64,000 nt of DNA from Opitutaceae bacterium. GTDB lineage: Bacteria > Verrucomicrobiota > Verrucomicrobiia > Opitutales > Opitutaceae. The DNA is taken from NCBI GenBank assembly GCA_015075305.1, contig JABTUS010000007.1:62001-126000 (forward strand), given 5' to 3'. Below, one piece after another: positions 1 to 64,000 of this stretch (position 1 is the stretch's first letter; each line of letters begins with the position of its first letter). Under the pieces are notes generated by a model. That model was not told where the DNA came from, searched no databases, and saw only the letters and a program-made list of their open reading frames with translations. A program made the translations under genes and the position numbers.

Positions 1-2982
1 GGTGTTGATGAGGCGTTGATAGCGGGCGTAGTCGGGAACATCGATGTTCGGGTTGTAACGCTTCTGCACGTCGACATACCCCCCGCCTAGCAGATCGGTC
101 ACCTGACCGTAGACCGAGATGCGCTTGGTGAGGGAGTATTCCATGCTGATGGTGTCCCGATTCTTTGCGCCCGCCCAGAAGTAGTCACCGGTGGATCCGG
201 TTTGCTCACGCCGGGTTTCACCCAGGTAGGACATGTTGAACTTGAAGGAGAAACGCGGACGAACGAGATTGAAGCCGTAGCTGAGGGTCTCGGGGTTGAA
301 ACCGCTGAAATCCGCGAGCGCGCTTCCGTCAAGTTCGAGGCGCGTGTAGTTGACGAAAACCTGGAAGCCGCGCGCCCAGGTTGGAAGAAATGTGAGCGAA
401 TGACGATAACCCAGCTCGAATCCGCGGATGCGCGCCTGTCCGGCGTTGATGCGCTCGACGATCACGTAGTTGTTCAGGGAAGGATCGCCGCCATACAGGT
501 TCACTTCGGCGAGTGTGGCCGGACGGCTGCTGAGGCCGAAGAAGTCATCGATGTCCTTCTGGAAGATGCTGACCGAACCATAGCTGTTTGTTGAGAGATA
601 GGTTTCGAGGGACAGATCGTAGTTGTTTGCGGTCCAGGGCTTCAGGCCGGTCTTCACGAGGGTGATCTCGCGGTCTCCGTTGGAGTTTTCCGTGGATGCG
701 ACGCTTGCGCGCGGCATGATGTACTCCATGTCAGGGCGTGCGATTGTGCGCGCGTAGGCTGTTCGCACCGTGAATCTGTCGTTCAGCCGGTAGCTGGCGT
801 TCAGGCTCGGATAAAGCCCCTGATAGCTTCCCTCGGAGGCGAGTCTGAGCAATTCATCCTTCAGCGGTCCCTTCGTCTTGTCCTTGGTGTGCTCGTAGCG
901 CGCGCCGGTGACAATGTTCATGCGACCGTCGAGCAGGCGGAAGTCGGCGCGAATGTAGGCCGAGGAAACGCGTTCCTTCACGCGGAAGGTGTTGTTAATC
1001 TTGTTCCGCGTGTTGGTCGATTGTTCCGTGAAGTACTCCGGATGCGCCTGGACCAGGTTGTAAACCAGAGTCGGGCTGATTCGCTTGATTGTAGCGCCCG
1101 CGCTTTGAGGGACATAGGTGAACAGATCAGGGTCGACGATTTCGTAGTTGGATGCCTGACGCACTGCTGCGGATGAGCCCGAACGAAAATTGTAGGCCTT
1201 GGTGTTCCAGTCGGAGCGCTGGGTTTCCTCGGAGAGCAGGGCTCCGATCTTGAGTGCCGTCAGGCCTGTGTTGCCGAAGGTGCGCTGAAGGTTCGCAAAA
1301 AGATTCCGCCGCGTGTTGCGAAAGCTGAAGTCGGTGTTTGTTATCGAGGCCAGCGAGTAGAGGTTGGCGTCGGTCCAGTCGATCGGTTTTCCGCCGCTGG
1401 TCACCGTGAGTTGCGCGGGAACATTGCTCGCCACCCTGTCCGGATCGGGATGGATGCCGTCTCCACGGATCGCGAGTCCCGCGAGATTGGCGATCGTGAT
1501 GCCTGTATAGCCGTCGTTGTCGAAATTCTCGACCTGCGTGCTCGAATAGGAATAGCCGGCGTCAAACTTGTAGTCGCGCTTCCTGAGCTCGTACTTGAGG
1601 CTGGCGGTCTGGTTGGAATTGTTGCGCTGGATGAAGCCGTTCGCCTGCTGGATGTTGCCCCCTGCCTTGCCCTCGACATAGTCGGGACCACCCGTGATTC
1701 CGGAGCCGTAGGTTGACACGTAGAGATCGGCGACGGCCTGCGAGGCCGCGCGTTCGCGCGCCTGAAAGGTTGCGCTGAGCAGCGAGTTTTCCGTCAGGCG
1801 GTAGTCCGCCTTGATCTGACCGGAGCGGATTGCCGCCACCTGGGGCACCACGCGATACCGCGAGTTCGTCTGGACATACGTTGAAGGATTCCAGGTGGCG
1901 ATCGTGGTGTCGTTGTGAATGTAGCGCAGGATCTGGGAGCCCGAAAGCGATATCGCCAGCCTGTCGTTCACAGGCTTGAGGTAGCTGAAGGTCAGCGATG
2001 GCAGGATGTGGCCCGCGGAATGGGCGCCGCCAAAGAGGGGAATGGGCATCCCGATGTCGCGACCCTTGAAGTTCCACGGGTAGTCGCCCCTGAACGTGCT
2101 GTACACGTTGTAGTTGAGCAGCGGCTTGCGTCGGTTCAGTGCGCTGTTGCTGATGATGTTTATCGTGCCGCCAATGCCGCTTGCGGGCATGTCGGGAGTC
2201 GGCACCTTTGATACCTCGATGCGCGAAATGTTGTCCGTCGCCACCATTGACAGACTGGTTGCCCGGGTGGCGCTGGTCGTCTCTCCACCCGCGAGCATCG
2301 CTCCGTCGCTCATGATGCTGGTCGTGCTGCCAGGCATGCCGCGAACGGAAACGCCGACCGGGATCGAGGCGGAATAGTCGACCGACACCCCTGGGATGTG
2401 CTTCAGAAATTCACCGAGGTTGCCGTCGGTCGCGTAGCCATACTCGTCAAAAGCCACGACATTCTTGATGTTGGTGGAATTGCGCTGTTCGTTGATGGCC
2501 AGGTTTTGCGCGCTCATCTCGCGTTGTTCGACCACTGACACCGCCTGCATTTCGACAACACCGCCTGAGGCGTCGCGCGACGGCCTTGAGAGGCTGATTT
2601 CCAGGCTCGCGGTGCCGCCGGCGGTCACGTCGACGCTTGTAAGCTTGTCGGCCAGGCCAGGATAGCGGACATGAACCTGTACGCTTCCGGCCGGCACGTC
2701 GCGCAGGCGGAAAGTGCCGCTTTCGTCCGTGAGGGCCTCGATCAACGTGCCCTCAACCTTGACGCTGGCGTTGAAGAGGTAGCGCTCGCCGGTCGCGTCA
2801 TAGACTCTTCCGGTGACGGTGCCCGCTGCCTCCTGCTGGGCAAAGGCTGCGGGAGCCGCGAGAAACAGCAGGGCCACTGTCAGTGCGGCCAAGGCGGCAG
2901 GCATCGAGATTTGGAGGACTGGGATTCCCCGTTGTGGAAGACCTTGGGGGTGAGTCCGACGTGGTGAGGTGTCTTTCGTCAT
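1..2982 (-). CDS. TonB-dependent receptor, 3' end outside the window
   Basis: Outer-membrane receptor for TonB-driven uptake; substrate unknown. The frame is open from the ATG at 2982 to base 1 (994 codons) without a stop, so the C-terminal barrel end is missing. The N-terminus has a basic stretch and a hydrophobic segment ending AAPAAFAQ (about residues 28-49), which I read as a signal peptide; Met27 is an alternative start. Residues about 53-130 form a carboxypeptidase-regulatory-like domain (TGRVYDATGERY, FRLRDVPAG). A possible TonB box (MQAVSVVEQRE) is followed by a plug domain with typical motifs (IPGVSVDY, VRGMPGS, SGIGGTINII). The visible part ends in barrel-like sequence. Such receptors are abundant in Opitutaceae. 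It is divergent from a sulfatase gene, which may hint at a sulfated glycan substrate; that link is inference. Confidence 0.9.
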   Translation of the reverse strand, partial: MTKDTSPRRTHPQGLPQRGIPVLQISMPAALAALTVALLFLAAPAAFAQQEAAGTVTGRVYDATGERYLFNASVKVEGTLIEALTDESGTFRLRDVPAGSVQVHVRYPGLADKLTSVDVTAGGTASLEISLSRPSRDASGGVVEMQAVSVVEQREMSAQNLAINEQRNSTNIKNVVAFDEYGYATDGNLGEFLKHIPGVSVDYSASIPVGVSVRGMPGSTTSIMSDGAMLAGGETTSATRATSLSMVATDNISRIEVSKVPTPDMPASGIGGTINIISNSALNRRKPLLNYNVYSTFRGDYPWNFKGRDIGMPIPLFGGAHSAGHILPSLTFSYLKPVNDRLAISLSGSQILRYIHNDTTIATWNPSTYVQTNSRYRVVPQVAAIRSGQIKADYRLTENSLLSATFQARERAASQAVADLYVSTYGSGITGGPDYVEGKAGGNIQQANGFIQRNNSNQTASLKYELRKRDYKFDAGYSYSSTQVENFDNDGYTGITIANLAGLAIRGDGIHPDPDRVASNVPAQLTVTSGGKPIDWTDANLYSLASITNTDFSFRNTRRNLFANLQRTFGNTGLTALKIGALLSEETQRSDWNTKAYNFRSGSSAAVRQASNYEIVDPDLFTYVPQSAGATIKRISPTLVYNLVQAHPEYFTEQSTNTRNKINNTFRVKERVSSAYIRADFRLLDGRMNIVTGARYEHTKDKTKGPLKDELLRLASEGSYQGLYPSLNASYRLNDRFTVRTAYARTIARPDMEYIMPRASVASTENSNGDREITLVKTGLKPWTANNYDLSLETYLSTNSYGSVSIFQKDIDDFFGLSSRPATLAEVNLYGGDPSLNNYVIVERINAGQARIRGFELGYRHSLTFLPTWARGFQVFVNYTRLELDGSALADFSGFNPETLSYGFNLVRPRFSFKFNMSYLGETRREQTGSTGDYFWAGAKNRDTISMEYSLTKRISVYGQVTDLLGGGYVDVQKRYNPNIDVPDYARYQRLINT

Positions 2983-3359
2983 GGTTTCAGTGGCTGGGTT
3001 GTTTGAAAGGCAGGGGACGCGGAATGATCGAGGTGACATGAGGCTGGCTCTCCCTTGGCAATCATCTTCACCATTCCCGGGGGTAACTCTCATGCATTGT
3101 AATGGTCATATTTGCTGACAAGTTGTCCTCAACCAGTGGGAGATCCACGTGCGCCGGTCCCAGGCATTCGGGGATTTGACCATTCTGGAGATCCACAGTT
3201 TCACGGTTGGCGTGGCTGACTGGCGATTGCGACGCTGGCCAATGAATTTTCCCAGTTTGCATTCTGGTCCTGCAAAGGATTCCGCGATGGCATTGTGAGT
3301 GCGAGGCAAGGAAGTCACTCTCAAGCGACCTCAACCCGCCGACGCAGCATCTCCCTTCC
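2983..3359. other. Intergenic region between divergent receptor and sulfatase genes
   Basis: These 377 bases separate the two divergent starts and should hold both promoters. I see no convincing gene, RNA or palindrome; short open frames here show no recognisable protein. No clear Shine-Dalgarno sequence precedes the sulfatase ATG. Confidence 0.5.
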
Positions 3360-4892
3360 ATGCCGAACCCCCCCAACATTCTGCTCCTGCTCAGCGACCA
3401 GCACAATGCCACCATGGCCGGATTTGCCGGAGACCGGGTGGTACGCACCCGGAACCTGGATGCGCTGGCGACCCGAAGCGTCCGGTGTGCGACGACGCTC
3501 TGCGCGTCTCCCGTGTGCACACCTTCGCGCATGTCGATGCTGACGGGAAAGGAGCCTCATCGGTGCGCTGCATGGAACAATCATTGGATGATCTTCCCCG
3601 AACATGCCACCTGGCCGGGACATTTCGCCGCTCATGGCTATACGACCGTGCTTGTGGGAAAGATGCATTTTGGCGGACGCGACCAGTATCAAGGGTTCCA
3701 GCACCGCCCTTATGGGGACCTTCGACACGGACTTGGACATCAGCCTGAACCCATCGATTTGTTCCCCGGCTATGCCCATGTGCGCAGCGCGGGGGTGAGT
3801 GAGATTCCGGAGAGCCTGATGCAGGATGTGGTTGTCGTGCGGGAGACCCGGTCGTTCCTGCTCGAGCATCAGAGTCAGCATCCAGACCGACCCTGGTTTG
3901 CATGCGCCTCGTTCTCGCGTCCTCACAGTCCCCTGACGGCGCCCGGGAGGTACATCCGCCGCTACACGGACAAGGTGCCGCTTCCGAATCTGGCGGAGGG
4001 CGAGCCGGGCTGCCTTGAGCCTTTTGCGCGTTTGGCCGTCCCCTCGGAACATCCCTCGAGGGAGGAGGAGCGGCGGGCGCTCGAGGCCTATTACGCGAGC
4101 ATCGACTTCCTCGACGACTGCATCGGTGAACTGCTGGCGTCTCTGGATCGGTCGGGGCTGCTGGACAATACGATCGTGATCTACACGTCTGACCACGGTG
4201 AAATGGCGGGAAGTCATGGTCTCTGGGGCAAGCGAGTCTACTACGAGTCCTCCGTGGCGGTGCCCCTGCTGGTTTCCGGGCCGGGCGTGAAACCCGGTGC
4301 CCATGTCTGGCACGATCCGGTCTCCCTGATCGATCTCTTTCCGACCACCTGCGCACTTGCCGGCCTGCCCATTCCTTTGGGTCTGGATGGGATCGATCAG
4401 AGCCCGGCGCTCCGCGATCCGGAAGGCGCCGCTGCCCCGAGAGCGTTCGCCAGTTCGTCCTACTTTGACTATGGCATCCGCATCAATCGGCCGCGCAGCG
4501 CGGACGATGCGCCCGCGAGAGCCATGCGCCTGGTGCGCACCCGTGGCTGGAAATTCGTGCAGGTTGAGAAGGGCGCCGAGCTGCTTTTCAATCTTCGGGA
4601 GGATCCGGAGGAACGATTGAACCGGATGGCGGAAGCGGCCCAGGCCGGGCGCATTGATTCCATGCGGGCAATGCTGGAGCAGGGGTTCAGCTGGGAAGCC
4701 GCTCACAGGCAGCTCGAGGCCGACCGTCTGCGTGTTCCCGAGCACCTGTCAGGCATGCGCCCGAGCACGCCGAACCAGTACACGCTTCGAGACGGGCGGA
4801 TCTGCGACGCGGAAACCGGGCTCTACGATGCGCGCTGGCTTTACATTCCACCTGAAGCCACGGGGGGCATCATTCCGCAGATGAAGGGGTGA
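3360..4892 (+). CDS. Type I sulfatase (formylglycine-dependent)
   Basis: Predicted to hydrolyse sulfate esters. The 510-residue length is normal for the family. The active-site signature C-T-P-S-R lies at residues 53-57 followed by MSMLTGK; Cys53 is the residue expected to be oxidised to formylglycine. Asp13 in LLLLSDQHN is a typical metal ligand, and TSDHGEMAGSHGLWGK near residue 280 carries the second metal-binding Asp/His pair and a catalytic Lys. No signal peptide is visible, so it may be cytoplasmic or its start may be misjudged. The maturation enzyme is not in the window. It is divergent from the TonB-dependent receptor, suggesting but not proving a shared role in sulfated substrate use. 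The substrate cannot be told from sequence; choline-sulfatase-like and glycan sulfatases are both possible. Confidence 0.9.
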   Translation: MPNPPNILLLLSDQHNATMAGFAGDRVVRTRNLDALATRSVRCATTLCASPVCTPSRMSMLTGKEPHRCAAWNNHWMIFPEHATWPGHFAAHGYTTVLVGKMHFGGRDQYQGFQHRPYGDLRHGLGHQPEPIDLFPGYAHVRSAGVSEIPESLMQDVVVVRETRSFLLEHQSQHPDRPWFACASFSRPHSPLTAPGRYIRRYTDKVPLPNLAEGEPGCLEPFARLAVPSEHPSREEERRALEAYYASIDFLDDCIGELLASLDRSGLLDNTIVIYTSDHGEMAGSHGLWGKRVYYESSVAVPLLVSGPGVKPGAHVWHDPVSLIDLFPTTCALAGLPIPLGLDGIDQSPALRDPEGAAAPRAFASSSYFDYGIRINRPRSADDAPARAMRLVRTRGWKFVQVEKGAELLFNLREDPEERLNRMAEAAQAGRIDSMRAMLEQGFSWEAAHRQLEADRLRVPEHLSGMRPSTPNQYTLRDGRICDAETGLYDARWLYIPPEATGGIIPQMKG

Positions 4893-5515
4893 ATCGGAGC
4901 TGGACCACGGATCGACGCGGATACGGGCCGGATGAAAGGCATTGGAGTTTATCCACAGATGGAGCCGGATGAATACCGGATGGACTGAGGCCGGAATGTT
5001 GTAGGAGGGATGAGATGACTTACGGAGGGGGGATGCGAGCAAGACTGGGGGATGCGAGCAGTGATGGAGGGGCACGCTCCGTCGTGCCCTGGGGACGTGC
5101 GTCGCGAAACGGCGCTGGTCGGTTTCACGCGAAGGCGCAAAGCACGCGAAGGAGGCGTACGGAAGGATTTCATGCGGAGACGCGGAGGTGGATTTCGAGA
5201 TGAGTGTCGCGGTGGGTTGATCGCCGATCTCTGGCAGCGATCTGGCGTTGTGGCGCGAAGCGCGAACCCAGGTCACGACGGAGCGTGCCCCTCCAACGGA
5301 GGGGGGATGGTAGCGATCTGGCGTTGTGGCGCGACGTGCGTTCCCTGGGCATGACGATGCATGCCCCTGCATTGAGCTTTTGGTATATTCTCAGCGTGAA
5401 AACTTTGGGCCTCTGACCACAGCGCAGTTTTGATCACTGCGGGCTGGAAGCCCGGGCAACGCGGCGGCGCAATATCTGGGTTGCGGCGTGCGCTGGAATT
5501 TGCGGCGATGGGAAC
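4893..5515. repeat. Repeat-rich intergenic region with inverted and direct repeats
   Basis: No gene is evident in these 623 bases. A 22-bp sequence at 5065-5086 (TGGAGGGGCACGCTCCGTCG plus TG) recurs as an exact inverted copy at 5274-5295. A 23-bp direct repeat (AGCGATCTGGCGTTGTGGCG plus CGA) occurs at 5236-5258 and 5312-5334. The stretch near 5345-5370 resembles 33237-33270 (shared CCCTGGGCATGACGA and GCCCCT-CATT), so this is a dispersed repeat family of the genome. Long open frames here are a by-product of high GC. Confidence 0.6.
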
Positions 5516-6961
5516 ATGAGATTTGTACACGGGTGGCGGCTCCTGATTCTGGGTACTGCGTTCGCGGGCGGGGTGCTGGCGCAGACATCCAAGGACGATG
5601 TGCTTGCGCGCATCGATCGGGAGCAGGCTCCGTACACGGCCATCATGAACAGGATCTGGGAACTCGCCGAGGTGGGCTTCAAGGAGACCCGGAGTTCGGC
5701 GCTGCTGCAGGAGCGGCTCAAGGCGGATGGCTTCAAGGTGGAGGCGGGAGTCGCCGGCATGCCGACGGCCTTTGTGGCAGCGTATGGCTCGGGCCGGCCC
5801 GTCATCGGAATCCTCGCCGAATACGACGCGCTGCCGGGAATTTCTCAGGAGGGTGTGCCTGAAAAGAAGGCGCGTCCCGGATCCACCGCCGCCCATGCCT
5901 GCGGGCACCATGCGTTTGGCGCAGGCTCGATCGAGGCGGCGGCGGCGATCGCCTCCTGGCTGAAGGCGACAGGCCGGCCGGGCACGCTGCGCGTTTACGG
6001 CTGTCCCGCGGAGGAGGGCGGATCCGGCAAGGTCTATCTGGTGCGCGCGGGTCTGTTCAATGACGTCGACGCCGTGCTTCACTGGCACCCGGGCGATGGA
6101 AACGGAGTCACCACCGGCCCGACCAAGGCCAACATTTCCGCCAAGTTCCGGTTCACCGGCGTGGCGTCCCACGCATCGGCGGCGCCGGAACGGGGAAGGT
6201 CGGCGCTGGATGGCGTGGAGTCGATGGATTACATGGTCAACATGATGCGGGAGCACGTGCCGCAGGATGTGCGTATCCACTACGTCATTACGCGGGGCGG
6301 CGAGGCGCCGAATGTCGTCCCGGCGTTCGCCGAGTCCTACTACTATGTCCGCCACCGCGACCGGCGCATTGTGCGCGAGGTGTTTGAGCGCGTCACCCAG
6401 GCGGCGAAGGGAGCCGCGATGGGCACGGGCACGTCGGTGAGCTGGGAGATCACGGGCGGTGTGCACGACCTGCTGCCGAACGAGGCGCTGGCGAAGGTGG
6501 CGCAGGCAAATCTGGAGCGTGTCGGCGGGTTTTCCTATGATGAATCCGAGAAGCGCTTTGCGGCGGAACTGGGCAGGACGTTCATCGGCGGACGCACGGC
6601 GGCGGTTGAGCTGGCCCGCGCGATTCAGCCGCTGAAGATCGACCCAAATGGTGAGGGCGGTGGATCGACGGATGTGGGGGACGTCAGTTATGTGGTGCCG
6701 ACGGTTGGCGTGCGCACGGCCACGTGGGTGCCCGGCACGCCGGCGCACAGCTGGCAGGCCGCCGCCTGCGGCGCCACGACCATCTGTGTCAAGGGCCGGC
6801 TCATGGCGTCAAAGGCGCTCGCGCTCACAGCGATGGACCTCTTTTCCGAACCGAAGGTTTTGTCGGAAGCCAGGGCTGAGCTCCTGCGCCGGCGCGGGGA
6901 GGATTTCAAGTACGAGCCGCTGCTCGGCGATCGCGCTCCGGCCTTGAACTATCGGGACTGA
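5516..6961 (+). CDS. Exported M20D-family amidohydrolase (AbgB-like)
   Basis: Predicted zinc-dependent hydrolase acting on an N-acyl amino acid or aminobenzoyl-glutamate-like amide. The 481-residue protein begins with a signal peptide (hydrophobic residues 8-20, cleavage near LAQ). AEYDALPG at 101-108, HACGHH at 127-132 and PAEEGGSGK at 164-172 are the metal-binding and catalytic motifs of the M20D group; a dimerisation domain follows in the middle (VASHASAAPERGRSALD). Sequence and length fit AbgB-type proteins rather than peptidase T. The gene stands alone on its strand, and its 3' end overlaps the 3' end of the convergent glnD by 13 bases. Substrate is unknown. Confidence 0.9.
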   Translation: MRFVHGWRLLILGTAFAGGVLAQTSKDDVLARIDREQAPYTAIMNRIWELAEVGFKETRSSALLQERLKADGFKVEAGVAGMPTAFVAAYGSGRPVIGILAEYDALPGISQEGVPEKKARPGSTAAHACGHHAFGAGSIEAAAAIASWLKATGRPGTLRVYGCPAEEGGSGKVYLVRAGLFNDVDAVLHWHPGDGNGVTTGPTKANISAKFRFTGVASHASAAPERGRSALDGVESMDYMVNMMREHVPQDVRIHYVITRGGEAPNVVPAFAESYYYVRHRDRRIVREVFERVTQAAKGAAMGTGTSVSWEITGGVHDLLPNEALAKVAQANLERVGGFSYDESEKRFAAELGRTFIGGRTAAVELARAIQPLKIDPNGEGGGSTDVGDVSYVVPTVGVRTATWVPGTPAHSWQAAACGATTICVKGRLMASKALALTAMDLFSEPKVLSEARAELLRRRGEDFKYEPLLGDRAPALNYRD

Positions 6962-9786
6962 ACTTCCACGGGTGCGGGCGCAGGTGCGGGCTCGACCCGA
7001 GGAGTGATGACGTCGGTCAGCGCCTCCTTAAGCGCCTGGAGGCGCGCTGTCTCGGTCGCGGGGCTGTGGTTGGCGTTTTCGATGTAGAAGGTGTCGATGG
7101 CCACGCCGTGCTCTGTGCCAACGCGGGCGAAGGTGATGTCGAAGCCGTGATCGCTGATCGCTTTGCCCAGCCGGAAAAGCAGGCCGATCTCGTCGCGCGC
7201 CTGGATCTCCACGATCGTGCGCTGCATGGAGGCCTCGTGATAGACCTCGACGATCGGGGGAAACGACGTCTGCATCGCATCGTTGCCCTTCTTTGTGCTG
7301 GAGAGGTAGCGACCCGTTGAGGCCAGACGGCGCGCCTGCGCCTGGATGTCGGGCAGGAGATCCTTGTCCTGGACCAGCGCGGCGTCGACGGTTCGCGCAA
7401 ACGTCTCCTGCGCCTGCGTGCTCTGAACGACACCGCGCCCGGGCTCCACGACAAAGAAGGTGTCGATCGCGATGTTGTCGCTGCGGGAGATGACCTTGGC
7501 GCTGAGGATGGACAAACCGGCGACGCTGAACGCGCCGGCGAGCCTGTAGAAGAGCCCGGCACGATCCCAGGTCACAACATTGACAACCGTGAAGGAGCGA
7601 TTGATGTCATCCTTCCAATTGATGACGGGTTTGAGAGTGCCGGTTGATTCGACGTCCGCGATCGAATGCAGCAGGCGGTTCACCATCTGGATGTGGAGGG
7701 AGATCTTACCCGTTTCGGTGTGAATGAAATAGCGCTCCGGCAGCAGATGGAAATGCGCGTCGATCTCGTCGTGACTGATGCCCGGTATGCCCTTGCTGAC
7801 GAGTTCCCGGTGGATCGACTCAAGACGCTGCGAATTTCGAGCGGCGAGTTCCGCGCCATGCAGCAGGCGCTCCAGCGTGCTGCGGAAGAGCGCTGTGTGA
7901 AGGCTGTCCTTGTAGCCGTTCCAGAGCCCGCTGGCGGTGCCGCGCGCGTCGCAGAAGGTGTGGACGTAGAGGTAGCGCAGGCGGTCGGCGTCGCCGACGA
8001 CCTCGGCGAAGGCGGCCGCTGTGTCGGGATCATCGACATCCCGCTTCTGCCAGAAGCGCGTCATCACGAGGTGATTCTTGATGACAAACACGACGAACTC
8101 GCGGCTTGTGGCGTCCACCTCCATGCGTTCGAGGAGCGGCCCCGCGATGGCCACGCCGCTTTCAGCGTGTCCCTTGATGCCGCGGGCCTTTCCGATGTCG
8201 TGAAGCAGGAGAATGAGGTAGAGCAGCGTCGGCTCGGGCGTCTCGTGGAGCGTCGAGCGGTACTTCAGGCTGACGGGATCCGCCTCGGTGAAGATGTAGT
8301 CGAGCTCGCGGATGGCGTTCAGCGTGTGGATGTCCGCGGTATAGCGGTGATAGAACTCGTGCTGCACGAGGCAGGTCAGCGCATCGAATTCCGGAATGAA
8401 GCGGCCGAGCACGCCCAGTTCGTGCATCGAGGACAGCGTCGGGTGGACCGCGCCGGACTGCTGGAGTATGGCGCGGAAGGATATGTTTGCGTCGCGCGAC
8501 TGCTGGACATGGCGGGTCAGCAGCGGAAGCGCATCCCGGATCAGTCCCTGGAGGGCGAAGTCGGGATTTGCACCCAGTTGCTGGCAGTGCCGGAACACGC
8601 GGATGATGCGGACGGGGTCGGCCTTGAAGACGTCGGTCGATTCGGCGGCAAGTTCGCTGCCCCGCAGGATGAAGCCATCGATTCGTTTTGTTTTTTCGAA
8701 ACGTCTGGCGCGGATTGCGTCGCGAAACGAGGTGAGGATGCCGCTGGAGTTGTCCAGCGTGAGGGCGAGCCGGCTTTCTATCAGGCGCGAGACGCGATGG
8801 ATGGTCTGCGCCGCGCGGTAGTAGTCGCGCATGAACTGCTCGACTCGGCCGAGCACGTCCTGGTTCGTGTAGCCGAGTCCGAGCGCGATCTTGGGCTGCA
8901 CGTCGAGCGCGAGCACTTCCGTGGCGCGCTTGCTTTGAAAATGCAGCTCGTTGCGGACGCGGTGAAGAAACGTGTAGGCGCGCTGGAAGTCGCGCACTTC
9001 ATTCTGGCGCAGGTAGGACGACGTGACGAGCTCGTCGAGCGAGGTGATGCCGAGCTTCACGCGGGCCATCCACAGTGTGTTCTGGTAGTCGCGCAAACCG
9101 CCGACACCGTTCTTGATGTCGGGCTCCTGCATGAAAACGGTGTCTCCGTATTTCGCGCGCCGGGAGGACTGGTCGGCCAGGCGTGCGGCGATGTAGCCGC
9201 GCGGATTTTCCTCGGTGTAGAAGGCGCGGTAGGCGGAGGCAAATGATTCGAAGAGACCGGACGAGCCCGCGACCAGACGCGATTCAAGGAGCGCGGTCTT
9301 GGTTTGGATGTCGGCGCGCGCCTCGGCGAAGGTTTCGTCGACGGTGCGAATGGAGTGCCCGACCTTGAGTCCGCAATCCCAGAGAATGTAGAGGATCTCG
9401 TTGCTGAGATGTTCCTGCAGCGGCTTGATCGCCCTGGGGTCCGCTTTCGACGGGAAGAGGAAGAGCACATCGATGTCGCTCAACGGGCTGAGTTCGCTGC
9501 GTCCGTACCCGCCGAGTGCGATCAGTGCGACGGGTGATGGCGTGTCCCCGTGCGCGCGGACGTAGGAGGCCATCGCGTAGTCGAACAGGTGGCGGAGGAG
9601 GATGTCGACCATCGCCGCGCGGGCGTTGGCGGTTTCCAGGCCGTTGGCACCGGCGTCGTGATGCATGCGAATCATCGCGCTTTCCAGGCGCAGAAACGTC
9701 CGGCAGGCGGCCAGCCGCTGGGCGGTGGAGACCTCGCCTTCAAAATTGAGGCGTTCGCGTGCGTGCTTTTGAATGCGGCCGATCAT
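6949..9786 (-). CDS. glnD: Bifunctional PII uridylyltransferase / uridylyl-removing enzyme
   Basis: GlnD senses glutamine and adds or removes UMP on the PII signalling protein, controlling nitrogen assimilation in the cytoplasm. The 945-residue protein shows all expected domains in order: a nucleotidyltransferase domain with GGYGRSELSPLSDIDVLFLF at about 92-111 (metal ligands Asp104 and Asp106), a GlnD helical linker, an HD phosphohydrolase domain (LLLHDIGKARGIKGHAESG) and two C-terminal ACT domains (VVTWDRAGLFYRLAGAFSV; IEIQARDEIGLLFRLGKAIS). It is slightly longer than the usual 850-900 residues. It is divergent from valS across a 244-base gap that should hold both promoters, and no PII gene is nearby. 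Confidence 0.95.
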   Translation of the reverse strand: MIGRIQKHARERLNFEGEVSTAQRLAACRTFLRLESAMIRMHHDAGANGLETANARAAMVDILLRHLFDYAMASYVRAHGDTPSPVALIALGGYGRSELSPLSDIDVLFLFPSKADPRAIKPLQEHLSNEILYILWDCGLKVGHSIRTVDETFAEARADIQTKTALLESRLVAGSSGLFESFASAYRAFYTEENPRGYIAARLADQSSRRAKYGDTVFMQEPDIKNGVGGLRDYQNTLWMARVKLGITSLDELVTSSYLRQNEVRDFQRAYTFLHRVRNELHFQSKRATEVLALDVQPKIALGLGYTNQDVLGRVEQFMRDYYRAAQTIHRVSRLIESRLALTLDNSSGILTSFRDAIRARRFEKTKRIDGFILRGSELAAESTDVFKADPVRIIRVFRHCQQLGANPDFALQGLIRDALPLLTRHVQQSRDANISFRAILQQSGAVHPTLSSMHELGVLGRFIPEFDALTCLVQHEFYHRYTADIHTLNAIRELDYIFTEADPVSLKYRSTLHETPEPTLLYLILLLHDIGKARGIKGHAESGVAIAGPLLERMEVDATSREFVVFVIKNHLVMTRFWQKRDVDDPDTAAAFAEVVGDADRLRYLYVHTFCDARGTASGLWNGYKDSLHTALFRSTLERLLHGAELAARNSQRLESIHRELVSKGIPGISHDEIDAHFHLLPERYFIHTETGKISLHIQMVNRLLHSIADVESTGTLKPVINWKDDINRSFTVVNVVTWDRAGLFYRLAGAFSVAGLSILSAKVISRSDNIAIDTFFVVEPGRGVVQSTQAQETFARTVDAALVQDKDLLPDIQAQARRLASTGRYLSSTKKGNDAMQTSFPPIVEVYHEASMQRTIVEIQARDEIGLLFRLGKAISDHGFDITFARVGTEHGVAIDTFYIENANHSPATETARLQALKEALTDVITPRVEPAPAPAPVEVQSR

Positions 9787-10030
9787 CGGGTGCGGGCTGT
9801 GCCGAATGGAGGAAGTTCAGAGGAACGCAGCAAAGCCGGTTTGTCGCGAATTCTTTGTTGATGCGCGAGGAGCATCGCGGGGATGGATCTTTCAAGTTAC
9901 TTGTGAATAATAATTAACAAATCTCTGCTGCGCGAGGGAGACCGGCGCATGCGCACGGCTCGCGCGGTCCCGCTTGCCGCTTGCGTCAGGAGATGCGCGG
10001 CGGTTGGATTTTCGATTCAACGTTAAAGAC

Positions 10031-12829
10031 ATGCCTGAGATCACAAAGAGCTACGAACCGCGTGAGGTTGAGGACAAGTGGTATGCCGCCTGGCAGGCGT
10101 CGCGATGCTTTGCCGGCAGGGCCGAGCCCGGCCAGGAGAGCTACACCATCGTCATCCCTCCGCCGAACGTCACGGGCATCCTGCACATGGGTCACGTGCT
10201 CAACAACACGCTTCAGGATGCATTGATCCGCCGGGCGCGACTGGAGGGCAGGGCGGCCTGCTGGATTCCGGGCACGGACCATGCGGGGATTGCGACACAG
10301 ACGATGGTGGAGAAGCACCTGAAGAAGACCGAGGGCAGGGGGCGCCGGGATCTTGGGCGGCAGGCCTTCCTGAAGCGGGTGTGGAGCTGGCGCGAGGAAA
10401 AGGGCGACATCATTCTGAAGCAGTTGCGGCAGCTCGGGTGCTCCTGCGATTGGGATCGCACGCATTTCACGATGGACCCGGGTTACAGTCGGGCGGTGCT
10501 GACGGCGTTTGTGCGCCTGTTCGGAAAAGGGCACATCTATCGCGGCAAACGCATGGTCAACTGGTGCCCGGTTTCGCTGACGGCGCTTTCTGACGAGGAG
10601 GTCGAGATGCGTCCGACGAAGGGATTCATCACCAAACTCAAGTATGACCTGGTGGAGCCCGTGGACGGCGTCACGCATCTTGTGGTGGAGACCACGCGCC
10701 CCGAGACAATTCCGGCCGACGTCGCTTTGGCCGTCCATCCCGAAGACGAACGCTACCGCGCGCTGATCGGCAAGAAGGTCTGGCGGCCACTCGGCGGGCG
10801 CGCCGCCATTCCGATCGTCGCGGACTCCGCGGTTGATCCTGTTTTCGCGGCGGGTGTGCTCAAGGTCACGCCGGCGCATGACAAGGTGGACTTCGAGATC
10901 GGCCAGCGCCATCGCCTGCCCGTGATCGATGCGCTCAATGCGGATGGCACGATGAACGCCGAGGCCGGGCCGGAGCTTGCGGGCATGGAGCGGTTTGCGG
11001 CGCGCAAGAAGGCGACGGAGCTGCTGCGCGAACGAGGCTCGCTCCTTGAGGAGAAGCCCTACGAAAACAATGTCGGCTACTCGCAGCGCGCGGGCGTTCC
11101 CATCGAACCCCGGCTCACCCAGCAGTGGTGGCTGCGTTATCCCCGGGTCGAGGAAGCCAGGCAGGTTGTCAGGGACGGGTTGATCCAGTTTCACCCGGAG
11201 CGCTGGAGCAAGGTGTACCTCAACTGGCTCGACAATATCCAGGACTGGTGCATCAGCCGCCAGTTGTGGTGGGGGCATCGCATTCCGGTCTGGTATCGAA
11301 AGGGAGTTGACCGCGAGAAAATCACCGAGGTGGATCTCGCCGATCCCACGAAGGTGCACGTTTCTCTGGACGGACCGCCGGATCCGCAGAACTGGGACCA
11401 GGAGGACGACGTGCTCGACACCTGGGCATCGTCCTGGCTCTGGCCGTTTGCAACGCTCGGCTGGCCGGACAAGTCGGAAATGGCGAAGGCGAACTTCGCC
11501 GCCTTTTATCCCACGACCACGCTGGCGACCGGGGCCGACATCATTTTCTTCTGGGTCGCGCGCATGATCATGGCCGGACTGGAGTTCACCGGTTCGGCGC
11601 TGGATGGCGATGAGATGGAAGCTTCGCGGACGAAGGGTGCGCCTTCGACCCTCTCGCGGGACGAACTGCTGCGTCGCATCCCGTTCCGCCACGTTTATTT
11701 CAATGGCATCGTTCGTGACAAGCAGGGCAGGAAGATGTCGAAGACGCTCGGCAATTCGCCGGATCCGCTCGATCTGATTGCGAAATACGGGGCCGATGGC
11801 CTGCGTTTTGGGCTGCTCCAGATCGCCCCGCTGGGGCAGGATGTGAAGTTTGACGAGGACCGCATCGAGGGCGGCAAGAATTTCGCGAACAAGCTGTGGA
11901 ACGCCTGCCGCTTTCGCCAGATGAGCGGACCGATGGCGGACAACCGCTCGCTCGAAGCGATCCTGGCGCGCCTGGATCCCGCGCAGCTCGATGACGACGA
12001 TCATGCCCTGCTGGCCGCGCTGATGGAGACGATGCGGACGGTCGGGCGGGGTTTTCAGGAGTTTGAATTCGCCGGTGCGACGCAGCGGCTGTATTCATTT
12101 TTCTGGAACGATTTCTGCGACTGGTATGTGGAGGTGGCGAAGTCCCGCGTGCAGGATCCCGCCGCCCAGCCGCATGTGCTGGCGGTGCAGGATCTGGTGA
12201 TTCGCGAATTCCTCCTGATGTTTTCGCCTTTCGCTCCCTTCATCACCGAGGAGTTGTGGCACCTCCTTGGATACGGGGCCGAGGGCGCGTTTCTTCAGGA
12301 TGCGCGCATTCAGACAGCGGAGCAGTTGGCCGCGGGGCTGGCGTCGCGCGGACTGGCGGTGGACGCCGCGGCGAGCGGCCGTGTGGAGAAGCTGAAGCAA
12401 CTCGCGACGCTGGCGCGCCAGTTGAAGGCGGAGCAGGCGGTGGCGCAGAAGCGCGATGTCACTTTCCATGCGCTGGCGGGCGACCCGGATTGGGCGGACT
12501 TATCCGCCGCTTCCGCGAAACTGCTCCGGCTTCTCGGCGCGGCCGCGCTCAAACGCGCGTCCGAAAAACCGCCGCTTCCGGCGATTGTGACGCCGCTTGG
12601 CACGCTGTTTCTCGACACGGGCATCAAGGTCGATGCCGCGGCCGAGAAGGTGAGGCTGGGTCGGGAGCTTGAGCAAATCCGCAAACACATTACCGGGACT
12701 GAGGCGCGCCTCGCCAACGAAGCCTTCGTCAGCAAGGCCCCGCCCGCGGTCCTCGAAGGCGCCCGCAGGCAGCTCGCTGACCAGAAGGCCAAATATGCCG
12801 AGATCGAGCGCCTACTCAGTGCGAATTGA
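10031..12829 (+). CDS. valS: Valyl-tRNA synthetase
   Basis: Class I aminoacyl-tRNA synthetase charging tRNA-Val with valine, with editing of threonine. From the ATG at 10031 the protein has 932 residues, normal for ValS. PPPNVTGILHMGH at 43-55 contains the HIGH motif and KMSKT at 568-572 is the KMSKS loop. The region between holds the editing domain. The C-terminal region has an anticodon-binding domain and ends in a charged coiled coil (the ValS tRNA-binding arm). An upstream in-frame TTG at 9974 would add 19 residues without homology to the family start, so I prefer 10031, where MPEITKSYEPREVEDKWY matches the canonical N-terminus. No strong Shine-Dalgarno sequence precedes it. Confidence 0.95.
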   Translation: MPEITKSYEPREVEDKWYAAWQASRCFAGRAEPGQESYTIVIPPPNVTGILHMGHVLNNTLQDALIRRARLEGRAACWIPGTDHAGIATQTMVEKHLKKTEGRGRRDLGRQAFLKRVWSWREEKGDIILKQLRQLGCSCDWDRTHFTMDPGYSRAVLTAFVRLFGKGHIYRGKRMVNWCPVSLTALSDEEVEMRPTKGFITKLKYDLVEPVDGVTHLVVETTRPETIPADVALAVHPEDERYRALIGKKVWRPLGGRAAIPIVADSAVDPVFAAGVLKVTPAHDKVDFEIGQRHRLPVIDALNADGTMNAEAGPELAGMERFAARKKATELLRERGSLLEEKPYENNVGYSQRAGVPIEPRLTQQWWLRYPRVEEARQVVRDGLIQFHPERWSKVYLNWLDNIQDWCISRQLWWGHRIPVWYRKGVDREKITEVDLADPTKVHVSLDGPPDPQNWDQEDDVLDTWASSWLWPFATLGWPDKSEMAKANFAAFYPTTTLATGADIIFFWVARMIMAGLEFTGSALDGDEMEASRTKGAPSTLSRDELLRRIPFRHVYFNGIVRDKQGRKMSKTLGNSPDPLDLIAKYGADGLRFGLLQIAPLGQDVKFDEDRIEGGKNFANKLWNACRFRQMSGPMADNRSLEAILARLDPAQLDDDDHALLAALMETMRTVGRGFQEFEFAGATQRLYSFFWNDFCDWYVEVAKSRVQDPAAQPHVLAVQDLVIREFLLMFSPFAPFITEELWHLLGYGAEGAFLQDARIQTAEQLAAGLASRGLAVDAAASGRVEKLKQLATLARQLKAEQAVAQKRDVTFHALAGDPDWADLSAASAKLLRLLGAAALKRASEKPPLPAIVTPLGTLFLDTGIKVDAAAEKVRLGRELEQIRKHITGTEARLANEAFVSKAPPAVLEGARRQLADQKAKYAEIERLLSAN

Positions 12830-14624
12830 GGGTTGCTTGCTATAGGGAAATGGGAGATTTGTGATGAGATTGAGAATATAAATAACTTATTATAAGGTAG
12901 ATATGGATTTGAAGCTTTAGCTCGGGAACATTTGAAATCTCAGAGTGACAAAGCGGCGCGATGAGAAGATTACTCTGCAGACTGTTACTAGTTTCAATTG
13001 TTAGCCCGAGTTTTGGACAGCAGGCGCTGATGGTGGAAGGCGGAATTCCAACTGAGCACATTGGGCAAAATAGCGACAATGTAAGATTGTCTCGTAAACC
13101 CGAGAGGGTGCCGTTGCCGAAATCACTTGTTTCTGGTCCAGTGTCAGAGGATATCCCCACTTTTTGCGGCACGCGCCAACTATGATCGTTGGTTCGACGC
13201 ACTATCTCCAGACATCCAAGAGATTCCAAACCATTATATTGTACGCTTTGCTGATGGCATCTTCCCCTACGTGGGCAAGAAGTCGGATGGCGGAATTACC
13301 TACTTCGATCATAGGGGCACCTCAGTGGCTAGGCGAGCAGTGCAAGTCCTTGGTGATATAAATCGCCTAACTCATGTTTTCCCCATGGGCAACGGCGCTT
13401 TCGCTTGTTTTCTCAACGCTAGCGAAGTGTCTTCTTTACGTGCCCATCGTGAAATTAGTGCCGTGACCAAAAATAGAAGGATTCGGTGGCTGAATGACGG
13501 AAAGGATAGAATCAATCAGAGACGTTTACCATTGGACTCAGATTCCGGTTTACCGAATGTAGGAAATGGTGCCGGAGTGCATGTTTACATCATCGATACT
13601 GGAATTCTGGGGACTCACACGGAGTTCGCGGGACGTACTTCCACCGGATTCTCTGCCTTTTCTGGCACGAATGAATGGTTGGATTCTCGGAACCATGGAA
13701 CACATGTTGCTGGGATCGCTGTTGGGGCTACATACGGTGTAGCCCCTGGAGCGACAATTCATTCTGTTCGAATCGCTCCTTCAGGATCGGGCTCGGCTTC
13801 TGACGCCGAAGTAATTGCTGCAGCAAATTGGATTCGAGACAACCATGAGATGCCCGCTGTCGTAAACTGCAGCTTTGGAATGAGCTCACTGCAAGTTACA
13901 GAGGATGCCTTTCAGGAGCTGCTAGATCGGCGTATACCCATCGTCGCATCTGCAGGAAACAGTTTCCTAAACATGCAAGACTTCCCAGCAGATTTGAATG
14001 ATGGTATTGCAGTCGGAGCCATCGAGTTTACAACGACTGTGCCACTGCAGGATACCCTGGCATTCTTTTCAAACTATGGGACACAGGTGGATGTCTATGC
14101 CCCGGGCTACAACATTACGTCAGCAGACAGTACAAGTAATAATGCAAGTAGACAAGATTCTGGGACTTCCATGGCTGCTCCTTTCGTAACGGGTGCGGTG
14201 GCCCTCTATTTACAGTATCACCCGAACGACACAGCGAGAGAGGTCAGAAATGCAATAGTTGTCAACGCAACTCGTGACGCAATCTCGTTGCCCGGAGCGC
14301 GTACTGGGCACTTGCTCTACCTTTCCCCAAACTGGATTCTGCCTAACAGAATTATAGCAGATCCGCAGGATCCAAATTCGCCCACTGGCGGAGTTTTGGT
14401 GAACGCGGATGTTTTGCATCCGAACGGAAAATACTACGACCAAGTGTTGATGACGGACAGGGAGGTTACTGTGCATGCAGATCCTGGTCAGATTACTCGC
14501 GTTTCGTGGATTGATGAAAATTTCGATATTGTAATGGCGGAACTCACCGGCCCGGGCGCGAACCTGAGAGTCTCACTTGATGACTATGTGGCTCCGCAAT
14601 CCTATGCTTCCCTTTACAATCAGC

Positions 14625-16088
14625 CAAGGGTGTCCAATGTGGGAGGCTAGGAATGTGCGTAGGAGCGGGCCAGGACAGGCAGGATCTGCGATAGAGGGGC
14701 GCTGGAGAACCAGTAGGAGCGAAGCCATCGGATGAGTTTTATACTGCATTGTAGAGGCTGGAATAGCTTGGTTAGCAGGGCTGAGACGGCGTACCCTTTT
14801 TTCCGGGCAACGGCAGTGTGTTCGGCGAGCCTTTTTTCACGACGTTGCAGGCCGGCTTCGTTGCGAATCCGATAGTCGTTTTCCAAGTGCACCTCAAACA
14901 GCTCGAGCAAGTTGTGAGCCAGGCAAAGGAACTTCGCTTGGATGGATTTCGCCGTATCGCTGGTTGCCCAAGCCTTGGACTCGTCGAACTTGTTTTTGAG
15001 CTGATCGAAGACCTTCTCGATGTTCCATCGCGCTTTATACAGCCAGGCAATGATGTCGGCGGGCAGGTGGAATGCGGTGGTGACGAACTCGTACACCGTT
15101 GCGCCCACCGGATCGCGATATCGAATCAGGCGGACCTCGGTGCCTTGGCCGCTCAAGCAGCGCTCGTCCGAGAGGATATTCGGGTCGATCGGGCGGTCCG
15201 GATCAGGAGCTACTTGAGACACCGTGGTGAAAGTCATGTTGTCCTTGGTTCTCGAGATGAAGTAGATGCCGCGGGTGGCTTTCCAGTTTTGCCAGAGCTC
15301 GAAGTCTATGCCAGCACGGTCCCACACCCAGATGACGCGCTGACGCTTCTTCGCACCCATTCGAAGCATGTCCGCGCCGAGCCGTTTGAGCACAGACATG
15401 TCGTGCTCCTTTTTGCCCTGAGTCAGATCAAGGTGATGCAGGGCGCGGGTGCGCAGGTTCAGAGCGTAAACATGGCCGACCGCCCAGCGCCGATCATCGA
15501 TCTTCGCATCATGCGTGGCGGCACCGTGCCAATGACCATCGCCGGCGTACAGTTCGTGATTGGCGAGCTCTTCCGGCATCTCCGCCCGTGGCGCCATCGT
15601 TGCCGCAACCCGCTCGGTCACGTCGGAGAGCATCTGCAGGCGCCGCATGCTCTTGAGTTGCTCGAAAAAGCTGCTCCGCTGCGGGCACGATTCAATGTGC
15701 ACGCCAATCTGCTGAAGGAATCCTCGACCACTGCGTGGATCGCAAATCACCCGGGTCGCGCCGAGTTCAAGAAACTCGGCGTCCGTGAACGCCCGGCAGT
15801 CCCGCTGATGCAGCGACGCAGCCAGGGCATTGCTCAAGGGCGCGAAAAACGTCTTCCTCAATACAGGATCAGAAATGTGCTCCATATGGGGCCCCAACCT
15901 GACCCTCAATGCATCTTCAAGCATAAGTTTAAACAATTTTCCGGGCGTCTTCCTGCCTCTACAACGAGATTACCCACCGCCACTCAATCCCCGATACAGG
16001 CCACTCTGAAGCCCTTTCCAATTGCGCATTGTCGCTCCCAAGTTTCGTTATTCCGCAATCGTTCTATAAAGTGGTTTGGACGCCCTTG
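14625..16088 (-). mobile_element. Complete IS4-family insertion sequence with 8-bp target duplication
   Basis: This 1464-bp element has imperfect terminal inverted repeats: CAAGGGTGTCCAA at 14625-14637 and, at the other end, the complement of CAAGGGCGTCCAA ending at 16088. It is flanked by the direct repeat CAATCAGC at 14617-14624 and 16089-16096. A 9-bp duplication with an element one base shorter fits equally at the left junction, but a second copy starting at 17660 also begins with C, which favours the 8-bp reading. It carries one transposase gene on the minus strand. It sits inside the subtilase gene and looks intact. Confidence 0.9.
14647..15924 (-). CDS. IS4-family DDE transposase
   Basis: Catalyses cut-and-paste movement of the element that contains it. 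From ATG at 15924 it has 425 residues; a TTG at 15936 would add four. The IS4 signature Y-(2)-R-(3)-E-(6)-K is present in YKARWNIEKVFDQLK. Likely catalytic aspartates lie in YAGDGHWHG and VIWVWDRAGIDF. An N-terminal domain (ISDPVLRKTFFAPLSNAL) precedes the catalytic core. The frame is intact, so the element may be active. A fragment of the same protein occurs at 17682-18002. Confidence 0.92.
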   Translation of the reverse strand: MLEDALRVRLGPHMEHISDPVLRKTFFAPLSNALAASLHQRDCRAFTDAEFLELGATRVICDPRSGRGFLQQIGVHIESCPQRSSFFEQLKSMRRLQMLSDVTERVAATMAPRAEMPEELANHELYAGDGHWHGAATHDAKIDDRRWAVGHVYALNLRTRALHHLDLTQGKKEHDMSVLKRLGADMLRMGAKKRQRVIWVWDRAGIDFELWQNWKATRGIYFISRTKDNMTFTTVSQVAPDPDRPIDPNILSDERCLSGQGTEVRLIRYRDPVGATVYEFVTTAFHLPADIIAWLYKARWNIEKVFDQLKNKFDESKAWATSDTAKSIQAKFLCLAHNLLELFEVHLENDYRIRNEAGLQRREKRLAEHTAVARKKGYAVSALLTKLFQPLQCSIKLIRWLRSYWFSSAPLSQILPVLARSYAHS

Positions 16089-16762
16089 CAATCAGCCGGG
16101 GGTTCAATATGTCAAAGGCAAGGCGACATTGACGGTTGAGGGAACTTCAGAAAATACCAGCGTGGCGATTTTTAGCTTAGGGACTTCGAATACCCTAACG
16201 CCAGGCCTATTTGTCCAGCCGTCCAGCGCTTACCACGGAATAGCCGACATCAAGCTGGTAAGTTTCTGGAAATCGCAAGAAAACGGCAGCTTTCCAGCGC
16301 TTGCTTTCGGAGGGTTGTACGCTGGCAACGTGATTTTTAGTGGTGCGTCGGGAAAGGTTGGCTTCTCCATGGATGGGCTGCCGGCGATTGCAATTCAGAA
16401 TCGCTTAGTCATCAACGATATCGAAGCATTTGGCTCCGCTCAGCCTGTTCTTGAGCTTGGTTATCTGAATCCATTGATATCTGATCTTGGGAGGGTTCGG
16501 ATAGCCAGTGGAGACCTGATTCAGCCGAATGGTGCACGAATCCTAGCGACCGCGTGGCCGGTGCCGCCAGGAAACTTTTCTGGCTTGTATACGACTTCAA
16601 ATATTGATAGTCATGGGCGAGCTTATGCGCCAAAGGCATTAATGGGGGCGAAGTTATCATATTTCGGCGGAACTCCATGGCAAATCGCCTATGATTGCAT
16701 TGATTTTGGTTCTTTTCCACCAGTCGCCAGCGGAACTACGGCGCCATAGGATTACTAATTAT

Positions 16763-17545
16763 ATGAATACACATTATTTCGGAATGCGGATCAGCATTGG
16801 AATTGCTCTAATGTTTGCGTTTATGGGGGGCGCCACTCGCGGGCAGGAGGCGAGCTCTGTCGCACTTGTTTTGGGTCAGTCTGGTGAACCCGACGCCAGA
16901 ATTGTCGTGCCTTTGGGCGGCGTGATTAAAATGATCACTGCCCCTGGATCGCCGGCTGAGACGAGGTGGCAGAAGGATGGAGTGTTGTTGCCGGATCAAG
17001 TCTCAAGCACTCTCATTCTAAGCGGTGTGTCGATGGGCACGGCGGGAACGTATTCGGCGGTTGTTCCACCCAACAATCAATCGGTGGGGAACAAGATCAA
17101 GCTGACGATCAGAAGCGATGCGGAAGGCTTGTTTGTCAATTTCTCCGGACGGATAAAATTGTCGCCGGGTCAGGATTCACAGATCGTGGGCTTTGTTGTT
17201 AAGGAGAAATCGAAGAGTATTTTGATACGCGCAGTCGGTGAGTCGCTTCGTCAATTTGGGATAGTTTCGCCTGTGAAGAGTCCTCGTTTCCAAATATACA
17301 ACTCCAAGGGAGAGCGAGTGAACTTCGTCATTCCCGGCATTGTCCTGCCTCCTGACTATTGGTCGAGACTGTTCGCAAGCGCTGGGGCGTTTCCATTGAA
17401 TGGAAATGAAGTTCCTTGGGTTTCATTTGGTGCGATTGCTCTCCAACCAGGAGCATATACAGTTCATGTAAGCGATGACAGTCAGCTTGGCGGTGAAGTA
17501 TTGCTTGAAATCTACGAAGCACCAGTTGACATACCATATAATTGA
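16763..17545 (+). CDS. Secreted protein with Ig-like domain and verrucomicrobial C-terminal domain
   Basis: A 260-residue protein of unknown function, predicted secreted or surface-bound. The ATG at 16763 starts a signal peptide (hydrophobic stretch ISIGIALMFAFMGG, cleavage near TRGQ). Residues about 35-115 resemble an immunoglobulin-like domain (TRWQKDGVLLPDQ, LILSGVSMGTAGTYSAVV). The rest matches a domain common in Opitutaceae secreted proteins, with VGFVVKEKSKSILIRAVGESL as a diverged form of the usual GFVVGG/KTVLIRAVGPSL pattern. It follows the broken subtilase by 13 bases and was probably co-transcribed with it. The pair may have formed an exported protease and a partner, which is inference. 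Confidence 0.75.
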   Translation: MNTHYFGMRISIGIALMFAFMGGATRGQEASSVALVLGQSGEPDARIVVPLGGVIKMITAPGSPAETRWQKDGVLLPDQVSSTLILSGVSMGTAGTYSAVVPPNNQSVGNKIKLTIRSDAEGLFVNFSGRIKLSPGQDSQIVGFVVKEKSKSILIRAVGESLRQFGIVSPVKSPRFQIYNSKGERVNFVIPGIVLPPDYWSRLFASAGAFPLNGNEVPWVSFGAIALQPGAYTVHVSDDSQLGGEVLLEIYEAPVDIPYN

Positions 17546-17659
17546 CACCTGGCACTAGCAATTTCATGTAATTAGCCGAGAACTGACATCGCCATGTAGT
17601 AGCAATGGTGCTGATTCGATTGAACGGTGGTGCTAGGCAATCTCGCACTACCTTGATGT

Positions 17660-18004
17660 CAAGGGTGTCCAATGTGGGAGGCTAGGAATGTGCGTAGGAG
17701 CGGGCCAGGACAGGCAGGATCTGCGATATAGGGGCGCTGGAGAACCGGTAGGAGCGAAGCCATCGGATGAGTTTTATGCTGCATTGTAGAGGCTGGAATA
17801 GCTTGGTTAGCAGGGCTGAGACGGCGTACCCTTTTTTCCGGGAAACGGCAGCGTGTTCGGCGAGCCTTTTTTCGCGACGTTGCAGGCTGGCTTCGTTGCG
17901 AATCCGATAGTCGTTTTCCAAGTGCACCTCAAACAGCGCGAGCAAGTTGTGAGCCAGGCAAAGGAACTTCGACTGGATGGATTTCGCCGTATCGCTGGTT
18001 GCCC
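17660..18004 (-). mobile_element. Truncated second copy of the IS4-family element
   Basis: The first 345 bp match the right end of the element at 14625-14969 almost base for base, starting at the same CAAGGGTGTCCAATG terminus. It encodes the last ~107 residues of the transposase (RATSDTAKSIQSKFLCLAHN to the stop at 17682) with a few substitutions. Similarity stops abruptly after GGTTGCCC at 18004, where unrelated sequence begins. The fragment cannot transpose by itself. Confidence 0.85.
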
Positions 18005-18480
18005 TGATCACCGACCCCCTCGGCGACATCGCCGCCCACGGTGATCCCTCCCGTTACGGCCCATACTTTCCGGCGTATCTGCTCAAATGCCGCCAGTATT
18101 GGTTCCAGCATCACGGCGACGAGCTCGACGCTGAACTCAAGCACATCCGAAACGCCCTCGATCAAATCCTCGCCTCGCCCTCCCTGCCCTTACGGTCGAG
18201 AGGGACGCCCACCACCTCGCATTGCTCGCGGCCGCTCATCGGCTGCTCCACGCCCAGCGCGGCCAACGCAAGCCGGCCGACGACCGCCAGCTGTCGCTGT
18301 TTTGATCTCCGCCGCGATCAACGTGGCGTCACACCGCGTCGCTTTTCCATCACGTCACGCTCCACCCGGAGCACCCGCAAACAGCTCTACTCCCGTGCCG
18401 CATTTATCACGAAAAAACGTTCCTGAAACACCGTGACGCGGAACAGAAAGGGACAGGCTGCCGTGCCCGTCCAAGCGCGC
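18005..18480 (+). pseudogene. Remnant of an unidentified gene
   Basis: Immediately after the IS fragment, a coding-like stretch reads LITDPLGDIAAHGDPSRYG and continues through a helical segment (DELDAELKHIRNALDQILAS). The reading then appears to shift frame and ends in RQLSLF followed by a stop near 18307. I cannot name the family. It has no start codon of its own and is probably the tail of a gene cut by the IS. From 18308 to 18480 I see nothing recognisable. Confidence 0.35.
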
Positions 18481-18910
18481 CTCCGAGCCCCAAAGTGGCG
18501 AACCAACCCCAGCCCATGGCAACGCCATGGGTTTAAGGGCCAACGAGAATCCAGAGCCCTGAAAGGGGGGCCTAAACACCCGTCGTCGAAATCAAAACGC
18601 TCACGATTCTTTGATCCATGCCGCGTGAACTACGGCGTTGGGGACAGGCTGATTTACGGCAGGATAGGGACAGGTTGTTATTCCGCCTCGAGGATGTCTC
18701 CGAGCCCCAAACGGGGCGAACCAACCTCAGCCCATGGCAACGCCATGGGTTTAAGGGCCAACGAGAATCCAGAGCCCTGAAAGGGCGGCCCAAATACCCG
18801 CCGTCGAAATCAAAACGCTCACGATCTTTTGATCCATGCCGCGTGAACCATTGCGTTGGGGACAGACTGATGTACGGCTTGACAGGGACAGGTTGTATTC
18901 CGCCTTGAAG
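18481..18910. repeat. Tandem duplication (217-bp period) of a dispersed palindromic repeat
   Basis: Two units start with CTCCGAGCCCCAAA at 18481 and CTCCGAGCCCCAAA at 18698. Each contains the palindrome CCCATGGC-AAC-GCCATGGG (first at 18513-18531), a shared AACGAGAATCCAGAGCCCTG block and a GATCCATGCCGCGTGAAC block. The same family, in the other orientation, recurs at about 32855-32930, 38980-39060 and 39312-39430. It behaves like a REP-type extragenic repeat. Short open frames here are not genes. Confidence 0.7.
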
Positions 18911-19020
18911 CGTATTGGATGGCGATTGTGGCTTGCGGCCAGCGTCGCGCTTGCATCAAGTGAGAAAGGCCTTGCGCGAAAACTCTCGCCGAAGTTTCCG
19001 CAGCTCACGCAATTGGGGCG

Positions 19021-19752
19021 GTGACTGAAAATTTCATTGCGGACCTTGATGAGTGCGGGCTGATCTCGCAGCGCACCGAGGCTCTGATCTTCCCCCCTGA
19101 TCATCGCGTTCACTGCGGCTTCGTGCAGCACCCCATGTTCGCCCCCCCCCCCACACACACATGCTGCGGCGCCGTAGGCGGTTACCGCGACAATCGTAGA
19201 GGATCGTTTCATCTCGTTGCGTGCTCGCCGGCGTGCAGGCGATTTGTCCAAGGAGTTTTGCTGGCGATTCTGCTGCTGGCGGTGCTGCCCAGCGAGGGAC
19301 GCCTGAGCGGGCAAACGGCCGCGCGCGAGCAGGCACCGCCGTCGGATCCCAATGCATTCCTGAAGCTGAGCCTGCCGAAGGCTCATGCAACGGCGTTTTT
19401 CAAGGCGTGGACGCAAGCCAGCGCCGATCTTGAGAACGGCCGCCTGGACGAAGCGCGAAAGGGATTCGCGGCGGTCCTTTCCCTCCTGGGCGAGTTGGAG
19501 CCGATTCCCGCCCGCCGGGAGCAGGCCATTCTGATCAAGGCCCGGGTGCATGCTTTGATACTCGGCGACCGCACAGCTGCGCGGCGCGAACTGGCACGCG
19601 TGCTCGCGGTGAACCCGATTTCCGCGGAGGCGCTCGCACTTGAATCCCGGCTGAACGCGCAGGAACGAAAGCCGGATCGCGGACCGGAGAAGGCGGCTCC
19701 GCCGAGCAAACTCACACCGCGACTTGGCCGCGGAAAGGAGGCGGCGCCATGA
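19021..19752 (+). CDS. Secreted TPR-like protein coupled to the Rhs gene
   Basis: Function unknown; a possible partner or export helper of the following Rhs protein. The C-terminal half is helical with tetratricopeptide-like spacing (LENGRLDEARKGFAAVL, TAARRELARVLAVNPISAEA). It is preceded by a hydrophobic segment (FVQGVLLAILLLAVLP) that looks like a signal or membrane anchor. The start is uncertain: GTG at 19021 gives 243 residues but leaves an odd, Cys-rich leader before the hydrophobic segment; ATG at 19135 is an alternative. The leader spans an 11-C run and (AC)5 at 19142-19160, where length change would shift the frame. The stop overlaps the Rhs ATG (ATGA at 19749-19752), indicating translational coupling. 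Confidence 0.6.
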   Translation: MTENFIADLDECGLISQRTEALIFPPDHRVHCGFVQHPMFAPPPTHTCCGAVGGYRDNRRGSFHLVACSPACRRFVQGVLLAILLLAVLPSEGRLSGQTAAREQAPPSDPNAFLKLSLPKAHATAFFKAWTQASADLENGRLDEARKGFAAVLSLLGELEPIPARREQAILIKARVHALILGDRTAARRELARVLAVNPISAEALALESRLNAQERKPDRGPEKAAPPSKLTPRLGRGKEAAP

Positions 19753-22154
19753 AAGGCTTCCTTGCCGCCCTCGCAGTCGCGATTCTTGCAACGGGAGCCG
19801 CGTTCGCGCGCGATCCGTCATTCGTCCGCCCAAAGCAACTGGTCGGTGTTCGTTTTATCTACAAGAACACCGAGGTCTTTCAGGCCAATTTCGGTGGAGT
19901 TCCGCTTTCGGAAACCGGCTCCTCGGATGGCACGACACGCACGAGCGCTCCGATATATTTTTCAATGGAGCCGGGCCGCACCTACGGGCTCTCGTTTGTC
20001 TGGGCGCCGGATGAAAACTACTGCTACACCCAGTACTCTGGCACGGTCCGCGCCGAGTTCTTCGCCGATCCCGATACCGAAAGCCTGGTCAACGGCGCTC
20101 CGTTCGGATCCTCCCAAATGAGCGTGGAGTTCGATCCCTCCAATCCCGAGGCTTTCGTCGGAGGATGGCAGGTCCGGCTCGGCTCTCCTGTGGCCGTGTC
20201 ACCCGCGATCGGTCAGTCGCGTTCCCTCTCGCTGGGTGATGTCAACTGGGTGGCCAGCCTGGGAGTGGGAGCAACGTCGAAAGCGCTGGATCCGCTCGCG
20301 CTCGCACCGAACTGGGTCGCAACCTCGGGTCTCTCGCGCTCGAAACTGACAGCTCCCGCGGGGGGAGAAATCGAGGTGATCAACGAGCCCGTGGGGGAAC
20401 TGCGCCAAGTGGCGGTGCCGCAGGCATTGGTGGACATCCAGTCGATCAGCAATGGCCTTGAGATCCGCTTTTACGCCTGGTCGGCAAGCACCGGAAAGAG
20501 CGGCAATCTCTACACAATCGATTCCGCGGCGCAGCCAATGATCGTGCACCGGCTCACTCGTCCGGTTCCCTCTTCCGGCCATCTGGTGCATGCGCGGATT
20601 GTCGGAATCGACGAAGAAACCACCGAGATCGATCCGGTGGGTTCCAATACCTGGCGGCGCACGAGTCCTGGCGGCCTGGTGATCGAGGAGCGTTCCCAGT
20701 CAACCAACGCAGCCGGCAACATCGAGGAACTGCGCGTGTTCAAGGGACCGGACCTGGTCTCAGTCCGTGAAACGCTCTTTGAGTACCACGACTTTCCCTG
20801 GGGCCGCGAGGTCATCCGCCGGGTGGAGGATCCCGCCGGAGCAGCGCTCACCACGCAGTATGCGTTTTATGACACGCCATCGCAGATCGCCACGAATGGG
20901 CGGCTCAAGCATACGATCCTTCCCGATGGCAACTGGGTGCGACAGGAGTACCACCTGAGCGGTCCGGCCATGGGACGCGTGCAGCGGGTGCTGCGTCCCT
21001 GGCTTGATGCACCGAGCCACCCGGATCTCGCAACGCCTTCCAACTGCGTCGCCACAACCTATGCCTATGTCGCGGACTGGACGGGTGCTGTGCGTGCCGT
21101 GAGCGACGAGACAACGACCGTTCTGGGGACAACCACCCAGCGAACTGCGACGCAGTGGGATTTTTCCCAGACCGCGCAGTACCTTTTCGATGCGCCGCAA
21201 GGCCCGAGTGCTCCAATCACCGTTGCCACTGTTTCCCGTTATGCCGGCGCATCGGCTGCACCCGAGGTGAGCGTCATTAAAACCTTGCGCGCATCGGCAC
21301 CGACTCCGGCAAAGTTCTGGAACAAACCGGTCCAGATCGTGGCTCCCAATGGAGTCGCCGCCGATTACCGCTACCAGGTGGGCGTGTGGGATCCCGTGAA
21401 CGGAGTGTTCACGCCGAACGGATACTTTCCAACCGGGACCGACATCGCCGAATACTCGACACAGTCGCCCCTGATCGTGGGAAAGAGCCTGCGGACAGTC
21501 ACGGTGAAGGTCGCCGGGTTGCCGGTCCTGAACACAGTTTCAGTCTGGGATCACCCGTTTGGCCCCAATGGACAGGATCCCAACCAGCCTGCGACCTGGC
21601 TCCTCGTCTCGACGGAAGAGACCCAGTACAATGCGTCGTTGAAGCCGGTATGGCGGCAGCGCGGTCCACGGTATGATTGGAGCACGGGAGTCGCCTGGAC
21701 AGCCACCTATTCCGCGGAAGGGCGCCTCGACAAGGAGATTGGTGAAGATGGCGTGGATGTTCGCTACGTCTACGACGCCATGGGGCGCGCCACTCGAAAG
21801 ACGATCAAGGGCCAGGCGAATCCGAGCTACAATTCGATCACGCTTCCTGCGATTCCGGATCGGGCCTTTGACTTCACTTACGACGCCGCCAATCAGGTCG
21901 TGCAGGAAAAGATTTCAGGCGCTTCCGAATCGCTCGTCACCAACCATGTCTTCGACAAGGCTGGACGAAAAACACAGACCCGCGTGCCGGGTCCGTCAGG
22001 TCAACTGACGACGACATTCGGTTACTCGATGCTCGGCACCGGCGGCACACAGGTGACCGCCACGGCGCCCGACGGCGGCACGAGCATCCAGAAGACCTTC
22101 CGCGACGGCAGGAAATCCGCCGAGGAAGGCACGGCTCAGGTGAACCAGACATGA
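19749..22154 (+). CDS. Rhs protein 1, N-terminal part (to an in-frame TGA)
   Basis: First 801 residues of an exported Rhs/YD-repeat protein. AAAGGAGG sits eight bases before the ATG. A signal peptide (MKGFLAALAVAILATGAAFA) is followed by a ~300-residue domain without known match, then YD-type repeats (ETLFEYHDFPWGREVIRRV, DVRYVYDAMGRATRKTIKGQ). The frame ends at TGA 22152-22154 after ...AQVNQT and resumes in the same frame at once (TYQIAADGRLTTT). The third copy of the region, at 35020-35035, reads ACAGGACG where this one has ACATGAACG. This indicates an ancestral TGG (Trp), so the stop is probably a single G-to-A change or a base-call error. Without it the gene is 5808 nt, 1935 residues. Confidence 0.8.
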   Translation: MKGFLAALAVAILATGAAFARDPSFVRPKQLVGVRFIYKNTEVFQANFGGVPLSETGSSDGTTRTSAPIYFSMEPGRTYGLSFVWAPDENYCYTQYSGTVRAEFFADPDTESLVNGAPFGSSQMSVEFDPSNPEAFVGGWQVRLGSPVAVSPAIGQSRSLSLGDVNWVASLGVGATSKALDPLALAPNWVATSGLSRSKLTAPAGGEIEVINEPVGELRQVAVPQALVDIQSISNGLEIRFYAWSASTGKSGNLYTIDSAAQPMIVHRLTRPVPSSGHLVHARIVGIDEETTEIDPVGSNTWRRTSPGGLVIEERSQSTNAAGNIEELRVFKGPDLVSVRETLFEYHDFPWGREVIRRVEDPAGAALTTQYAFYDTPSQIATNGRLKHTILPDGNWVRQEYHLSGPAMGRVQRVLRPWLDAPSHPDLATPSNCVATTYAYVADWTGAVRAVSDETTTVLGTTTQRTATQWDFSQTAQYLFDAPQGPSAPITVATVSRYAGASAAPEVSVIKTLRASAPTPAKFWNKPVQIVAPNGVAADYRYQVGVWDPVNGVFTPNGYFPTGTDIAEYSTQSPLIVGKSLRTVTVKVAGLPVLNTVSVWDHPFGPNGQDPNQPATWLLVSTEETQYNASLKPVWRQRGPRYDWSTGVAWTATYSAEGRLDKEIGEDGVDVRYVYDAMGRATRKTIKGQANPSYNSITLPAIPDRAFDFTYDAANQVVQEKISGASESLVTNHVFDKAGRKTQTRVPGPSGQLTTTFGYSMLGTGGTQVTATAPDGGTSIQKTFRDGRKSAEEGTAQVNQT

Positions 22155-22247
22155 ACGTACCAGATCGCCGCCGACGGACGTCTCACCACCACGATTGCCG
22201 AAGGCACGCGCTGGGGGTCAACAACCGCCGACTGGCTCGGGCGCACC

Positions 22248-25200
22248 GTGGTCTCGACGCATCCGACACAGGCAGGCGGCACGTACGTCGAAACGCAGGA
22301 GTACAACAGCGCCGGCCAGCTTGTTGCCTTTGGGAACAGTTTCCCCGGATCCCGACCGACGCGGTACGTCTACAATGCGCTCGGAGAAAGGATCCGCGAA
22401 GGAGTCGACATGGACAACAATGGAACGCTCGATCCAGCCTCCGCGGATCGTATCACCGATTCGGATACGACGATCGGCTTTGTGATGTCCGGCCAGTGGC
22501 CGAACCAGTTGCCATCTCGCTCGGAACGAATCACCCGGATTCACACCTATGGGGTCACGGGAAGCGGCGCTGCGACCCTCCTCAGGGACACCCGCCAGAA
22601 GCTGGGGTGGTGGCTTTGGAATGAGCATGAATGGTCAAACGCCTCGGGGGATGTCGGTTCGTCGGTGCGAACCAGTGTGCGCAATGGAACCTGCAAGGTG
22701 ACAACCGTGACTGGCGCGCGGACCGAGGTTGCGGTCGAGGCCTCGGGGAAAACGCTGCGCACCGTTGCCGGGCCGGTCACGACGACGTTCCACTACGATG
22801 ATTGCGACAGACTGATCACCCAGACCGATGCACGCAAGGGCGACACCGAATTCGTCTACCTTGCGAACAGTGCCATGCTGAGCGCGATGATCGATCCGGC
22901 CGATCTGGCCGCGAGCCGCATCACCGAAGTCTACCAGTACAATGCTGCGGGACGCCGCGTCGCCACCACCGATGCGAAGAACCAGACCCGGCGCGTCGAG
23001 TATGACCTGCATGGCCGGGTTGTGAGGGAATGGGGATCCGCATCGTACCCGGTCGAACGCAGCTACTGTTCGTGCGGAAAGATCGTTGAACTGCGCACCT
23101 ACCGGGGAGGCACGGGCTGGAGCGGCGCCACTTGTCCAACCGCAACCACCGGCGCGTATGACCGGACGACTTGGACCTATGGATCGGCGACAGGGTTGCT
23201 TCTGGCCAAGACCGATGCTAACTCCATGAGCGTGACGTATGCGTATGACGCCGCCGGACGCATGAGCTCGCGCACCTGGGCGCGCGGGGTGGTGACGAAC
23301 TATGCCTACGATCCCCCCACCGGACAGCTCCTGTCGACAACCTATTCGGACGGCACGCCGGCAGTCACCTACACCTACGACCGCCGCGGGCGCATCGCCA
23401 CGGTTGTCGATGGCGTGGGCAGCCGCACGCTGAGTTACACAGCTTACGATCAACTCTCCAACGAGGCGCTGACCCTGACTGGATTCGGCACGGGATCGAT
23501 CGCATACACCCATGATGTCTATGGCCGGCGGACGCAGAGCTCGCCGATAATGCAGCCAACCGGCTCAACTGCGTTCGGGCAAGGGGTGAACTACGCCTAT
23601 GCAGCGGGAACCGGGCTCCTGTCCTCGGTCAGCGGACCGGCGACATTCACCTACTCGTATCTTGCGAATTCAGGGCTGCCGGCTTCGATCGGCGGAAGCG
23701 ACACAAAGGAGCTTACTTGGGCGGCGCATCGCGATGATCTCGTGTCGTATGACAATCGGTACAGTGGCGGGAGTTTCAGCGCGCACCGCTTCGAGTACAC
23801 CCGCGATGAGATTTCGCGCATTGCCACCGAAGCGCAGTACAAGGAGGACAGTCTGGTTTCCAGCATTCCCTTTGCGTACAATCCACGATCGGAACTGACA
23901 TCCGGTCCGGGGAGCGTCGTGGGCTATGACGAACAAGGCAACCGCGTGACGGGAAATGGAGCCGCCTATCAGGCCAATGCGCTCAACCAGTACACGGCGG
24001 TCGGCGGCAGCGCGTGGACCCACGATGCCGACGGCAATCTCCTCAGCAATGGCACGCAGACCAATGTCTACGATGCTGAGAATCGGCTCGTTCAGGTGAC
24101 AAAGGGCTCGATGATTCATAGCTTTGCCTACGACTATCGTCACCGGCTTGTGAAGCACTCGAGGAGTTGGCAGGGATCGAGCAATCCACCAGACACGTCG
24201 TGGCGACTCTATGACGGCGATCGCGCTGTCCTATGGTACGACTACGAGGGAGGCTACACAAGGACCGCGCAATACCTTTGGGGAAGGGACCTAGCCGGGC
24301 GGCACGCGAGCGGCGACGGCACGGGAGGATTGCTTGTGGTTTGGTCCAATGGAATCGGCTACCTGCCGCACTATGACGGACGTGGAAACATCTGGGGCTT
24401 CAGCGGCGGCTACAGCCGAAGCCTGAGCGCCTTCGGCGAGGTGGCATTCTATCCCAGTGGCCTGCCTGCCAACATGCCGATCGGTCTCCTCACCCACGCC
24501 CACGGAACCAAGGAGTACTTCTCGGACCTCGGGCTGTACAACTATGGCCGCCGGTTCTACGATCCGAAAAGCGGCCGCTTCATCGGCCGGGATCCGATTC
24601 AGGAAAACGGAGGATTGAATTTGTACGCATTCGTGAGAAACAATCCGGCGAACCGGTGGGACTATTTGGGGATGAAGTATGGCGACACATACATAGATGA
24701 TGAAAGGATTCCGTTCGGATTCTATGATGTTGGCGATGGAATCCACGCATGTCCTTATGGATCTTCGTGGGATGGTCTCTATTCATGCCGCAAAGACGAA
24801 TCTGCTCCTAAGGGTCCTCGTAGTGGAGCCGTCGAAATGCCAGTATTCAACGCAGACGGATCTCGCTTTAATAGATTTTCGTTGGATACTTCCGGCGCAG
24901 GACGCTTCAGGTTTCCCGACTCGGACATACAGTATGGACAGATTGATTTGTCGGGAGACGCAGGAGCAGGACCGACAAATGCTTCTCCAATTCCTCCTTG
25001 CGAACAAAACATTGGAGACGGGTTCTCAGTAAGCGGAAAATTGGGTGAGGCCACCCGCCTGACACATAGAGATTTCAACGATGCTTTGGCGCTTCTAAAG
25101 GACACGAAACCTGTTTACTTCGAAAGTGTTATCAGCAAGTTGATACTTTCGACCTATTCGGGTGCAACCGATGTGACCAAGAGTTATTCGGGTTATAGTA

Positions 25201-25556
25201 ACGTAGTAGCAGGGACGGTATTTGTTAACTTGGATTCGACTGTAGCAGCACAAGAGTTCTCAGGTACGTCTGCCCAGTTCCTCGCAGTGGTAATACTTCA
25301 TGAATCAACCCATGTTGCATTCTATCGAGAGGGTTTTAGAAACAATCCTGGTGCGAGCCCAGCGATGGAAGAGGCTTCGATTCGTTATTGGGTAGAGGAT
25401 TGGGCCATTAGAAACGGGATACCTCAAACGGTGCCTGGAGGGCGCTCTGGCACTGGATTCTTCTGTAACAGGCCTCCTTTCACGCCGAATTTTTCGAACA
25501 TCTACGACGGGGTCGTGAACGATGGCTACTCAACCGCGCCATTTGAGAATCCTTGA
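22248..25556 (+). CDS. Rhs protein 1, core and HExxH toxin tip
   Basis: Same frame as the upstream part; homology runs from 22155, and the GTG at 22248 is only the first usable start after the stop. It contains many YD repeats forming the Rhs shell and the core signature RRFYDPKSGRFIGRDPIQENG near 24550. A constant linker of about 75 residues follows (DYLGMKYGDTYIDDERIPFG to SGAVEMPVF). The variable C-terminal tip, from about 24850, shares nothing with the other Rhs copies. It carries HESTH at 25299-25313 (VVILHESTHVAFYREGF), a zinc-metallopeptidase motif, with MEEASIRYWVEDW downstream offering a third ligand. By analogy with known Rhs proteins the tip should be a released toxin; its target is unknown. 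A lipoprotein gene follows after seven bases. Confidence 0.85.
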   Translation: MVSTHPTQAGGTYVETQEYNSAGQLVAFGNSFPGSRPTRYVYNALGERIREGVDMDNNGTLDPASADRITDSDTTIGFVMSGQWPNQLPSRSERITRIHTYGVTGSGAATLLRDTRQKLGWWLWNEHEWSNASGDVGSSVRTSVRNGTCKVTTVTGARTEVAVEASGKTLRTVAGPVTTTFHYDDCDRLITQTDARKGDTEFVYLANSAMLSAMIDPADLAASRITEVYQYNAAGRRVATTDAKNQTRRVEYDLHGRVVREWGSASYPVERSYCSCGKIVELRTYRGGTGWSGATCPTATTGAYDRTTWTYGSATGLLLAKTDANSMSVTYAYDAAGRMSSRTWARGVVTNYAYDPPTGQLLSTTYSDGTPAVTYTYDRRGRIATVVDGVGSRTLSYTAYDQLSNEALTLTGFGTGSIAYTHDVYGRRTQSSPIMQPTGSTAFGQGVNYAYAAGTGLLSSVSGPATFTYSYLANSGLPASIGGSDTKELTWAAHRDDLVSYDNRYSGGSFSAHRFEYTRDEISRIATEAQYKEDSLVSSIPFAYNPRSELTSGPGSVVGYDEQGNRVTGNGAAYQANALNQYTAVGGSAWTHDADGNLLSNGTQTNVYDAENRLVQVTKGSMIHSFAYDYRHRLVKHSRSWQGSSNPPDTSWRLYDGDRAVLWYDYEGGYTRTAQYLWGRDLAGRHASGDGTGGLLVVWSNGIGYLPHYDGRGNIWGFSGGYSRSLSAFGEVAFYPSGLPANMPIGLLTHAHGTKEYFSDLGLYNYGRRFYDPKSGRFIGRDPIQENGGLNLYAFVRNNPANRWDYLGMKYGDTYIDDERIPFGFYDVGDGIHACPYGSSWDGLYSCRKDESAPKGPRSGAVEMPVFNADGSRFNRFSLDTSGAGRFRFPDSDIQYGQIDLSGDAGAGPTNASPIPPCEQNIGDGFSVSGKLGEATRLTHRDFNDALALLKDTKPVYFESVISKLILSTYSGATDVTKSYSGYSNVVAGTVFVNLDSTVAAQEFSGTSAQFLAVVILHESTHVAFYREGFRNNPGASPAMEEASIRYWVEDWAIRNGIPQTVPGGRSGTGFFCNRPPFTPNFSNIYDGVVNDGYSTAPFENP

Positions 25557-25563
25557 GCACTTC

Positions 25564-25917
25564 ATGCAAACAAGTCCTAAATCTATGGTCGTCCAAGTGT
25601 TGGTCGCAGCGCTTCTTTTGGGTTGTACATCGCCCGGATTATTGACGAAGCCGGCTCCCTCCTTCGCCGCCAATAGGCGCTGGTCAGATGAAGCCGAAAA
25701 AATCGGCGTGACCGAGCACGAGATCGCCGAAGTTGTCCGCATTGCTACCGCACGTTATAAGCTTGTAGTTATTTGGGTCCAGAAGGCAGACTGTGGAGGA
25801 ATTGCGGTCTACTTGGCGGACAAACCGAATAGGCCTCATGGTATCGTTGTTGTTTTCAGAAAAGTCGACGGGCATTGGCAGGAAGATTCGAAATCGAAAG
25901 ACGAATGGATCGTCTGA
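25564..25917 (+). CDS. Small lipoprotein, candidate immunity to the Rhs 1 tip
   Basis: 117 residues, starting at the ATG at 25564, seven bases after the Rhs stop. The N-terminus is a lipoprotein signal peptide with lipobox LLLGC (VQVLVAALLLGCTSPG). The mature part is small and mixed alpha/beta (IGVTEHEIAEVVRIATARYK, VVVFRKVDGHWQEDSK), with no family I can name. Position directly after a variable Rhs tip, together with envelope targeting, fits an immunity protein guarding the periplasm. That role is inference. Confidence 0.7.
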   Translation: MQTSPKSMVVQVLVAALLLGCTSPGLLTKPAPSFAANRRWSDEAEKIGVTEHEIAEVVRIATARYKLVVIWVQKADCGGIAVYLADKPNRPHGIVVVFRKVDGHWQEDSKSKDEWIV

Positions 25918-26008
25918 GAGGCATTCCCTCGGGGTCGGTCCCGAATCGCGCTAAGCCGTAACGATGCAGTGGCAAAAGTGTCACCGATGGTGAAGTGATT
26001 GGGATTGA

Positions 26009-26301
26009 ATGAAAAAGAACCAATCGAAAGGCAACGGCCCGCTCCACCAAACGGTGACAGAGGAAGTGAAGTTCGAGAGTGCCGGGCGGTCTATCAAAAT
26101 CGAGTTCACCGACCAGCAGCTCAGTCCGCACGCGGGCACGGCAACGTTCTGGTCGTTCGTGCAATCGAGCGGATGGGCAGAGGTGCTGAAGCGTGCGCTT
26201 CCGCATCCGGAGCCCAGATCGAACAATTCCCTGACGCCGCTCAGCAAGGCACTTGGTTTTATGCAGGGGCTGTTGTGTGGAGCGAAGGTCAAACCAAAGG
26301 C
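26009..26301 (+). pseudogene. N-terminal fragment of a transposase
   Basis: About 97 residues starting at the ATG at 26009 resemble the start of an IS1380/IS4-like transposase (IEFTDQQLSPHAGTATFWSF, NNSLTPLSKALGFMQGLLCG). The frame then enters the miniature element at 26302 and the rest of the protein is absent. The family assignment is tentative. The duplicated GGTCAAACCAAAGG just before the junction suggests an insertion or recombination scar. Confidence 0.5.
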
Positions 26302-26611
26302 GGTCAAACCAAAGGGGTCAGTCCGTACTTCTTGTATTGACAGGACGATTAGGAGTTGGGAGCAAGGGAGGTGGCAAGAGAAACGACGGTGGAGGTCAAG
26401 AGGGCGTGTTATCACGTGATCAGCAGGGGCAACTACCGTGGGTGGATATTCAGAGAGCGCGCTTTTTCACAGCACAGGTCTGCCGCAGTTTCCGCGTGAT
26501 CCACCCGCACACTCGCAAGATTGATTGCGTGACACATCCACCTCATGGTTGCCATTCATCTTCACTTCCCTCTGCCGGTGAATGTTAGAAGTAAGGACTG
26601 ACCCCGTTAGT
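26302..26611 (+). mobile_element. RAYT-derived miniature element, copy 1
   Basis: A ~310-bp unit nearly identical to 34510-34818. It has 19-bp terminal inverted repeats with one mismatch: GGGGTCAGTCCGTACTTCT at 26314-26332 and AGAAGTAAGGACTGACCCC at 26587-26605. Inside it encodes the start of a REP-associated (Y1/IS200-like) transposase, MEVKRACYHVISRGNYRGW, after which the protein loses the HUH catalytic region. It is therefore non-autonomous. It separates a transposase fragment from the truncated 5' end of Rhs 2. Confidence 0.75.
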
Positions 26612-26751
26612 ACCCCTCCGCGACCCTCCTCAGGGACACCCGCCAGAAGCTGGGTTGGTGGCAGAAGCTGGAGTACGAATGGGCCGGCGCCTCGGGCGAT
26701 GTTGGTGTCTCCGAGCGCCAGAGCAAACTCGACAATTCAGGCACGACAAAA

Positions 26752-29655
26752 GTGAGCACGACAACTGGGGCGCTCACCGAGATGAAGATCGAATCCGCGG
26801 GAAAGGTTCTGCGAACGATCAACGGGCCGATCACGACCACCTACCAGTACGACGACTGCGACAGACTGATCACCCAGACCGATGCACGCAAGGGCGACAC
26901 CGAATTTGTCTACTTTGCGAATAGTGCCCTGCTGAGCGCGATGATCGATCCGGCCGATCTGGCCGCGAGCCGCATCACCGAGGTTTACCAGTACAATGCT
27001 GCGGGACGCCGCATCGCCACCACCGATGCGAAGAATCAGACGCGGCGCGTCGAGTATGACCTCCATGGCCGGGTTGTGAGGGAATGGGGATCGGCATCGT
27101 ACCCGGTCGAACGCAGCTACTGTTCGTGCGGAAAGATCGTTGAACTGCGCAGCTACCGGGGAGGCACGGGCTGGAGCGGCGCCACCTGGCCCGCGGCGAC
27201 CACCGGCGCGTATGACCGGACGACATGGACCTATGGATCGGCGACAGGGTTGCTTCTGGCTAAAACCGATGCTAATTCCATGAGCGTGACGTATGCGTAT
27301 GACGCCGCCGGACGCATGAGCTCGCGCACCTGGGCGCGCGGGGTGGTTACGAACTATGGCTACGACCCGGCCACCGGACAGCTCCTGTCGACAACCTATT
27401 CGGACGGCACGCCGGCAGTCACCTACACCTACGACCGCCGCGGGCGCATCGCCACGGTGGTCGATGGCGTGGGCAGCCGGACGCTGACTTACACGGCTTA
27501 CGATCAACTCTCCAACGAGGCGCTGATTCTGACCGGATTCGGCAGTGGATCGATCGCGTACACCCATGATGTTTATGGCCGGCGGACGCAGAGCTTGCCG
27601 ATGATGCATCCAACCGGCTCAACTGCGTTTGGCCAAGGGGTGAACTATGGATACGCCGCTGGCACCGGCCTTTTGTCCTCGGTCAGCGGACCGGCGACAT
27701 TCACCTACTCGTATCTGGCGAATTCAGGGCTGCCGGCTTCGATCGGCGGAAGCGACACAAAGGAACTTACTTGGGCGGCGCACCGCGATGATCTCGTGTC
27801 TTATGACAATCGGTACAGTGGCGGGAGTTTCAGCGCGCACCGCTTCGAGTACACCCGCGATGAGATTTCGCGCATCGTGATCGAAACGCAGTACAAGGAG
27901 GACAGTCTCTTTTCCGGCATTCCCTTCTCCTACAATCCACGATCGGAACTGACATCCGGACCGGGAAGCGTCGTGAGCTATGACGAACAAGGCAACCGCG
28001 TGACGGGAAATGGAGCCGCCTATCAGGCCAATGCGCTCAACCAGTACACAGCGGTCGGCGGCAGTACATGGACCCACGATGCCGACGGCAATCTCCTCAG
28101 CAATGGCACGCAGACCAATGTTTACGATGCGGAGAATCGGCTCGTTCAGGTGACAAAGGGTTCGATGGTCTACAGCTTTGCCTACGACTATCGGCACCGG
28201 CTCGTGAAGTACACCGGCTATTGGCAACCGTGGCCCGGTTACGGCTACAGCGTGGCAGGCACCTCATGGCGTCTGTACGATGGTGACCGTGTCGCTCTGC
28301 GGTACGACACCGTGGGAGGCTACACGCAGACCGCGCAGTACCTATGGGGCAGGGACCTCGCCGGACGGCATGCGAGCGGCGACGGCACGGGAGGATTGCT
28401 TGTGGTTTGGTCCAATGGAATCGGCTACCTGCCGCACTATGACGGACGTGGAAACATCTGGGGCTTCAGCGGCGGCTACAGCCGAAGCCTGAGCGCCTTC
28501 GGCGAGGTGGCATTTTATCCCAGTGGCCTTCCTGCCAACATGCCGATCGGCCTCCTCACCTACGCCCACGGAACCAAGGAATACTTTTCGGACCTCGGGC
28601 TGTACAACTATGGCCGCCGGTTCTACGACCCGAAAAGCGGCCGCTTCATTGGCCGGGATCCTATTCAGGAAAACGGCGGCATTAATTTGTACGCATTCGT
28701 GAGAAACAACCCGGCGAACCGGTGGGACTATTTGGGGATGAAGTATGGCGACACATATATAGATGACAAGAGGATTCCGTTTGGCCACTATGATGTTGGT
28801 GATGGAGCACACGCCTGTCCCTATGGATATGCTTGGGATGGTCTATATACATGTTACAAAGACGAATCTGCTCCTAAGGGTCCTCGTAGTGGAGCCGTCG
28901 AGATGCCAGTATTCGACGTTAATGAATCACGTATTCCTCCGCTAGATTCTGCCTTGGGATCGCGTTTATCCTTTCCAGGTCTTTCCCCTTCATTTGACTC
29001 AGGTCTCTCAATTCCAGATTGGGACGGCACCTTGCCTTCAAGGAGTCGTTCAGATGGAAAAGATCATGGCAATGATTGTGATGGCCTAATGCGTAAATAT
29101 GGGAATCTCATTTCAGCCACTCCAGGACAAAGATTTTCAACCGCTCGGGAAGCGGCCCTCGCAATGGCCGTACAGCTTGTATTGCAATCGATTGACAAGC
29201 GGATCGAGTACTCCAGTGGCGTAATTGTCGAAGGCGTATTTGATGATCTTGCTCCCGGCAAGGGGATATCATACACATTTTCCCCTATCCATACGGATAA
29301 AAGTCACGATGGTGTCAATGCCACCAATGAGGCGATTTACAATAGGGCATGGAACTCCGGGGAAGGAATATATGGAGGCAGAGTCATTATTCATGGACAC
29401 ACTCATCCGATAGATGGTGGAGATCGATTTTCGCTATATGACTTGCAGATTTATCATAATACAATAGACGGACAATTTGTTGATTCTGGTGTATTTGGTG
29501 TATTGATTACACCAAATAAAGGTATTTTGTTTTATGATCCCAGATTAACTGTTGATAATGTTGAAAATAGGCGCGGAAGCGATGGATCGACTCTGGGCGA
29601 AAGTCCGTCGCCGACCGAATTAATTGGAATAATTGATTGTTTTGGGAAAAAATGA
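26752..29655 (+). CDS. Rhs protein 2, 5'-truncated, with JAB/DUF4329-like toxin tip
   Basis: Homology to Rhs 1 begins at 26621 right after the miniature element (ATLLRDTRQKLGWW); the GTG at 26752 is the first plausible start, giving 967 residues without signal peptide. The core is nearly identical to Rhs 1 through RRFYDPKSGRFIGRDPIQENG and the same linker (KYGDTYIDDKRIPFG to SGAVEMPVF). The tip then diverges fully. It holds HGHTHP at 29391-29408 followed by FSLYDL, the H-x-H-P...S-x-x-D pattern of JAB/MPN metalloenzymes, as in DUF4329 tips of Rhs toxins. Expected activity is peptide or isopeptide hydrolysis. Lacking a start and export signal, it may be a silent tip donor. Its TGA overlaps the next ATG (ATGA at 29652). 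Confidence 0.8.
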   Translation: MSTTTGALTEMKIESAGKVLRTINGPITTTYQYDDCDRLITQTDARKGDTEFVYFANSALLSAMIDPADLAASRITEVYQYNAAGRRIATTDAKNQTRRVEYDLHGRVVREWGSASYPVERSYCSCGKIVELRSYRGGTGWSGATWPAATTGAYDRTTWTYGSATGLLLAKTDANSMSVTYAYDAAGRMSSRTWARGVVTNYGYDPATGQLLSTTYSDGTPAVTYTYDRRGRIATVVDGVGSRTLTYTAYDQLSNEALILTGFGSGSIAYTHDVYGRRTQSLPMMHPTGSTAFGQGVNYGYAAGTGLLSSVSGPATFTYSYLANSGLPASIGGSDTKELTWAAHRDDLVSYDNRYSGGSFSAHRFEYTRDEISRIVIETQYKEDSLFSGIPFSYNPRSELTSGPGSVVSYDEQGNRVTGNGAAYQANALNQYTAVGGSTWTHDADGNLLSNGTQTNVYDAENRLVQVTKGSMVYSFAYDYRHRLVKYTGYWQPWPGYGYSVAGTSWRLYDGDRVALRYDTVGGYTQTAQYLWGRDLAGRHASGDGTGGLLVVWSNGIGYLPHYDGRGNIWGFSGGYSRSLSAFGEVAFYPSGLPANMPIGLLTYAHGTKEYFSDLGLYNYGRRFYDPKSGRFIGRDPIQENGGINLYAFVRNNPANRWDYLGMKYGDTYIDDKRIPFGHYDVGDGAHACPYGYAWDGLYTCYKDESAPKGPRSGAVEMPVFDVNESRIPPLDSALGSRLSFPGLSPSFDSGLSIPDWDGTLPSRSRSDGKDHGNDCDGLMRKYGNLISATPGQRFSTAREAALAMAVQLVLQSIDKRIEYSSGVIVEGVFDDLAPGKGISYTFSPIHTDKSHDGVNATNEAIYNRAWNSGEGIYGGRVIIHGHTHPIDGGDRFSLYDLQIYHNTIDGQFVDSGVFGVLITPNKGILFYDPRLTVDNVENRRGSDGSTLGESPSPTELIGIIDCFGKK

Positions 29656-30239
29656 AACGGATCGTTCTAACTCTTGCCCTATTCCTTCAACCAATATGGC
29701 TGAAGGGTGTTATTTTACATGCTACTCCAGCTCCGTGTACGCCGGGAGGGATGATTGAAAGAATATTTAAGAAGACTTTCAGGGGGGATTTTCGAATATT
29801 GCTCTATGCGGAAGTTGGAGGGCGGGAGGTTTTTGCAATAGGGGTTGAGCGTGATGGGCGTATTTCTGGGTTGCGACGATTGCAGGCGGTGCAAACAGAG
29901 AAGGGAGTTGAGGAATATCCCGTTCGTACGTTGACGAATTGTGACCTTCCAACTTGGCTGGTGCCTAAACTGGAGGAAGTCATTGTTGATGCATTACGAA
30001 ACGTAAGATTTCCGGAGAAGCGAGATTTGTCTACTGACAGTCCTGATGTTTATATAGTAGGGAGAGGTCGATATTTTGGCGAAATTTTGAATACCTATGG
30101 AGGCTCAGCAGGTCCAGCTGCATCTGTATGTCGACAATTGATCGACGTTGTTGCGGAAGATGCTGGCCGCAGTATCAGAATAGATAAGCTGGAGAAGTTT
30201 TTGCGGAGCTACGCGGGAGTTTCTAAGCTTAAGGATTAA
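29652..30239 (+). CDS. Exported candidate immunity protein for the Rhs 2 tip
   Basis: 195 residues. The ATG overlaps the Rhs 2 stop, so translation is likely coupled. A signal peptide is visible (MKRIVLTLALFLQPIWLKG, cleavage near ILHATPAP). The rest is a compact domain with no family I recognise (VGGREVFAIGVERDGRISGL, RIDKLEKFLRSYAG). The gene is AT-rich compared with the Rhs core, as is the tip, fitting exchange of tip and immunity as one cassette. The immunity role is inferred from position and export. Confidence 0.7.
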   Translation: MKRIVLTLALFLQPIWLKGVILHATPAPCTPGGMIERIFKKTFRGDFRILLYAEVGGREVFAIGVERDGRISGLRRLQAVQTEKGVEEYPVRTLTNCDLPTWLVPKLEEVIVDALRNVRFPEKRDLSTDSPDVYIVGRGRYFGEILNTYGGSAGPAASVCRQLIDVVAEDAGRSIRIDKLEKFLRSYAGVSKLKD

Positions 30240-30301
30240 TTTTCCGTGTCACGAGTGGTATGATCCGGGGACATAGGTAACAAACTGTCCGGGGACATGG
30301 G

Positions 30302-31705
30302 TTACACTTTCAGGCTATGGCTTGGAACGAAGAAGCCCTCATGGAACAGAAGCATCGGTTTGGTTCTCCACGGAATCGTGTGGGTAGCGCCTGAGGGAAG
30401 AAGGGGCGCGAGGTCGAGCTTGCCGCAGAAAAAGAGGATGCGGGCGCGGTAGTTTTCGAAGCGGCGGAAGCCGCGGGCATCGGCCTTGATGGCTTGGATC
30501 TTGGAGTTGAAGCCCTCGGTGAGGGCATTGGTGATCGGGTGCTGGAAGTACGTCAGAAGATTCACCAGATGGCTTTGAGGGTGCGGGCCACGGCCATCAC
30601 CTTCGGCAAACGGCTGCGCATGACGGTGCGGTACCACTTGGGAGAAGAAGCGTTCGCCGCTGGCCGCGTCCGACTGGCTCCAGAACTCCACCATCTGCCC
30701 TTGTACAACCAGCCCGGGAGGTCATTTCAGGTTCGAAGCTGGCCTGATGCTTCCGGCAGCTCGGCGAAGTCCGTTTGAGAGTCCTGATGCTTCTCCGGCG
30801 GGTCGGTGCCATGCAGCCACTTCAACCGCTGCGCCCGGCAGGCACTCCACAGGAAATCGCCTGGTGTCCCCGTCCAAGCACCAGATACCGAGTCTGCTTG
30901 AGAGTCCTGTCGCCGTTCGCGCCAGCTTGGCCGCCTCCTGCCGGCGGGTCTGGTCGACCGCCTCGTTGAGGTGCTTGGAGACGGAAACGGTCATGGACGA
31001 TCGCAGCCTGCGGAGCGGCGATCCGGGTGGCAGCCGCAAAGTTCGCCCTATGTCCATGGCGGCGGCCTCCACTTTCAACCGCTGCGCCTCGGCAGGCACT
31101 TCCACAGGGCAATCGCCCGCTCGGTGTCCTGTCCAAGCACCACGTCCAGCACCCGCGACTGGCCGAGGTCGGTCATCAGCGAAACGTAACTTTGGCCTCG
31201 CAGAAAACTCTTCATCGAGGCCGACTCGACGGAGTCCTCCGTGTCTGTCGAGCCAGGCCCCGCTCCACGGCCCGCTCGATCAGCCGTTGACGCTTGTCCC
31301 AATGCAGTCGCAGCAAATCTGCGGCCCGCGTCAGCGACCGACAGGCCGCGATCACCGCCACCGCAAAGGCTTCAAAGTGGAACGTGAAGCGCGAGCCCGG
31401 CTCTGCCCACGGCACCGTCACCGTCTTCACCCCGTGCTCGGGCAGGCGCACCGCGGCACCCCCACAGCGCAGTTCCAGAAGGTACCGCATCACACCCAGG
31501 TGCCGCCACGTCCCTCCGGCAACCGGTCGCACACCGGGCACGGCTTCCCGCACTCGGGGCATGCCACCGGTGTCCGCTCCGGCCACGCCACGCAGATCGT
31601 GACCCGCTCCCGTTCCAGATCCTTTTCCACGTTCGTCACCCTCCAAGGCTTCTCGAGTTTCAGCAGCTGGCGGTAATGCTCGTTGACGGTTTCTTCCATC
31701 CTCAC
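30302..31705 (-). pseudogene. ISL3-family transposase, decayed by frameshifts
   Basis: Read from 31705 downwards, pieces in different frames together give an ISL3 transposase. The N-terminus has a zinc-binding CPECGKPCPVCDRLPEG. Next comes the helix-turn-helix region (EHGVKTVTVPWAEPGSRFTF), then the catalytic core (SFLRGQSYVSLMTDLGQSRV), and the C-terminus HPITNALTEGFNSKIQAIKA ending at 30302. At least four frame changes separate them, so no functional protein is made. At 30265-30300 the motif CCGGGGACAT(A/G)GGT occurs twice and may belong to another element end. Confidence 0.8.
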
Positions 31706-31740
31706 ACATTAACCGCCCAGACCCTTTCCCACAACCAAAC

Positions 31741-31860
31741 GTGAAGAACCATCGGTTTGTCAGTCTCGCGGCCACGGGCCGCTTCACGTTTACGGAATTG
31801 TGCGCGGACTTTCACGTCAGTCGGAAGACCGGCCACAAGTGGTGGAAGCGTGAGGTGGAC
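31741..31860 (+). pseudogene. N-terminal fragment of an IS481-like transposase
   Basis: About 40 residues with a helix-turn-helix typical of integrase-core transposases (FTFTELCADFHVSRKTGHKW). Similarity ends after KREVDPG, and no catalytic DDE domain follows. Between 31860 and 32096 I see no further gene. Confidence 0.5.
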
Positions 31861-32096
31861 CCCGGAAACTGGACAGGACGGATCGTTAACCGAAACTCGA
31901 AAAAAACGATCCACATTGGACAACGACGAAGTCACTTCCGTGGTGACGGCAATTATACTTCCCTGTTTGTTGCAGTAAGATTCGAGGGGAGTAGGGGAGT
32001 GAAGATCCCCCCAGTCTGCTCCTGAAAGAGATCCAAAAGGATCGGGGTGGAGAGGGTGGGGAGGCGGGTGTGCCCTGCCTCTCCCCACCTCTGAGG

Positions 32097-32248
32097 TTAA
32101 TCCTGACGTTTCTTGGGCGTACGCTGGGTATCGCCGGTAAACTCAAGGATAGTGGCGTGATGGACTAGGCGGTCGACGGCGGCCATGGTGGTCATGGGAT
32201 CCTTGAAGATCTGGTCCCACTGGGAGAAAACCAGATTCGAAGTGAAAT
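32097..32248 (-). pseudogene. C-terminal fragment of an IstB-like ATPase (IS21 family)
   Basis: The last ~50 residues of an IS21 helper ATPase are visible: SNLVFSQWDQIFKDPMTTMA, then AVDRLVHHATILEFTGDTQR and a stop at 32097. The Walker motifs and the partner transposase IstA are absent. The fragment ends exactly where the 33-bp repeats begin at 32246. Confidence 0.75.
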
Positions 32249-32311
32249 CATTCCCACGGGGACGGCCCCTAACCTTTGAATCATTCCCACGGGGACGGCC
32301 CCTAACCTTTG
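32246..32311. repeat. Exact tandem 33-bp repeat (two units)
   Basis: The unit AATCATTCCCACGGGGACGG-CCCCTAACCTTTG occurs at 32246-32278 and 32279-32311. Diverged single copies lie at about 32577-32610, 32924-32955 and 33296-33325. Each is followed by the same partial Rhs module, so the repeat marks module boundaries. There are no spacers, so it is not a CRISPR array. Confidence 0.8.
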
Positions 32312-33325
32312 TGGTATTCGAGATGACCTCGGATACTCCAAGAGGGGCACGGCCTATGCCGACTATGGCGACGCTACCAACCGCCAGTTTGCCTACAATG
32401 GACGCGGCGAATTGACCGCGGGGATCGGCTACCTCGGTACGAATGCGATGAGCCAAGCCGCTCCGCTGCCGGGTCTCCGCCATGAATACGCCTACGATTC
32501 CATCGGCAACCGGCAGTGGTCCAACAGCACCGGCGTGAGCGCGCTGCGCGACGATTACACGGCCAATGCGCTCAATCAGTCATTTCCACGGGGTCAGCCC
32601 CTAACGTTTGTGGTATTCGAGATGACCTCGAATACTCCAAGAGGGGCACGGCCTTTGCCGACTATGGCGACGCCACGTACCGCCAGTATGCCTACATTGG
32701 ACGTGGCGAATTGACCGCGGGCATCGGCTACCTTAGCACCAATGTGACGAGCCAGGCCGTGCCGCTGCCGGGTCGCCGCCATGAATGCGCCTACGATTCC
32801 ATCGCCAACCGGCAGTGGTCCAACAGCACAGGCGTGAGTGGGCTGCGCGACGAAGGAAATTCGAGAGGATTTTGCCGCCCCTTCAGGGCTCTCTGTTTTG
32901 GTTCACCTATGAACCCATGGCGAGCTATTCCCACGGGGGCGGCCCCTAACCTTTGTGGTGACCGAGAAGACGGGAACGCCCGAGGAGGGCACAGCCTGTG
33001 CCGACTATGGCGGCGCCACAAACCGCCAGTTTGCCTACAATGGGCGCGGCGAATTGACGGCGGGCATCCGCTGCCTTGGCGCGAATGTTACGAGCCAGGC
33101 CGGGTCGCTGGCATCGCACCGGCAATGGGAAATTTCACTCGGATCAGTGAGCGATTGCTGAGTGCATCGACAATTGAGAGCAGATTGTTCGATGCCGAGA
33201 GGGAGTTGGGCCAGCGGCGTCTTGTGACGTACGTCCCCTGGGCATGACGAAGTGCGCCCCTCCATTCTTTTATTGTAGAGGCTCAGCCAAAAGAGTCATT
33301 CCCATGGGGTCGGCTCCTAACCTTT
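32312..33325 (+). pseudogene. Array of partial Rhs YD-repeat modules
   Basis: Three incomplete copies of one Rhs module lie at 32312-32580, 32611-32850 and 32956-33120. Each encodes a variant of TAYADYGDATNRQFAYNGRG, then ELTAGIGYLGTN and HEYAYDSIGNRQWSNSTGVS. Copies are in different frames and none has a start. A palindromic repeat separates modules two and three (32855-32930). The segment 33120-33295 carries another dispersed repeat, TCGATGCCGA...GCGGCGTCTTGTG, also found near 39515-39560. The fourth module continues into the longer Rhs frame at 33350. Confidence 0.7.
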
Positions 33326-33349
33326 GTGGTGTTCGAGATGTCTTAATGA

Positions 33350-34594
33350 ATGCCGCAGGAGGGCGCTGCCTATGCGGACTATGGCGACGCCACGTATCGC
33401 CAGTATGCCGACAATGGACGTGGCGAATTGACCGCGGGGGTCGGATACCTCGGCACGAATGTGACGAGCAAGGCCGCGCCGCTGCCGGGTCGCCGCCATG
33501 AATACGCCTGCGATTCCATCGGCAACCGGCAGTGGTCCGACAGCACCGGCGTCAGCGGACTGCGCGACGACTATACTGCCAATGCGCTCAACCAGTACGT
33601 GGCGCGCGAAAACAACACGCTCTCCCTGTCTGGCACTGCTACGACCGATTCGGTCGTGGCGGTCAAGGGCCGCACGGTGACGGCTGGGCGGCAGGGGCGA
33701 TTCTGGAGCGATGAGGTGACAGTCCCGAATGTCCTCGGTCCGTGGGCGGGTCCGCTTTCGGTCTACGCCACGAAGTCGGCGGCCGGGAGCAATGTGATGC
33801 GCATCGACTCGCGCGCGGCGCAGTTGCCCGCGGTCTCGCAGAGCTTCAGTCGCGACCTCGATGGCAACACGCTCTCGGATGAGATCTGGGACTACCAGTG
33901 GGATGCCGAGAACCGGCTTGTCCGCCTGGAAACAACGGTCGCAGCCAGAAGCGCAGGCTTCGCGCATCGCATCCTCAACTTTACGTATGACTACCTCGGA
34001 CGTCGCGTGCAGAAGCAGGTGATGGACGGCGTCACCTCGACGGAACTGTCCTCCCAACGCTTCATCTACAACGGCTGGGACGTGATCGCGGAATATTCCG
34101 TGTCGGCGGGCACAACCCTCGACAAGCTCCAGCGCACGTATGCGTGGGGCATTGACCTTGCGTCATCGCTGACAAAGGCTGGCGGCGTGGGCGCCCTGCT
34201 GCAATTCGCGAACACGCCAACCGGCCAGACCTACCTGCCGACCTACGACGGCAACGGCAACGTGGCGTCATTGGTCAACCTTGGCACCGGAGCCCTCGCC
34301 GCGTCCTACGAATACACCCCCTTCGGCGAAATGCTCCGCTACGAGGTGCTGGATAACGCCGTCAGCACGTATGCGTTCAAGTTCTCGACCAGGTGGCGGG
34401 ATGCGGAGACAGGCTGGTCATATTATGGGAGAAGGTACTATGATGCGAGGATGGGGCGGTTCGTCGGAAGGGATCCAATTGGGGAGGAAGGTGGGATCAA
34501 TCTGTATGAGGTCAAACCAAAGGGGTCAGTCCGTACTTCTTGTATTGACAGGACGATTAGGAGTTGGGAGCAAGGGAGGTGGCAAGAGAATTGA
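33350..34594 (+). CDS. Rhs protein 3, partial core of a different Rhs lineage
   Basis: A 414-residue frame, of which residues 1-386 are Rhs. After the shared module it reads LNQYVARENNTLSLSGTATT and WDYQWDAENRLVRLET, and reaches the core signature SYYGRRYYDARMGRFVGRDP. This sequence differs clearly from Rhs 1 and 2. It ends at GGINLYE because the miniature element enters at 34510; the last 28 residues come from that element. Both the N-terminal shell and the toxin tip are missing, so it is not expected to make an active toxin. Confidence 0.75.
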   Translation: MPQEGAAYADYGDATYRQYADNGRGELTAGVGYLGTNVTSKAAPLPGRRHEYACDSIGNRQWSDSTGVSGLRDDYTANALNQYVARENNTLSLSGTATTDSVVAVKGRTVTAGRQGRFWSDEVTVPNVLGPWAGPLSVYATKSAAGSNVMRIDSRAAQLPAVSQSFSRDLDGNTLSDEIWDYQWDAENRLVRLETTVAARSAGFAHRILNFTYDYLGRRVQKQVMDGVTSTELSSQRFIYNGWDVIAEYSVSAGTTLDKLQRTYAWGIDLASSLTKAGGVGALLQFANTPTGQTYLPTYDGNGNVASLVNLGTGALAASYEYTPFGEMLRYEVLDNAVSTYAFKFSTRWRDAETGWSYYGRRYYDARMGRFVGRDPIGEEGGINLYEVKPKGSVRTSCIDRTIRSWEQGRWQEN

Positions 34595-34818
34595 GGATGG
34601 AGTTTAAGAGGACGTGTTATCACGTGATCAGCAGGGGCATCTACCGTGGGTGGATATTCAGGGAGCGCGCCTTTTCACAGCACAGGTCTGCCGCTGTTTC
34701 CGCGTGATCCACCCGCACACTCGCAAGATTGATTGCGTGACACATCCACCTCATGGTTGCCCTTCATCTTCACTTCCTTCTGCCGGTTAATGTTAGAAGT
34801 AAGGACTGACCCGTTAGT
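34510..34818 (+). mobile_element. RAYT-derived miniature element, copy 2
   Basis: Nearly identical to 26302-26611, with the same GGGGTCAGTCCGTACTTCT left terminus and AGAAGTAAGGACTGACCC right terminus, and the same remnant of a REP-associated transposase start (TGTTATCACGTGATCAGCAG). It joins the tail-less Rhs 3 core to the middle of a third copy of the Rhs 1 core. It was either inserted there or served as the recombination point. Confidence 0.75.
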
Positions 34819-37500
34819 GCCCCTTCGACAAGGCTGGACGAAAAACACAGACCCGCGTGCCGGGTCCGTCAGGTCAACTGACGACGACGTTCGCTTACTC
34901 TATCCTTGGTGCTGGCGGCACACAGGTGACCGCCACGGCGCCCGACGGCGGAACCAGCATTCAGAAGACCTACCGCGACGGCAGGAAATCCGCCGAGGAA
35001 GGCACGGCTGAGGTGAACAAGACAGGACGTACCAGATCGGTGCCGACGGACGTCTCACTACAACCGTTGCCGAAGGCACGCGCTGGTCAACAACCGCCGA
35101 CTGGCTCGGGCGCACCGTGGTCTCGACGCATCCGACACAGGCAGGCGGCACGTAGTCGAAACGCAGGAGTACAACAGCGCCGGCCAGCTTGTTGCCTTGG
35201 GAACAGTTTCCGGATCCCGACCGACGCGGTACGTCACAATGCGCTCGGAGAAAGGATCCGCAAGGAGTCGACATGGACAACAATGGAACGCTCGATCCAG
35301 CCTCCGCGGATCGTATCACCGATTCGGATACGACGATCGGCTTTGTGATGTCCGGCCAGTGGCCGAACCAGTTGCCATCTCGCTCGAACGAATCACCCGG
35401 ATTCACACCTATGGGTCACGGGAAGCGGCGCTGCGACCCTCCTCAGGGACACCCGCCAGAAGCTGGGGTGGTGGCTTTGAATGAGCATGAATGGTCAAAC
35501 GCCTCGGGGGATGTCGGTTCGTCGGTGGAACCGGTGTGCGCAATGGAACCTGCAAGGTGACAACCGTGACTGGCGCGCGGACCGAGGTTGCGGTCGAGGC
35601 CTCGGGGAAAACGCTGCGCACCGTTGCCGGGCCGGTCACGACGACGTTCCACCGATGATTGCGACAGACTGATCACCCAGACCGATGCACGCAAGGGCGA
35701 CACCGGATTCGTCTACCTTGCGAACAGTGCCATGCTGAGCGCGATGATCGATCCGGCCGATCTGCCGCGAGCCGCATCACCGAAGTCTACCAGTACAATG
35801 CTGCGGGACGCCAGGCGCCACCACCGATGCGAAGAACCAGACCCGGCGCGTCGAGTATGACCTGCATGGCCGGGTTGTGAGGGAATGGGGATCCGCATCG
35901 TACCCGGTCGAACGCAGCTACTGTTCGTGCGGAAGATCGTTGAACTGCGCACCTACCGGGGAGGCACGGGCTGGGCAGCGCCACTTGTCCAACCGCAACC
36001 ACCGGCGCGTATGACCGGACGACTTGGACCTATGGATCGGCGACAGGGTTGCTTCTGGCCAAGACCGATGCTAACTCCATGACGTGACGTATGCGTATGA
36101 CGCCGCCGGACGCATGAGCTCGCGCACCGGCGCGCGGGTGGTGACGAACTATGCCTACGATCCCCCACCGGACAGCTCCTGTCGACAACCTATTCGGACG
36201 GCACGCCGGCAGTCACCTACACCTACGACCGCCGCGGGCGTCGCCATGGTTGTCGATGGCGTAGGCAGCCGCACGCTGAGTTACACAGCTTACGATCAAC
36301 TCTCCAACGAGGCGCTGACTCTGATTGGATTCGGCACGGGGTCGATTGCATACACCCATGATGTCTATGGCCGGCTGACGCAGAGTTCGCCGATGATGCA
36401 GCCCACCGGCTCAACTGCGTTTGGCCAAGGGGTGAACTATGGATACGCCGCTGGCACCGGCCTTTTGTCCTCGGTCAGCGGACCGGCGACATTCACCTAC
36501 TCGTACCTCGCGAATTCAGGGCTGCCTGCTTCGATCAATGACAATTCCAGTCAATCAAAGGTACTCACCTGGGCGGCGCATCGCGATGATCTCGTGTCGT
36601 ATGACAATCGGTACAGTGGCGGGAGTTTCAGCGCGCACCGCTTCGAGTACACCCGCGATGAGATTTCGCGCATTGCCACCGAAGCGCAGTACAAGGAGGA
36701 CAGTCTGGTTTCCAGCATTCCCTTTGCGTACAATCCACGATCGGAACTGACATCCGGTCCGGGGCGTCGGGCTATGACGAACAAGGCAACCGCGTGACGG
36801 GAAATGGAGCCGCCTATCAGGCCAATGCGCTCAACCAGTACACGGCGGTCGGCGGCAGCGCGTGGACCCACGATGCCGGAAATCTATCAGCAATGGCACG
36901 CAGACCATGTCTACGATGCGGAGAATCGCCTCGTTCAAGTGACAAAGGTTCCGATGGTTCTGGCTTCGCCACCGACTACCGCCACCGGCCTTGAGCACCG
37001 GCTATTGGCAGCCGTGGGGCGGTTACGGGCTACAGCCGGCAGGCACCATGGCGTCTGTGCGATGGCGACCGTGTCGCTTTGCGGTACGACACCGTGGGAG
37101 GCTACACGCAGACCGCGCAATACCTATGGGCGGGACTCGCCGGGCGGCATGCGAGCGGCGACGGCACCGGAGGATTGCTCGTGGTGGGTCAATGGAATCG
37201 GCTACCTGCGCACCATGACGGACGCGGAAACATCTGGGCTTCAGCGGCGGCTACAGCCGAAGCCTGAGCGCCTTCGGCGAGGTGGCATTCTATCCAGTGG
37301 CCTGCCCGCCAGCATGCCGATTGGCCTCCTCACCTACGCCCACGGAACCAAGGAATACTTTTCGGATCTTGGGCTGTACAACTATGGCCGCCGATTCTGA
37401 CCCAAAACCAGCCGTCATCGGCTGGACCAGATCAGGAAAACGGCGGCTTGAATTTGTATGCCTTCGTGAGAAACAACCCGGCGAATTTGTGGGATTATCT
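34819..37500 (+). pseudogene. Third copy of the Rhs 1-type core, many one-base deletions
   Basis: Starts at TTCGACAAGGCTGGACGAAA, equal to 21951 in Rhs 1, and can be followed through RRF(Y)DPK near 37390 to LNLYAFVRNNPANLWDYLGM. Outside the gaps it is close to identical to Rhs 1 and 2. The gaps are almost all one- or two-base deletions, often in homopolymers, for example CCTTTGGG to CCTTGGG and TTTCCCCGG to TTTCCGG near 35200. No long frame survives except 36084-36797. Either this is a real pseudogene or a poorly polished consensus. If the gaps are errors, it would be a third full-length core with its own tip. Confidence 0.75.
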
Positions 37501-38346
37501 GGGGATGATTGAAGATGGGATGTGTTGGTCAGTCTTCACTGCTAGCAGTGCCATGCGGATCAACACTCGATACGGGTATGACGATGGATCCGGTTTTGTG
37601 ACTTCTCACGGAGGCCGATATTTTGAAAGGCGGATGGGACAATGCTGTGAAGCTTGAACTTTTGTTGTAGAGCTCTGATGGCGACCTCCCTCAGTTGAAA
37701 TCAACTCGACGGTGTTTGAGCCTCCACGAAACAATGCCGGATCAACATTTCTGGATACATGGGGGTGGCGGGTTCCTCAAAACAAGAGAGCAGAGGAGGC
37801 ACCACTCGATTTGATGAAGAAAACTCTGTGGAACTGAAGCAGGTCGAGCACTTGTGGAGGCTCTACAGAACGGTAGTCACTGTTCGCGAGGTGGCGTCAG
37901 ACCAGCTCTTCGAATTCCAAGCAGCGACAGCCATGACTGCAGGGACATCGAATGAAGCGACAGGAGTAATCTATTGTTTCCGTAACTATCAGATCTCGCA
38001 AACACATTAGCGAACTCGGTTCAATTACGGTGGTTCGACTGTTGACTTGAGCTTCGACGCTAATCCACGAGACTTTGCACTCAATAATCCGGCTCCTCCA
38101 GGCCGTTCCAGCGGGTCAAACTGGGCGATCTGAAGAAGCATTGGTGCGGCAGCTGACAGATCGAGCGCTTCGAGCAATCTTCCAAACTCGGCTCCAGACA
38201 GGTTCAAAACTATCTCGGCACAGTGCCGAATCACGGACGAACTTGGCGACCGGAAAGCCACCAATGATTACAGAAGAGCACCAGTTGATCTGTCGCAGCT
38301 AGATGCGGCTTCGTCGGAACTCAACGGTTGGGACTGCGCTAAATGA
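37501..38346 (+). pseudogene. Third Rhs toxin tip, frame broken
   Basis: After the core the sequence reads GMIEDGMCWSVFTASSAMRI and soon loses frame. Later coding-like pieces are VDLSFDANPRDFALNNPAPP (from about 38038) and, ending the region, RKATNDYRRAPVDLSQLDAA followed by SSELNGWDCAK and TGA at 38344-38346. It shares nothing with tips 1 and 2 and lacks their linker. I recognise no toxin family. The TGA overlaps the ATG of the next gene, as for tip 2. Confidence 0.5.
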
Positions 38347-38688
38347 ACTCCAACGTGCTCAGAGCTGTTTGGATTGCGGTCGTCTGTTGTGCAGCCTGAG
38401 GGCGGACAGCATCAGAATCGAAAGACCTCGAAGTGAAGCTGCAGATGAATGGTCTTAGCACTCGCCGGAAAGCGGCGCTCGAATGGTGGCAAAACGGGCG
38501 ACAGGTTTCCCCGAGTTCCGTGTCGCCCCAGGCCGGAATTGATGAGGATCGTTTTCGAAGATAAGGCGATAATACGTGCTCATGAAGATGGAAAGACGTG
38601 GTTTGCGGCGCACCGTGATCGTCCGACCTACTGGGAAGTCAGCATGCCAACGCGCGCGATTACTCGCTACGTCGCTGTTGGTGCCTGA
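38343..38688 (+). pseudogene. Broken exported gene, candidate immunity for tip 3
   Basis: The ATG at 38343 overlaps the stop of the third tip (ATGA). It starts a signal-peptide-like MNSNVLRAVWIAVVCCAA, then meets TGA at 38397. Coding character resumes in the same frame (SKDLEVKLQMNGLSTRRKAA), then in another frame (MRIVFEDKAIIRAHEDGKTW) ending at 38688. The tight overlap plus export signal copies the arrangement of the two other tip-immunity pairs. The frame breaks lie in the deletion-rich stretch and may be sequence errors. Confidence 0.45.
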
Positions 38689-38779
38689 AGCGCGGTGTGG
38701 GAAGTGAGATTCGTCTATCCTGCGACTCTGCGTCATTCCCATCGTCGGCCCATACATACGATGCGCCGTTTCGCTCGAC

Positions 38780-39310
38780 AGTATTGCAGGAAGGCACGGC
38801 TACGGATTATGGCGACGCCACCAACCGACAGTTTCCTACAATGGACGCGAATTGACTCGCACGGCACCTTGGCACGAATTGACAGCCAGGCCGCCTCGCC
38901 AGTGCCGCCAAGAATACTACGATTCCATCGGCAACCGGCAGGTCCAACAGCACCGAGTCAGCGGGCTGCGCGACGAGGCAAACTCGAGGAGAAATGTACC
39001 GCCTTCAGGGCTCTCTTTTCGGTTCACCGTGACCATGCCAGGCTGGGGATATGGCACCTGCCCGATTTCCGACTCGTCGCTCACCTCGAACCATCGCTCG
39101 CCATCTGTAGGGATGTATCGCCCCGTGGTGAAGGCATTCAGTACTGTCTACAATGGCCGCGGGGAATTGACCGCGGGCATCGGCTACCTCGGCACCAATG
39201 TGACAAGCCAGGCCGTTCCGCTGCCGGGTCGACGCCATGAATACGCCTACGATTCCATCGGCAACCGTCAGTGGTCCAACAGCACCGGCGTTAGCGGGCT
39301 GCGTGACGAA
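38780..39310 (+). pseudogene. Further partial Rhs modules with interspersed repeat
   Basis: Two more copies of the module seen at 32312 occur here: about 38788-38975, with many one-base gaps, and 39150-39307, clean (ELTAGIGYLGTNVTSQAVPL, HEYAYDSIGNRQWSNSTGVS). A gapped copy of the palindromic repeat (AACTCGAGG...TTCAGGGCTCTC) lies between them at about 38980-39060. No start or stop signals support expression. Confidence 0.6.
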
Positions 39311-39311
39311 G

Positions 39312-39500
39312 CAAACTCGAGAGAATTGTGCCGCCCCTTCAGGGCTCTCTGTGTTCGGTTCACCCGTGAACCCATGGCGTCGCCATGGGCTGGGGATATG
39401 GCGCCCCTTTGGGGCTCCCAATTCCGACTCAGTCGCTCACCTCGAACCCATCGCTTCGCCATCTGCAGGAGATGTATCGCCCCGTTGGGGCTGAGGCATG
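39312..39500. repeat. Dispersed palindromic repeat, clean copy
   Basis: Contains CCGCCCCTTCAGGGCTCTCT, a GGTTCACCCGTGAAC inverted block, the perfect palindrome CCCATGGCG-T-CGCCATGGG at 39371-39389 and GCGCCCCTTTGGGGCTCC. Same family as the tandem units at 18481-18910 in reverse orientation. It follows each Rhs module copy at GTGACGAAGCAAACTCGAG, so it may have inserted once before the modules were copied. Confidence 0.65.
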
Positions 39501-39594
39501 TCAGTGCAACTTGAGGTCACATTGTGCGATGCCGATGGGGAATTGAACCGGCGGCGTCTTGTGGGTGAAAATTTTTGGGGCTTTCCTTACTTAT

Positions 39595-39905
39595 GACATT
39601 GCATGATTGAGTGAAGTGAAAATGAGTTTGAGGCAGGAGGAGGGTGTGTCAGGTGATCGATCGGGCGAATGTAGGACTGGAGGAGGGGCGCTGGACCCTG
39701 TGCTGCGAAGAAGCGCTGGTGCCAGGAACATGCTTGGTCGATCATGGAAGCCGGTGTCACCTGATGGTGGACATGCGAGCGAGATTCCCCAGGCCAACGA
39801 TGCAATTGTTGCTGCACTTTGCTTCATTTCAGCGTTCGTTTTCTCAACTAGGTCTTGCAGTAAGGACTGACCCCGGTGCCTCGCGCTGACCCCGGTGCCT
39901 CGCGC
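39595..39905 (+). mobile_element. Decayed RAYT/REP element remnant
   Basis: A frame beginning near 39633 reads EEGVCQVIDRANVGLEEGRW and HLMVDMRARFPRPTMQLLLH, resembling a REP-associated transposase with the HUH motif lost (SRCHLMV where NHxHL is expected). It ends in AGTAAGGACTGACCCC, the same terminus as the two miniature elements, followed by a tandem CTGACCCCGGTGCCTCGCG at 39867-39904. The match is weak and the assignment tentative. Confidence 0.4.
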
Positions 39906-40063
39906 CGGGCTCGATCGGATCCGAGGTGGAACGAAGCTCACGGCGGCAGCTTCATCCAGCCGACTCTCGGCCGCCCACTGAGCCAAGTGCTCCTGGCCTG
40001 TCTTGCGATTCAGAATGTTAACGGGCTGATGTCGTTTTAGCGTCTTTAGGGTCTAGCTTGAAT

Positions 40064-40083
40064 TTAGAACTCCTGAGTTCTAA
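40064..40083. promoter_or_regulatory. Perfect palindromic operator upstream of hipB
   Basis: TTAGAACTC-CT-GAGTTCTAA is a perfect inverted repeat with 9-bp arms, ending 10 bases before the hipB ATG. HipB proteins bind such palindromes to repress their own operon, so this is the likely autoregulatory site. Confidence 0.75.
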
Positions 40084-40093
40084 CCTCCTGTTC

Positions 40094-40378
40094 ATGAATT
40101 ACGCCGTTTCCACTCCCGCGCAGCTGCGAACCGTGTTGCGTGCGCTGCGCGACTCCCGAGGCCTGAGTCAGGCACAGCTCGGCGACCGCATTGGGGTAAG
40201 CCAGCGTCGGATTGCCACCATCGAGGCTTCGCCCGGCCGGGCCAGTTTTGACCAGCTTTCACGGATTGTTGCAGCGCTCGGGGGGCGATTGGCCATCAAC
40301 GATCTTCCCGCCAAAGCCAACTCCGTCGACCGCAGGCAAACGACCCAAGCGATGCGTTCGGAAAAGGGGGACTGGTAG
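40094..40378 (+). CDS. hipB: HipB-like antitoxin, XRE-family DNA-binding protein
   Basis: 94 residues from the ATG at 40094; an upstream TTG at 40058 would place the operator inside the gene and is rejected. The helix-turn-helix is at about residues 23-48 (GLSQAQLGDRIGVSQRRIAT), followed by the FDQLSRIVAALGGRLAI helix-strand typical of HipB, which places the protein for contact with HipA. It neutralises the kinase encoded next and represses the operon through the palindrome just upstream. The hipA ATG follows after one base. Confidence 0.88.
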   Translation: MNYAVSTPAQLRTVLRALRDSRGLSQAQLGDRIGVSQRRIATIEASPGRASFDQLSRIVAALGGRLAINDLPAKANSVDRRQTTQAMRSEKGDW

Positions 40379-40379
40379 C

Positions 40380-41684
40380 ATGGCGGCCTCTTCCGCTCTC
40401 ACGGTTTGGATGAATGGACTGCGAGTGGGAACGTGGTCCATCGTCAGGCACGTTCACGTTTTGGAGTACGACACTGCGTGGCTCGGATCGCCGGCCGGCC
40501 GGCCTCTGTCGTTGTCACTGCCGTTTACACCGCGCAATGAGCCGATTCGCGGAGCGAAGGTGGAGCACTATTTCGACAATCTGCTGCCTGACGCTGCCTC
40601 CATCCGCGGCCGGATCCGCTCGAAATTCGGCACGAGGTCCACCGACGCCTTCGATCTTCTCAGGGAAATCGGCCGCGATTGTGTCGGGGCCGTTCAACTA
40701 TTGTCTGACGGCGAAACACCGTCCGGTTTCGACCGTATCGACGCCGAGCCGCTCAGCGAGCGCCGCGTCGAGGAACTGATTGCCGGCGGTCTCTCGCCAG
40801 CGCGGGTCATGGGGCAGGATGGCGAGACTGACTTTCGAATATCCATCGCCGGCGCACAGGAGAAAACAGCGCTCCTCTTTCACAAAGGCAGGTGGTGCCG
40901 GCCTCGCGGTGCAACTCCGACCACGCACATCTTGAAGCTGCCACTTGGACTTGTCGGTCATTTGCAAATGGACATGCAGGGATCGGTGGAGAACGAATGG
41001 CTCTGCTCCCGTCTGATGCAGCGCATGGGTCTGAACACCGCGCGATGCGAGATCGTGGAGTTCGGCATGCGGAAAGTCCTCGCCGTTGAGCGGTTTGATC
41101 GGCGCTTCCAACGTTCAGATTGGATTGCGCGTCTTCCCCAGGAGGATTTTTGCCAGGCTCTCGGGCTGCCGGGCACGATGAAATATGAGGGCGATGGCGG
41201 TCCGGGCATGAGGGATATCCTGCGGGTGCTCGATGCCAGTTTGGCTCCCTTCGAAGACAAGCGTGCCTTCCTTAAAGCTCAGATGGTTTTCTGGCTGCTC
41301 GCAGCAACCGACGGCCACGCGAAGAATTTTTCCATTTTTATCGAGCGAGGCGGCGGCCATCGGCTGACTCCTTTCTACGACGTACTTTCTGCCTGGCCAA
41401 TCATTGGCCGGGGCCCGAATCACCTCGATTGGCGCAAGGCCAAACTTGCCATGGCGGTGCGCGGCAAAAGTGTGCATTGGAAAATGAGCGAAATTGGAAT
41501 GCGGAGTTGGGACGCAACCGCTCGGCTCGCCGGCCTGGGAAGAAGTGCGGAACTGTTCGCGGAGATTGCCGCTGCCGCGCCCATCGCAGTAGAAGAGGTC
41601 GACCGCGAGATTGAGTCCGGATTTCCCGCTCAGATCCGCGACAAGATCTTCGAGGGATTTCTGAAGGCAGTCCGCGCTCTATGA
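40380..41684 (+). CDS. hipA: HipA-family Ser/Thr kinase toxin
   Basis: 434 residues, full length for HipA. HipA of E. coli phosphorylates glutamyl-tRNA synthetase and induces growth arrest; the target here is not known. The HipA N-terminal subdomain spans about 8-110. The ATP-binding loop ISIAGAQEKTALL is at 155-167, the catalytic ATDGHAKNFS has Asp311 and Asn316, and FYDV supplies the metal-binding Asp334. GAAAAGGGGG lies before the ATG. All key residues are present, so the kinase should be active when not bound by HipB. Confidence 0.9.
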   Translation: MAASSALTVWMNGLRVGTWSIVRHVHVLEYDTAWLGSPAGRPLSLSLPFTPRNEPIRGAKVEHYFDNLLPDAASIRGRIRSKFGTRSTDAFDLLREIGRDCVGAVQLLSDGETPSGFDRIDAEPLSERRVEELIAGGLSPARVMGQDGETDFRISIAGAQEKTALLFHKGRWCRPRGATPTTHILKLPLGLVGHLQMDMQGSVENEWLCSRLMQRMGLNTARCEIVEFGMRKVLAVERFDRRFQRSDWIARLPQEDFCQALGLPGTMKYEGDGGPGMRDILRVLDASLAPFEDKRAFLKAQMVFWLLAATDGHAKNFSIFIERGGGHRLTPFYDVLSAWPIIGRGPNHLDWRKAKLAMAVRGKSVHWKMSEIGMRSWDATARLAGLGRSAELFAEIAAAAPIAVEEVDREIESGFPAQIRDKIFEGFLKAVRAL

Positions 41685-42025
41685 AAAGTAGTCGGCGTCC
41701 AAAGCCGGACTCGTGCGTGGGGCCGAAACTCCGCATCCAGATCGAAGGGCACGCATCGATCTCCTCAAAATGGGTTCAACTTTATTTTGATTGCACCAAC
41801 AACTTTGTCTTACGCGCAGGCACTCACTTTACCCGCTGATTTATATCGGCTCGATGACCTTGTTTTCCTCGTCTCGGACTTTGGTATTTGCGTTGGATAG
41901 AACGGTTTGGCGACCATCTGACGCATCCGGAAATCCTCCTTTCCAGCCGTGGGATTGGACATGTAGACGGTTCGCTTCGCACCTGCTCTCCGGCTCGATC
42001 GCGATACGTTTGGACGGGGAGCTGC
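41685..42025. other. Intergenic, no recognisable gene
   Basis: Between hipA and the attachment region I see only short frames without similarity to anything I know. No promoter, RNA or strong hairpin stands out. Confidence 0.4.
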
Positions 42026-42401
42026 TTTCAGCAGCGGCTTGGAAAGTTGGCGTCCCCACGGGGATTGGTTGGCCCAATGGGCCAATCGCTGTGCGATCCA
42101 CGCCGAGCGTGGACCCATCTCCGCTGCGCTTCGTCGAACCCGGGTTCTCATCCCCGTGTGTGGAGAAATGAAATGGCCCGGTATCGTGATTTGACGATAT
42201 CCGGGCCATCAAAGTGGCGTCCCCACGGGGATTGGCTCGGCAGCCTCGGGGCTTCGCCCTCCGCCTTCGGCGGCCCGTTCCGGCGCTGCGCGCCTCCACA
42301 AACCCCGCCGGGGTTCGAAGTCTGCTGCGCAGACCGCCAACCAAACAAAAAGCCGCTGCTTTTCAGCAGCGGCTTGGAAAGTTGGCGTCCCCACGGGGAT
42401 T
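42026..42401. repeat. Three copies of the integration-site core
   Basis: A 41-bp sequence at 42026-42066 (TTTCAGCAGCGGCTTGGAAA, then GTTGGCGTCCCCACGGGGAT and T) recurs exactly at 42361-42401. A shorter copy, TGGCGTCCCCACGGGGATT, lies at 42215-42233. The core is the complement of a tRNA 3' end including CCA. Intervening segments of about 150 bases include a hairpin at 42175-42208 (GGCCCGGTATCGT...ACGATATCCGGGCC). This is the pattern left by successive integrations and partial excisions at one tRNA site. Confidence 0.75.
42346..42375 (-). terminator. Intrinsic terminator downstream of the tRNA 3' fragment
   Basis: On the minus strand AAGCCGCTGCT-GAAA-AGCAGCGGCTT forms an 11-bp stem followed by TTTG, right after the tRNA 3' end at 42383. 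It is the expected transcription stop of the original tRNA gene. Confidence 0.75.
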
Positions 42402-42427
42402 CGAACCCCGGTCACGGTGACCCGCCT
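42383..42427 (-). other. 3' fragment of a tRNA gene (attachment site)
   Basis: On the minus strand the sequence reads a variable-arm-like GGTCA-CCG-TGACC, a T-arm CGGGG-TTCGAAT-CCCCG, acceptor strand TGGGGAC, discriminator G and CCA. The 5' half (expected GTCCCCA start, D-arm, anticodon arm) is absent upstream, where the integrase gene begins. The long variable arm and discriminator G suggest tRNA-Ser, but the anticodon is missing. It marks the left border of the integrated element; the intact tRNA should lie at the other border. Confidence 0.65.
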
Positions 42428-42522
42428 TCATGGTCAATGACTTGTGTTGCGGTTCAATGAGTTCTGAAACCTGCGACAACAAAAAATGTCTGCGTCATTG
42501 TCACCTACATTGTCACATCGCC

Positions 42523-43674
42523 ATGGCCTCGCTCCGCAAAAAACCCAACTCCCGCTACTGGATCGCCTGCTTCACGGATGGTGACGGCATCCAGCGTCAG
42601 CGTTCCACCCAAACCTCCGACCGCACGACCGCCCAAAGCATGGCCCAGAAGTTCGAGGCGGCCTACGCGATGAAGCTCACCGAAGCCCAGGCGCGGAAAG
42701 TGGTCTCCGACATCTACGAGGGCCTGCACGGTGAGCAGCTCTACCACGCCACGACCAAGAAATTCCTGAACGACTGGCTCGCCGGCAAGCAGGTCGAAAT
42801 GAGCCCCGGTTCCTACAAGCGCTACAAAAACGCGGTGGACAAGCTCCTCGCGTTTCTGGGGGAGCGGGCGGAGCGCGATATCGCCTATGTCCACAAACGC
42901 GACATCGCCGCCTTGCGCGACAAAACCGCCACCGAGTTGTCGCCGGCCACGGCCAACACCGACTTGAAGATCCTGCGGGTGGCGTTCCGGCAGGCCGTGG
43001 TGGATGGCATGCGGCTGGACAATCCCGCCTCCGCCGTCAGCACGCTCGACGACCGGCGCGAGCCCGACGCCCCGGCCCGGCGGCCGTTCGATGAAGCCGA
43101 ACTCCGCACGCTCCTGTCGGTCGCCAAGGGCGAGTGGCGGGGCATGGTGCTCGGCGGCCTCTACACCGGCCAGCGCATCGGCGACCTGGCCTCCCTCACC
43201 CGCCGCAAGGTCGATCTCGCCGAGGAGTTGATCAAGTTCCGGTCCCAGAAAACGGGCCGGGACATGGTCATCCCGATTGCGCGGCCGCTGCTCGACTATC
43301 TCAAAAAGCATGTCCCCGAGGAACCGGACGGCCCGATCTTCCCGAAGGCCCACGCGGAGAGAATCGAGGCCGATGGGGAATCGCGCCGGCTGTCGAAGCA
43401 GTTCCATGAACTCTTGGTCACCGCGGGTCTCGCGGAGGCGCGCTCCAAAGACAAAAACAGCGGGCGCGGTCACTCCGTCCGGCGCACGGTGAGCGAGTTG
43501 TCGTTTCACAGTCTCCGGCACAACACCACGTCGTGGCTCAAACGTGCCGGCGTGCCGGAATCGGTGGTGCGAGACATCATCGGCCACGAGTCCGAATTGG
43601 TCAGCCGCGAATACACCCACATGGACGACGAGACCAAACGGAAGGCCATTCTCAAGCTCCCAACCCTCGCTTGA
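42523..43674 (+). CDS. Tyrosine recombinase (integrase of the conjugative element)
   Basis: Catalyses site-specific integration and excision at the adjacent tRNA 3' end. From ATG at 42523 it has 383 residues; the ATG at 42430 would extend into the attachment site with a Cys/His-rich leader and is less likely. An N-terminal arm-binding and core-binding region (about 70-170) precedes the catalytic domain with Arg218 (TGQRIGD), His329 and Arg332 (FHSLRH), His355 (IGHE) and Tyr364 (REYTHMD). All catalytic residues are present. Two direct repeats CATTGTCAC at 42496 and 42509, just before the start, may be regulatory or arm sites. Confidence 0.92.
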   Translation: MASLRKKPNSRYWIACFTDGDGIQRQRSTQTSDRTTAQSMAQKFEAAYAMKLTEAQARKVVSDIYEGLHGEQLYHATTKKFLNDWLAGKQVEMSPGSYKRYKNAVDKLLAFLGERAERDIAYVHKRDIAALRDKTATELSPATANTDLKILRVAFRQAVVDGMRLDNPASAVSTLDDRREPDAPARRPFDEAELRTLLSVAKGEWRGMVLGGLYTGQRIGDLASLTRRKVDLAEELIKFRSQKTGRDMVIPIARPLLDYLKKHVPEEPDGPIFPKAHAERIEADGESRRLSKQFHELLVTAGLAEARSKDKNSGRGHSVRRTVSELSFHSLRHNTTSWLKRAGVPESVVRDIIGHESELVSREYTHMDDETKRKAILKLPTLA

Positions 43675-43682
43675 GCTCAAAA

Positions 43683-43720
43683 TTTCTGTAAGAAAAACAT
43701 CCCCGTTTTTCTTACAGAAA
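43683..43720. terminator. Bidirectional terminator between integrase and abiEii
   Basis: A perfect 16-bp inverted repeat, TTTCTGTAAGAAAAAC / GTTTTTCTTACAGAAA with loop ATCCCC, lies nine bases after the integrase stop, between convergent genes. The A/T-rich arms give a T-run on either strand, so it can stop both transcripts. Confidence 0.7.
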
Positions 43721-43836
43721 ATCTGCGCATTTTGCCTGATAAACGGCCAAACATGAGCCAATAACTAAGTTTTTCCCATGGATCAGGGCTCCACCCTGAA
43801 CCCGAATGGCTTTGGCGTCGCAGCCCGCCTGAAAAC

Positions 43837-44694
43837 TCACTGTCGCAACACGGGAGCCAGGTAGTCTCGGACCGCGACGACCACTTCAGCGAAGTGCCCA
43901 GGAAGGCCCGTGAGACCGTTGCGGCGAATGAACGCGGCCCATTGGGTCTGCTTGGTCGCGTCGTTGGCGAACGCATCGCTCAACGGGTCCGGCCACACGG
44001 GCAGCGGCGTCTGCCGGCGGGCGAAGGTAGCCTCGATTGCCCGGCGGAGCGTAGGGCCATCGAGTTGGAAGCGGCGCGTGAGAAACCATACGTCGTGAAA
44101 GTCCTTCATCCGCGTGTTGGCGATGCCAAGCTTCGCCATCGCCTCGAATTTCTCCGCCACAACCGTGTAAACGGGATACGTGCGCACCTGCGGTGCCGGA
44201 AAATCCAGCAGCGTAGGAAAATTCGCCGACTCCGGTGCGGGCGTGACCGCATCGCCGACCCCGACATCGATTTGGACAGGCACCTCCGCCGGTCCGAGTT
44301 TGGCCATGATCCGGACGCGGACACCGCCATAGGTATTGTCCTCCCGGATTTCCTCGGCGCGAACGGAAGCGGGATCGAACACCAGGCCGTCATCGACCAC
44401 CGGCAGCGTCACCACCTCCTGAAACAGTTTTTGGAGGTCCTCTTTCTCCGAGGGACCGAAGCCCAGCAAATCGAGGTCTCGCGTCGGGCGATGCGTCTTC
44501 TCGTCCCAGACGACGAACAGCATCGCTCCCTTCAGCAAGAAGCGGTCGGCGTAGGCGGACTGGCTGAGTCGGAACAGCAGCCGCTCGATGCCGTAGCGCA
44601 GAAGCAGCAGGTTGAAATCGTCGCCGCGCCGGGCGGCTTCGTTCTGCAATCGCGCCTTTACCGATGCTGCCAGATTTTTCGGCGCGGCACTCAT
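43837..44694 (-). CDS. abiEii: AbiEii-family nucleotidyltransferase toxin
   Basis: 285 residues; toxin half of the type IV AbiE toxin-antitoxin and phage abortive-infection system. The nucleotidyltransferase core is seen in LLKGAMLFVVWDEKTHRPTR followed by DLDLLG, with metal-binding aspartates, and VVAEKFEAMAKLG further on supplies the conserved Lys/Glu motif. Related enzymes modify tRNA or use GTP. The ATG at 44694 overlaps the stop of the antitoxin gene upstream (ATGA). Presence just inside the integrase end suggests a role in element maintenance or phage exclusion. Confidence 0.85.
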   Translation of the reverse strand: MSAAPKNLAASVKARLQNEAARRGDDFNLLLLRYGIERLLFRLSQSAYADRFLLKGAMLFVVWDEKTHRPTRDLDLLGFGPSEKEDLQKLFQEVVTLPVVDDGLVFDPASVRAEEIREDNTYGGVRVRIMAKLGPAEVPVQIDVGVGDAVTPAPESANFPTLLDFPAPQVRTYPVYTVVAEKFEAMAKLGIANTRMKDFHDVWFLTRRFQLDGPTLRRAIEATFARRQTPLPVWPDPLSDAFANDATKQTQWAAFIRRNGLTGLPGHFAEVVVAVRDYLAPVLRQ

Positions 44695-45287
44695 GTCAGC
44701 ATCTCCAGATAAGGCTGCATGATTCGGCTGACGCGGCACACCGCCGCCGCCGCCGCGAGATCCTTCATGGAGAATTTCTTTCCCCGCCAGCCTTCCCGCA
44801 GCGCTTCGACCGCAACATCGAGGCCGTATTTTTGCCGATACTTGAAACAGTCGGCCACCGTCTTCGCAGGTGAGTAAACCCGCACGGTTCCCCCGGTCAG
44901 GGTGTGTTCTTCGATCCCAAAGGTGTAGGCCGAACCGGAAAATTGGCAGAAGCGCAGCGGCAGGCTCATGCCACGCGGACGATTGCTGCCACGGGGCAGC
45001 GCGAGCCACACCTGATGCGGCGATTGCGTCCCGATCCCGTGGAATTGCAGCGCGGAGACCAGGCAGACGACCCCACGCGGCACCCGCTTGGCCGCTTCCA
45101 CCAGAGATTGGTTTTGGTCGCCGTCGAAGCCCGCCGAGGCGTAGAGCCCACGTCCAAGCTGGCGGACTTGCTCCTGGCTCACCAGACGACGCAGATACTC
45201 GCGAGGGTAGCCGGCCACGACCATGTCGCGCGCGCGAAACACCCCCAGACGGCTGGCGTGGTCGCCGGCAGCCTTGAGGAGGGTCAT
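44691..45287 (-). CDS. abiEi: AbiEi-family antitoxin / transcriptional repressor
   Basis: 198 residues from ATG at 45287. The N-terminal winged-helix domain is visible as FRARDMVVAGYPREYLRRLV and the QVRQLGRGLYA wing; the C-terminal antitoxin domain includes VRVYSPAKTVADCFKYRQKY and GLDVAVEALREGW. In known AbiE systems this protein represses the operon by binding inverted repeats and blocks the toxin without direct contact. Longer in-frame extension upstream has no homology. Toxin gene follows with ATGA overlap. Confidence 0.85.
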   Translation of the reverse strand: MTLLKAAGDHASRLGVFRARDMVVAGYPREYLRRLVSQEQVRQLGRGLYASAGFDGDQNQSLVEAAKRVPRGVVCLVSALQFHGIGTQSPHQVWLALPRGSNRPRGMSLPLRFCQFSGSAYTFGIEEHTLTGGTVRVYSPAKTVADCFKYRQKYGLDVAVEALREGWRGKKFSMKDLAAAAAVCRVSRIMQPYLEMLT

Positions 45288-45290
45288 GGT

Positions 45291-45336
45291 GTTACGTTCT
45301 ATTTTCACTTCCTCACTTATGGTGTGAATACGTAAC
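45291..45336. promoter_or_regulatory. Candidate abiE operator/promoter
   Basis: Inverted arms GTTACG (45291-45296) and CGTAAC (45331-45336) flank an AT-rich stretch with an imperfect inner pair TATTTTCAC / GTGTGAATA. It sits directly upstream of abiEi, where AbiEi antitoxins bind. Confidence 0.5.
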
Positions 45337-45406
45337 AATGACTCAAGGCGAAAACCCTGCCATGAGGATACGAGGGCTCTAAGGGAGGATTTGTCCATAA
45401 ACGACT

Positions 45407-45670
45407 TCAGGCCAATTCGTTGAGATAGCCCATCAGGCTGTCGTAGCTGATCAGCCGGATGCCCCGAAGCGCACCCCGCTTGCGGAGGACGACGCTTTTG
45501 ACGGGCGGGGTTCCGTCGTTGGCCGGGCCGGGGATTGTCAGCTCGTTGAGGGTGCTCCGGGATAGTCCCGTGAACCGGCATCGACTACCGGGAGCCGGCA
45601 GACGGAGCCATTCCGGTTTCGGCGATTCGCCAGTCATGGCAGCGCTGGGGGAAGGAAGGGTCGCGTTCAT
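45407..45670 (-). CDS. Small DNA-binding protein, excisionase/AlpA-like
   Basis: 87 residues. The pattern CRFTGLSRSTLNELTIPG followed by VKSVVLRKRGALRGIRLISY and a final helix DSLMGYLNEL is the winged helix-turn-helix layout of excisionase-like proteins of mobile elements. It could direct excision with the nearby integrase or regulate accessory genes. The residues before the HTH are Pro-rich and poorly conserved in type, so the exact start is less sure. Confidence 0.65.
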   Translation of the reverse strand: MNATLPSPSAAMTGESPKPEWLRLPAPGSRCRFTGLSRSTLNELTIPGPANDGTPPVKSVVLRKRGALRGIRLISYDSLMGYLNELA

Positions 45671-45702
45671 GATTCTTTGTTTCGGTTGAGATTGAGTTGG
45701 GT

Positions 45703-46086
45703 TCAGACGCTCACCGTCTGGGTGGCCTCATGACGGAGTTCCATGCGCATGGCCGCACGCGCCTGCACGTCGCCCGCGAGCTGTTCGATTATCACGTCAT
45801 GAAACCGGTTCGCACGGTGATGCACGGGGAAGCCGAACTCGGTCTTCTCCGTGCGCCATTCCACCGATGCGACCATGCGCTGATCATGGTGATCGAGGAG
45901 GCGAACGCCGCCGCCTTCGAAGGCCGGCGCCTGATTCAGGAACGCCTCGACCGCCTCCGGCGCCGAGTCGGTTCGATAGCCAGGAAGGAAAAGCCCGGCG
46001 CGGTTCTGCCGATAGATTTGATAACGTGCCACCGTCGCTTCCGCGTCGGGGCCGGTGATGAATGATGTCGTGTGGTTCGTTTTCAT
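45703..46086 (-). CDS. Conserved element protein of unknown function
   Basis: 127 residues from ATG at 46086. Contains ATVARYQIYRQNRAGLFLPG and an acidic/aromatic middle, ending QARAAMRMELRHEATQTVSV. I do not recognise a domain. It lies upstream of the excisionase-like gene on the same strand (32-base gap), so they may be co-transcribed. An 18-residue upstream extension is possible but less typical. Confidence 0.6.
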   Translation of the reverse strand: MKTNHTTSFITGPDAEATVARYQIYRQNRAGLFLPGYRTDSAPEAVEAFLNQAPAFEGGGVRLLDHHDQRMVASVEWRTEKTEFGFPVHHRANRFHDVIIEQLAGDVQARAAMRMELRHEATQTVSV

Positions 46087-46742
46087 GGATGAGTTGGGTT
46101 TCGCTGCATCCATCTCTGCGCCACCCGGCGTCATCCTCAATCGAGCGGCCCTGCCGAAATCGCGGGGCGAATCCTACACCGGATTCGGTAGGCCCCGAGC
46201 ATCGGGCGAAGCCTGCCAATCCATCACCGTGGAGTCATGCGACTCCCCACAAACCGAGCGATGCCTGCGGACCCAAAGCGGCCGGGACCGGCCGACCGTC
46301 AGGCGAGGTCACTGCGGACTTCAGCTCCGCGAGCCACGCTGACCGTGTGGCTCGTCCTCGTCGGCGTGAGTCATCACCGCCGGCAGTGTCGTGAAATGTC
46401 GTCGCCCCGGACCGGGCGAGACCGTTGCGGAATTTCTCTGGCTTCATTCTCCCACGCATCGATCCGGTGGCGGCACGGAGCACCTCGGCAGCGCTGCATG
46501 CGGTCATGGCTGCGAGCGGTCCGCGTTCTTCCGGGCAACGCCGCCAAGGCGGCACGTTCCTTTTTCCGGGATCGTTTTCGCTCTCTCTGGCGGCCCCTCC
46601 GGCCGGCACGCCGCTGCGCGGACGGGGAACGTTTGGTTCCCCCTTGAAAGGAATCCTCCCAACCGCCCCCTCGTCCCGGCCGGCACCCCCGCCTTGGGGC
46701 GAGAGAGCAACTCCGCTCCCTCACAATCAAAAAAGGAACTAT
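46087..46742. other. GC-rich intergenic region without a recognised gene
   Basis: About 650 bases rich in short GC hairpins. Overlapping frames exist on both strands but contain no motif and look like composition artefacts. A good ribosome-binding site (AAAAAAGGAACT) at its right end serves the gene at 46743. Confidence 0.4.
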
Positions 46743-47039
46743 ATGCCCTCCAAGACCGCTCAACCCGCCTCGTCAGCCAAGCCCACCACCAGCGCCAAGC
46801 TGCCGGTGAAAACCTTCCGCCTCGGCCGCATCAAAGCCGCCGTGTGGGAGAACGAAGCCGATCAGAAGAAATTCTACAACGTGACCTTCGCCCGGACCTA
46901 CGTGGACGACGCCAAGAACTATCACGACACCGACAGCTTCGGCCGTGATGACCTCCCGCTCGTCGCCAAGCTGGCCGACCAAGCCCACACGTTCATCTTC
47001 GACCGCCTCGCGGAACTGAAGTCCGAACAGAGCGAGTGA
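46743..47039 (+). CDS. Small conserved element protein of unknown function
   Basis: 98 residues. The start is set by AAGGA six bases before the ATG. A Ser/Thr/Pro/Lys-rich N-terminus leads to a folded part, VKTFRLGRIKAAVWENEADQ and KFYNVTFARTYVDDAKNYHD, of a type seen in genes beside integrases and conjugation modules. Function unknown; the beta-strand pattern around NVTFAR might bind nucleic acid, but that is a guess. A strong terminator follows 13 bases after the stop. Confidence 0.75.
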   Translation: MPSKTAQPASSAKPTTSAKLPVKTFRLGRIKAAVWENEADQKKFYNVTFARTYVDDAKNYHDTDSFGRDDLPLVAKLADQAHTFIFDRLAELKSEQSE

Positions 47040-47052
47040 CCCTCGCCACCAC

Positions 47053-47081
47053 GGCGGCCGGTAACCCCGGCCGCCTTTTTT
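47053..47081 (+). terminator. Intrinsic terminator
   Basis: GGCGGCCGG-TAACC-CCGGCCGCC, a perfect 9-bp GC stem, is followed by six T. It ends the transcript of the gene at 46743. Confidence 0.9.
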
Positions 47082-47376
47082 GTGTCCTACGGCGCCGTGC
47101 CCAATCACCGAACCGACGCTCGCTTCGCTCGAATCTTCTAGCGACTGCCAGCCGCTGGTTTCGCCATTTTACACCCGGTCAAGGTAGTATCGCTGCGCGA
47201 TCTCCACCTCGCGGAATCACTCCGCTTCCCCCTCGTTGGTCCTGCTGCGCAGGACACGGCCTCGGCGCTCCGTCACCGCTTTGACTTTCGGGTGTGGGGC
47301 GAAAATCGCCAATCGGCAGTAGGCGATAAGGTCACGAGACGTGACGTACGCCCCACGGGCCGAACGGCATGAAACC

Positions 47377-47745
47377 ATGTCCTGTGAAAATCCGTTCGGG
47401 GAAACGATCTACTCCTACTCCCGCGCCCAAGCCATCGAGGACGGCGTCCTCGTTGACCTGAGCCAGGCCGACTCCATCCGCCAACACTGGAAATACCCCT
47501 TCGCCTGCACGTCGGCGGTGTGGGCCATCATCGAGGAGGCGTTGCAACAGCCCGGCCAGGATGTCTCCGGCATCTGCCATGACATCTCCACTATGGCCAA
47601 GCTCGCCATCCGCAGCGCGACGGACCCGGAGTTGGTCCGGTTCAGCGTCATCATCACCGGGCGGACGCATGCCCTGAAACTGCACATCGGCCCGGGCGAC
47701 ACCACGGCCCCGGTCCTCACTCTCATGCTTCCTTACGAGGACTGA
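47377..47745 (+). CDS. Conserved element protein (DUF6573-like)
   Basis: 122 residues from ATG at 47377; a GTG at 47341 would add 12. The sequence FGETIYSYSRAQAIEDGVLV and DLSQADSIRQHWKYPFACTS matches a small family found in integrative elements and plasmids, of unknown function. No catalytic motif is evident. It is monocistronic and ends in its own terminator, which separates it from the convergent conjugation operon. Confidence 0.75.
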   Translation: MSCENPFGETIYSYSRAQAIEDGVLVDLSQADSIRQHWKYPFACTSAVWAIIEEALQQPGQDVSGICHDISTMAKLAIRSATDPELVRFSVIITGRTHALKLHIGPGDTTAPVLTLMLPYED

Positions 47746-47748
47746 ACG

Positions 47749-47770
47749 AAGGGGCTTCGGCCCCTTTTTT
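47749..47770 (+). terminator. Intrinsic terminator with UUCG loop
   Basis: AAGGGGC-TTCG-GCCCCTT followed by further T residues (47765-47770), four bases after the upstream gene's stop. The stable cUUCGg tetraloop and T-run are textbook features. Confidence 0.9.
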
Positions 47771-47784
47771 GCGCCTTCGTAAGC

Positions 47785-48513
47785 TCACGCGCTCGCGCGC
47801 TCCGTCGGTGCAACTTTCGCCGCACCTGCGGTCGCCAGAAGACGGCGCTGGAATCCGGGATACTGAATCTGCTGCGCCGACACCCAGATATACCCATGCT
47901 GGAGTGCGTGCAGCATGAGCTGCCCTTTGTGGTGCAGCTTCAATTTCGCCATGATCGCCTTCCGGTGCGTGTTCACCGTGTAAGGCGAAAGCCCGAGCCG
48001 GTCCGCCGCCTGTTGGTCATCGGAGCCGTCGCCGATGACTGAGAGCACCATCTGTTCTTTTTCTGTGAGCGCATCGAGTGTGATATTCTTCGGTCGCTTC
48101 AGATTCGGCAGCATCGTCGGACTCACGTAGAGCCGCCGCTGGATGACCTGTTGCAACGCGGTGGGCAGGTTCTCCAGGCCCTCCGCGTGGCCGTCGTAAA
48201 GACCATCGTAGCGGATGCTGCGCAACAGATCGAAGGTGCGGGCGTCCTTGCGCGACGTGAGCACGAGGATTGGCAGCGCCGTTTCGATGAACGGCTCCAG
48301 GTGCTCCAATCCGTCCATGTCGTCGATCTTCACGCCGGTGATGAACAGGTCCGGCACCCGTGCCTGAATGGAATCGAGCGCGTCAAACCCGAGCTGAAAC
48401 ACCTGCACGTCCGCGTTCCGCCAGAGATCCTTGATGTGGCGGCTGATCAAATCCCCGTAAAGTCTATCGCCCTTCAGAACCACGATGCGTGGCGTGGCGG
48501 TTTTGGGCAGCAT
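47785..48513 (-). CDS. LuxR/NarL-type regulator with degenerate receiver domain
   Basis: 242 residues. A response-regulator-like receiver (about 8-130) is followed by a LuxR helix-turn-helix (ALTEKEQMVLSVIGDGSDDQ, AADRLGLSPYTVNTHRKAIM, about 149-210). In the receiver, PDLFITGVKIDDMDG has Gly60 where the phosphoacceptor Asp stands in PDxxLLDxxxPDMDG, so classical phosphorylation is unlikely. It is the last gene of the conjugation operon, two bases after the AAA+ gene, and may regulate transfer or element excision. No partner histidine kinase is in the window. Confidence 0.85.
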   Translation of the reverse strand: MLPKTATPRIVVLKGDRLYGDLISRHIKDLWRNADVQVFQLGFDALDSIQARVPDLFITGVKIDDMDGLEHLEPFIETALPILVLTSRKDARTFDLLRSIRYDGLYDGHAEGLENLPTALQQVIQRRLYVSPTMLPNLKRPKNITLDALTEKEQMVLSVIGDGSDDQQAADRLGLSPYTVNTHRKAIMAKLKLHHKGQLMLHALQHGYIWVSAQQIQYPGFQRRLLATAGAAKVAPTERASA

Positions 48514-48515
48514 GG

Positions 48516-49430
48516 CTATGAGGCGGCAGGGTTCAGGTGCAGTTTCATTCCATCCGAATGCGGCAGCAGACGGCCTGAGCCGTCGCCCCCGCGCAGTAAC
48601 TCGCGAGCGAGCGCGTTCCGAACCAGAAGCTCGGCGGCATCACGCATCGGCCTGGCCCCAAGCCGCTCGTGATACCCGCGACTAACGACAATTCCTTGCA
48701 CGGATGGTTCCGAGGAAACCCGATAGCCCAGCCCGGCCAACGTCCGACACTCCTTTTCCACCAGTCCGGCGGCGATGGCGCACTGCGCCTCGTAGTCGAG
48801 TTTGTTGAACACGACCGTCAGCGTGATGCGGGCGAAGATTTCCGGCCGCAGTTCCCGCTGCGCATCCTGCCGCACGAGGCGCTCCATCGTCTCATACTTC
48901 GATTTGCGGAGCGTCATGATGCGCTGCGCACCAATGTTGCTCGTGAGCACCACATACCACGCCGAGAAATCCAGCACACGGTTGCGGCCCGTCGTCAGCC
49001 GGGCGGCATCGAGTAACTGAAGGAGCACGTCCAAGACCTGCGGATGCGCCTTCTCGATTTCATCGAAGAGCAGCGTGCCGCAGCCGGCGCACGCATCAAA
49101 CCCCTCCGCGATCCGACCCGGCTCATCGGCGGTCCCGAGCAACAACCCGAGGCGATCCGCCGTCTGATACTCCGACATGTCGAGACGGACGACGCGATCC
49201 GGGCCAAGCAGGTCTTCCGTGAAGCGGATCGTCAGCTCCGTCTTGCCGACGCCGGTCGGGCCGAGAAATAGGAAGCTCGCCTTCGGCCGGCCAGGAACGG
49301 TGAGGCCAAGCTCACCGTGCTGCAGCCGCTCGGCGACCAAATCGATAGCCACATCCTGTCCCGTGAGCACCGCCTTGAGGCGATCCGGCAATGTCCGGAG
49401 TTTTTCGAGGTGTTCGGCGGCGATGCTCAT
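48516..49430 (-). CDS. Clp-type AAA+ ATPase (single D2-like module)
   Basis: 304 residues, one AAA+ module of the ClpA/ClpB second-domain type without the N-domain or first module. Walker A GPTGVGKTE is at 57-65, Walker B LLFDEIEKAHP at 120-130, sensor-1 VVLTSNIGAQ follows, and the C-terminal small domain ends with a Gly-Ala-Arg-Pro sensor-2 motif (HERLGARPMRDA). Such unfoldases remodel or disassemble proteins. Its place inside a type IV secretion operon, between a lipoprotein and the regulator, suggests a role in substrate or relaxosome handling. It is not a VirB11 homologue. Confidence 0.85.
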   Translation of the reverse strand: MSIAAEHLEKLRTLPDRLKAVLTGQDVAIDLVAERLQHGELGLTVPGRPKASFLFLGPTGVGKTELTIRFTEDLLGPDRVVRLDMSEYQTADRLGLLLGTADEPGRIAEGFDACAGCGTLLFDEIEKAHPQVLDVLLQLLDAARLTTGRNRVLDFSAWYVVLTSNIGAQRIMTLRKSKYETMERLVRQDAQRELRPEIFARITLTVVFNKLDYEAQCAIAAGLVEKECRTLAGLGYRVSSEPSVQGIVVSRGYHERLGARPMRDAAELLVRNALARELLRGGDGSGRLLPHSDGMKLHLNPAAS

Positions 49431-49439
49431 GACGCGCCC

Positions 49440-49985
49440 TCACCATTTCGCTTCCGTGGCGGCCGTGGCGTTCGCCACCACCGGTTCCGACGCGGCAGGC
49501 GGCACCCCGGAACGGAGCCGGCCGTGCTCGGCTTCGAGTTGCTCGCGGAGCTTCGCCGCCTCCGTGCTCTGGCGCACCAGTTGCGCATACTGAGCCTGCA
49601 TTCGACGCTCGGTTTCGGCCATCGAGGACTGCATCGCACGCAGCTCCCCCGTGATGGCCTTTTGCGTGGCGAGTTCCGCCGCGAGTTCGGCGTCGCCGGA
49701 AAGCGGAGCATGGCTCGCCGGGGCATAGCCCGTGCGCGGCACAGTCCCCATGTCTTCCGTGGCGTTTGCCGGGACGATGGTGCGGCGATAGACGGCGTGC
49801 GCTTCATGGCGAATCGAGGGATTCGCCGCCTCGCGATAACCGCGCACATCGTAACGCGTCTCGACCGCTTTGGTCGGAACGACGGCAGCCACGGGCACGA
49901 CCGGGGGCGGCTGGATCGCGACGGGCTGCTTGGTCGCGCAACCGGCGAGGAGAACCGCGGGGAGAATATACCAGAGGGTTCGCAT
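49440..49985 (-). CDS. Lipoprotein of the conjugation system (VirB7/TrbH-like position)
   Basis: 181 residues with a lipoprotein signal (MRTLWYILPAVLLAGCATKQ, lipobox LAGC). A Pro/Val-rich stretch follows, then a coiled coil (AETERRMQAQYAQLVRQSTE). It starts two bases before the trbI-like stop. Its position beside VirB9/VirB10 homologues suggests an outer-membrane core component, though sequence alone does not assign it. Confidence 0.75.
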   Translation of the reverse strand: MRTLWYILPAVLLAGCATKQPVAIQPPPVVPVAAVVPTKAVETRYDVRGYREAANPSIRHEAHAVYRRTIVPANATEDMGTVPRTGYAPASHAPLSGDAELAAELATQKAITGELRAMQSSMAETERRMQAQYAQLVRQSTEAAKLREQLEAEHGRLRSGVPPAASEPVVANATAATEAKW

Positions 49986-49987
49986 AG

Positions 49988-51112
49988 TTATCCTTGTGAT
50001 GGGTGTTGAGGAGCTGGCCGAGGAGCCACGGGTTCAGGTGGCGCGGGCTGAGGGGATTTCACCCCCGCCACGCTCGCCTTCTGCGGATCGACCGACTCGA
50101 GAACGTAAACGTAGAATTCCTTACCGGCCGCCACGCGGACGAAGTAGCCGTTTTCCTCAATGTCCTTCAGCGTGCGCTTCGCGTAGAGATCGAACACGTC
50201 ACCCACGCCTTCGCGCACACCGTTGGAGACCGAGCCGGTGATGGTCGTCCCGAGGGCGGTCTGCGTCCGGTCCTGCGTGCCCCGCGCGAAACCGCTCAGC
50301 GCGGCGGACGCCAGCACCTTCAATTCCTGCAAGTCATCCGTCGCCATCAGACGGCCTTTGATGCCGCCGGACCCATCGGTTATTCCGTAGCCGTCAATGT
50401 CGTGTTCGTATTCGCGATCCAATGCCACGCCGTTGAACGCCAGCTCGCGGCCATCCTGCCAGACGAAACGCCAGGTGCCGGACGCGTTCACGCGGTCGCG
50501 CAGCCGACCCGCGCGCGCCGTGCCATGCACGAGCGTATTGGCCGGAATGACCTTCTTGCCGTTCTGCCAAACGTCCTCGAGCAGCACCGCGATGACCGGC
50601 GTCTCCAGATTCGCGCTGTCGATCGTGTTCACGAGTTTGCACTTCAAGAGCGTGCCAAACGGCATGAACTTCTCTGGCGGGGGCGGAACCGCGCGCTCCG
50701 ACCGAACCGGCGGCGCTTCATACGAGGCAAGCAATGAGGCGTAGCGAATCTTGCGCGGTTTTGGCTCTGCGGCCGGCGTCGCCGTGTGAGGTTTCTGGCT
50801 CCCCGCAACCGTGGCCCCGGGTGACGCCGGACGAAAGGGCACGATACCGCCGGCCGTGGCGGGCTCGCCTGCCGGAGCGACCTCTGACGGACGCGCTTGC
50901 TGCGGCAGCCCGTTTTCGAGGCCTTGATCCAAGGGCACCCGCACCTGACCGAGTTCGACCTTCTTCGTGCTCTGCGCGGCGAGCTTCGCAGCCTCGCGTT
51001 CCTGCGATTGCTGGCGACCGTAAATCGCCAGACCGGAAAACAGCACGACGACGAACACGATGAACAACCCGAACTTGCTCTTGAAGAAATTGCCGATGTT
51101 ACGCGGGTTCAT
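49988..51112 (-). CDS. trbI: TrbI/VirB10-like type IV secretion protein
   Basis: 374 residues. Spans the periplasm and links inner-membrane ATPases to the outer-membrane pore. A single N-terminal membrane helix (GLFIVFVVVLFSGLAIYG, about 15-32) is followed by a Pro-rich linker and the VirB10 C-terminal beta-barrel domain (FMPFGTLLKCKLVNTIDSAN, KKVIPANTLVHGTARAGRLR). An antenna-like helical stretch near ASAALSGFARGTQD fits the family. Its start overlaps the end of the VirB9-like gene by four bases. Confidence 0.85.
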   Translation of the reverse strand: MNPRNIGNFFKSKFGLFIVFVVVLFSGLAIYGRQQSQEREAAKLAAQSTKKVELGQVRVPLDQGLENGLPQQARPSEVAPAGEPATAGGIVPFRPASPGATVAGSQKPHTATPAAEPKPRKIRYASLLASYEAPPVRSERAVPPPPEKFMPFGTLLKCKLVNTIDSANLETPVIAVLLEDVWQNGKKVIPANTLVHGTARAGRLRDRVNASGTWRFVWQDGRELAFNGVALDREYEHDIDGYGITDGSGGIKGRLMATDDLQELKVLASAALSGFARGTQDRTQTALGTTITGSVSNGVREGVGDVFDLYAKRTLKDIEENGYFVRVAAGKEFYVYVLESVDPQKASVAGVKSPQPAPPEPVAPRPAPQHPSQG

Positions 51113-52017
51113 GACTTCGGTGCCTCCGTTGCTGCCGGTGCCGTGGGCTCCGTTGTCGCGACGGCCTCACGTCGCGAGGTGTTGACCAGAATGGTGAACG
51201 CATTGTCCGCGCTGAGATCGTTGCGCGTGCCGTCCGGCATGCCGACGACGGCGAACTCCGCGTCGGCGCTCTCGCCAGGGGCGAGACTGCGCGGACCGTT
51301 GGCGATGGACTGCTCGAATTTCTCATTGGCGACCCGGGCCGCAAACGTGCTCGGGGCGAGATCGAGCGTTCGGTCCGTGGTGTTCTTCAGCCGCAGCAAG
51401 AAAACCACGGCGTCCTCCTTGGAGAAGCGATAGACCTCCTGCACGGTCACCTCCACGCCGGGCAATTCGATCTTTCGATTTTGTGCCCGGAGCGTGACGC
51501 CCTCGACTGCCTTCGGCAGCGACTTCGCCAACACCGGATAGGCCCGCGCCCGATCCAGCAGGCTGAGTCCGATGCGGGGCGAGAACTTCACGGGCTCCGG
51601 TGGGGTCTCCACTCGGACCGCCGCCATCTGCGCCGCAGGCTGGAAAATCACGCTCGCGGTGGAGTCTGCCGCCACCGTGCGAAGGTTGAGCACGTAGGCA
51701 GAGCCCTCGTAAATTGCGGTCAGTCTCGCGGCGGCGTCCGGCTGGAGACTGCGGACGAGGATGAAGTTCGATCCCGGCGCATGGGAGACATGGAAGCGCA
51801 GCGGCGTCCCTTCCTCAACCTCCACCGATTGCTTACCACCCTCGATTAACATGTCCGCTCCCGCCACGGCGGTGATCGGACCGGGGAACATAACGGTGGT
51901 GACCTCGCGGGACACCGGCAGGTCCACCGCCTGCTTCGGATCAAGCCGGGCCTCGCGAATCGTTTGCGCCGCGAGCGCCGAGGCGAGGCCGATGAAGAGT
52001 GAGAGGGATTTCAGCAT
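51109..52017 (-). CDS. trbG: TrbG/VirB9-like type IV secretion protein
   Basis: 302 residues with signal peptide (LKSLSLFIGLASALAAQT). The mature protein is beta-rich, with VMFPGPITAVAGADMLIEGG and SNFILVRSLQPDAAARLTAI typical of the VirB9 N-terminal domain. The C-terminal part (VEVTVQEVYRFSKEDAVVFL) is longer than the minimal family. Expected in the outer-membrane core complex. Gene order between VirB8- and VirB10-like genes supports the call, although sequence similarity is moderate. Confidence 0.75.
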   Translation of the reverse strand: MLKSLSLFIGLASALAAQTIREARLDPKQAVDLPVSREVTTVMFPGPITAVAGADMLIEGGKQSVEVEEGTPLRFHVSHAPGSNFILVRSLQPDAAARLTAIYEGSAYVLNLRTVAADSTASVIFQPAAQMAAVRVETPPEPVKFSPRIGLSLLDRARAYPVLAKSLPKAVEGVTLRAQNRKIELPGVEVTVQEVYRFSKEDAVVFLLRLKNTTDRTLDLAPSTFAARVANEKFEQSIANGPRSLAPGESADAEFAVVGMPDGTRNDLSADNAFTILVNTSRREAVATTEPTAPAATEAPKS

Positions 52018-52026
52018 GGCGCGTCC

Positions 52027-52692
52027 TCACGTTTTGATGGGTTCCACCTGGAACGCGGCGACCGCGGTCGGAAACCGCCCGTTGCGGGTCAGGTCTGGGT
52101 TGACCAGGAACTTGAATTTCACCCGGTAGCGGAGCACCTCCGTGATCGGGGCGCCCTGATATGAGCCGACTCGGATCAACTGCACGTCGGCCGACGTGTA
52201 GAAGGCGTTGTCGCGCGTGCTCAGAATCTCCGGCACGCCGACCTCCACTTTTTGGTGGAGGGATTTGGCTTCGAACTCGGGTTTGGTCCGGTTGAGCGAT
52301 GCCTGTGCAGTCTGGGCCGCTTCGCGGAGGAAGAGTTGCTTGAACAATTCGGGATTGTCCAAGCCCGCCGGGTTGCGTTCGAAGAGCGCCTTGCACGCGA
52401 GCTTCGTCTGCATCGCATGCAGGTCTTTTGCCTGCTGAATGTCCACCACCGGGGACACGTAATAGGTGCCGAGGCTGTCGATCATCACGACCTCGCGCTT
52501 GCGGGTCAGTTGCTCGACCAGTTGATGGCGGTCCCACACCGCCCAGACCCACGCCAGGACGGCGACGAGGAACCAGATCAACGACTGACGACGCTGCCGG
52601 TCAAAAATCGCCAGCAGCGATGATTTCGGTTTCCCGAACTGCGGCGCAATGCGGGAAGCGGGCGCGGAAGCGGTTTCGGCGTTGGCGACCAT
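52027..52692 (-). CDS. trbF: TrbF/VirB8-like type IV secretion protein
   Basis: 221 residues: a short cytoplasmic N-terminus, one membrane helix (SLIWFLVAVLAWVWAVW, about 37-53) and a periplasmic NTF2-like domain (REVVMIDSLGTYYVSPVVDI, VLRYRVKFKFLVNPDLTRNG). This is the VirB8/TrbF layout; the protein nucleates assembly of the channel. Gene order next to TrbL- and TrbG-like genes agrees. Confidence 0.8.
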   Translation of the reverse strand: MVANAETASAPASRIAPQFGKPKSSLLAIFDRQRRQSLIWFLVAVLAWVWAVWDRHQLVEQLTRKREVVMIDSLGTYYVSPVVDIQQAKDLHAMQTKLACKALFERNPAGLDNPELFKQLFLREAAQTAQASLNRTKPEFEAKSLHQKVEVGVPEILSTRDNAFYTSADVQLIRVGSYQGAPITEVLRYRVKFKFLVNPDLTRNGRFPTAVAAFQVEPIKT

Positions 52693-52697
52693 GGTGA

Positions 52698-52892
52698 TTA
52701 CCTCCGGGGTGGGTTTGTCCTCGCAGGCGTCACGTTCTTGAGCGGACGCTCAGCCTCTGGGCCAACCGGCTCGTCGCGGCGCAAGCCGTCGAGTAGCACA
52801 TCGGCGACCTTCTTCTGTGCGACTGCGATACGCCGCATCGAATTGATCGAGTCTTTCGAGGAAGCGGCAATTCTTTGGCTAGGATTTGGCAT
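52698..52892 (-). CDS. Small protein between trbL- and trbF-like genes
   Basis: 64 residues from ATG at 52892, overlapping the end of the TrbL-like gene by 14 bases and ending six bases before the TrbF-like start. It has one amphipathic helix (MRRIAVAQKKVADVLLDGLR) and a basic Pro/Arg-rich tail. No family recognised. Tight packing inside the operon favours a real gene. Confidence 0.55.
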   Translation of the reverse strand: MPNPSQRIAASSKDSINSMRRIAVAQKKVADVLLDGLRRDEPVGPEAERPLKNVTPARTNPPRR

Positions 52893-54075
52893 GGGAATCG
52901 ATATCGATGGCTGCTTGGTTGGGATCTTCGTTGTGAGGTTGACGCCCGAATCCGCTACGGCCGGCCCGTCTACGATTGGCTTCGGCCGAGAACTGCTCAG
53001 CGAAATTCTCTGTGGCTTGGGCGTGCTGCCTTTGAGCAGAGGCGGTCTCTTCTGCGGCTGCCGCATGGCGCCGCATGAAGGAGCCCGCGTAGAAGCCCGA
53101 CAGCCCGCCGACCGCAGTTCCGGTGACTCGGGGCGAGCCTCCACCCCGGACCGTGGACTCGGTTCCGGCAGCAGCAACTCCGCCTGCCGCCGCCGCGATC
53201 ACTCCGCCCGCACCAGCTCCACCGGTTGCGGCAGCGACGGCCGCTCCGACACCGCCCGTGAAAGCAGCTTGCGCCACGCCACCGACGCTCTGGGCGAACG
53301 CCACTGCCGGGTTGGCACCCATCAGCAGAATCTTTGTGCTGATCCATGGGGCGAGTGCGGAGCTGAGGATCATCCACGATCCGATCAGCAACACCGTCAG
53401 GGCAGGCGCGGCGATTGGTGCTCCCACGACGAACACCGGAACAAGACTGGCCGTTGCGGCTGCTTCGAGCATCGCATTCGTGACCACCGCCGCGATTACC
53501 CAACCGAATGGCCAGCAGACCAAGGCCACCAGTCCGACGACATACTTCTGAGCGACGCCCGCCATCGGCTTGAGCATGAAAAAGGAGAGGAAGATCGGGC
53601 TCAACGCCCACCCTGCGGTGAGCAGGACTCCACCGACCAGTTTCACGACATACTGAACGCCCCAGGACATCCACCCGAACAGCCAGAGCAAAGCGTAGCA
53701 GATCGCGGTTCCGATGGATTTGGTCCCCCAGATGATGTCCCACATGCTGGAATCCGGTTCCGTCGCTTTGGTCCCAGCGATGAACGTGACAAAGCGCTCA
53801 TCCACGGCAGTAGGGTCCACTCCCATCATGGCCCCAAAGGCGAAGATGATGTCACTGAGCCGCATGAGCCACTCCCTGATAAAGAGCGTGCTAACGCCGA
53901 TCAGGAACACTTTGGCCAGAAGCCAAATGAACTCCCCGGCATCCGGGCGGCCCCTCACGGTGCTGAAAACCAGACCAATCGCCACGATAGCGCTGCCGAT
54001 ATAGGCGCATCCGCCCCACAACGACGACAAGCCGTCGAAGTATGAAGGGGGAAGGATGGTCGCCAGCATCATCAT
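52879..54075 (-). CDS. trbL: TrbL/VirB6-like polytopic membrane protein
   Basis: 398 residues. Several membrane helices (WLLAKVFLIGVSTLFIREWL, KLVGGVLLTAGWALSPIFLS, APALTVLLIGSWMILSSALA) are followed by a Gly/Ala-rich stretch (about 290-345) and a hydrophilic tail (FAEQFSAEANRRRAGRSGFG). This is the TrbL/VirB6 architecture of the inner-membrane channel. The start could be any of the leading Met codons. Confidence 0.85.
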   Translation of the reverse strand: MMMLATILPPSYFDGLSSLWGGCAYIGSAIVAIGLVFSTVRGRPDAGEFIWLLAKVFLIGVSTLFIREWLMRLSDIIFAFGAMMGVDPTAVDERFVTFIAGTKATEPDSSMWDIIWGTKSIGTAICYALLWLFGWMSWGVQYVVKLVGGVLLTAGWALSPIFLSFFMLKPMAGVAQKYVVGLVALVCWPFGWVIAAVVTNAMLEAAATASLVPVFVVGAPIAAPALTVLLIGSWMILSSALAPWISTKILLMGANPAVAFAQSVGGVAQAAFTGGVGAAVAAATGGAGAGGVIAAAAGGVAAAGTESTVRGGGSPRVTGTAVGGLSGFYAGSFMRRHAAAAEETASAQRQHAQATENFAEQFSAEANRRRAGRSGFGRQPHNEDPNQAAIDIDSHAKS

Positions 54076-54086
54076 GGTATCAAGGC

Positions 54087-54338
54087 TCAGGGATTCTGCT
54101 TCTTTTCAGGGACGGGGACCGCCTGCGGTGTCGTTTTGGGATCAGGCTCGTTGAGCTTGAAGAATTCCGGCGATTTGAACGCCTTCGGAAGGGCGTTCAT
54201 TTCCTTGCGAGCTGCCTCGGCACGTGCCTTGGCCTCGGCGTCCTCGCGTGCCCGCCGCGCTTCCGCTTCCCGGTCCACGCATCCTCCAGCGAACATCAAC
54301 GTCATCAGCAAAACTCCGGTGATCGTAGGTGCTTTCAT
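54087..54338 (-). CDS. Small lipoprotein of the conjugation operon
   Basis: 83 residues with lipobox AGGC (ITGVLLMTLMFAGGCVDREA). The mature part begins with a charged helix of Glu/Ala/Arg repeats and ends in a Pro-rich tail. It lies between the TrbJ- and TrbL-like genes, where P-type operons carry the entry-exclusion lipoprotein TrbK; that equivalence is suggested by position only. Confidence 0.7.
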   Translation of the reverse strand: MKAPTITGVLLMTLMFAGGCVDREAEARRAREDAEAKARAEAARKEMNALPKAFKSPEFFKLNEPDPKTTPQAVPVPEKKQNP

Positions 54339-54377
54339 AGGTGCATTTTGACCGAATTTTCCCGAGGCGGTTCGCCG

Positions 54378-55187
54378 TCAGCGTGTGAAAGGTTTTTCAA
54401 TAACGTATTGGAGCATAGTCTCGTAACGGGGCTTGAACGCAGCCGATAGCTTCCGGGCTTCCTGCTGGGCAAGCCGCCGCCGGGCCTCGGCATCGGCTTC
54501 GGTCTGGGCATTGGTCATGGCCGTGGACTCGGCCGCCTTGACCTGCACCTGGGCTGCACTCAAGGCGACCTCAGCATCGACTGCGGTAAGCTGGCCATAC
54601 TGGGCGTTGAGCACCGCCTCCAACTTCTTCTGCTCAGCCTCCGTTTCGGCCGCCCGGAGAGCTTCGCTGGTTTGGGCGATGGCCCGCTTCAAGTCCTCGC
54701 GCCTCGTGTAAACGTCGTTCTGCACCGCTTTGAACTCGTCCACGGTGACCGCCATGTCGTGGGCTTCTTTGTAAACGGTCGGGTCACGCTCGACCACAGC
54801 GCCGTCGAAATCGCGGAAGTCGGACCGGACTTCGCGGAAGATGCCGCCCCGGGTGTCGCCAAATAGGCCCCGGCCATCGACACGAGCGATGCCCTGCGCC
54901 CAGGTCTTAACCTGTGTCGGGAGGCTCAGGTCGGCACGGAACTCCGCGAAGCCTACGAGATCCTTCACGTTGGCCATGTCACCCATGCGTTTGAGCTGGG
55001 TTTCGAACTGCTGAATCTGCCGAATCTGATTGGTGATTTGGGAGGCCTGATTCGACAACTGCTCCACCAGCGCAGCGTAATTCACGGCGCTTTGCTGGAG
55101 GTTCGCGGCATCGATTACCGCCCATTGCGCGAGGCCTGAACTCGCGCCCATCGTCAGCACCGAGACCAAAAGGAGCGTCGTTTTCAT
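54378..55187 (-). CDS. trbJ: TrbJ/VirB5-like periplasmic conjugation protein
   Basis: 269 residues from ATG at 55187, overlapping the upstream stop (ATGA). A signal peptide (MKTTLLLVSVLTMGASSGLA) precedes a long helical protein beginning VIDAANLQQSAVNYAALVEQ, the hallmark N-terminus of TrbJ, with coiled coils (NQASQITNQIRQIQQFETQL; a Glu/Ala-rich C-terminal helix). VirB5-class proteins sit at the pilus tip or assist pilus assembly. Confidence 0.85.
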   Translation of the reverse strand: MKTTLLLVSVLTMGASSGLAQWAVIDAANLQQSAVNYAALVEQLSNQASQITNQIRQIQQFETQLKRMGDMANVKDLVGFAEFRADLSLPTQVKTWAQGIARVDGRGLFGDTRGGIFREVRSDFRDFDGAVVERDPTVYKEAHDMAVTVDEFKAVQNDVYTRREDLKRAIAQTSEALRAAETEAEQKKLEAVLNAQYGQLTAVDAEVALSAAQVQVKAAESTAMTNAQTEADAEARRRLAQQEARKLSAAFKPRYETMLQYVIEKPFTR

Positions 55188-55678
55188 GAACCGGTTTCCT
55201 CCTTCGGCATGACCACGCGAATGACTCGCTTGGTCGGCTCGCGCCGAACCCCGTCGCGATCCGTTTGGGGCACGTCGATTTCGTAATAGGTTTCCTCGTA
55301 GCCGTCGTCGAGCGACGGGCGTTGGTTGTCCCGGGCGATCCAATATTGCTGCTTCACAGCGTTCGACTGGCCCTTTTCGTAGCCGGCCAGATACGCCTCC
55401 CGCTGGGCCTTGTTATTGAAGTAGTTGATGGTTTCGCCCACCACGAAGCCCGCCGCCGCACCGACGGCGGCGTTCTTGGCTTTGCCGTCGCCCTCCCGGG
55501 CGCCGATGTAAGCCCCGCCCGCGGTTGTGGCGGCGGTCGTGGCAAAGTTGCGCGTGCGCCCGGCCGAGTCGGCGCTTGCGGTAGCACAGCCCGGCATGAA
55601 GAGGACAACCACCACCATGAACAGCAGGCCGACCAGATACGGCTGCGAGAACGAGAGACTGTCCAGGAATCGTTGCAT
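55184..55678 (-). CDS. Glycine-zipper lipoprotein of the conjugation operon
   Basis: 164 residues. Lipoprotein signal with MPGC lipobox after a hydrophobic helix (YLVGLLFMVVVVLFMPGC). A glycine-zipper follows (TTAGGAYIGAREGDGKAKNA, AVGAAAGFVVGETINYF), a membrane-inserting motif, then an acidic/Tyr-rich region. Probably anchored in the outer membrane; exact role unknown. Coupled to the TrbJ-like gene by ATGA. Confidence 0.75.
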   Translation of the reverse strand: MQRFLDSLSFSQPYLVGLLFMVVVVLFMPGCATASADSAGRTRNFATTAATTAGGAYIGAREGDGKAKNAAVGAAAGFVVGETINYFNNKAQREAYLAGYEKGQSNAVKQQYWIARDNQRPSLDDGYEETYYEIDVPQTDRDGVRREPTKRVIRVVMPKEETGS

Positions 55679-55698
55679 GGGTAGCCTTGGGTTGAGGA

Positions 55699-56358
55699 TC
55701 AGGATTCGTTGATTGTGAGTTTGAGTTCATGACGTTGCGCGTGGCCCTGACGCTGGCCCTCGCGCGCACACAGCCGGTCAATCGCATGGGCGATGAAAAC
55801 GCCTGCCTCCAACCGCCCTTCGAGAAATTCAACAATGTCCGCCTTCATCCGCAGGCGGTCGGAAGGCGGGAGCAGATGGGTTTCGAGGACCGCCTCGACC
55901 TCGGCGACCTCACGCTCGTCCAACGGATCGCGACCGTCCCGTTCCTCAATGCGCTCCGTGTAGGGCGCGAGGCGTTCGAACAAGCGGTCTTCCTCGACCA
56001 TCTCATATCCCGCGTGAAGCAGATCGAACCCGGAGCGGCTGACCATGACCTCGGTTGGCTCACCGGACCGCACCATGGCCGCAGCTTCTCCCGTTGCCGT
56101 CTCCCGCTCCATGAGCCGGAAGATCAGAGCCCCATCTTCAAAGGCGGCCTCGATATGCCGGTGACGGTTCACGCGCTGAGATTCCGAACCCGGCGAGCCG
56201 GTCTCGGCTTTGCGGGTGACCTGCACATCGGGAAGCTGCACCAGCACGCGCGGCAGCGGAACGACCTCTCCGGCGGTGCCGCGATGCTCGTCCCGGTAGC
56301 TGCGTCCCGCTACCACCATGCGCTGAGCCTCGCGTTGGATTTCCTCGTTGGTCTTCAT
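55699..56358 (-). CDS. Conserved conjugation-operon protein of unknown function
   Basis: 219 residues, soluble, without signal or membrane helix. Acidic and helical, for example VAEVEAVLETHLLPPSDRLR and MKADIVEFLEGRLEAGVFIA. No domain recognised. It lies four bases after the VirB4-like gene, so it is co-expressed with the secretion apparatus and probably cytoplasmic. Confidence 0.7.
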   Translation of the reverse strand: MKTNEEIQREAQRMVVAGRSYRDEHRGTAGEVVPLPRVLVQLPDVQVTRKAETGSPGSESQRVNRHRHIEAAFEDGALIFRLMERETATGEAAAMVRSGEPTEVMVSRSGFDLLHAGYEMVEEDRLFERLAPYTERIEERDGRDPLDEREVAEVEAVLETHLLPPSDRLRMKADIVEFLEGRLEAGVFIAHAIDRLCAREGQRQGHAQRHELKLTINES

Positions 56359-56362
56359 GGCG

Positions 56363-59065
56363 TCAGGCGTTGGCTATGATGGCGTCCACCACGTTGCCGT
56401 TTCCGCGCAGTGCCTTTTCGCGCTGATCGAAATGCGCGCCCGAACTCGACGCGCAGTAGAGCATTTCGCGAGAGGCGACGTTGCGCATGGTCACGATCAA
56501 TGGACGGCGCTCGTCCGTGTGGTAGTAGGTGAACTGCGAATACTTCGTCCCAACCAGCTTCTCCGGTTCGGGGTGACTCATGACGGCATCCTTCGCCGCA
56601 TCCGGGATCGGAAAATCCCGGCTCAGGTCCTCGATGTCGGACCGGTCACTCTGACGGAGCAGGAACAGGATGCGGCTGTTGCCCAGGACCGCGCCACGGA
56701 TGTCGGACGCTTTGAACTGCTCGTAGTTCTGCACGGTCGCGACGTTCCAAACATTGTATTTGCGGAGCTGCTGGTAGGACTCGCGCAGCACTTTCTTGCC
56801 GGACGGCACGAGCGAGAAGCGCGCAACTTCCTCAAAGATGTTCCGCTTCCGCAGCGCGCGTGGCAGCCGCATCATGTGCGACCGGGTATAATTCGCGATC
56901 AGGAAGGCCGCCGCCGCTTTGAGTTCCTCTGCCGACTCCGGGATGTAGCCCAGTTCAAAGTGCGCGATCTTGCCCGTGAGCGACACATTCGAAACGCCAT
57001 CGAAGAGTTCACCGTAGCTGCCACCCGATGACCACGGCTCAAGGAGCGTGGCGAGGTAACGCATTTCCTCGGCGTGCGGCCCGGAGGCCTCGGCGGAAAG
57101 CAATTCCTGCAACTGGCCATGTTGCGGCATTTCGGCCGGCGTGAGCCGGGCGAACACGAGGTCGCGGATTTGTTGCGCGCCAGCACCGTCCTTCGCGAAA
57201 CGGACCACGTCGCCTTCGTCGGCTGAAGCCGCAAAGGCCGACGCTTCATCTCCCCGACGTTGCTCCCATTCGGCAAACTCGAGGAACGCATCGAGCCCGG
57301 TCGCCTGCGGCCCCATCCGGGTGCGACGATACAGGTCAAGGGCGTAGGCCCGCCGCGCCATGGCCGTCGTTTCCTCGGGGTGACGATTGAAATACCACCG
57401 CGCGAAATCCTCGTAGAGGCGGCCAATGGCGTTCGCCAGGAGCGCCTGCCGGAGCTTGTTGCGGTCTTCGTCTTTCGACTGACCGACCATGAGCATCGGG
57501 AGCGCCGCCGCCGCGCTGAGGTGCAACCCGGACAGCGGCAGGCCTCGCGTGTCGAGGTAGTTCATGGTCAGCTTGCCGTTCGCCTGGACGATGATCGGCT
57601 CCGCCGCCGGATCGACGGTCTTCGCGTAGGTGGTGTAAGACTCACCTTCCTCCACGATCATCGTGTAGGCGTAGAACGGTTCCGTCTGGGTCAGAATATC
57701 GATGACGTTGACGCTCTTGCCAGAACCCGTGGTCCCGATGACGACCGCGTTTTGCGGCGTCTGGTTGTTGCCCTCGCCGAAAAACGTCCGTCCCCCGACG
57801 AGATTTCCGTTGGGCCCCTCAAAAAGGAACTCCGCCTGATCGAGGTGGCCCACCGGCGTTGACGAGAAGGGCAGGATGTTCGCGACGAGCGCGTCGTCGT
57901 AGTCATGCCAGAGCGAGTCGTAGCGGCTGAACGACCAGCCGGGCCACGTGCAGTAAAAGAAATTTCGCGCGGAGGGTTCGAGGGCGGGCTCATAAGCCTG
58001 CGCCCGCTCCATGCTGCCGACCGCGGCCTTGAGCGCGGTCAGCTTTGCCCGCAGGTCTTCCCGGTTCCGATCCCATGCGCGGATGATATACTGGATGCGG
58101 TAGGGTGAGCTGTCGCCGTTGCTGTAGCGGGCGATCTTCGCGGCCTTCGTCCGCATCGCCGCGAGGAGCTTCACCTTCTTCAGGCTCTCATAGTCGCCTT
58201 CGACGCGGTTCAGCTCCTTCTGCTCTTTCTCGATCAGCTCTTCCACATCGACCGACTCGATGTTGACGGTGATGGCGTAGTCCCGGAAGCCGAGCTTCGT
58301 CAGGAGGTAGGCGAGGCTCGGGCGGGTCCGCTTCGGCAGCGACTTGAGCACCAGCATCCCGTGGTAGCAGCCATCGAGATAAAAACCGGTGTCGGGCTTC
58401 TCCAACGGGCGGCCTTCGCCGAGCCAGCAGTTTTCCTGAATGGATTTCTGGGGATCGAAGAACTCCAGCGGATCGGTGACTTTCTGCTCCGGCAGCGACG
58501 GATTGAGGAACTCCAGGTAATGCAGGAAGTGATCGGCATCGGTCATCGGCCGCACCTGACCGCCGCTCCCGCCAAAGAGCGCCTGCAGGAACTGCCCGAT
58601 TTGGTTGAACTGCTCGGCATAGGTGCCAAGCAGCGCCTCCCGGGGCAGTCGGCCGGCATTCTTGCCGAGCACCGCCGCATCGACCGGCGTCGTGAAATAC
58701 AGGCGGAGACGCTCCCGCCGAAGTGCCCCAGATTCGACCATGCGCCAGTAGCGCACGAACCGCTCGTTGCGCTGGCGCTTGCTCCATTCGTTGTTCGCGA
58801 GCGTGGCCGTGTCTTCCCGGTAGCGCTGGAGCGGCTTCCGGAAGTCGGAATCGTTCGTCCACTGCACCTGCATCCGCCAACCGGGTTTCAGCACCGAGAG
58901 CAGCGCGACCAGGTCGGACTCGAATGCGTTGTGATGGACCGGATCGGCATGTTCCAAATCGGGGGCAATGACCTCAAATCCACGCGCGATGAAACCGCCG
59001 CGATGGAGGCCTTCGAAGACAATCATGTCTTCGCCAAAGTAGCCGTCTGCGGGTTCGGTTCTCAT
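56363..59065 (-). CDS. trbE: TrbE/VirB4-like type IV secretion ATPase
   Basis: 900 residues, the size of VirB4/TrbE. ATPase at the base of the channel, needed for pilus assembly and substrate transfer. The N-terminal VirB4 domain (to about 400) is followed by the ATPase domain with Walker A GTTGSGKS at about 443-451. The Walker B region near residue 740 reads RNIFEEVARF, with Glu-Glu where most VirB4 proteins have Asp-Glu. The C-terminal motif LLRQSDRSDIEDLSRDFPIP is also of the family. It overlaps the upstream membrane protein gene by four bases. Confidence 0.9.
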   Translation of the reverse strand: MRTEPADGYFGEDMIVFEGLHRGGFIARGFEVIAPDLEHADPVHHNAFESDLVALLSVLKPGWRMQVQWTNDSDFRKPLQRYREDTATLANNEWSKRQRNERFVRYWRMVESGALRRERLRLYFTTPVDAAVLGKNAGRLPREALLGTYAEQFNQIGQFLQALFGGSGGQVRPMTDADHFLHYLEFLNPSLPEQKVTDPLEFFDPQKSIQENCWLGEGRPLEKPDTGFYLDGCYHGMLVLKSLPKRTRPSLAYLLTKLGFRDYAITVNIESVDVEELIEKEQKELNRVEGDYESLKKVKLLAAMRTKAAKIARYSNGDSSPYRIQYIIRAWDRNREDLRAKLTALKAAVGSMERAQAYEPALEPSARNFFYCTWPGWSFSRYDSLWHDYDDALVANILPFSSTPVGHLDQAEFLFEGPNGNLVGGRTFFGEGNNQTPQNAVVIGTTGSGKSVNVIDILTQTEPFYAYTMIVEEGESYTTYAKTVDPAAEPIIVQANGKLTMNYLDTRGLPLSGLHLSAAAALPMLMVGQSKDEDRNKLRQALLANAIGRLYEDFARWYFNRHPEETTAMARRAYALDLYRRTRMGPQATGLDAFLEFAEWEQRRGDEASAFAASADEGDVVRFAKDGAGAQQIRDLVFARLTPAEMPQHGQLQELLSAEASGPHAEEMRYLATLLEPWSSGGSYGELFDGVSNVSLTGKIAHFELGYIPESAEELKAAAAFLIANYTRSHMMRLPRALRKRNIFEEVARFSLVPSGKKVLRESYQQLRKYNVWNVATVQNYEQFKASDIRGAVLGNSRILFLLRQSDRSDIEDLSRDFPIPDAAKDAVMSHPEPEKLVGTKYSQFTYYHTDERRPLIVTMRNVASREMLYCASSSGAHFDQREKALRGNGNVVDAIIANA

Positions 59066-59667
59066 GCGACTTCCTCCCCTCGTTCTGCCAACGCTTCTTC
59101 CAGCATGTCCTCCGTGACCGTGAGTTGCTCCTGCAACCGATCATAGTCGGCGCGCGCCACCACGGGTTGCCCACGCTTCTTCTGTTCGGCTTCCTTGTGG
59201 CCGGTCATCTCCCCAACCGGGCGAGCGTTCGCGCCGAAATGACGGGCCGTTCCGAGACTCGCGCGGTGTGAGCGCACCGCCGGCTCGGGCGCGTCCGCCT
59301 CAGGGGCCAGCGGCGACCCAGCGGCGGCGAAGGGGTTCGCCGGCCGCCGGGCGCGCGGGCCGAATTGGAAGGAGAGCAGACCTGACTCGACCAACGCGGA
59401 TTCGAAGAAATCGGTATCGTAGTGCTCCGGCTTGTTGTTTTTCAGCGTGAACACATACGTGACCGACAGCGCGCAGAGCACGACGCCCACCAGCAGGCAC
59501 AACAGCAGCGACACCCCAAAGATCCCCCAGAGGAAGATCACCATCAGGATCGTCGCGCCGCCGGAGCCCAGTAGATACCAACCGGAATTCCCGGTCATGC
59601 CGAGGAACTCGCCGGAGGACTGTGCGCCCTGATTGGCGTCGTGCTCGTTGAGATGCGTCGAGTGCAT
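59062..59667 (-). CDS. Membrane protein, VirB3/TrbD-like position
   Basis: 201 residues. Two adjacent membrane helices (YLLGSGGATILMVIFLWGIF and VSLLLCLLVGVVLCALSVTY, about 31-75) are followed by a hydrophilic C-terminal region ending in a coiled coil (RLQEQLTVTEDMLEEALAER). Between pilin and VirB4 genes, two helices match VirB3/TrbD, but the ~120-residue soluble tail is much longer than those ~100-residue proteins. Confidence 0.65.
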   Translation of the reverse strand: MHSTHLNEHDANQGAQSSGEFLGMTGNSGWYLLGSGGATILMVIFLWGIFGVSLLLCLLVGVVLCALSVTYVFTLKNNKPEHYDTDFFESALVESGLLSFQFGPRARRPANPFAAAGSPLAPEADAPEPAVRSHRASLGTARHFGANARPVGEMTGHKEAEQKKRGQPVVARADYDRLQEQLTVTEDMLEEALAERGEEVA

Positions 59668-59688
59668 GGGACGCGGAACCGGTTTCGA

Positions 59689-60102
59689 TCAGGGCGAGAA
59701 GGTGCCGACGTTGGAGGCTTCGATCCCCATGTTGCTCCACATCGTCCGCACGATGGCGAAGGCGAGCCCGCTCACCATGGCGCCCGCGAAGGCCCATTTC
59801 GCGATGGACTGCCGGCCCATCATCATGGCGACACCGGCTGCCACGATGCCGACCGCGGCGAACGTCCCGCTCAGATACATGATGATCGCGTTGCCCGCCT
59901 CCGTGGCGGTGCGCAGATCGACCGCTTGCGCGTGGGCGAGCGTCGGCCAGGCCAGCATGGCCCCGAACCACACCGCAAGTTTCTGCAACGAGCTGACCGG
60001 CGCGTGCGGCCGGCTTTCCGAATACAGGTGCAGCGCCCTCATCATCATCGCCACACCGAGACTGAACGCCACATAGGGCGTTAGGTGGACCAAGGTTGTC
60101 AT
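59689..60102 (-). CDS. trbC: TrbC/VirB2-like pilin
   Basis: 137 residues; the ATG at 60102 is preceded by GGAG at a good distance. Processed pilins of this family have two membrane helices: here MYLSGTFAAVGIVAAGVAMM and AKWAFAGAMVSGLAFAIVRT, after an N-terminal hydrophobic leader with a likely cleavage at LAHA-QAVDL. First gene of the secretion operon, so the promoter should lie between it and the metal genes at 60338. Confidence 0.75.
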   Translation of the reverse strand: MTTLVHLTPYVAFSLGVAMMMRALHLYSESRPHAPVSSLQKLAVWFGAMLAWPTLAHAQAVDLRTATEAGNAIIMYLSGTFAAVGIVAAGVAMMMGRQSIAKWAFAGAMVSGLAFAIVRTMWSNMGIEASNVGTFSP

Positions 60103-60337
60103 GTTGCTCTCCGTTTTTAGATGCCGGCGCTTGTGGGGGCCGAATCCCGCGAAGTTCACCCGGCACTCAATGCGTGACGGGAAACCCCATGGGCAAAGAA
60201 ACAAAATCCCTTCCCGCCTATCGCAATGCGGCGGTCATACCGAGATTTCGGTAGGCCCAACTGTGGAACCGAAACCGAGTTTATTCCCAGCAGGACGGGG
60301 TGACAACGACCCCTCTCCATGCAGGGTTCTCTGTTAT

Positions 60338-60826
60338 TCAGGAACCGTGGGCTACCAGCGCCGCCTTAACCACAGCTTTCACGTTGCCCAAACAACATGA
60401 GCCCTGTGGATTGCGAATTTCACAGGCGCAAAGACCGGCCTTCATTTCGCTGGCGATGCGCTCAACAACGGTGGACTTCCCCGAGGCCGCAATTTCCTCC
60501 CGCACCATCGCCGGCGTAAAGCCGAAGCAGTAACACACAGGGGCGTTCTCCGCGTCCTTCTGAGTTATGGGCCGCCGCACGTTAGCTTTCGTCAAAGTAA
60601 GCCCGCCGACTGAAAAATAAACGACCTGGCACTCCGGCGTTCCGCAAAAATAGAACGCCCCATGATTTACCGCCGTAAGAAACTCCGGGCGGACCTGATG
60701 TTTGAGGGTGAGCGTGGAAACGGTCCGGCCCGGACGTTTGCACTGTGGGCAGAACGCCTTGGTCTTAGCTTGAGGGGCTCCCTCCGTCGCTGAAGCGCTC
60801 TTTTCGGGTGAACAACAATCGGACAT
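60338..60826 (-). CDS. Putative iron-sulfur metallochaperone (CopZ-like)
   Basis: 162 residues. The N-terminal domain has zinc-type cysteines Cys26, Cys29, Cys61 and Cys66 (FCPQCK, FCGTPEC). The C-terminal domain has CYCFGFT (Cys98, Cys100) and GLCACEIRNPQGSCCLG (Cys133, 135, 144, 145), a BFD/CopZ-like [2Fe-2S] pattern. Archaeal CopZ with this layout delivers copper. Genes of this type often lie next to merT; it follows the MerT-like gene after 12 bases, so it probably handles mercury or copper in the cytoplasm. Confidence 0.75.
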   Translation of the reverse strand: MSDCCSPEKSASATEGAPQAKTKAFCPQCKRPGRTVSTLTLKHQVRPEFLTAVNHGAFYFCGTPECQVVYFSVGGLTLTKANVRRPITQKDAENAPVCYCFGFTPAMVREEIAASGKSTVVERIASEMKAGLCACEIRNPQGSCCLGNVKAVVKAALVAHGS

Positions 60827-60838
60827 TGCTGGAATGAG

Positions 60839-61432
60839 TTATTTGAGCGGCTCGGCTTTGAATCCCGTGCCGTCGATATGGGCGATCAGCGTTGCTTGCG
60901 AGACCACGGCGGCGTCGTAAGTGATTTCGGCTTCCTTGGTGGCGTAGCGCACCGCAGCGGAGCGAACCCCCGCGACCCGCTGCAATGTGCCCTCAATCCC
61001 GACCGCACATGCCGCACAATCCATACTTGGAATTCGCACCCGGAGCACCGACCCACCTGCTGTGGTGGTCGAAGCGGGACGCGCTCGATCAGCTACGCTA
61101 CGCGCCGCTTCGGGGAATAGCGCGACTCCGGCGACGACAAGCGTGCAAAAGCTCAGAAGCACCAACGGCCAGCGCTTCGCCGGTAGCCTCGCACACGCAG
61201 CGTCAGCGGCGCATTGCAGCCGTCGAGCGCGGATGGCCAGAAACCATGCGACTATCAGCAATCCCACCGTGACTCCCAGGAAAATGGGGCGTGAAGCCGC
61301 AAACCAACCCGCGGCGGCAAAACTCCCAAGCCCTAAAGCGACGGCGGCCAGCGGACCAATGCAACACAACGAAGCGGCCAGAGCGGACAGGAGCCCGCCT
61401 GCCAGAATCCACGATTGCTTTGCCGATTTCAT
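60839..61432 (-). CDS. merT: MerT-like mercuric ion transporter fused to an HMA domain
   Basis: 197 residues. The N-terminal part has the MerT membrane signature, with vicinal Cys23-Cys24 in SLCCIGPL in the first helix, further helices and a Cys74/Cys80 pair on the cytoplasmic side. A C-terminal heavy-metal-associated domain begins near 130 with MDCAACAVGIEG (Cys139, Cys142), the fold of periplasmic MerP. The fusion joins binding and import of Hg(II). No mercuric reductase is in the window. Divergent from merR with a shared operator. Confidence 0.85.
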   Translation of the reverse strand: MKSAKQSWILAGGLLSALAASLCCIGPLAAVALGLGSFAAAGWFAASRPIFLGVTVGLLIVAWFLAIRARRLQCAADAACARLPAKRWPLVLLSFCTLVVAGVALFPEAARSVADRARPASTTTAGGSVLRVRIPSMDCAACAVGIEGTLQRVAGVRSAAVRYATKEAEITYDAAVVSQATLIAHIDGTGFKAEPLK

Positions 61433-61440
61433 GAACGCAG

Positions 61441-61470
61441 CTTACACTCTATACCATAGTATAAGGTCAA
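61441..61470 (-). promoter_or_regulatory. MerR-type operator and mer promoter
   Basis: Read on the minus strand, TTGACC (61470-61465) and TGTAAG (61446-61441) are separated by an 18-bp spacer that contains the palindrome TATACCATAGTATA. An overlong spacer with a dyad between -35 and -10 is the hallmark of MerR-activated promoters. Confidence 0.75.
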
Positions 61471-61481
61471 CCCACACCATC

Positions 61482-61898
61482 ATGACCATCGGAGAACTTG
61501 CCAAACAGGCGGGAGTGAACGTCCAGACGGTGAGGTATTACGAACGCGTAAAGCTGTTCCCCGCAACCCACCGGTGGCCAGGGTCCGGTTACCGTGACTT
61601 TGACGACGACGCGTTGCGGCGCCTCCGCTTCATCCTATCAGTCAAGGAACTCGGCTTCACCCTCCGCGAGATCAAGGAGTTGATCGACCTGCAAATTCTT
61701 CCCGGCGAATCGTGCGCCGAAGTGAAACAACTGCTCGAATCAAAACGGGACGAAATCGACCGACGAATGAAGGAAATGAAGCGGTTGCGTCGCAATTTGG
61801 ATGAACTTGTCGACGCGTGCCAGGCGCGTAGCACAGATGCGACCTGCCCCGCACTCTGGGCAATGATGACTCGCGCGGAAAAAGCACCGAAGCGCTGA
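61482..61898 (+). CDS. merR: MerR, mercury-responsive transcriptional regulator
   Basis: 138 residues from ATG at 61482. An N-terminal winged helix-turn-helix (MTIGELAKQAGVNVQTVRYY) and long dimer helix are followed by Cys78, Cys113 (DACQAR) and Cys122 (ATCPAL). The spacing of 35 and 9 equals that of the Hg-binding Cys82, Cys117 and Cys126 of Tn501 MerR, so it should sense Hg(II). It represses and, with metal, activates the divergent merT promoter by DNA distortion. Confidence 0.93.
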   Translation: MTIGELAKQAGVNVQTVRYYERVKLFPATHRWPGSGYRDFDDDALRRLRFILSVKELGFTLREIKELIDLQILPGESCAEVKQLLESKRDEIDRRMKEMKRLRRNLDELVDACQARSTDATCPALWAMMTRAEKAPKR

Positions 61899-61951
61899 AA
61901 TCAACCAACCGTGTCCAATCCCTCCCACCCACGGGTGAGAACGCCCGGCCG

Positions 61952-62335
61952 TTATCGATCCAGATCTAACTCGATTTGTCCGCGTCGATTTCTCTCCATG
62001 CAGGTGAGCGGTTTGGTAAACCGAATTTCGACGGCGAACGTATCGGCTTCGTGCTCACGATCCGCTTGCAGCTCCGGTTGCGCGCGCACGCGCGCCAAGG
62101 TGTGTTCCTCAATCGCCAAGAACAGAGGCGCGAGGTTGTGGCCGCGCACGACCACCAACCAATCGCCGACCTCGATCTTGATCGTGTCCGGCTCCGCGTA
62201 ATCCCAGCGCGCCTCGACATAGTGCATCCACGGCAGATTCCGGCGCTGATCCTTGCCATCGTCGAACGTGACGTGGCTCGGGTTCGCGCCCGCATCGAAA
62301 TACAGCTTCGGTTTTCTGAGCGGAGCGCGTTCCAT
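61952..62335 (-). CDS. Conserved element protein coupled to the relaxase gene
   Basis: 127 residues from ATG at 62335, overlapping the relaxase TGA (ATGA). Beta-rich, with ANPSHVTFDDGKDQRRNLPW and IKIEVGDWLVVVRGHNLAPL. No named family. Coupling to the relaxase suggests a role in DNA processing or its control. A GTG one codon upstream is an alternative start. Confidence 0.7.
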   Translation of the reverse strand: MERAPLRKPKLYFDAGANPSHVTFDDGKDQRRNLPWMHYVEARWDYAEPDTIKIEVGDWLVVVRGHNLAPLFLAIEEHTLARVRAQPELQADREHEADTFAVEIRFTKPLTCMERNRRGQIELDLDR

Positions 62336-64000
62336 CACGCCTTCCTCCCTTCACCCTGAGCCGTTGCGAGCCCGCGCAGCTTCCTGACGGCGCTGTGCCA
62401 GGCTTCCCGCACGCCAGCCCGCAGACCGCGTGTGGCCCTCGGGGCAAGTCGCTCATCGAGCGTGAGCCGATGCCGGGCCATGAACTCCGTGGCCAATTCG
62501 CGGCCCGGATCGGGCCGCGCGAGCCGGCTCAGGATTTCCGCCTTGTTGGAAAGATAGATGGCATGAGCGCCACGATAGCGGGTGTTGCCGACGTAGAATT
62601 GGCGACGGGCCAGCGCCCGCATGGCGACCTCGCCCAAGACCAGCAGCGATTCCTCCGACGTGCTGCCCTGCGAACGGTAGGACGTAAGCGCGTGACCGTA
62701 GGTCCACGCGGCAAACGTGCGAGGCAGCTCCCGCCCATCGGTGAACACGATGCGATCCGCTTTCGGATCGACCTGCGCCACCTCCTTGAAATCGCCGTTC
62801 GCGAATCCCGCATCGTCTTCCCGCCCGCGAATCAAGAGCCGGTCGCCCACGGACACGGCGAGCGATTGCGCCCGGCCCACTTCGAACGCCGCCCGTTGCT
62901 TGCGGGTGATCTTCGCCTCTCGACCCTTGGGACCGCGCACCCGCAGACCATCGGGCAGGACGGCGATGACCTCAGCCGCGACGCCTCGCTTGAAAAAGCG
63001 CGTATCCCGCGCGAACAGCAACCGGTCGCCGGGGCGGTATTGGTCCCAATGGATCTTCTGCTCCTCCGTCCACGTGAGCGGTTTCACGGCCTCGCGCGTG
63101 ACCTCGGCTTCGCCCAGCAGGCCCGCCTGTCGGAGCGCGGGCCGCACCTGCGCATTGAAGCGCTCGATTTCCTCCCAGAACGGAATCACCACGAGCGTTT
63201 CGATCCCACGCATCCGATTGCCCACATAGTGCTCCGCCGCCTGGGCAAACATGGCGTTGTCGTCCGCCGCCTCACGGATCAAACCGCGCCGGTCGGCAAA
63301 GCCGAAGGCCTCGGCGACGGCTCCGGTGGCGAGCAGACGGCTGAAGCGCCGGTCCGCCTCGTTGCGCTGGCGTAGGACTTCGGCGAGTCGAACGACCGGC
63401 GTTCCGGAATGCCGGATGACGTTTCGGAGCGCGTCGCCCCGCTGCACGCTGTAATGCTGCTTCGTATCCCCCACGAGGAGCAGTCGCGCGCGGACCTCGG
63501 TCGCGATCCGCGTGACCTGATCCAATTGCTGCGTCGAAAGGAGCCCGGCTTCGTCGATCAACACGACCCGGCCGGCCGCCTGCGCCTGCATCGTTTCGCT
63601 GACGAGGAAGCGTTGCACCGTATCCGCCTGTTCCAGGCCACTGGCCAGCATGGCATCCCGCGCCCGGGTGGTCGGGGCGAGCGGAAGGAACCGAGTGCCG
63701 CCGGCCCCGAGGTGTGCGCGTTCGATGGCGGTCAACACGGTCGTCTTGCCCGTGCCGGCGTCGCCGATCAGGACGCTCAGAAAGTCCCGGCTTTCGAGCA
63801 GCGCGGTCGCGGCCGAACGCTGGCCGGCGGTCAGTTCTGGCGGAAGCTGCGTCGGATCGCCCAAAGGGAAGCGTTGGTTGCGGCCGACGCGCACGCGCTG
63901 CACCGCCGCGTCCTCTTCGCGCCGGATTGGCCGCAGGCTCATCTCGCCGTCCTTACGAATCGCATCCGGGTGGACTTCGAGCGCCTCGCGCAGTTCGCGC
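62335..64000 (-). CDS. TraI/TrwC-like relaxase-helicase, 5' end outside the window
   Basis: The frame is open to the right edge, so only the last ~555 residues are seen. They form a superfamily-1 helicase: Walker A in VLIGDAGTGKTTVLTAI, Walker B in VVLIDEAGLLS, motif III GDTKQHYSVQRGDALR and the C-terminal helicase motif ALTSYRSQGSTSEESLLVLG. The layout matches the helicase half of MobF-type conjugative relaxases. The nicking domain should lie to the right. It would nick and unwind the element's DNA for transfer through the secretion system encoded downstream. Confidence 0.85.
   Translation of the reverse strand, partial: RELREALEVHPDAIRKDGEMSLRPIRREEDAAVQRVRVGRNQRFPLGDPTQLPPELTAGQRSAATALLESRDFLSVLIGDAGTGKTTVLTAIERAHLGAGGTRFLPLAPTTRARDAMLASGLEQADTVQRFLVSETMQAQAAGRVVLIDEAGLLSTQQLDQVTRIATEVRARLLLVGDTKQHYSVQRGDALRNVIRHSGTPVVRLAEVLRQRNEADRRFSRLLATGAVAEAFGFADRRGLIREAADDNAMFAQAAEHYVGNRMRGIETLVVIPFWEEIERFNAQVRPALRQAGLLGEAEVTREAVKPLTWTEEQKIHWDQYRPGDRLLFARDTRFFKRGVAAEVIAVLPDGLRVRGPKGREAKITRKQRAAFEVGRAQSLAVSVGDRLLIRGREDDAGFANGDFKEVAQVDPKADRIVFTDGRELPRTFAAWTYGHALTSYRSQGSTSEESLLVLGEVAMRALARRQFYVGNTRYRGAHAIYLSNKAEILSRLARPDPGRELATEFMARHRLTLDERLAPRATRGLRAGVREAWHSAVRKLRGLATAQGEGRKA

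Follow-up and report, generated by a model that had tools for sequence, protein, structure and literature searches.

The leader core GGGGTCAGCCCCTAACCTTTGTGGT, which precedes a series of Rhs gene fragments in an Opitutaceae genome (assembly GCA_015075305.1), is the terminal inverted repeat (TIR) that belongs to a RAYT/TIRYT-type Y1 (HUH) tyrosine transposase, and our analysis suggests that in this lineage the TIR core was probably joined to a small piece of an Rhs gene and that the resulting chimera spread as non-autonomous repeats. The fragments lie in the 64,000-nucleotide stretch of DNA that was analysed (hereafter the window; contig JABTUS010000007.1, positions 62,001 to 126,000 of the forward strand), where a leader of about 31 bp stands in five copies before four Rhs fragments over the span 32248-33570 (copies at 32249-32278, 32282-32311, 32581-32610, 32926-32955 and 33297-33326). 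A sequence-only reading of this DNA had described five such copies, two of them an exact tandem, each leading a copy of one Rhs module. This observation of repeat-led Rhs units is confirmed: no copy is expected by chance (0 in 100 shuffles against 5 observed), and copies 0 and 1 are an exact tandem with a 33-bp period. The last four copies are each followed directly by an Rhs stretch of up to about 300 bp, but the first is a bare duplicate without a module of its own. The reading frames of the four Rhs units do differ, alternating between two frames. The features of the array and its flanks (window coordinates) are:

32097-32240, minus strand: C-terminal fragment of an IS21-type IstB, just before the first leader copy (Pfam IstB_IS21, 47 aa, E 7.5e-11)
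32248-32280, plus strand: leader copy 0, which forms the exact 33-bp tandem with copy 1 and leads no module
32281-32344, plus strand: leader copy 1, TIR core CGGGGACGGCCCCTAACCTTTGTGGT and linker
32345-32579, plus strand: Rhs fragment 1, ending at ...CTCAATCAG where leader copy 2 interrupts it
32580-32643, plus strand: leader copy 2
32644-32853, plus strand: Rhs fragment 2
32857-32922, plus strand: tail A, a hairpin-rich dispersed repeat, truncated here and full-length elsewhere
32925-32971, plus strand: leader copy 3
32987-33110, plus strand: Rhs fragment 3, short, type B
33111-33173, plus strand: type-B middle segment, diverged (by eye against the intact C1:254980 and C8:233832)
33174-33278, plus strand: END3, a REP-like dispersed repeat downstream of the Rhs piece
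33279-33295, plus strand: R2 (second TIR type), probable remnant (GCTCAGCCAAA..., by eye)
33296-33340, plus strand: leader copy 4
33361-34508, plus strand: Rhs fragment 4, extended by a long Rhs core that closes with Rhs_assc_core and lacks a toxin tip
34515-34827, plus strand: R3 (third tyrosine-transposase family), TIR and 5' part, truncated, replacing the Rhs tip
38733-39126, plus strand: chimeric unit, indel-rich, with a shortened leader variant, an Rhs fragment and tail A
39145-39563, plus strand: Rhs fragment, leaderless, with tail A and a partial END3

Against the 274-nt reference, three of the Rhs copies behind the leaders give matches of 100, 90 and 75%, and the copy behind the leader at 32926 matches query positions 5-190 at 81%. 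Leader copy 2 interrupts unit 1 where its Rhs part reads ...NALNQ, the truncated hairpin-rich tail closes unit 2, and unit 3 is a short type-B Rhs piece followed by the END3 dispersed repeat; these three units hold 124-235 bp of Rhs core, without a tip or an immunity gene. The last leader had been said to open into a longer Rhs core, and unit 4 does so, its leader running into a 414-aa Rhs frame that carries an Rhs core domain at its end (NCBIfam TIGR03696, 57 bits, cut-off 32.5). Where the tip of this frame should follow, there is instead the 5' end of a tyrosine transposase, itself truncated. Both further modules reported downstream are present, at about 38793 and 39145, but neither carries the 33-bp leader, the former having only the shortened variant at about 38733 and the latter beginning at module position 110-112. 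The array is surrounded by the IstB fragment, a fragment of an ISL3 transposase (30302-30694) and large Rhs genes, and the truncated R3-type transposase remnant occurs, at 95% identity, at two Rhs borders (26302-26620 and 34510-34827, the latter replacing the Rhs tip).

The identity of the leader core emerges from the transposase genes with which it occurs. There are five Y1_Tnp matches in the window's own genome (G000; positions given as C1:, C2: and so on), one of which (G000:C2:110390-110671) is preceded by AGGGTCAGCCCCTAATGTTTGTGGTC and followed by the inverse of GGGTAGCCCCTAATCTTTGTGGTC, and carries a close copy of the leader core. This gene scores 40.3 bits against Y1_Tnp (cut-off 23) and 52.8 bits against NCBIfam REP_Tyr_transpos, which is below that profile's cut-off of 80. 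Local alignment of upstream with reverse-complemented downstream DNA showed inverted TIRs flanking the transposase ORF at all nine loci tested (three of the five own Y1_Tnp matches and six loci from Opitutae MAGs), each above its 200 shuffles. The HUH motif, as RNHYH or GNHYH, is likewise present in 9/9 of these loci; a Y-x-x-LNP stretch would hold the catalytic tyrosine. On one side or both, all six MAG loci bear the core GGGGTCAGCCCCTAAC..TTTGTGGT, and their TIRs have GGGGTCAG, which fits the motif GGGGWSAS; in the own C2 gene the corresponding sequences, AGGGTCAG on the upstream and GGGGGTAG on the downstream side, are both off that motif. The core forms a stem of 4 bp, with ATTA or GTTA before GGGG on the hairpin strand, and an inverted pair of cores is found in the own genome at C3:86504-86581. 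The other two own genes tested have TIR types of their own, R2 and R3, and the window array holds a remnant of R3 and, by eye, a probable remnant of R2.

Outside this genome the core is independent of Rhs. An exact-match scan of one genome per species (84,980 species, from which the window's own genome may be left out) found it in 13 stretches, which come from 8 assemblies whose titles all name Opitutae or Opitutaceae MAGs. A transposase lies beside the repeat in 6/13 of these stretches, not counting three non-transposase-like frames that a loose motif had flagged (L167 at 2043, L170 and L171), and tblastn (E 1e-3) within 1.5-8 kb around the core found Rhs in 0/13. Viral contigs gave no match to the exact core pattern.

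Within the own genome, the association with Rhs depends on how much of the leader is considered. The longer form (26 nt including the 5' CCCAC, at most 3 mismatches) occurs at ten places, the bare tandem copy and one copy separated from Rhs by R2 among them, and 10/10 are at Rhs pieces, so the extended leader belongs to the chimera rather than to the transposase. The 21-nt core (at most 3 mismatches) has 20 matches, 12 at Rhs pieces and 8 not, against 0 forward matches and 1 reverse match for a control pattern read backwards, and the 25-nt core pattern has 16, of which 7 are at Rhs and 9 elsewhere, the latter including two that are TIRs of the transposase itself. The sequence-only reading had asked whether the repeat always sits at Rhs starts and had named scatter independent of Rhs as evidence against itself; the longer form stays with Rhs throughout, but the core is scattered independently of it. 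With gaps of up to 76 bases allowed, in own-genome stretches chosen because they bear a match, 21/30 leader matches adjoin an Rhs piece and 21/30 Rhs pieces adjoin a leader, the remaining 9/30 Rhs fragments in the stretches examined standing without one. Module DNA is found at 31 places in the own genome, over which 21 leader-Rhs chimeras with a sharp left end and varied tails are scattered. The proposal that copying or recombination, rather than random decay, produced the array is made plausible by these counts, and the earlier interpretation is in this respect partly supported. R2 is also found joined, at four places, to one and the same internal point of the Rhs piece, module position about 199-201 (C1:252277, C8:12717, C2:58965 and C9:76622 of G000) and to the leader (C1:456602, C1:459348 and C8:212971 of G000).

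Among 37 relatives searched, the Rhs stretch was found in three congeners, whose matches run from module position 67-68 to the query end; additional matches were one in G008 from position 135 and a weak one in G014. The leader core (at most 3 substitutions) is absent from four congener stretches that bear the Rhs stretch, and the chimera is therefore lineage-specific among the genomes searched. Where the leader would lie, open Rhs frames (two own and three from relatives, 205 to 2039 aa) read ...YTYDARR(F/Y)RST(V/A)L(Q/K)EGTA(Y/F)ADYGDAT. As the open frames of this genome and of its congeners carry this other sequence at the leader's place, the leader is not an ordinary piece of the Rhs coding sequence; had it been one, this would have counted, by the earlier reading's own account, against that reading.

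The chimera copies share a left end at TCATT and a passage into Rhs at about position 65, beyond which there are three continuations: Rhs to position 274 and then tail A, Rhs to about position 192 and then the B segment, or a longer Rhs core. Two copies (C2:59351-59409 and C7:12021) have an internal Rhs deletion in common. In a set of 22 left ends, 5 of which share an upstream R2 element and are hence non-independent, mean pairwise identity is 0.24-0.27 in the left flanks out to -5, 0.44 at -5 to -1, and 0.66-0.70 over the first five bases of the chimera; the 22 copies thus have the sharp left end at unrelated sites that is expected of a mobile non-autonomous element. NAG stands just before the left end in 14/22 copies, often as GAG or TAG (counts kept as computed, with the left ends of C1:459368 and C6:54307 extrapolated and 1-2 bases off), and the GAG may be either a target preference or the element's own edge.

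On the right-hand side, the DNA downstream of the pooled END3 copies is unrelated (identity 0.26-0.32), and several END3-bearing chimeras share, by eye, further sequence beyond END3 (GTGCGGAAATCGACGATCGCGAGCGCT...). With the right end assumed at END3, a check for target duplication in seven copies showed no excess, the mean longest shared word being 4.14 versus 4.07 for mismatched pairs. No inverted repeats of at least 25 nt are present in the window from 31000 to 42000, where no partner TIR was seen. At the one site used for an empty-site comparison (C13:43k), the left-hand gene is conserved in 9/9 congeners, and in the four congener loci examined its neighbour to the right shows no synteny within 1.5 kb (BLAST, both strands). 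Secondary structure had been raised as a possible feature of the leader, which folds no better than shuffles (z -0.26); the hairpin tail A folds somewhat better than shuffles (z -2.24). Tail A is also dispersed alone, with 64 matches in the own genome, and the END3 core has 45 sites in the examined own-genome stretches alone. A known structured RNA was considered for the tail and rejected, as the only matches to Rfam at gathering thresholds, in the window plus four loci, were three to group II introns, none in the window; these lie in two stretches that contain chimeric copies as well (L064 12570-12845 and 14379-14466; L076 4105-4192). The END3 core GGTCACGACRAAGCGYGCCCCTCCA constitutes a separate REP-like family that occurs in both orientations (e.g., G000:C1:306320-313739) and in places as close inverted pairs, and tail-A pieces recur at an exact 203-bp period at G000:C5:410867-411338 (410867, 411070 and 411273).

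The substitutions in the Rhs pieces were examined by codon position (positions 1/2/3; the indel-rich copy C7:100792 was left out, and type-A sets comprise six strict or eight copies). Changes private to one module copy are evenly spread (25/20/22, p 0.75), indicating neutral decay of the copies, which speaks against the array having been maintained as cassettes. Changes common to at least two of 22 rows, relatives included, favour third positions (17/14/60), which indicates that the Rhs pieces came from several coding alleles or were gene-converted. Shared variants number 5/3/19 in the six strict type-A copies (p 2e-4) and 0/3/2 in four type-B copies, changes unique within class, not always evenly spread, number 19/14/30 in eight type-A copies (p 0.04) and 13/7/23 in type B (p 0.01), and those unique within all 16 leader copies number 27/22/38 (p 0.10). 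Relative to the intact copy C6:187239, the differences are 58/43/185 for the modules and 20/14/98 for the relatives (Fisher p 0.056). The Rhs piece diverges more than the noncoding tail A in 21/28 pairs (median 0.143 vs 0.097), and the tree of the Rhs fragments is poorly resolved (4/20 inner branches well supported). The Rhs interiors therefore seem to descend from several coding alleles, via repeated joining at one junction or gene conversion from Rhs genes, followed by neutral decay. A single burst of one frozen chimeric unit is contradicted by the third-position shared variants and by the gap in divergence between Rhs and tail.

We infer from the TIR the manner in which the chimera spread. 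The TIR, of which the leader core is a copy, is REP-like and marks the ends of a Y1/HUH family that is RAYT-related and of TIRYT type; it was probably joined to an internal piece of about 210 bp from a YD-repeat Rhs gene with hairpin-rich or REP-like dispersed repeats downstream. The chimera probably then multiplied to some 20 sites as non-autonomous units whose left end is sharp and commonly follows GAG or TAG, and several units would have been stacked head to tail at a decaying Rhs- and IS-rich locus. It may have been made or moved by the transposase's single-strand cut-and-join at the TIR, and the several coding Rhs alleles in the units could stem from gene conversion with real Rhs genes or from repeated capture. 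Single-strand cut-and-join is the most likely route to spread with precise left ends, recombination alone being less likely.

That alternative, in which homologous recombination or gene conversion among dispersed repeats and Rhs paralogues left the units as debris and no chimera was ever moved by a transposase, is nevertheless a real possibility, if a distinctly less probable one, and the evidence against a simple burst is what keeps it in contention. Divergence differs between segments of one unit, the shared Rhs variants resemble coding alleles, support in the tree is low, copies of the TIR core, R2, tail A and END3 exist that are not at Rhs, and the pooled END3 copies and the END3-bearing chimeras point to different right ends, all of which such debris would explain. 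Recombination between short repeats would, however, tend to carry flanks along or to vary the junctions, and the same leader-Rhs junction and sharp left end recur at about 20 scattered sites whose left flanks are unrelated. The stops and frame shifts in some modules might likewise be taken for random decay of a single Rhs gene amid chance repeats, but with no leader copies expected by chance and 21 leader-Rhs units genome-wide this explanation is refuted.

A store of silent cassettes, in which displaced C-terminal modules serve as donors for tip switching and the leader as the recombination site, was rejected as very improbable. Orphan or silent modules have been described at rhs loci in the accessible part of PMC3150448, leader-led Rhs cores are present at window position 33296 and at C1:456602 and C1:459348, and the 10/10 placement of the longer leader form at Rhs would suit such a store. 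Against this, the short cores of window units 1-3 have neither tip nor immunity gene, the long core in the window ends in a transposase fragment at the tip position, the private mutations look neutral, and the core repeat also occurs without Rhs. Rhs core fragments are stacked at an Rhs locus here as in the orphan Rhs/CdiA C-terminal modules of that source (as far as its accessible part goes), but no toxin C-terminal domain with an immunity gene was found in the window units, which differ further in their neutral private decay and genome-wide scatter. The array looks like a curiosity of genome decay rather than a working cassette system.

Among known systems, the parent of the leader agrees with TIRYT/TIRtron elements, having a Y1/HUH transposase, flanking inverted TIRs and GGGGWSAS. 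According to the accessible part of PMC3733652, the TIRs of these elements are unrelated to GTAG REPs, form dispersed families and in some cases carry the GGGGWSAS motif. The likeness extends to the Y1 transposase with an HUH motif, the flanking inverted TIRs with GGGGTCAG (PMC3733652, in the same part) and the additional dispersal of TIRs singly and as an inverted pair, whereas the TIR copies of this genome are in many cases fused to part of a coding gene and to a tail, an arrangement that the same part of PMC3733652 does not describe. As in REP/REPIN/RAYT systems, dispersed hairpin repeats are tied to a transposase gene and form mosaic units (PMC3116915, PMC6006769, PMC8266576, in their accessible parts). 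A canonical GTAG REP, defined in the accessible text of PMC6006769 by GTAG or GTGG lying 0-2 nt on the 5' side of a stem with 7 bp or more, was rejected as the identity of the leader core, which has a 4-bp stem and no GT[AG]G tag; nor do the module units form inverted doublets. With no inverted pair of at least 25 nt between 31000 and 42000, the array units are not REPINs, the inverted pair of cores lying elsewhere. Among the papers listed by searches of the open-licence literature, mostly seen as abstracts, none was found to report REP or TIR repeats joined to pieces of Rhs.

The joining of transposon ends to host gene fragments, which are then multiplied, recalls Helitron and Pack-type capture in eukaryotes, as far as the accessible descriptions of these go, with the difference that the present case is bacterial and Y1 and that capture by transposition is only proposed. 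The Helitron transposase is Rep/Hel, unlike Y1. A full bacterial counterpart, in which the Y1/HUH transposase took Rhs pieces repeatedly from different alleles by one-ended or read-through single-strand processing at the TIR and the chimeras still exchange with Rhs genes, appears to us unlikely; were such capture by the transposase true, it would offer a bacterial system for studying gene-fragment capture. The spread of TIR-led chimeras would connect HUH transposases of a little-studied class with the multiplication of pieces of coding genes within a bacterial genome, and serves as a warning that repeat-led Rhs fragments need not be silent cassettes.

Beside the array, a third Rhs copy (window 34823-37508) differs from 21950-24675 by 139 substitutions in 2665 aligned bases and by 44 deletions, mostly of 1-3 nt, versus only 7 insertions. 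These indels reflect either deletion-biased decay or an unpolished assembly, and the module at 38793 looks similar. Of the 44 deletions, 19 are located beside an identical base or unit.
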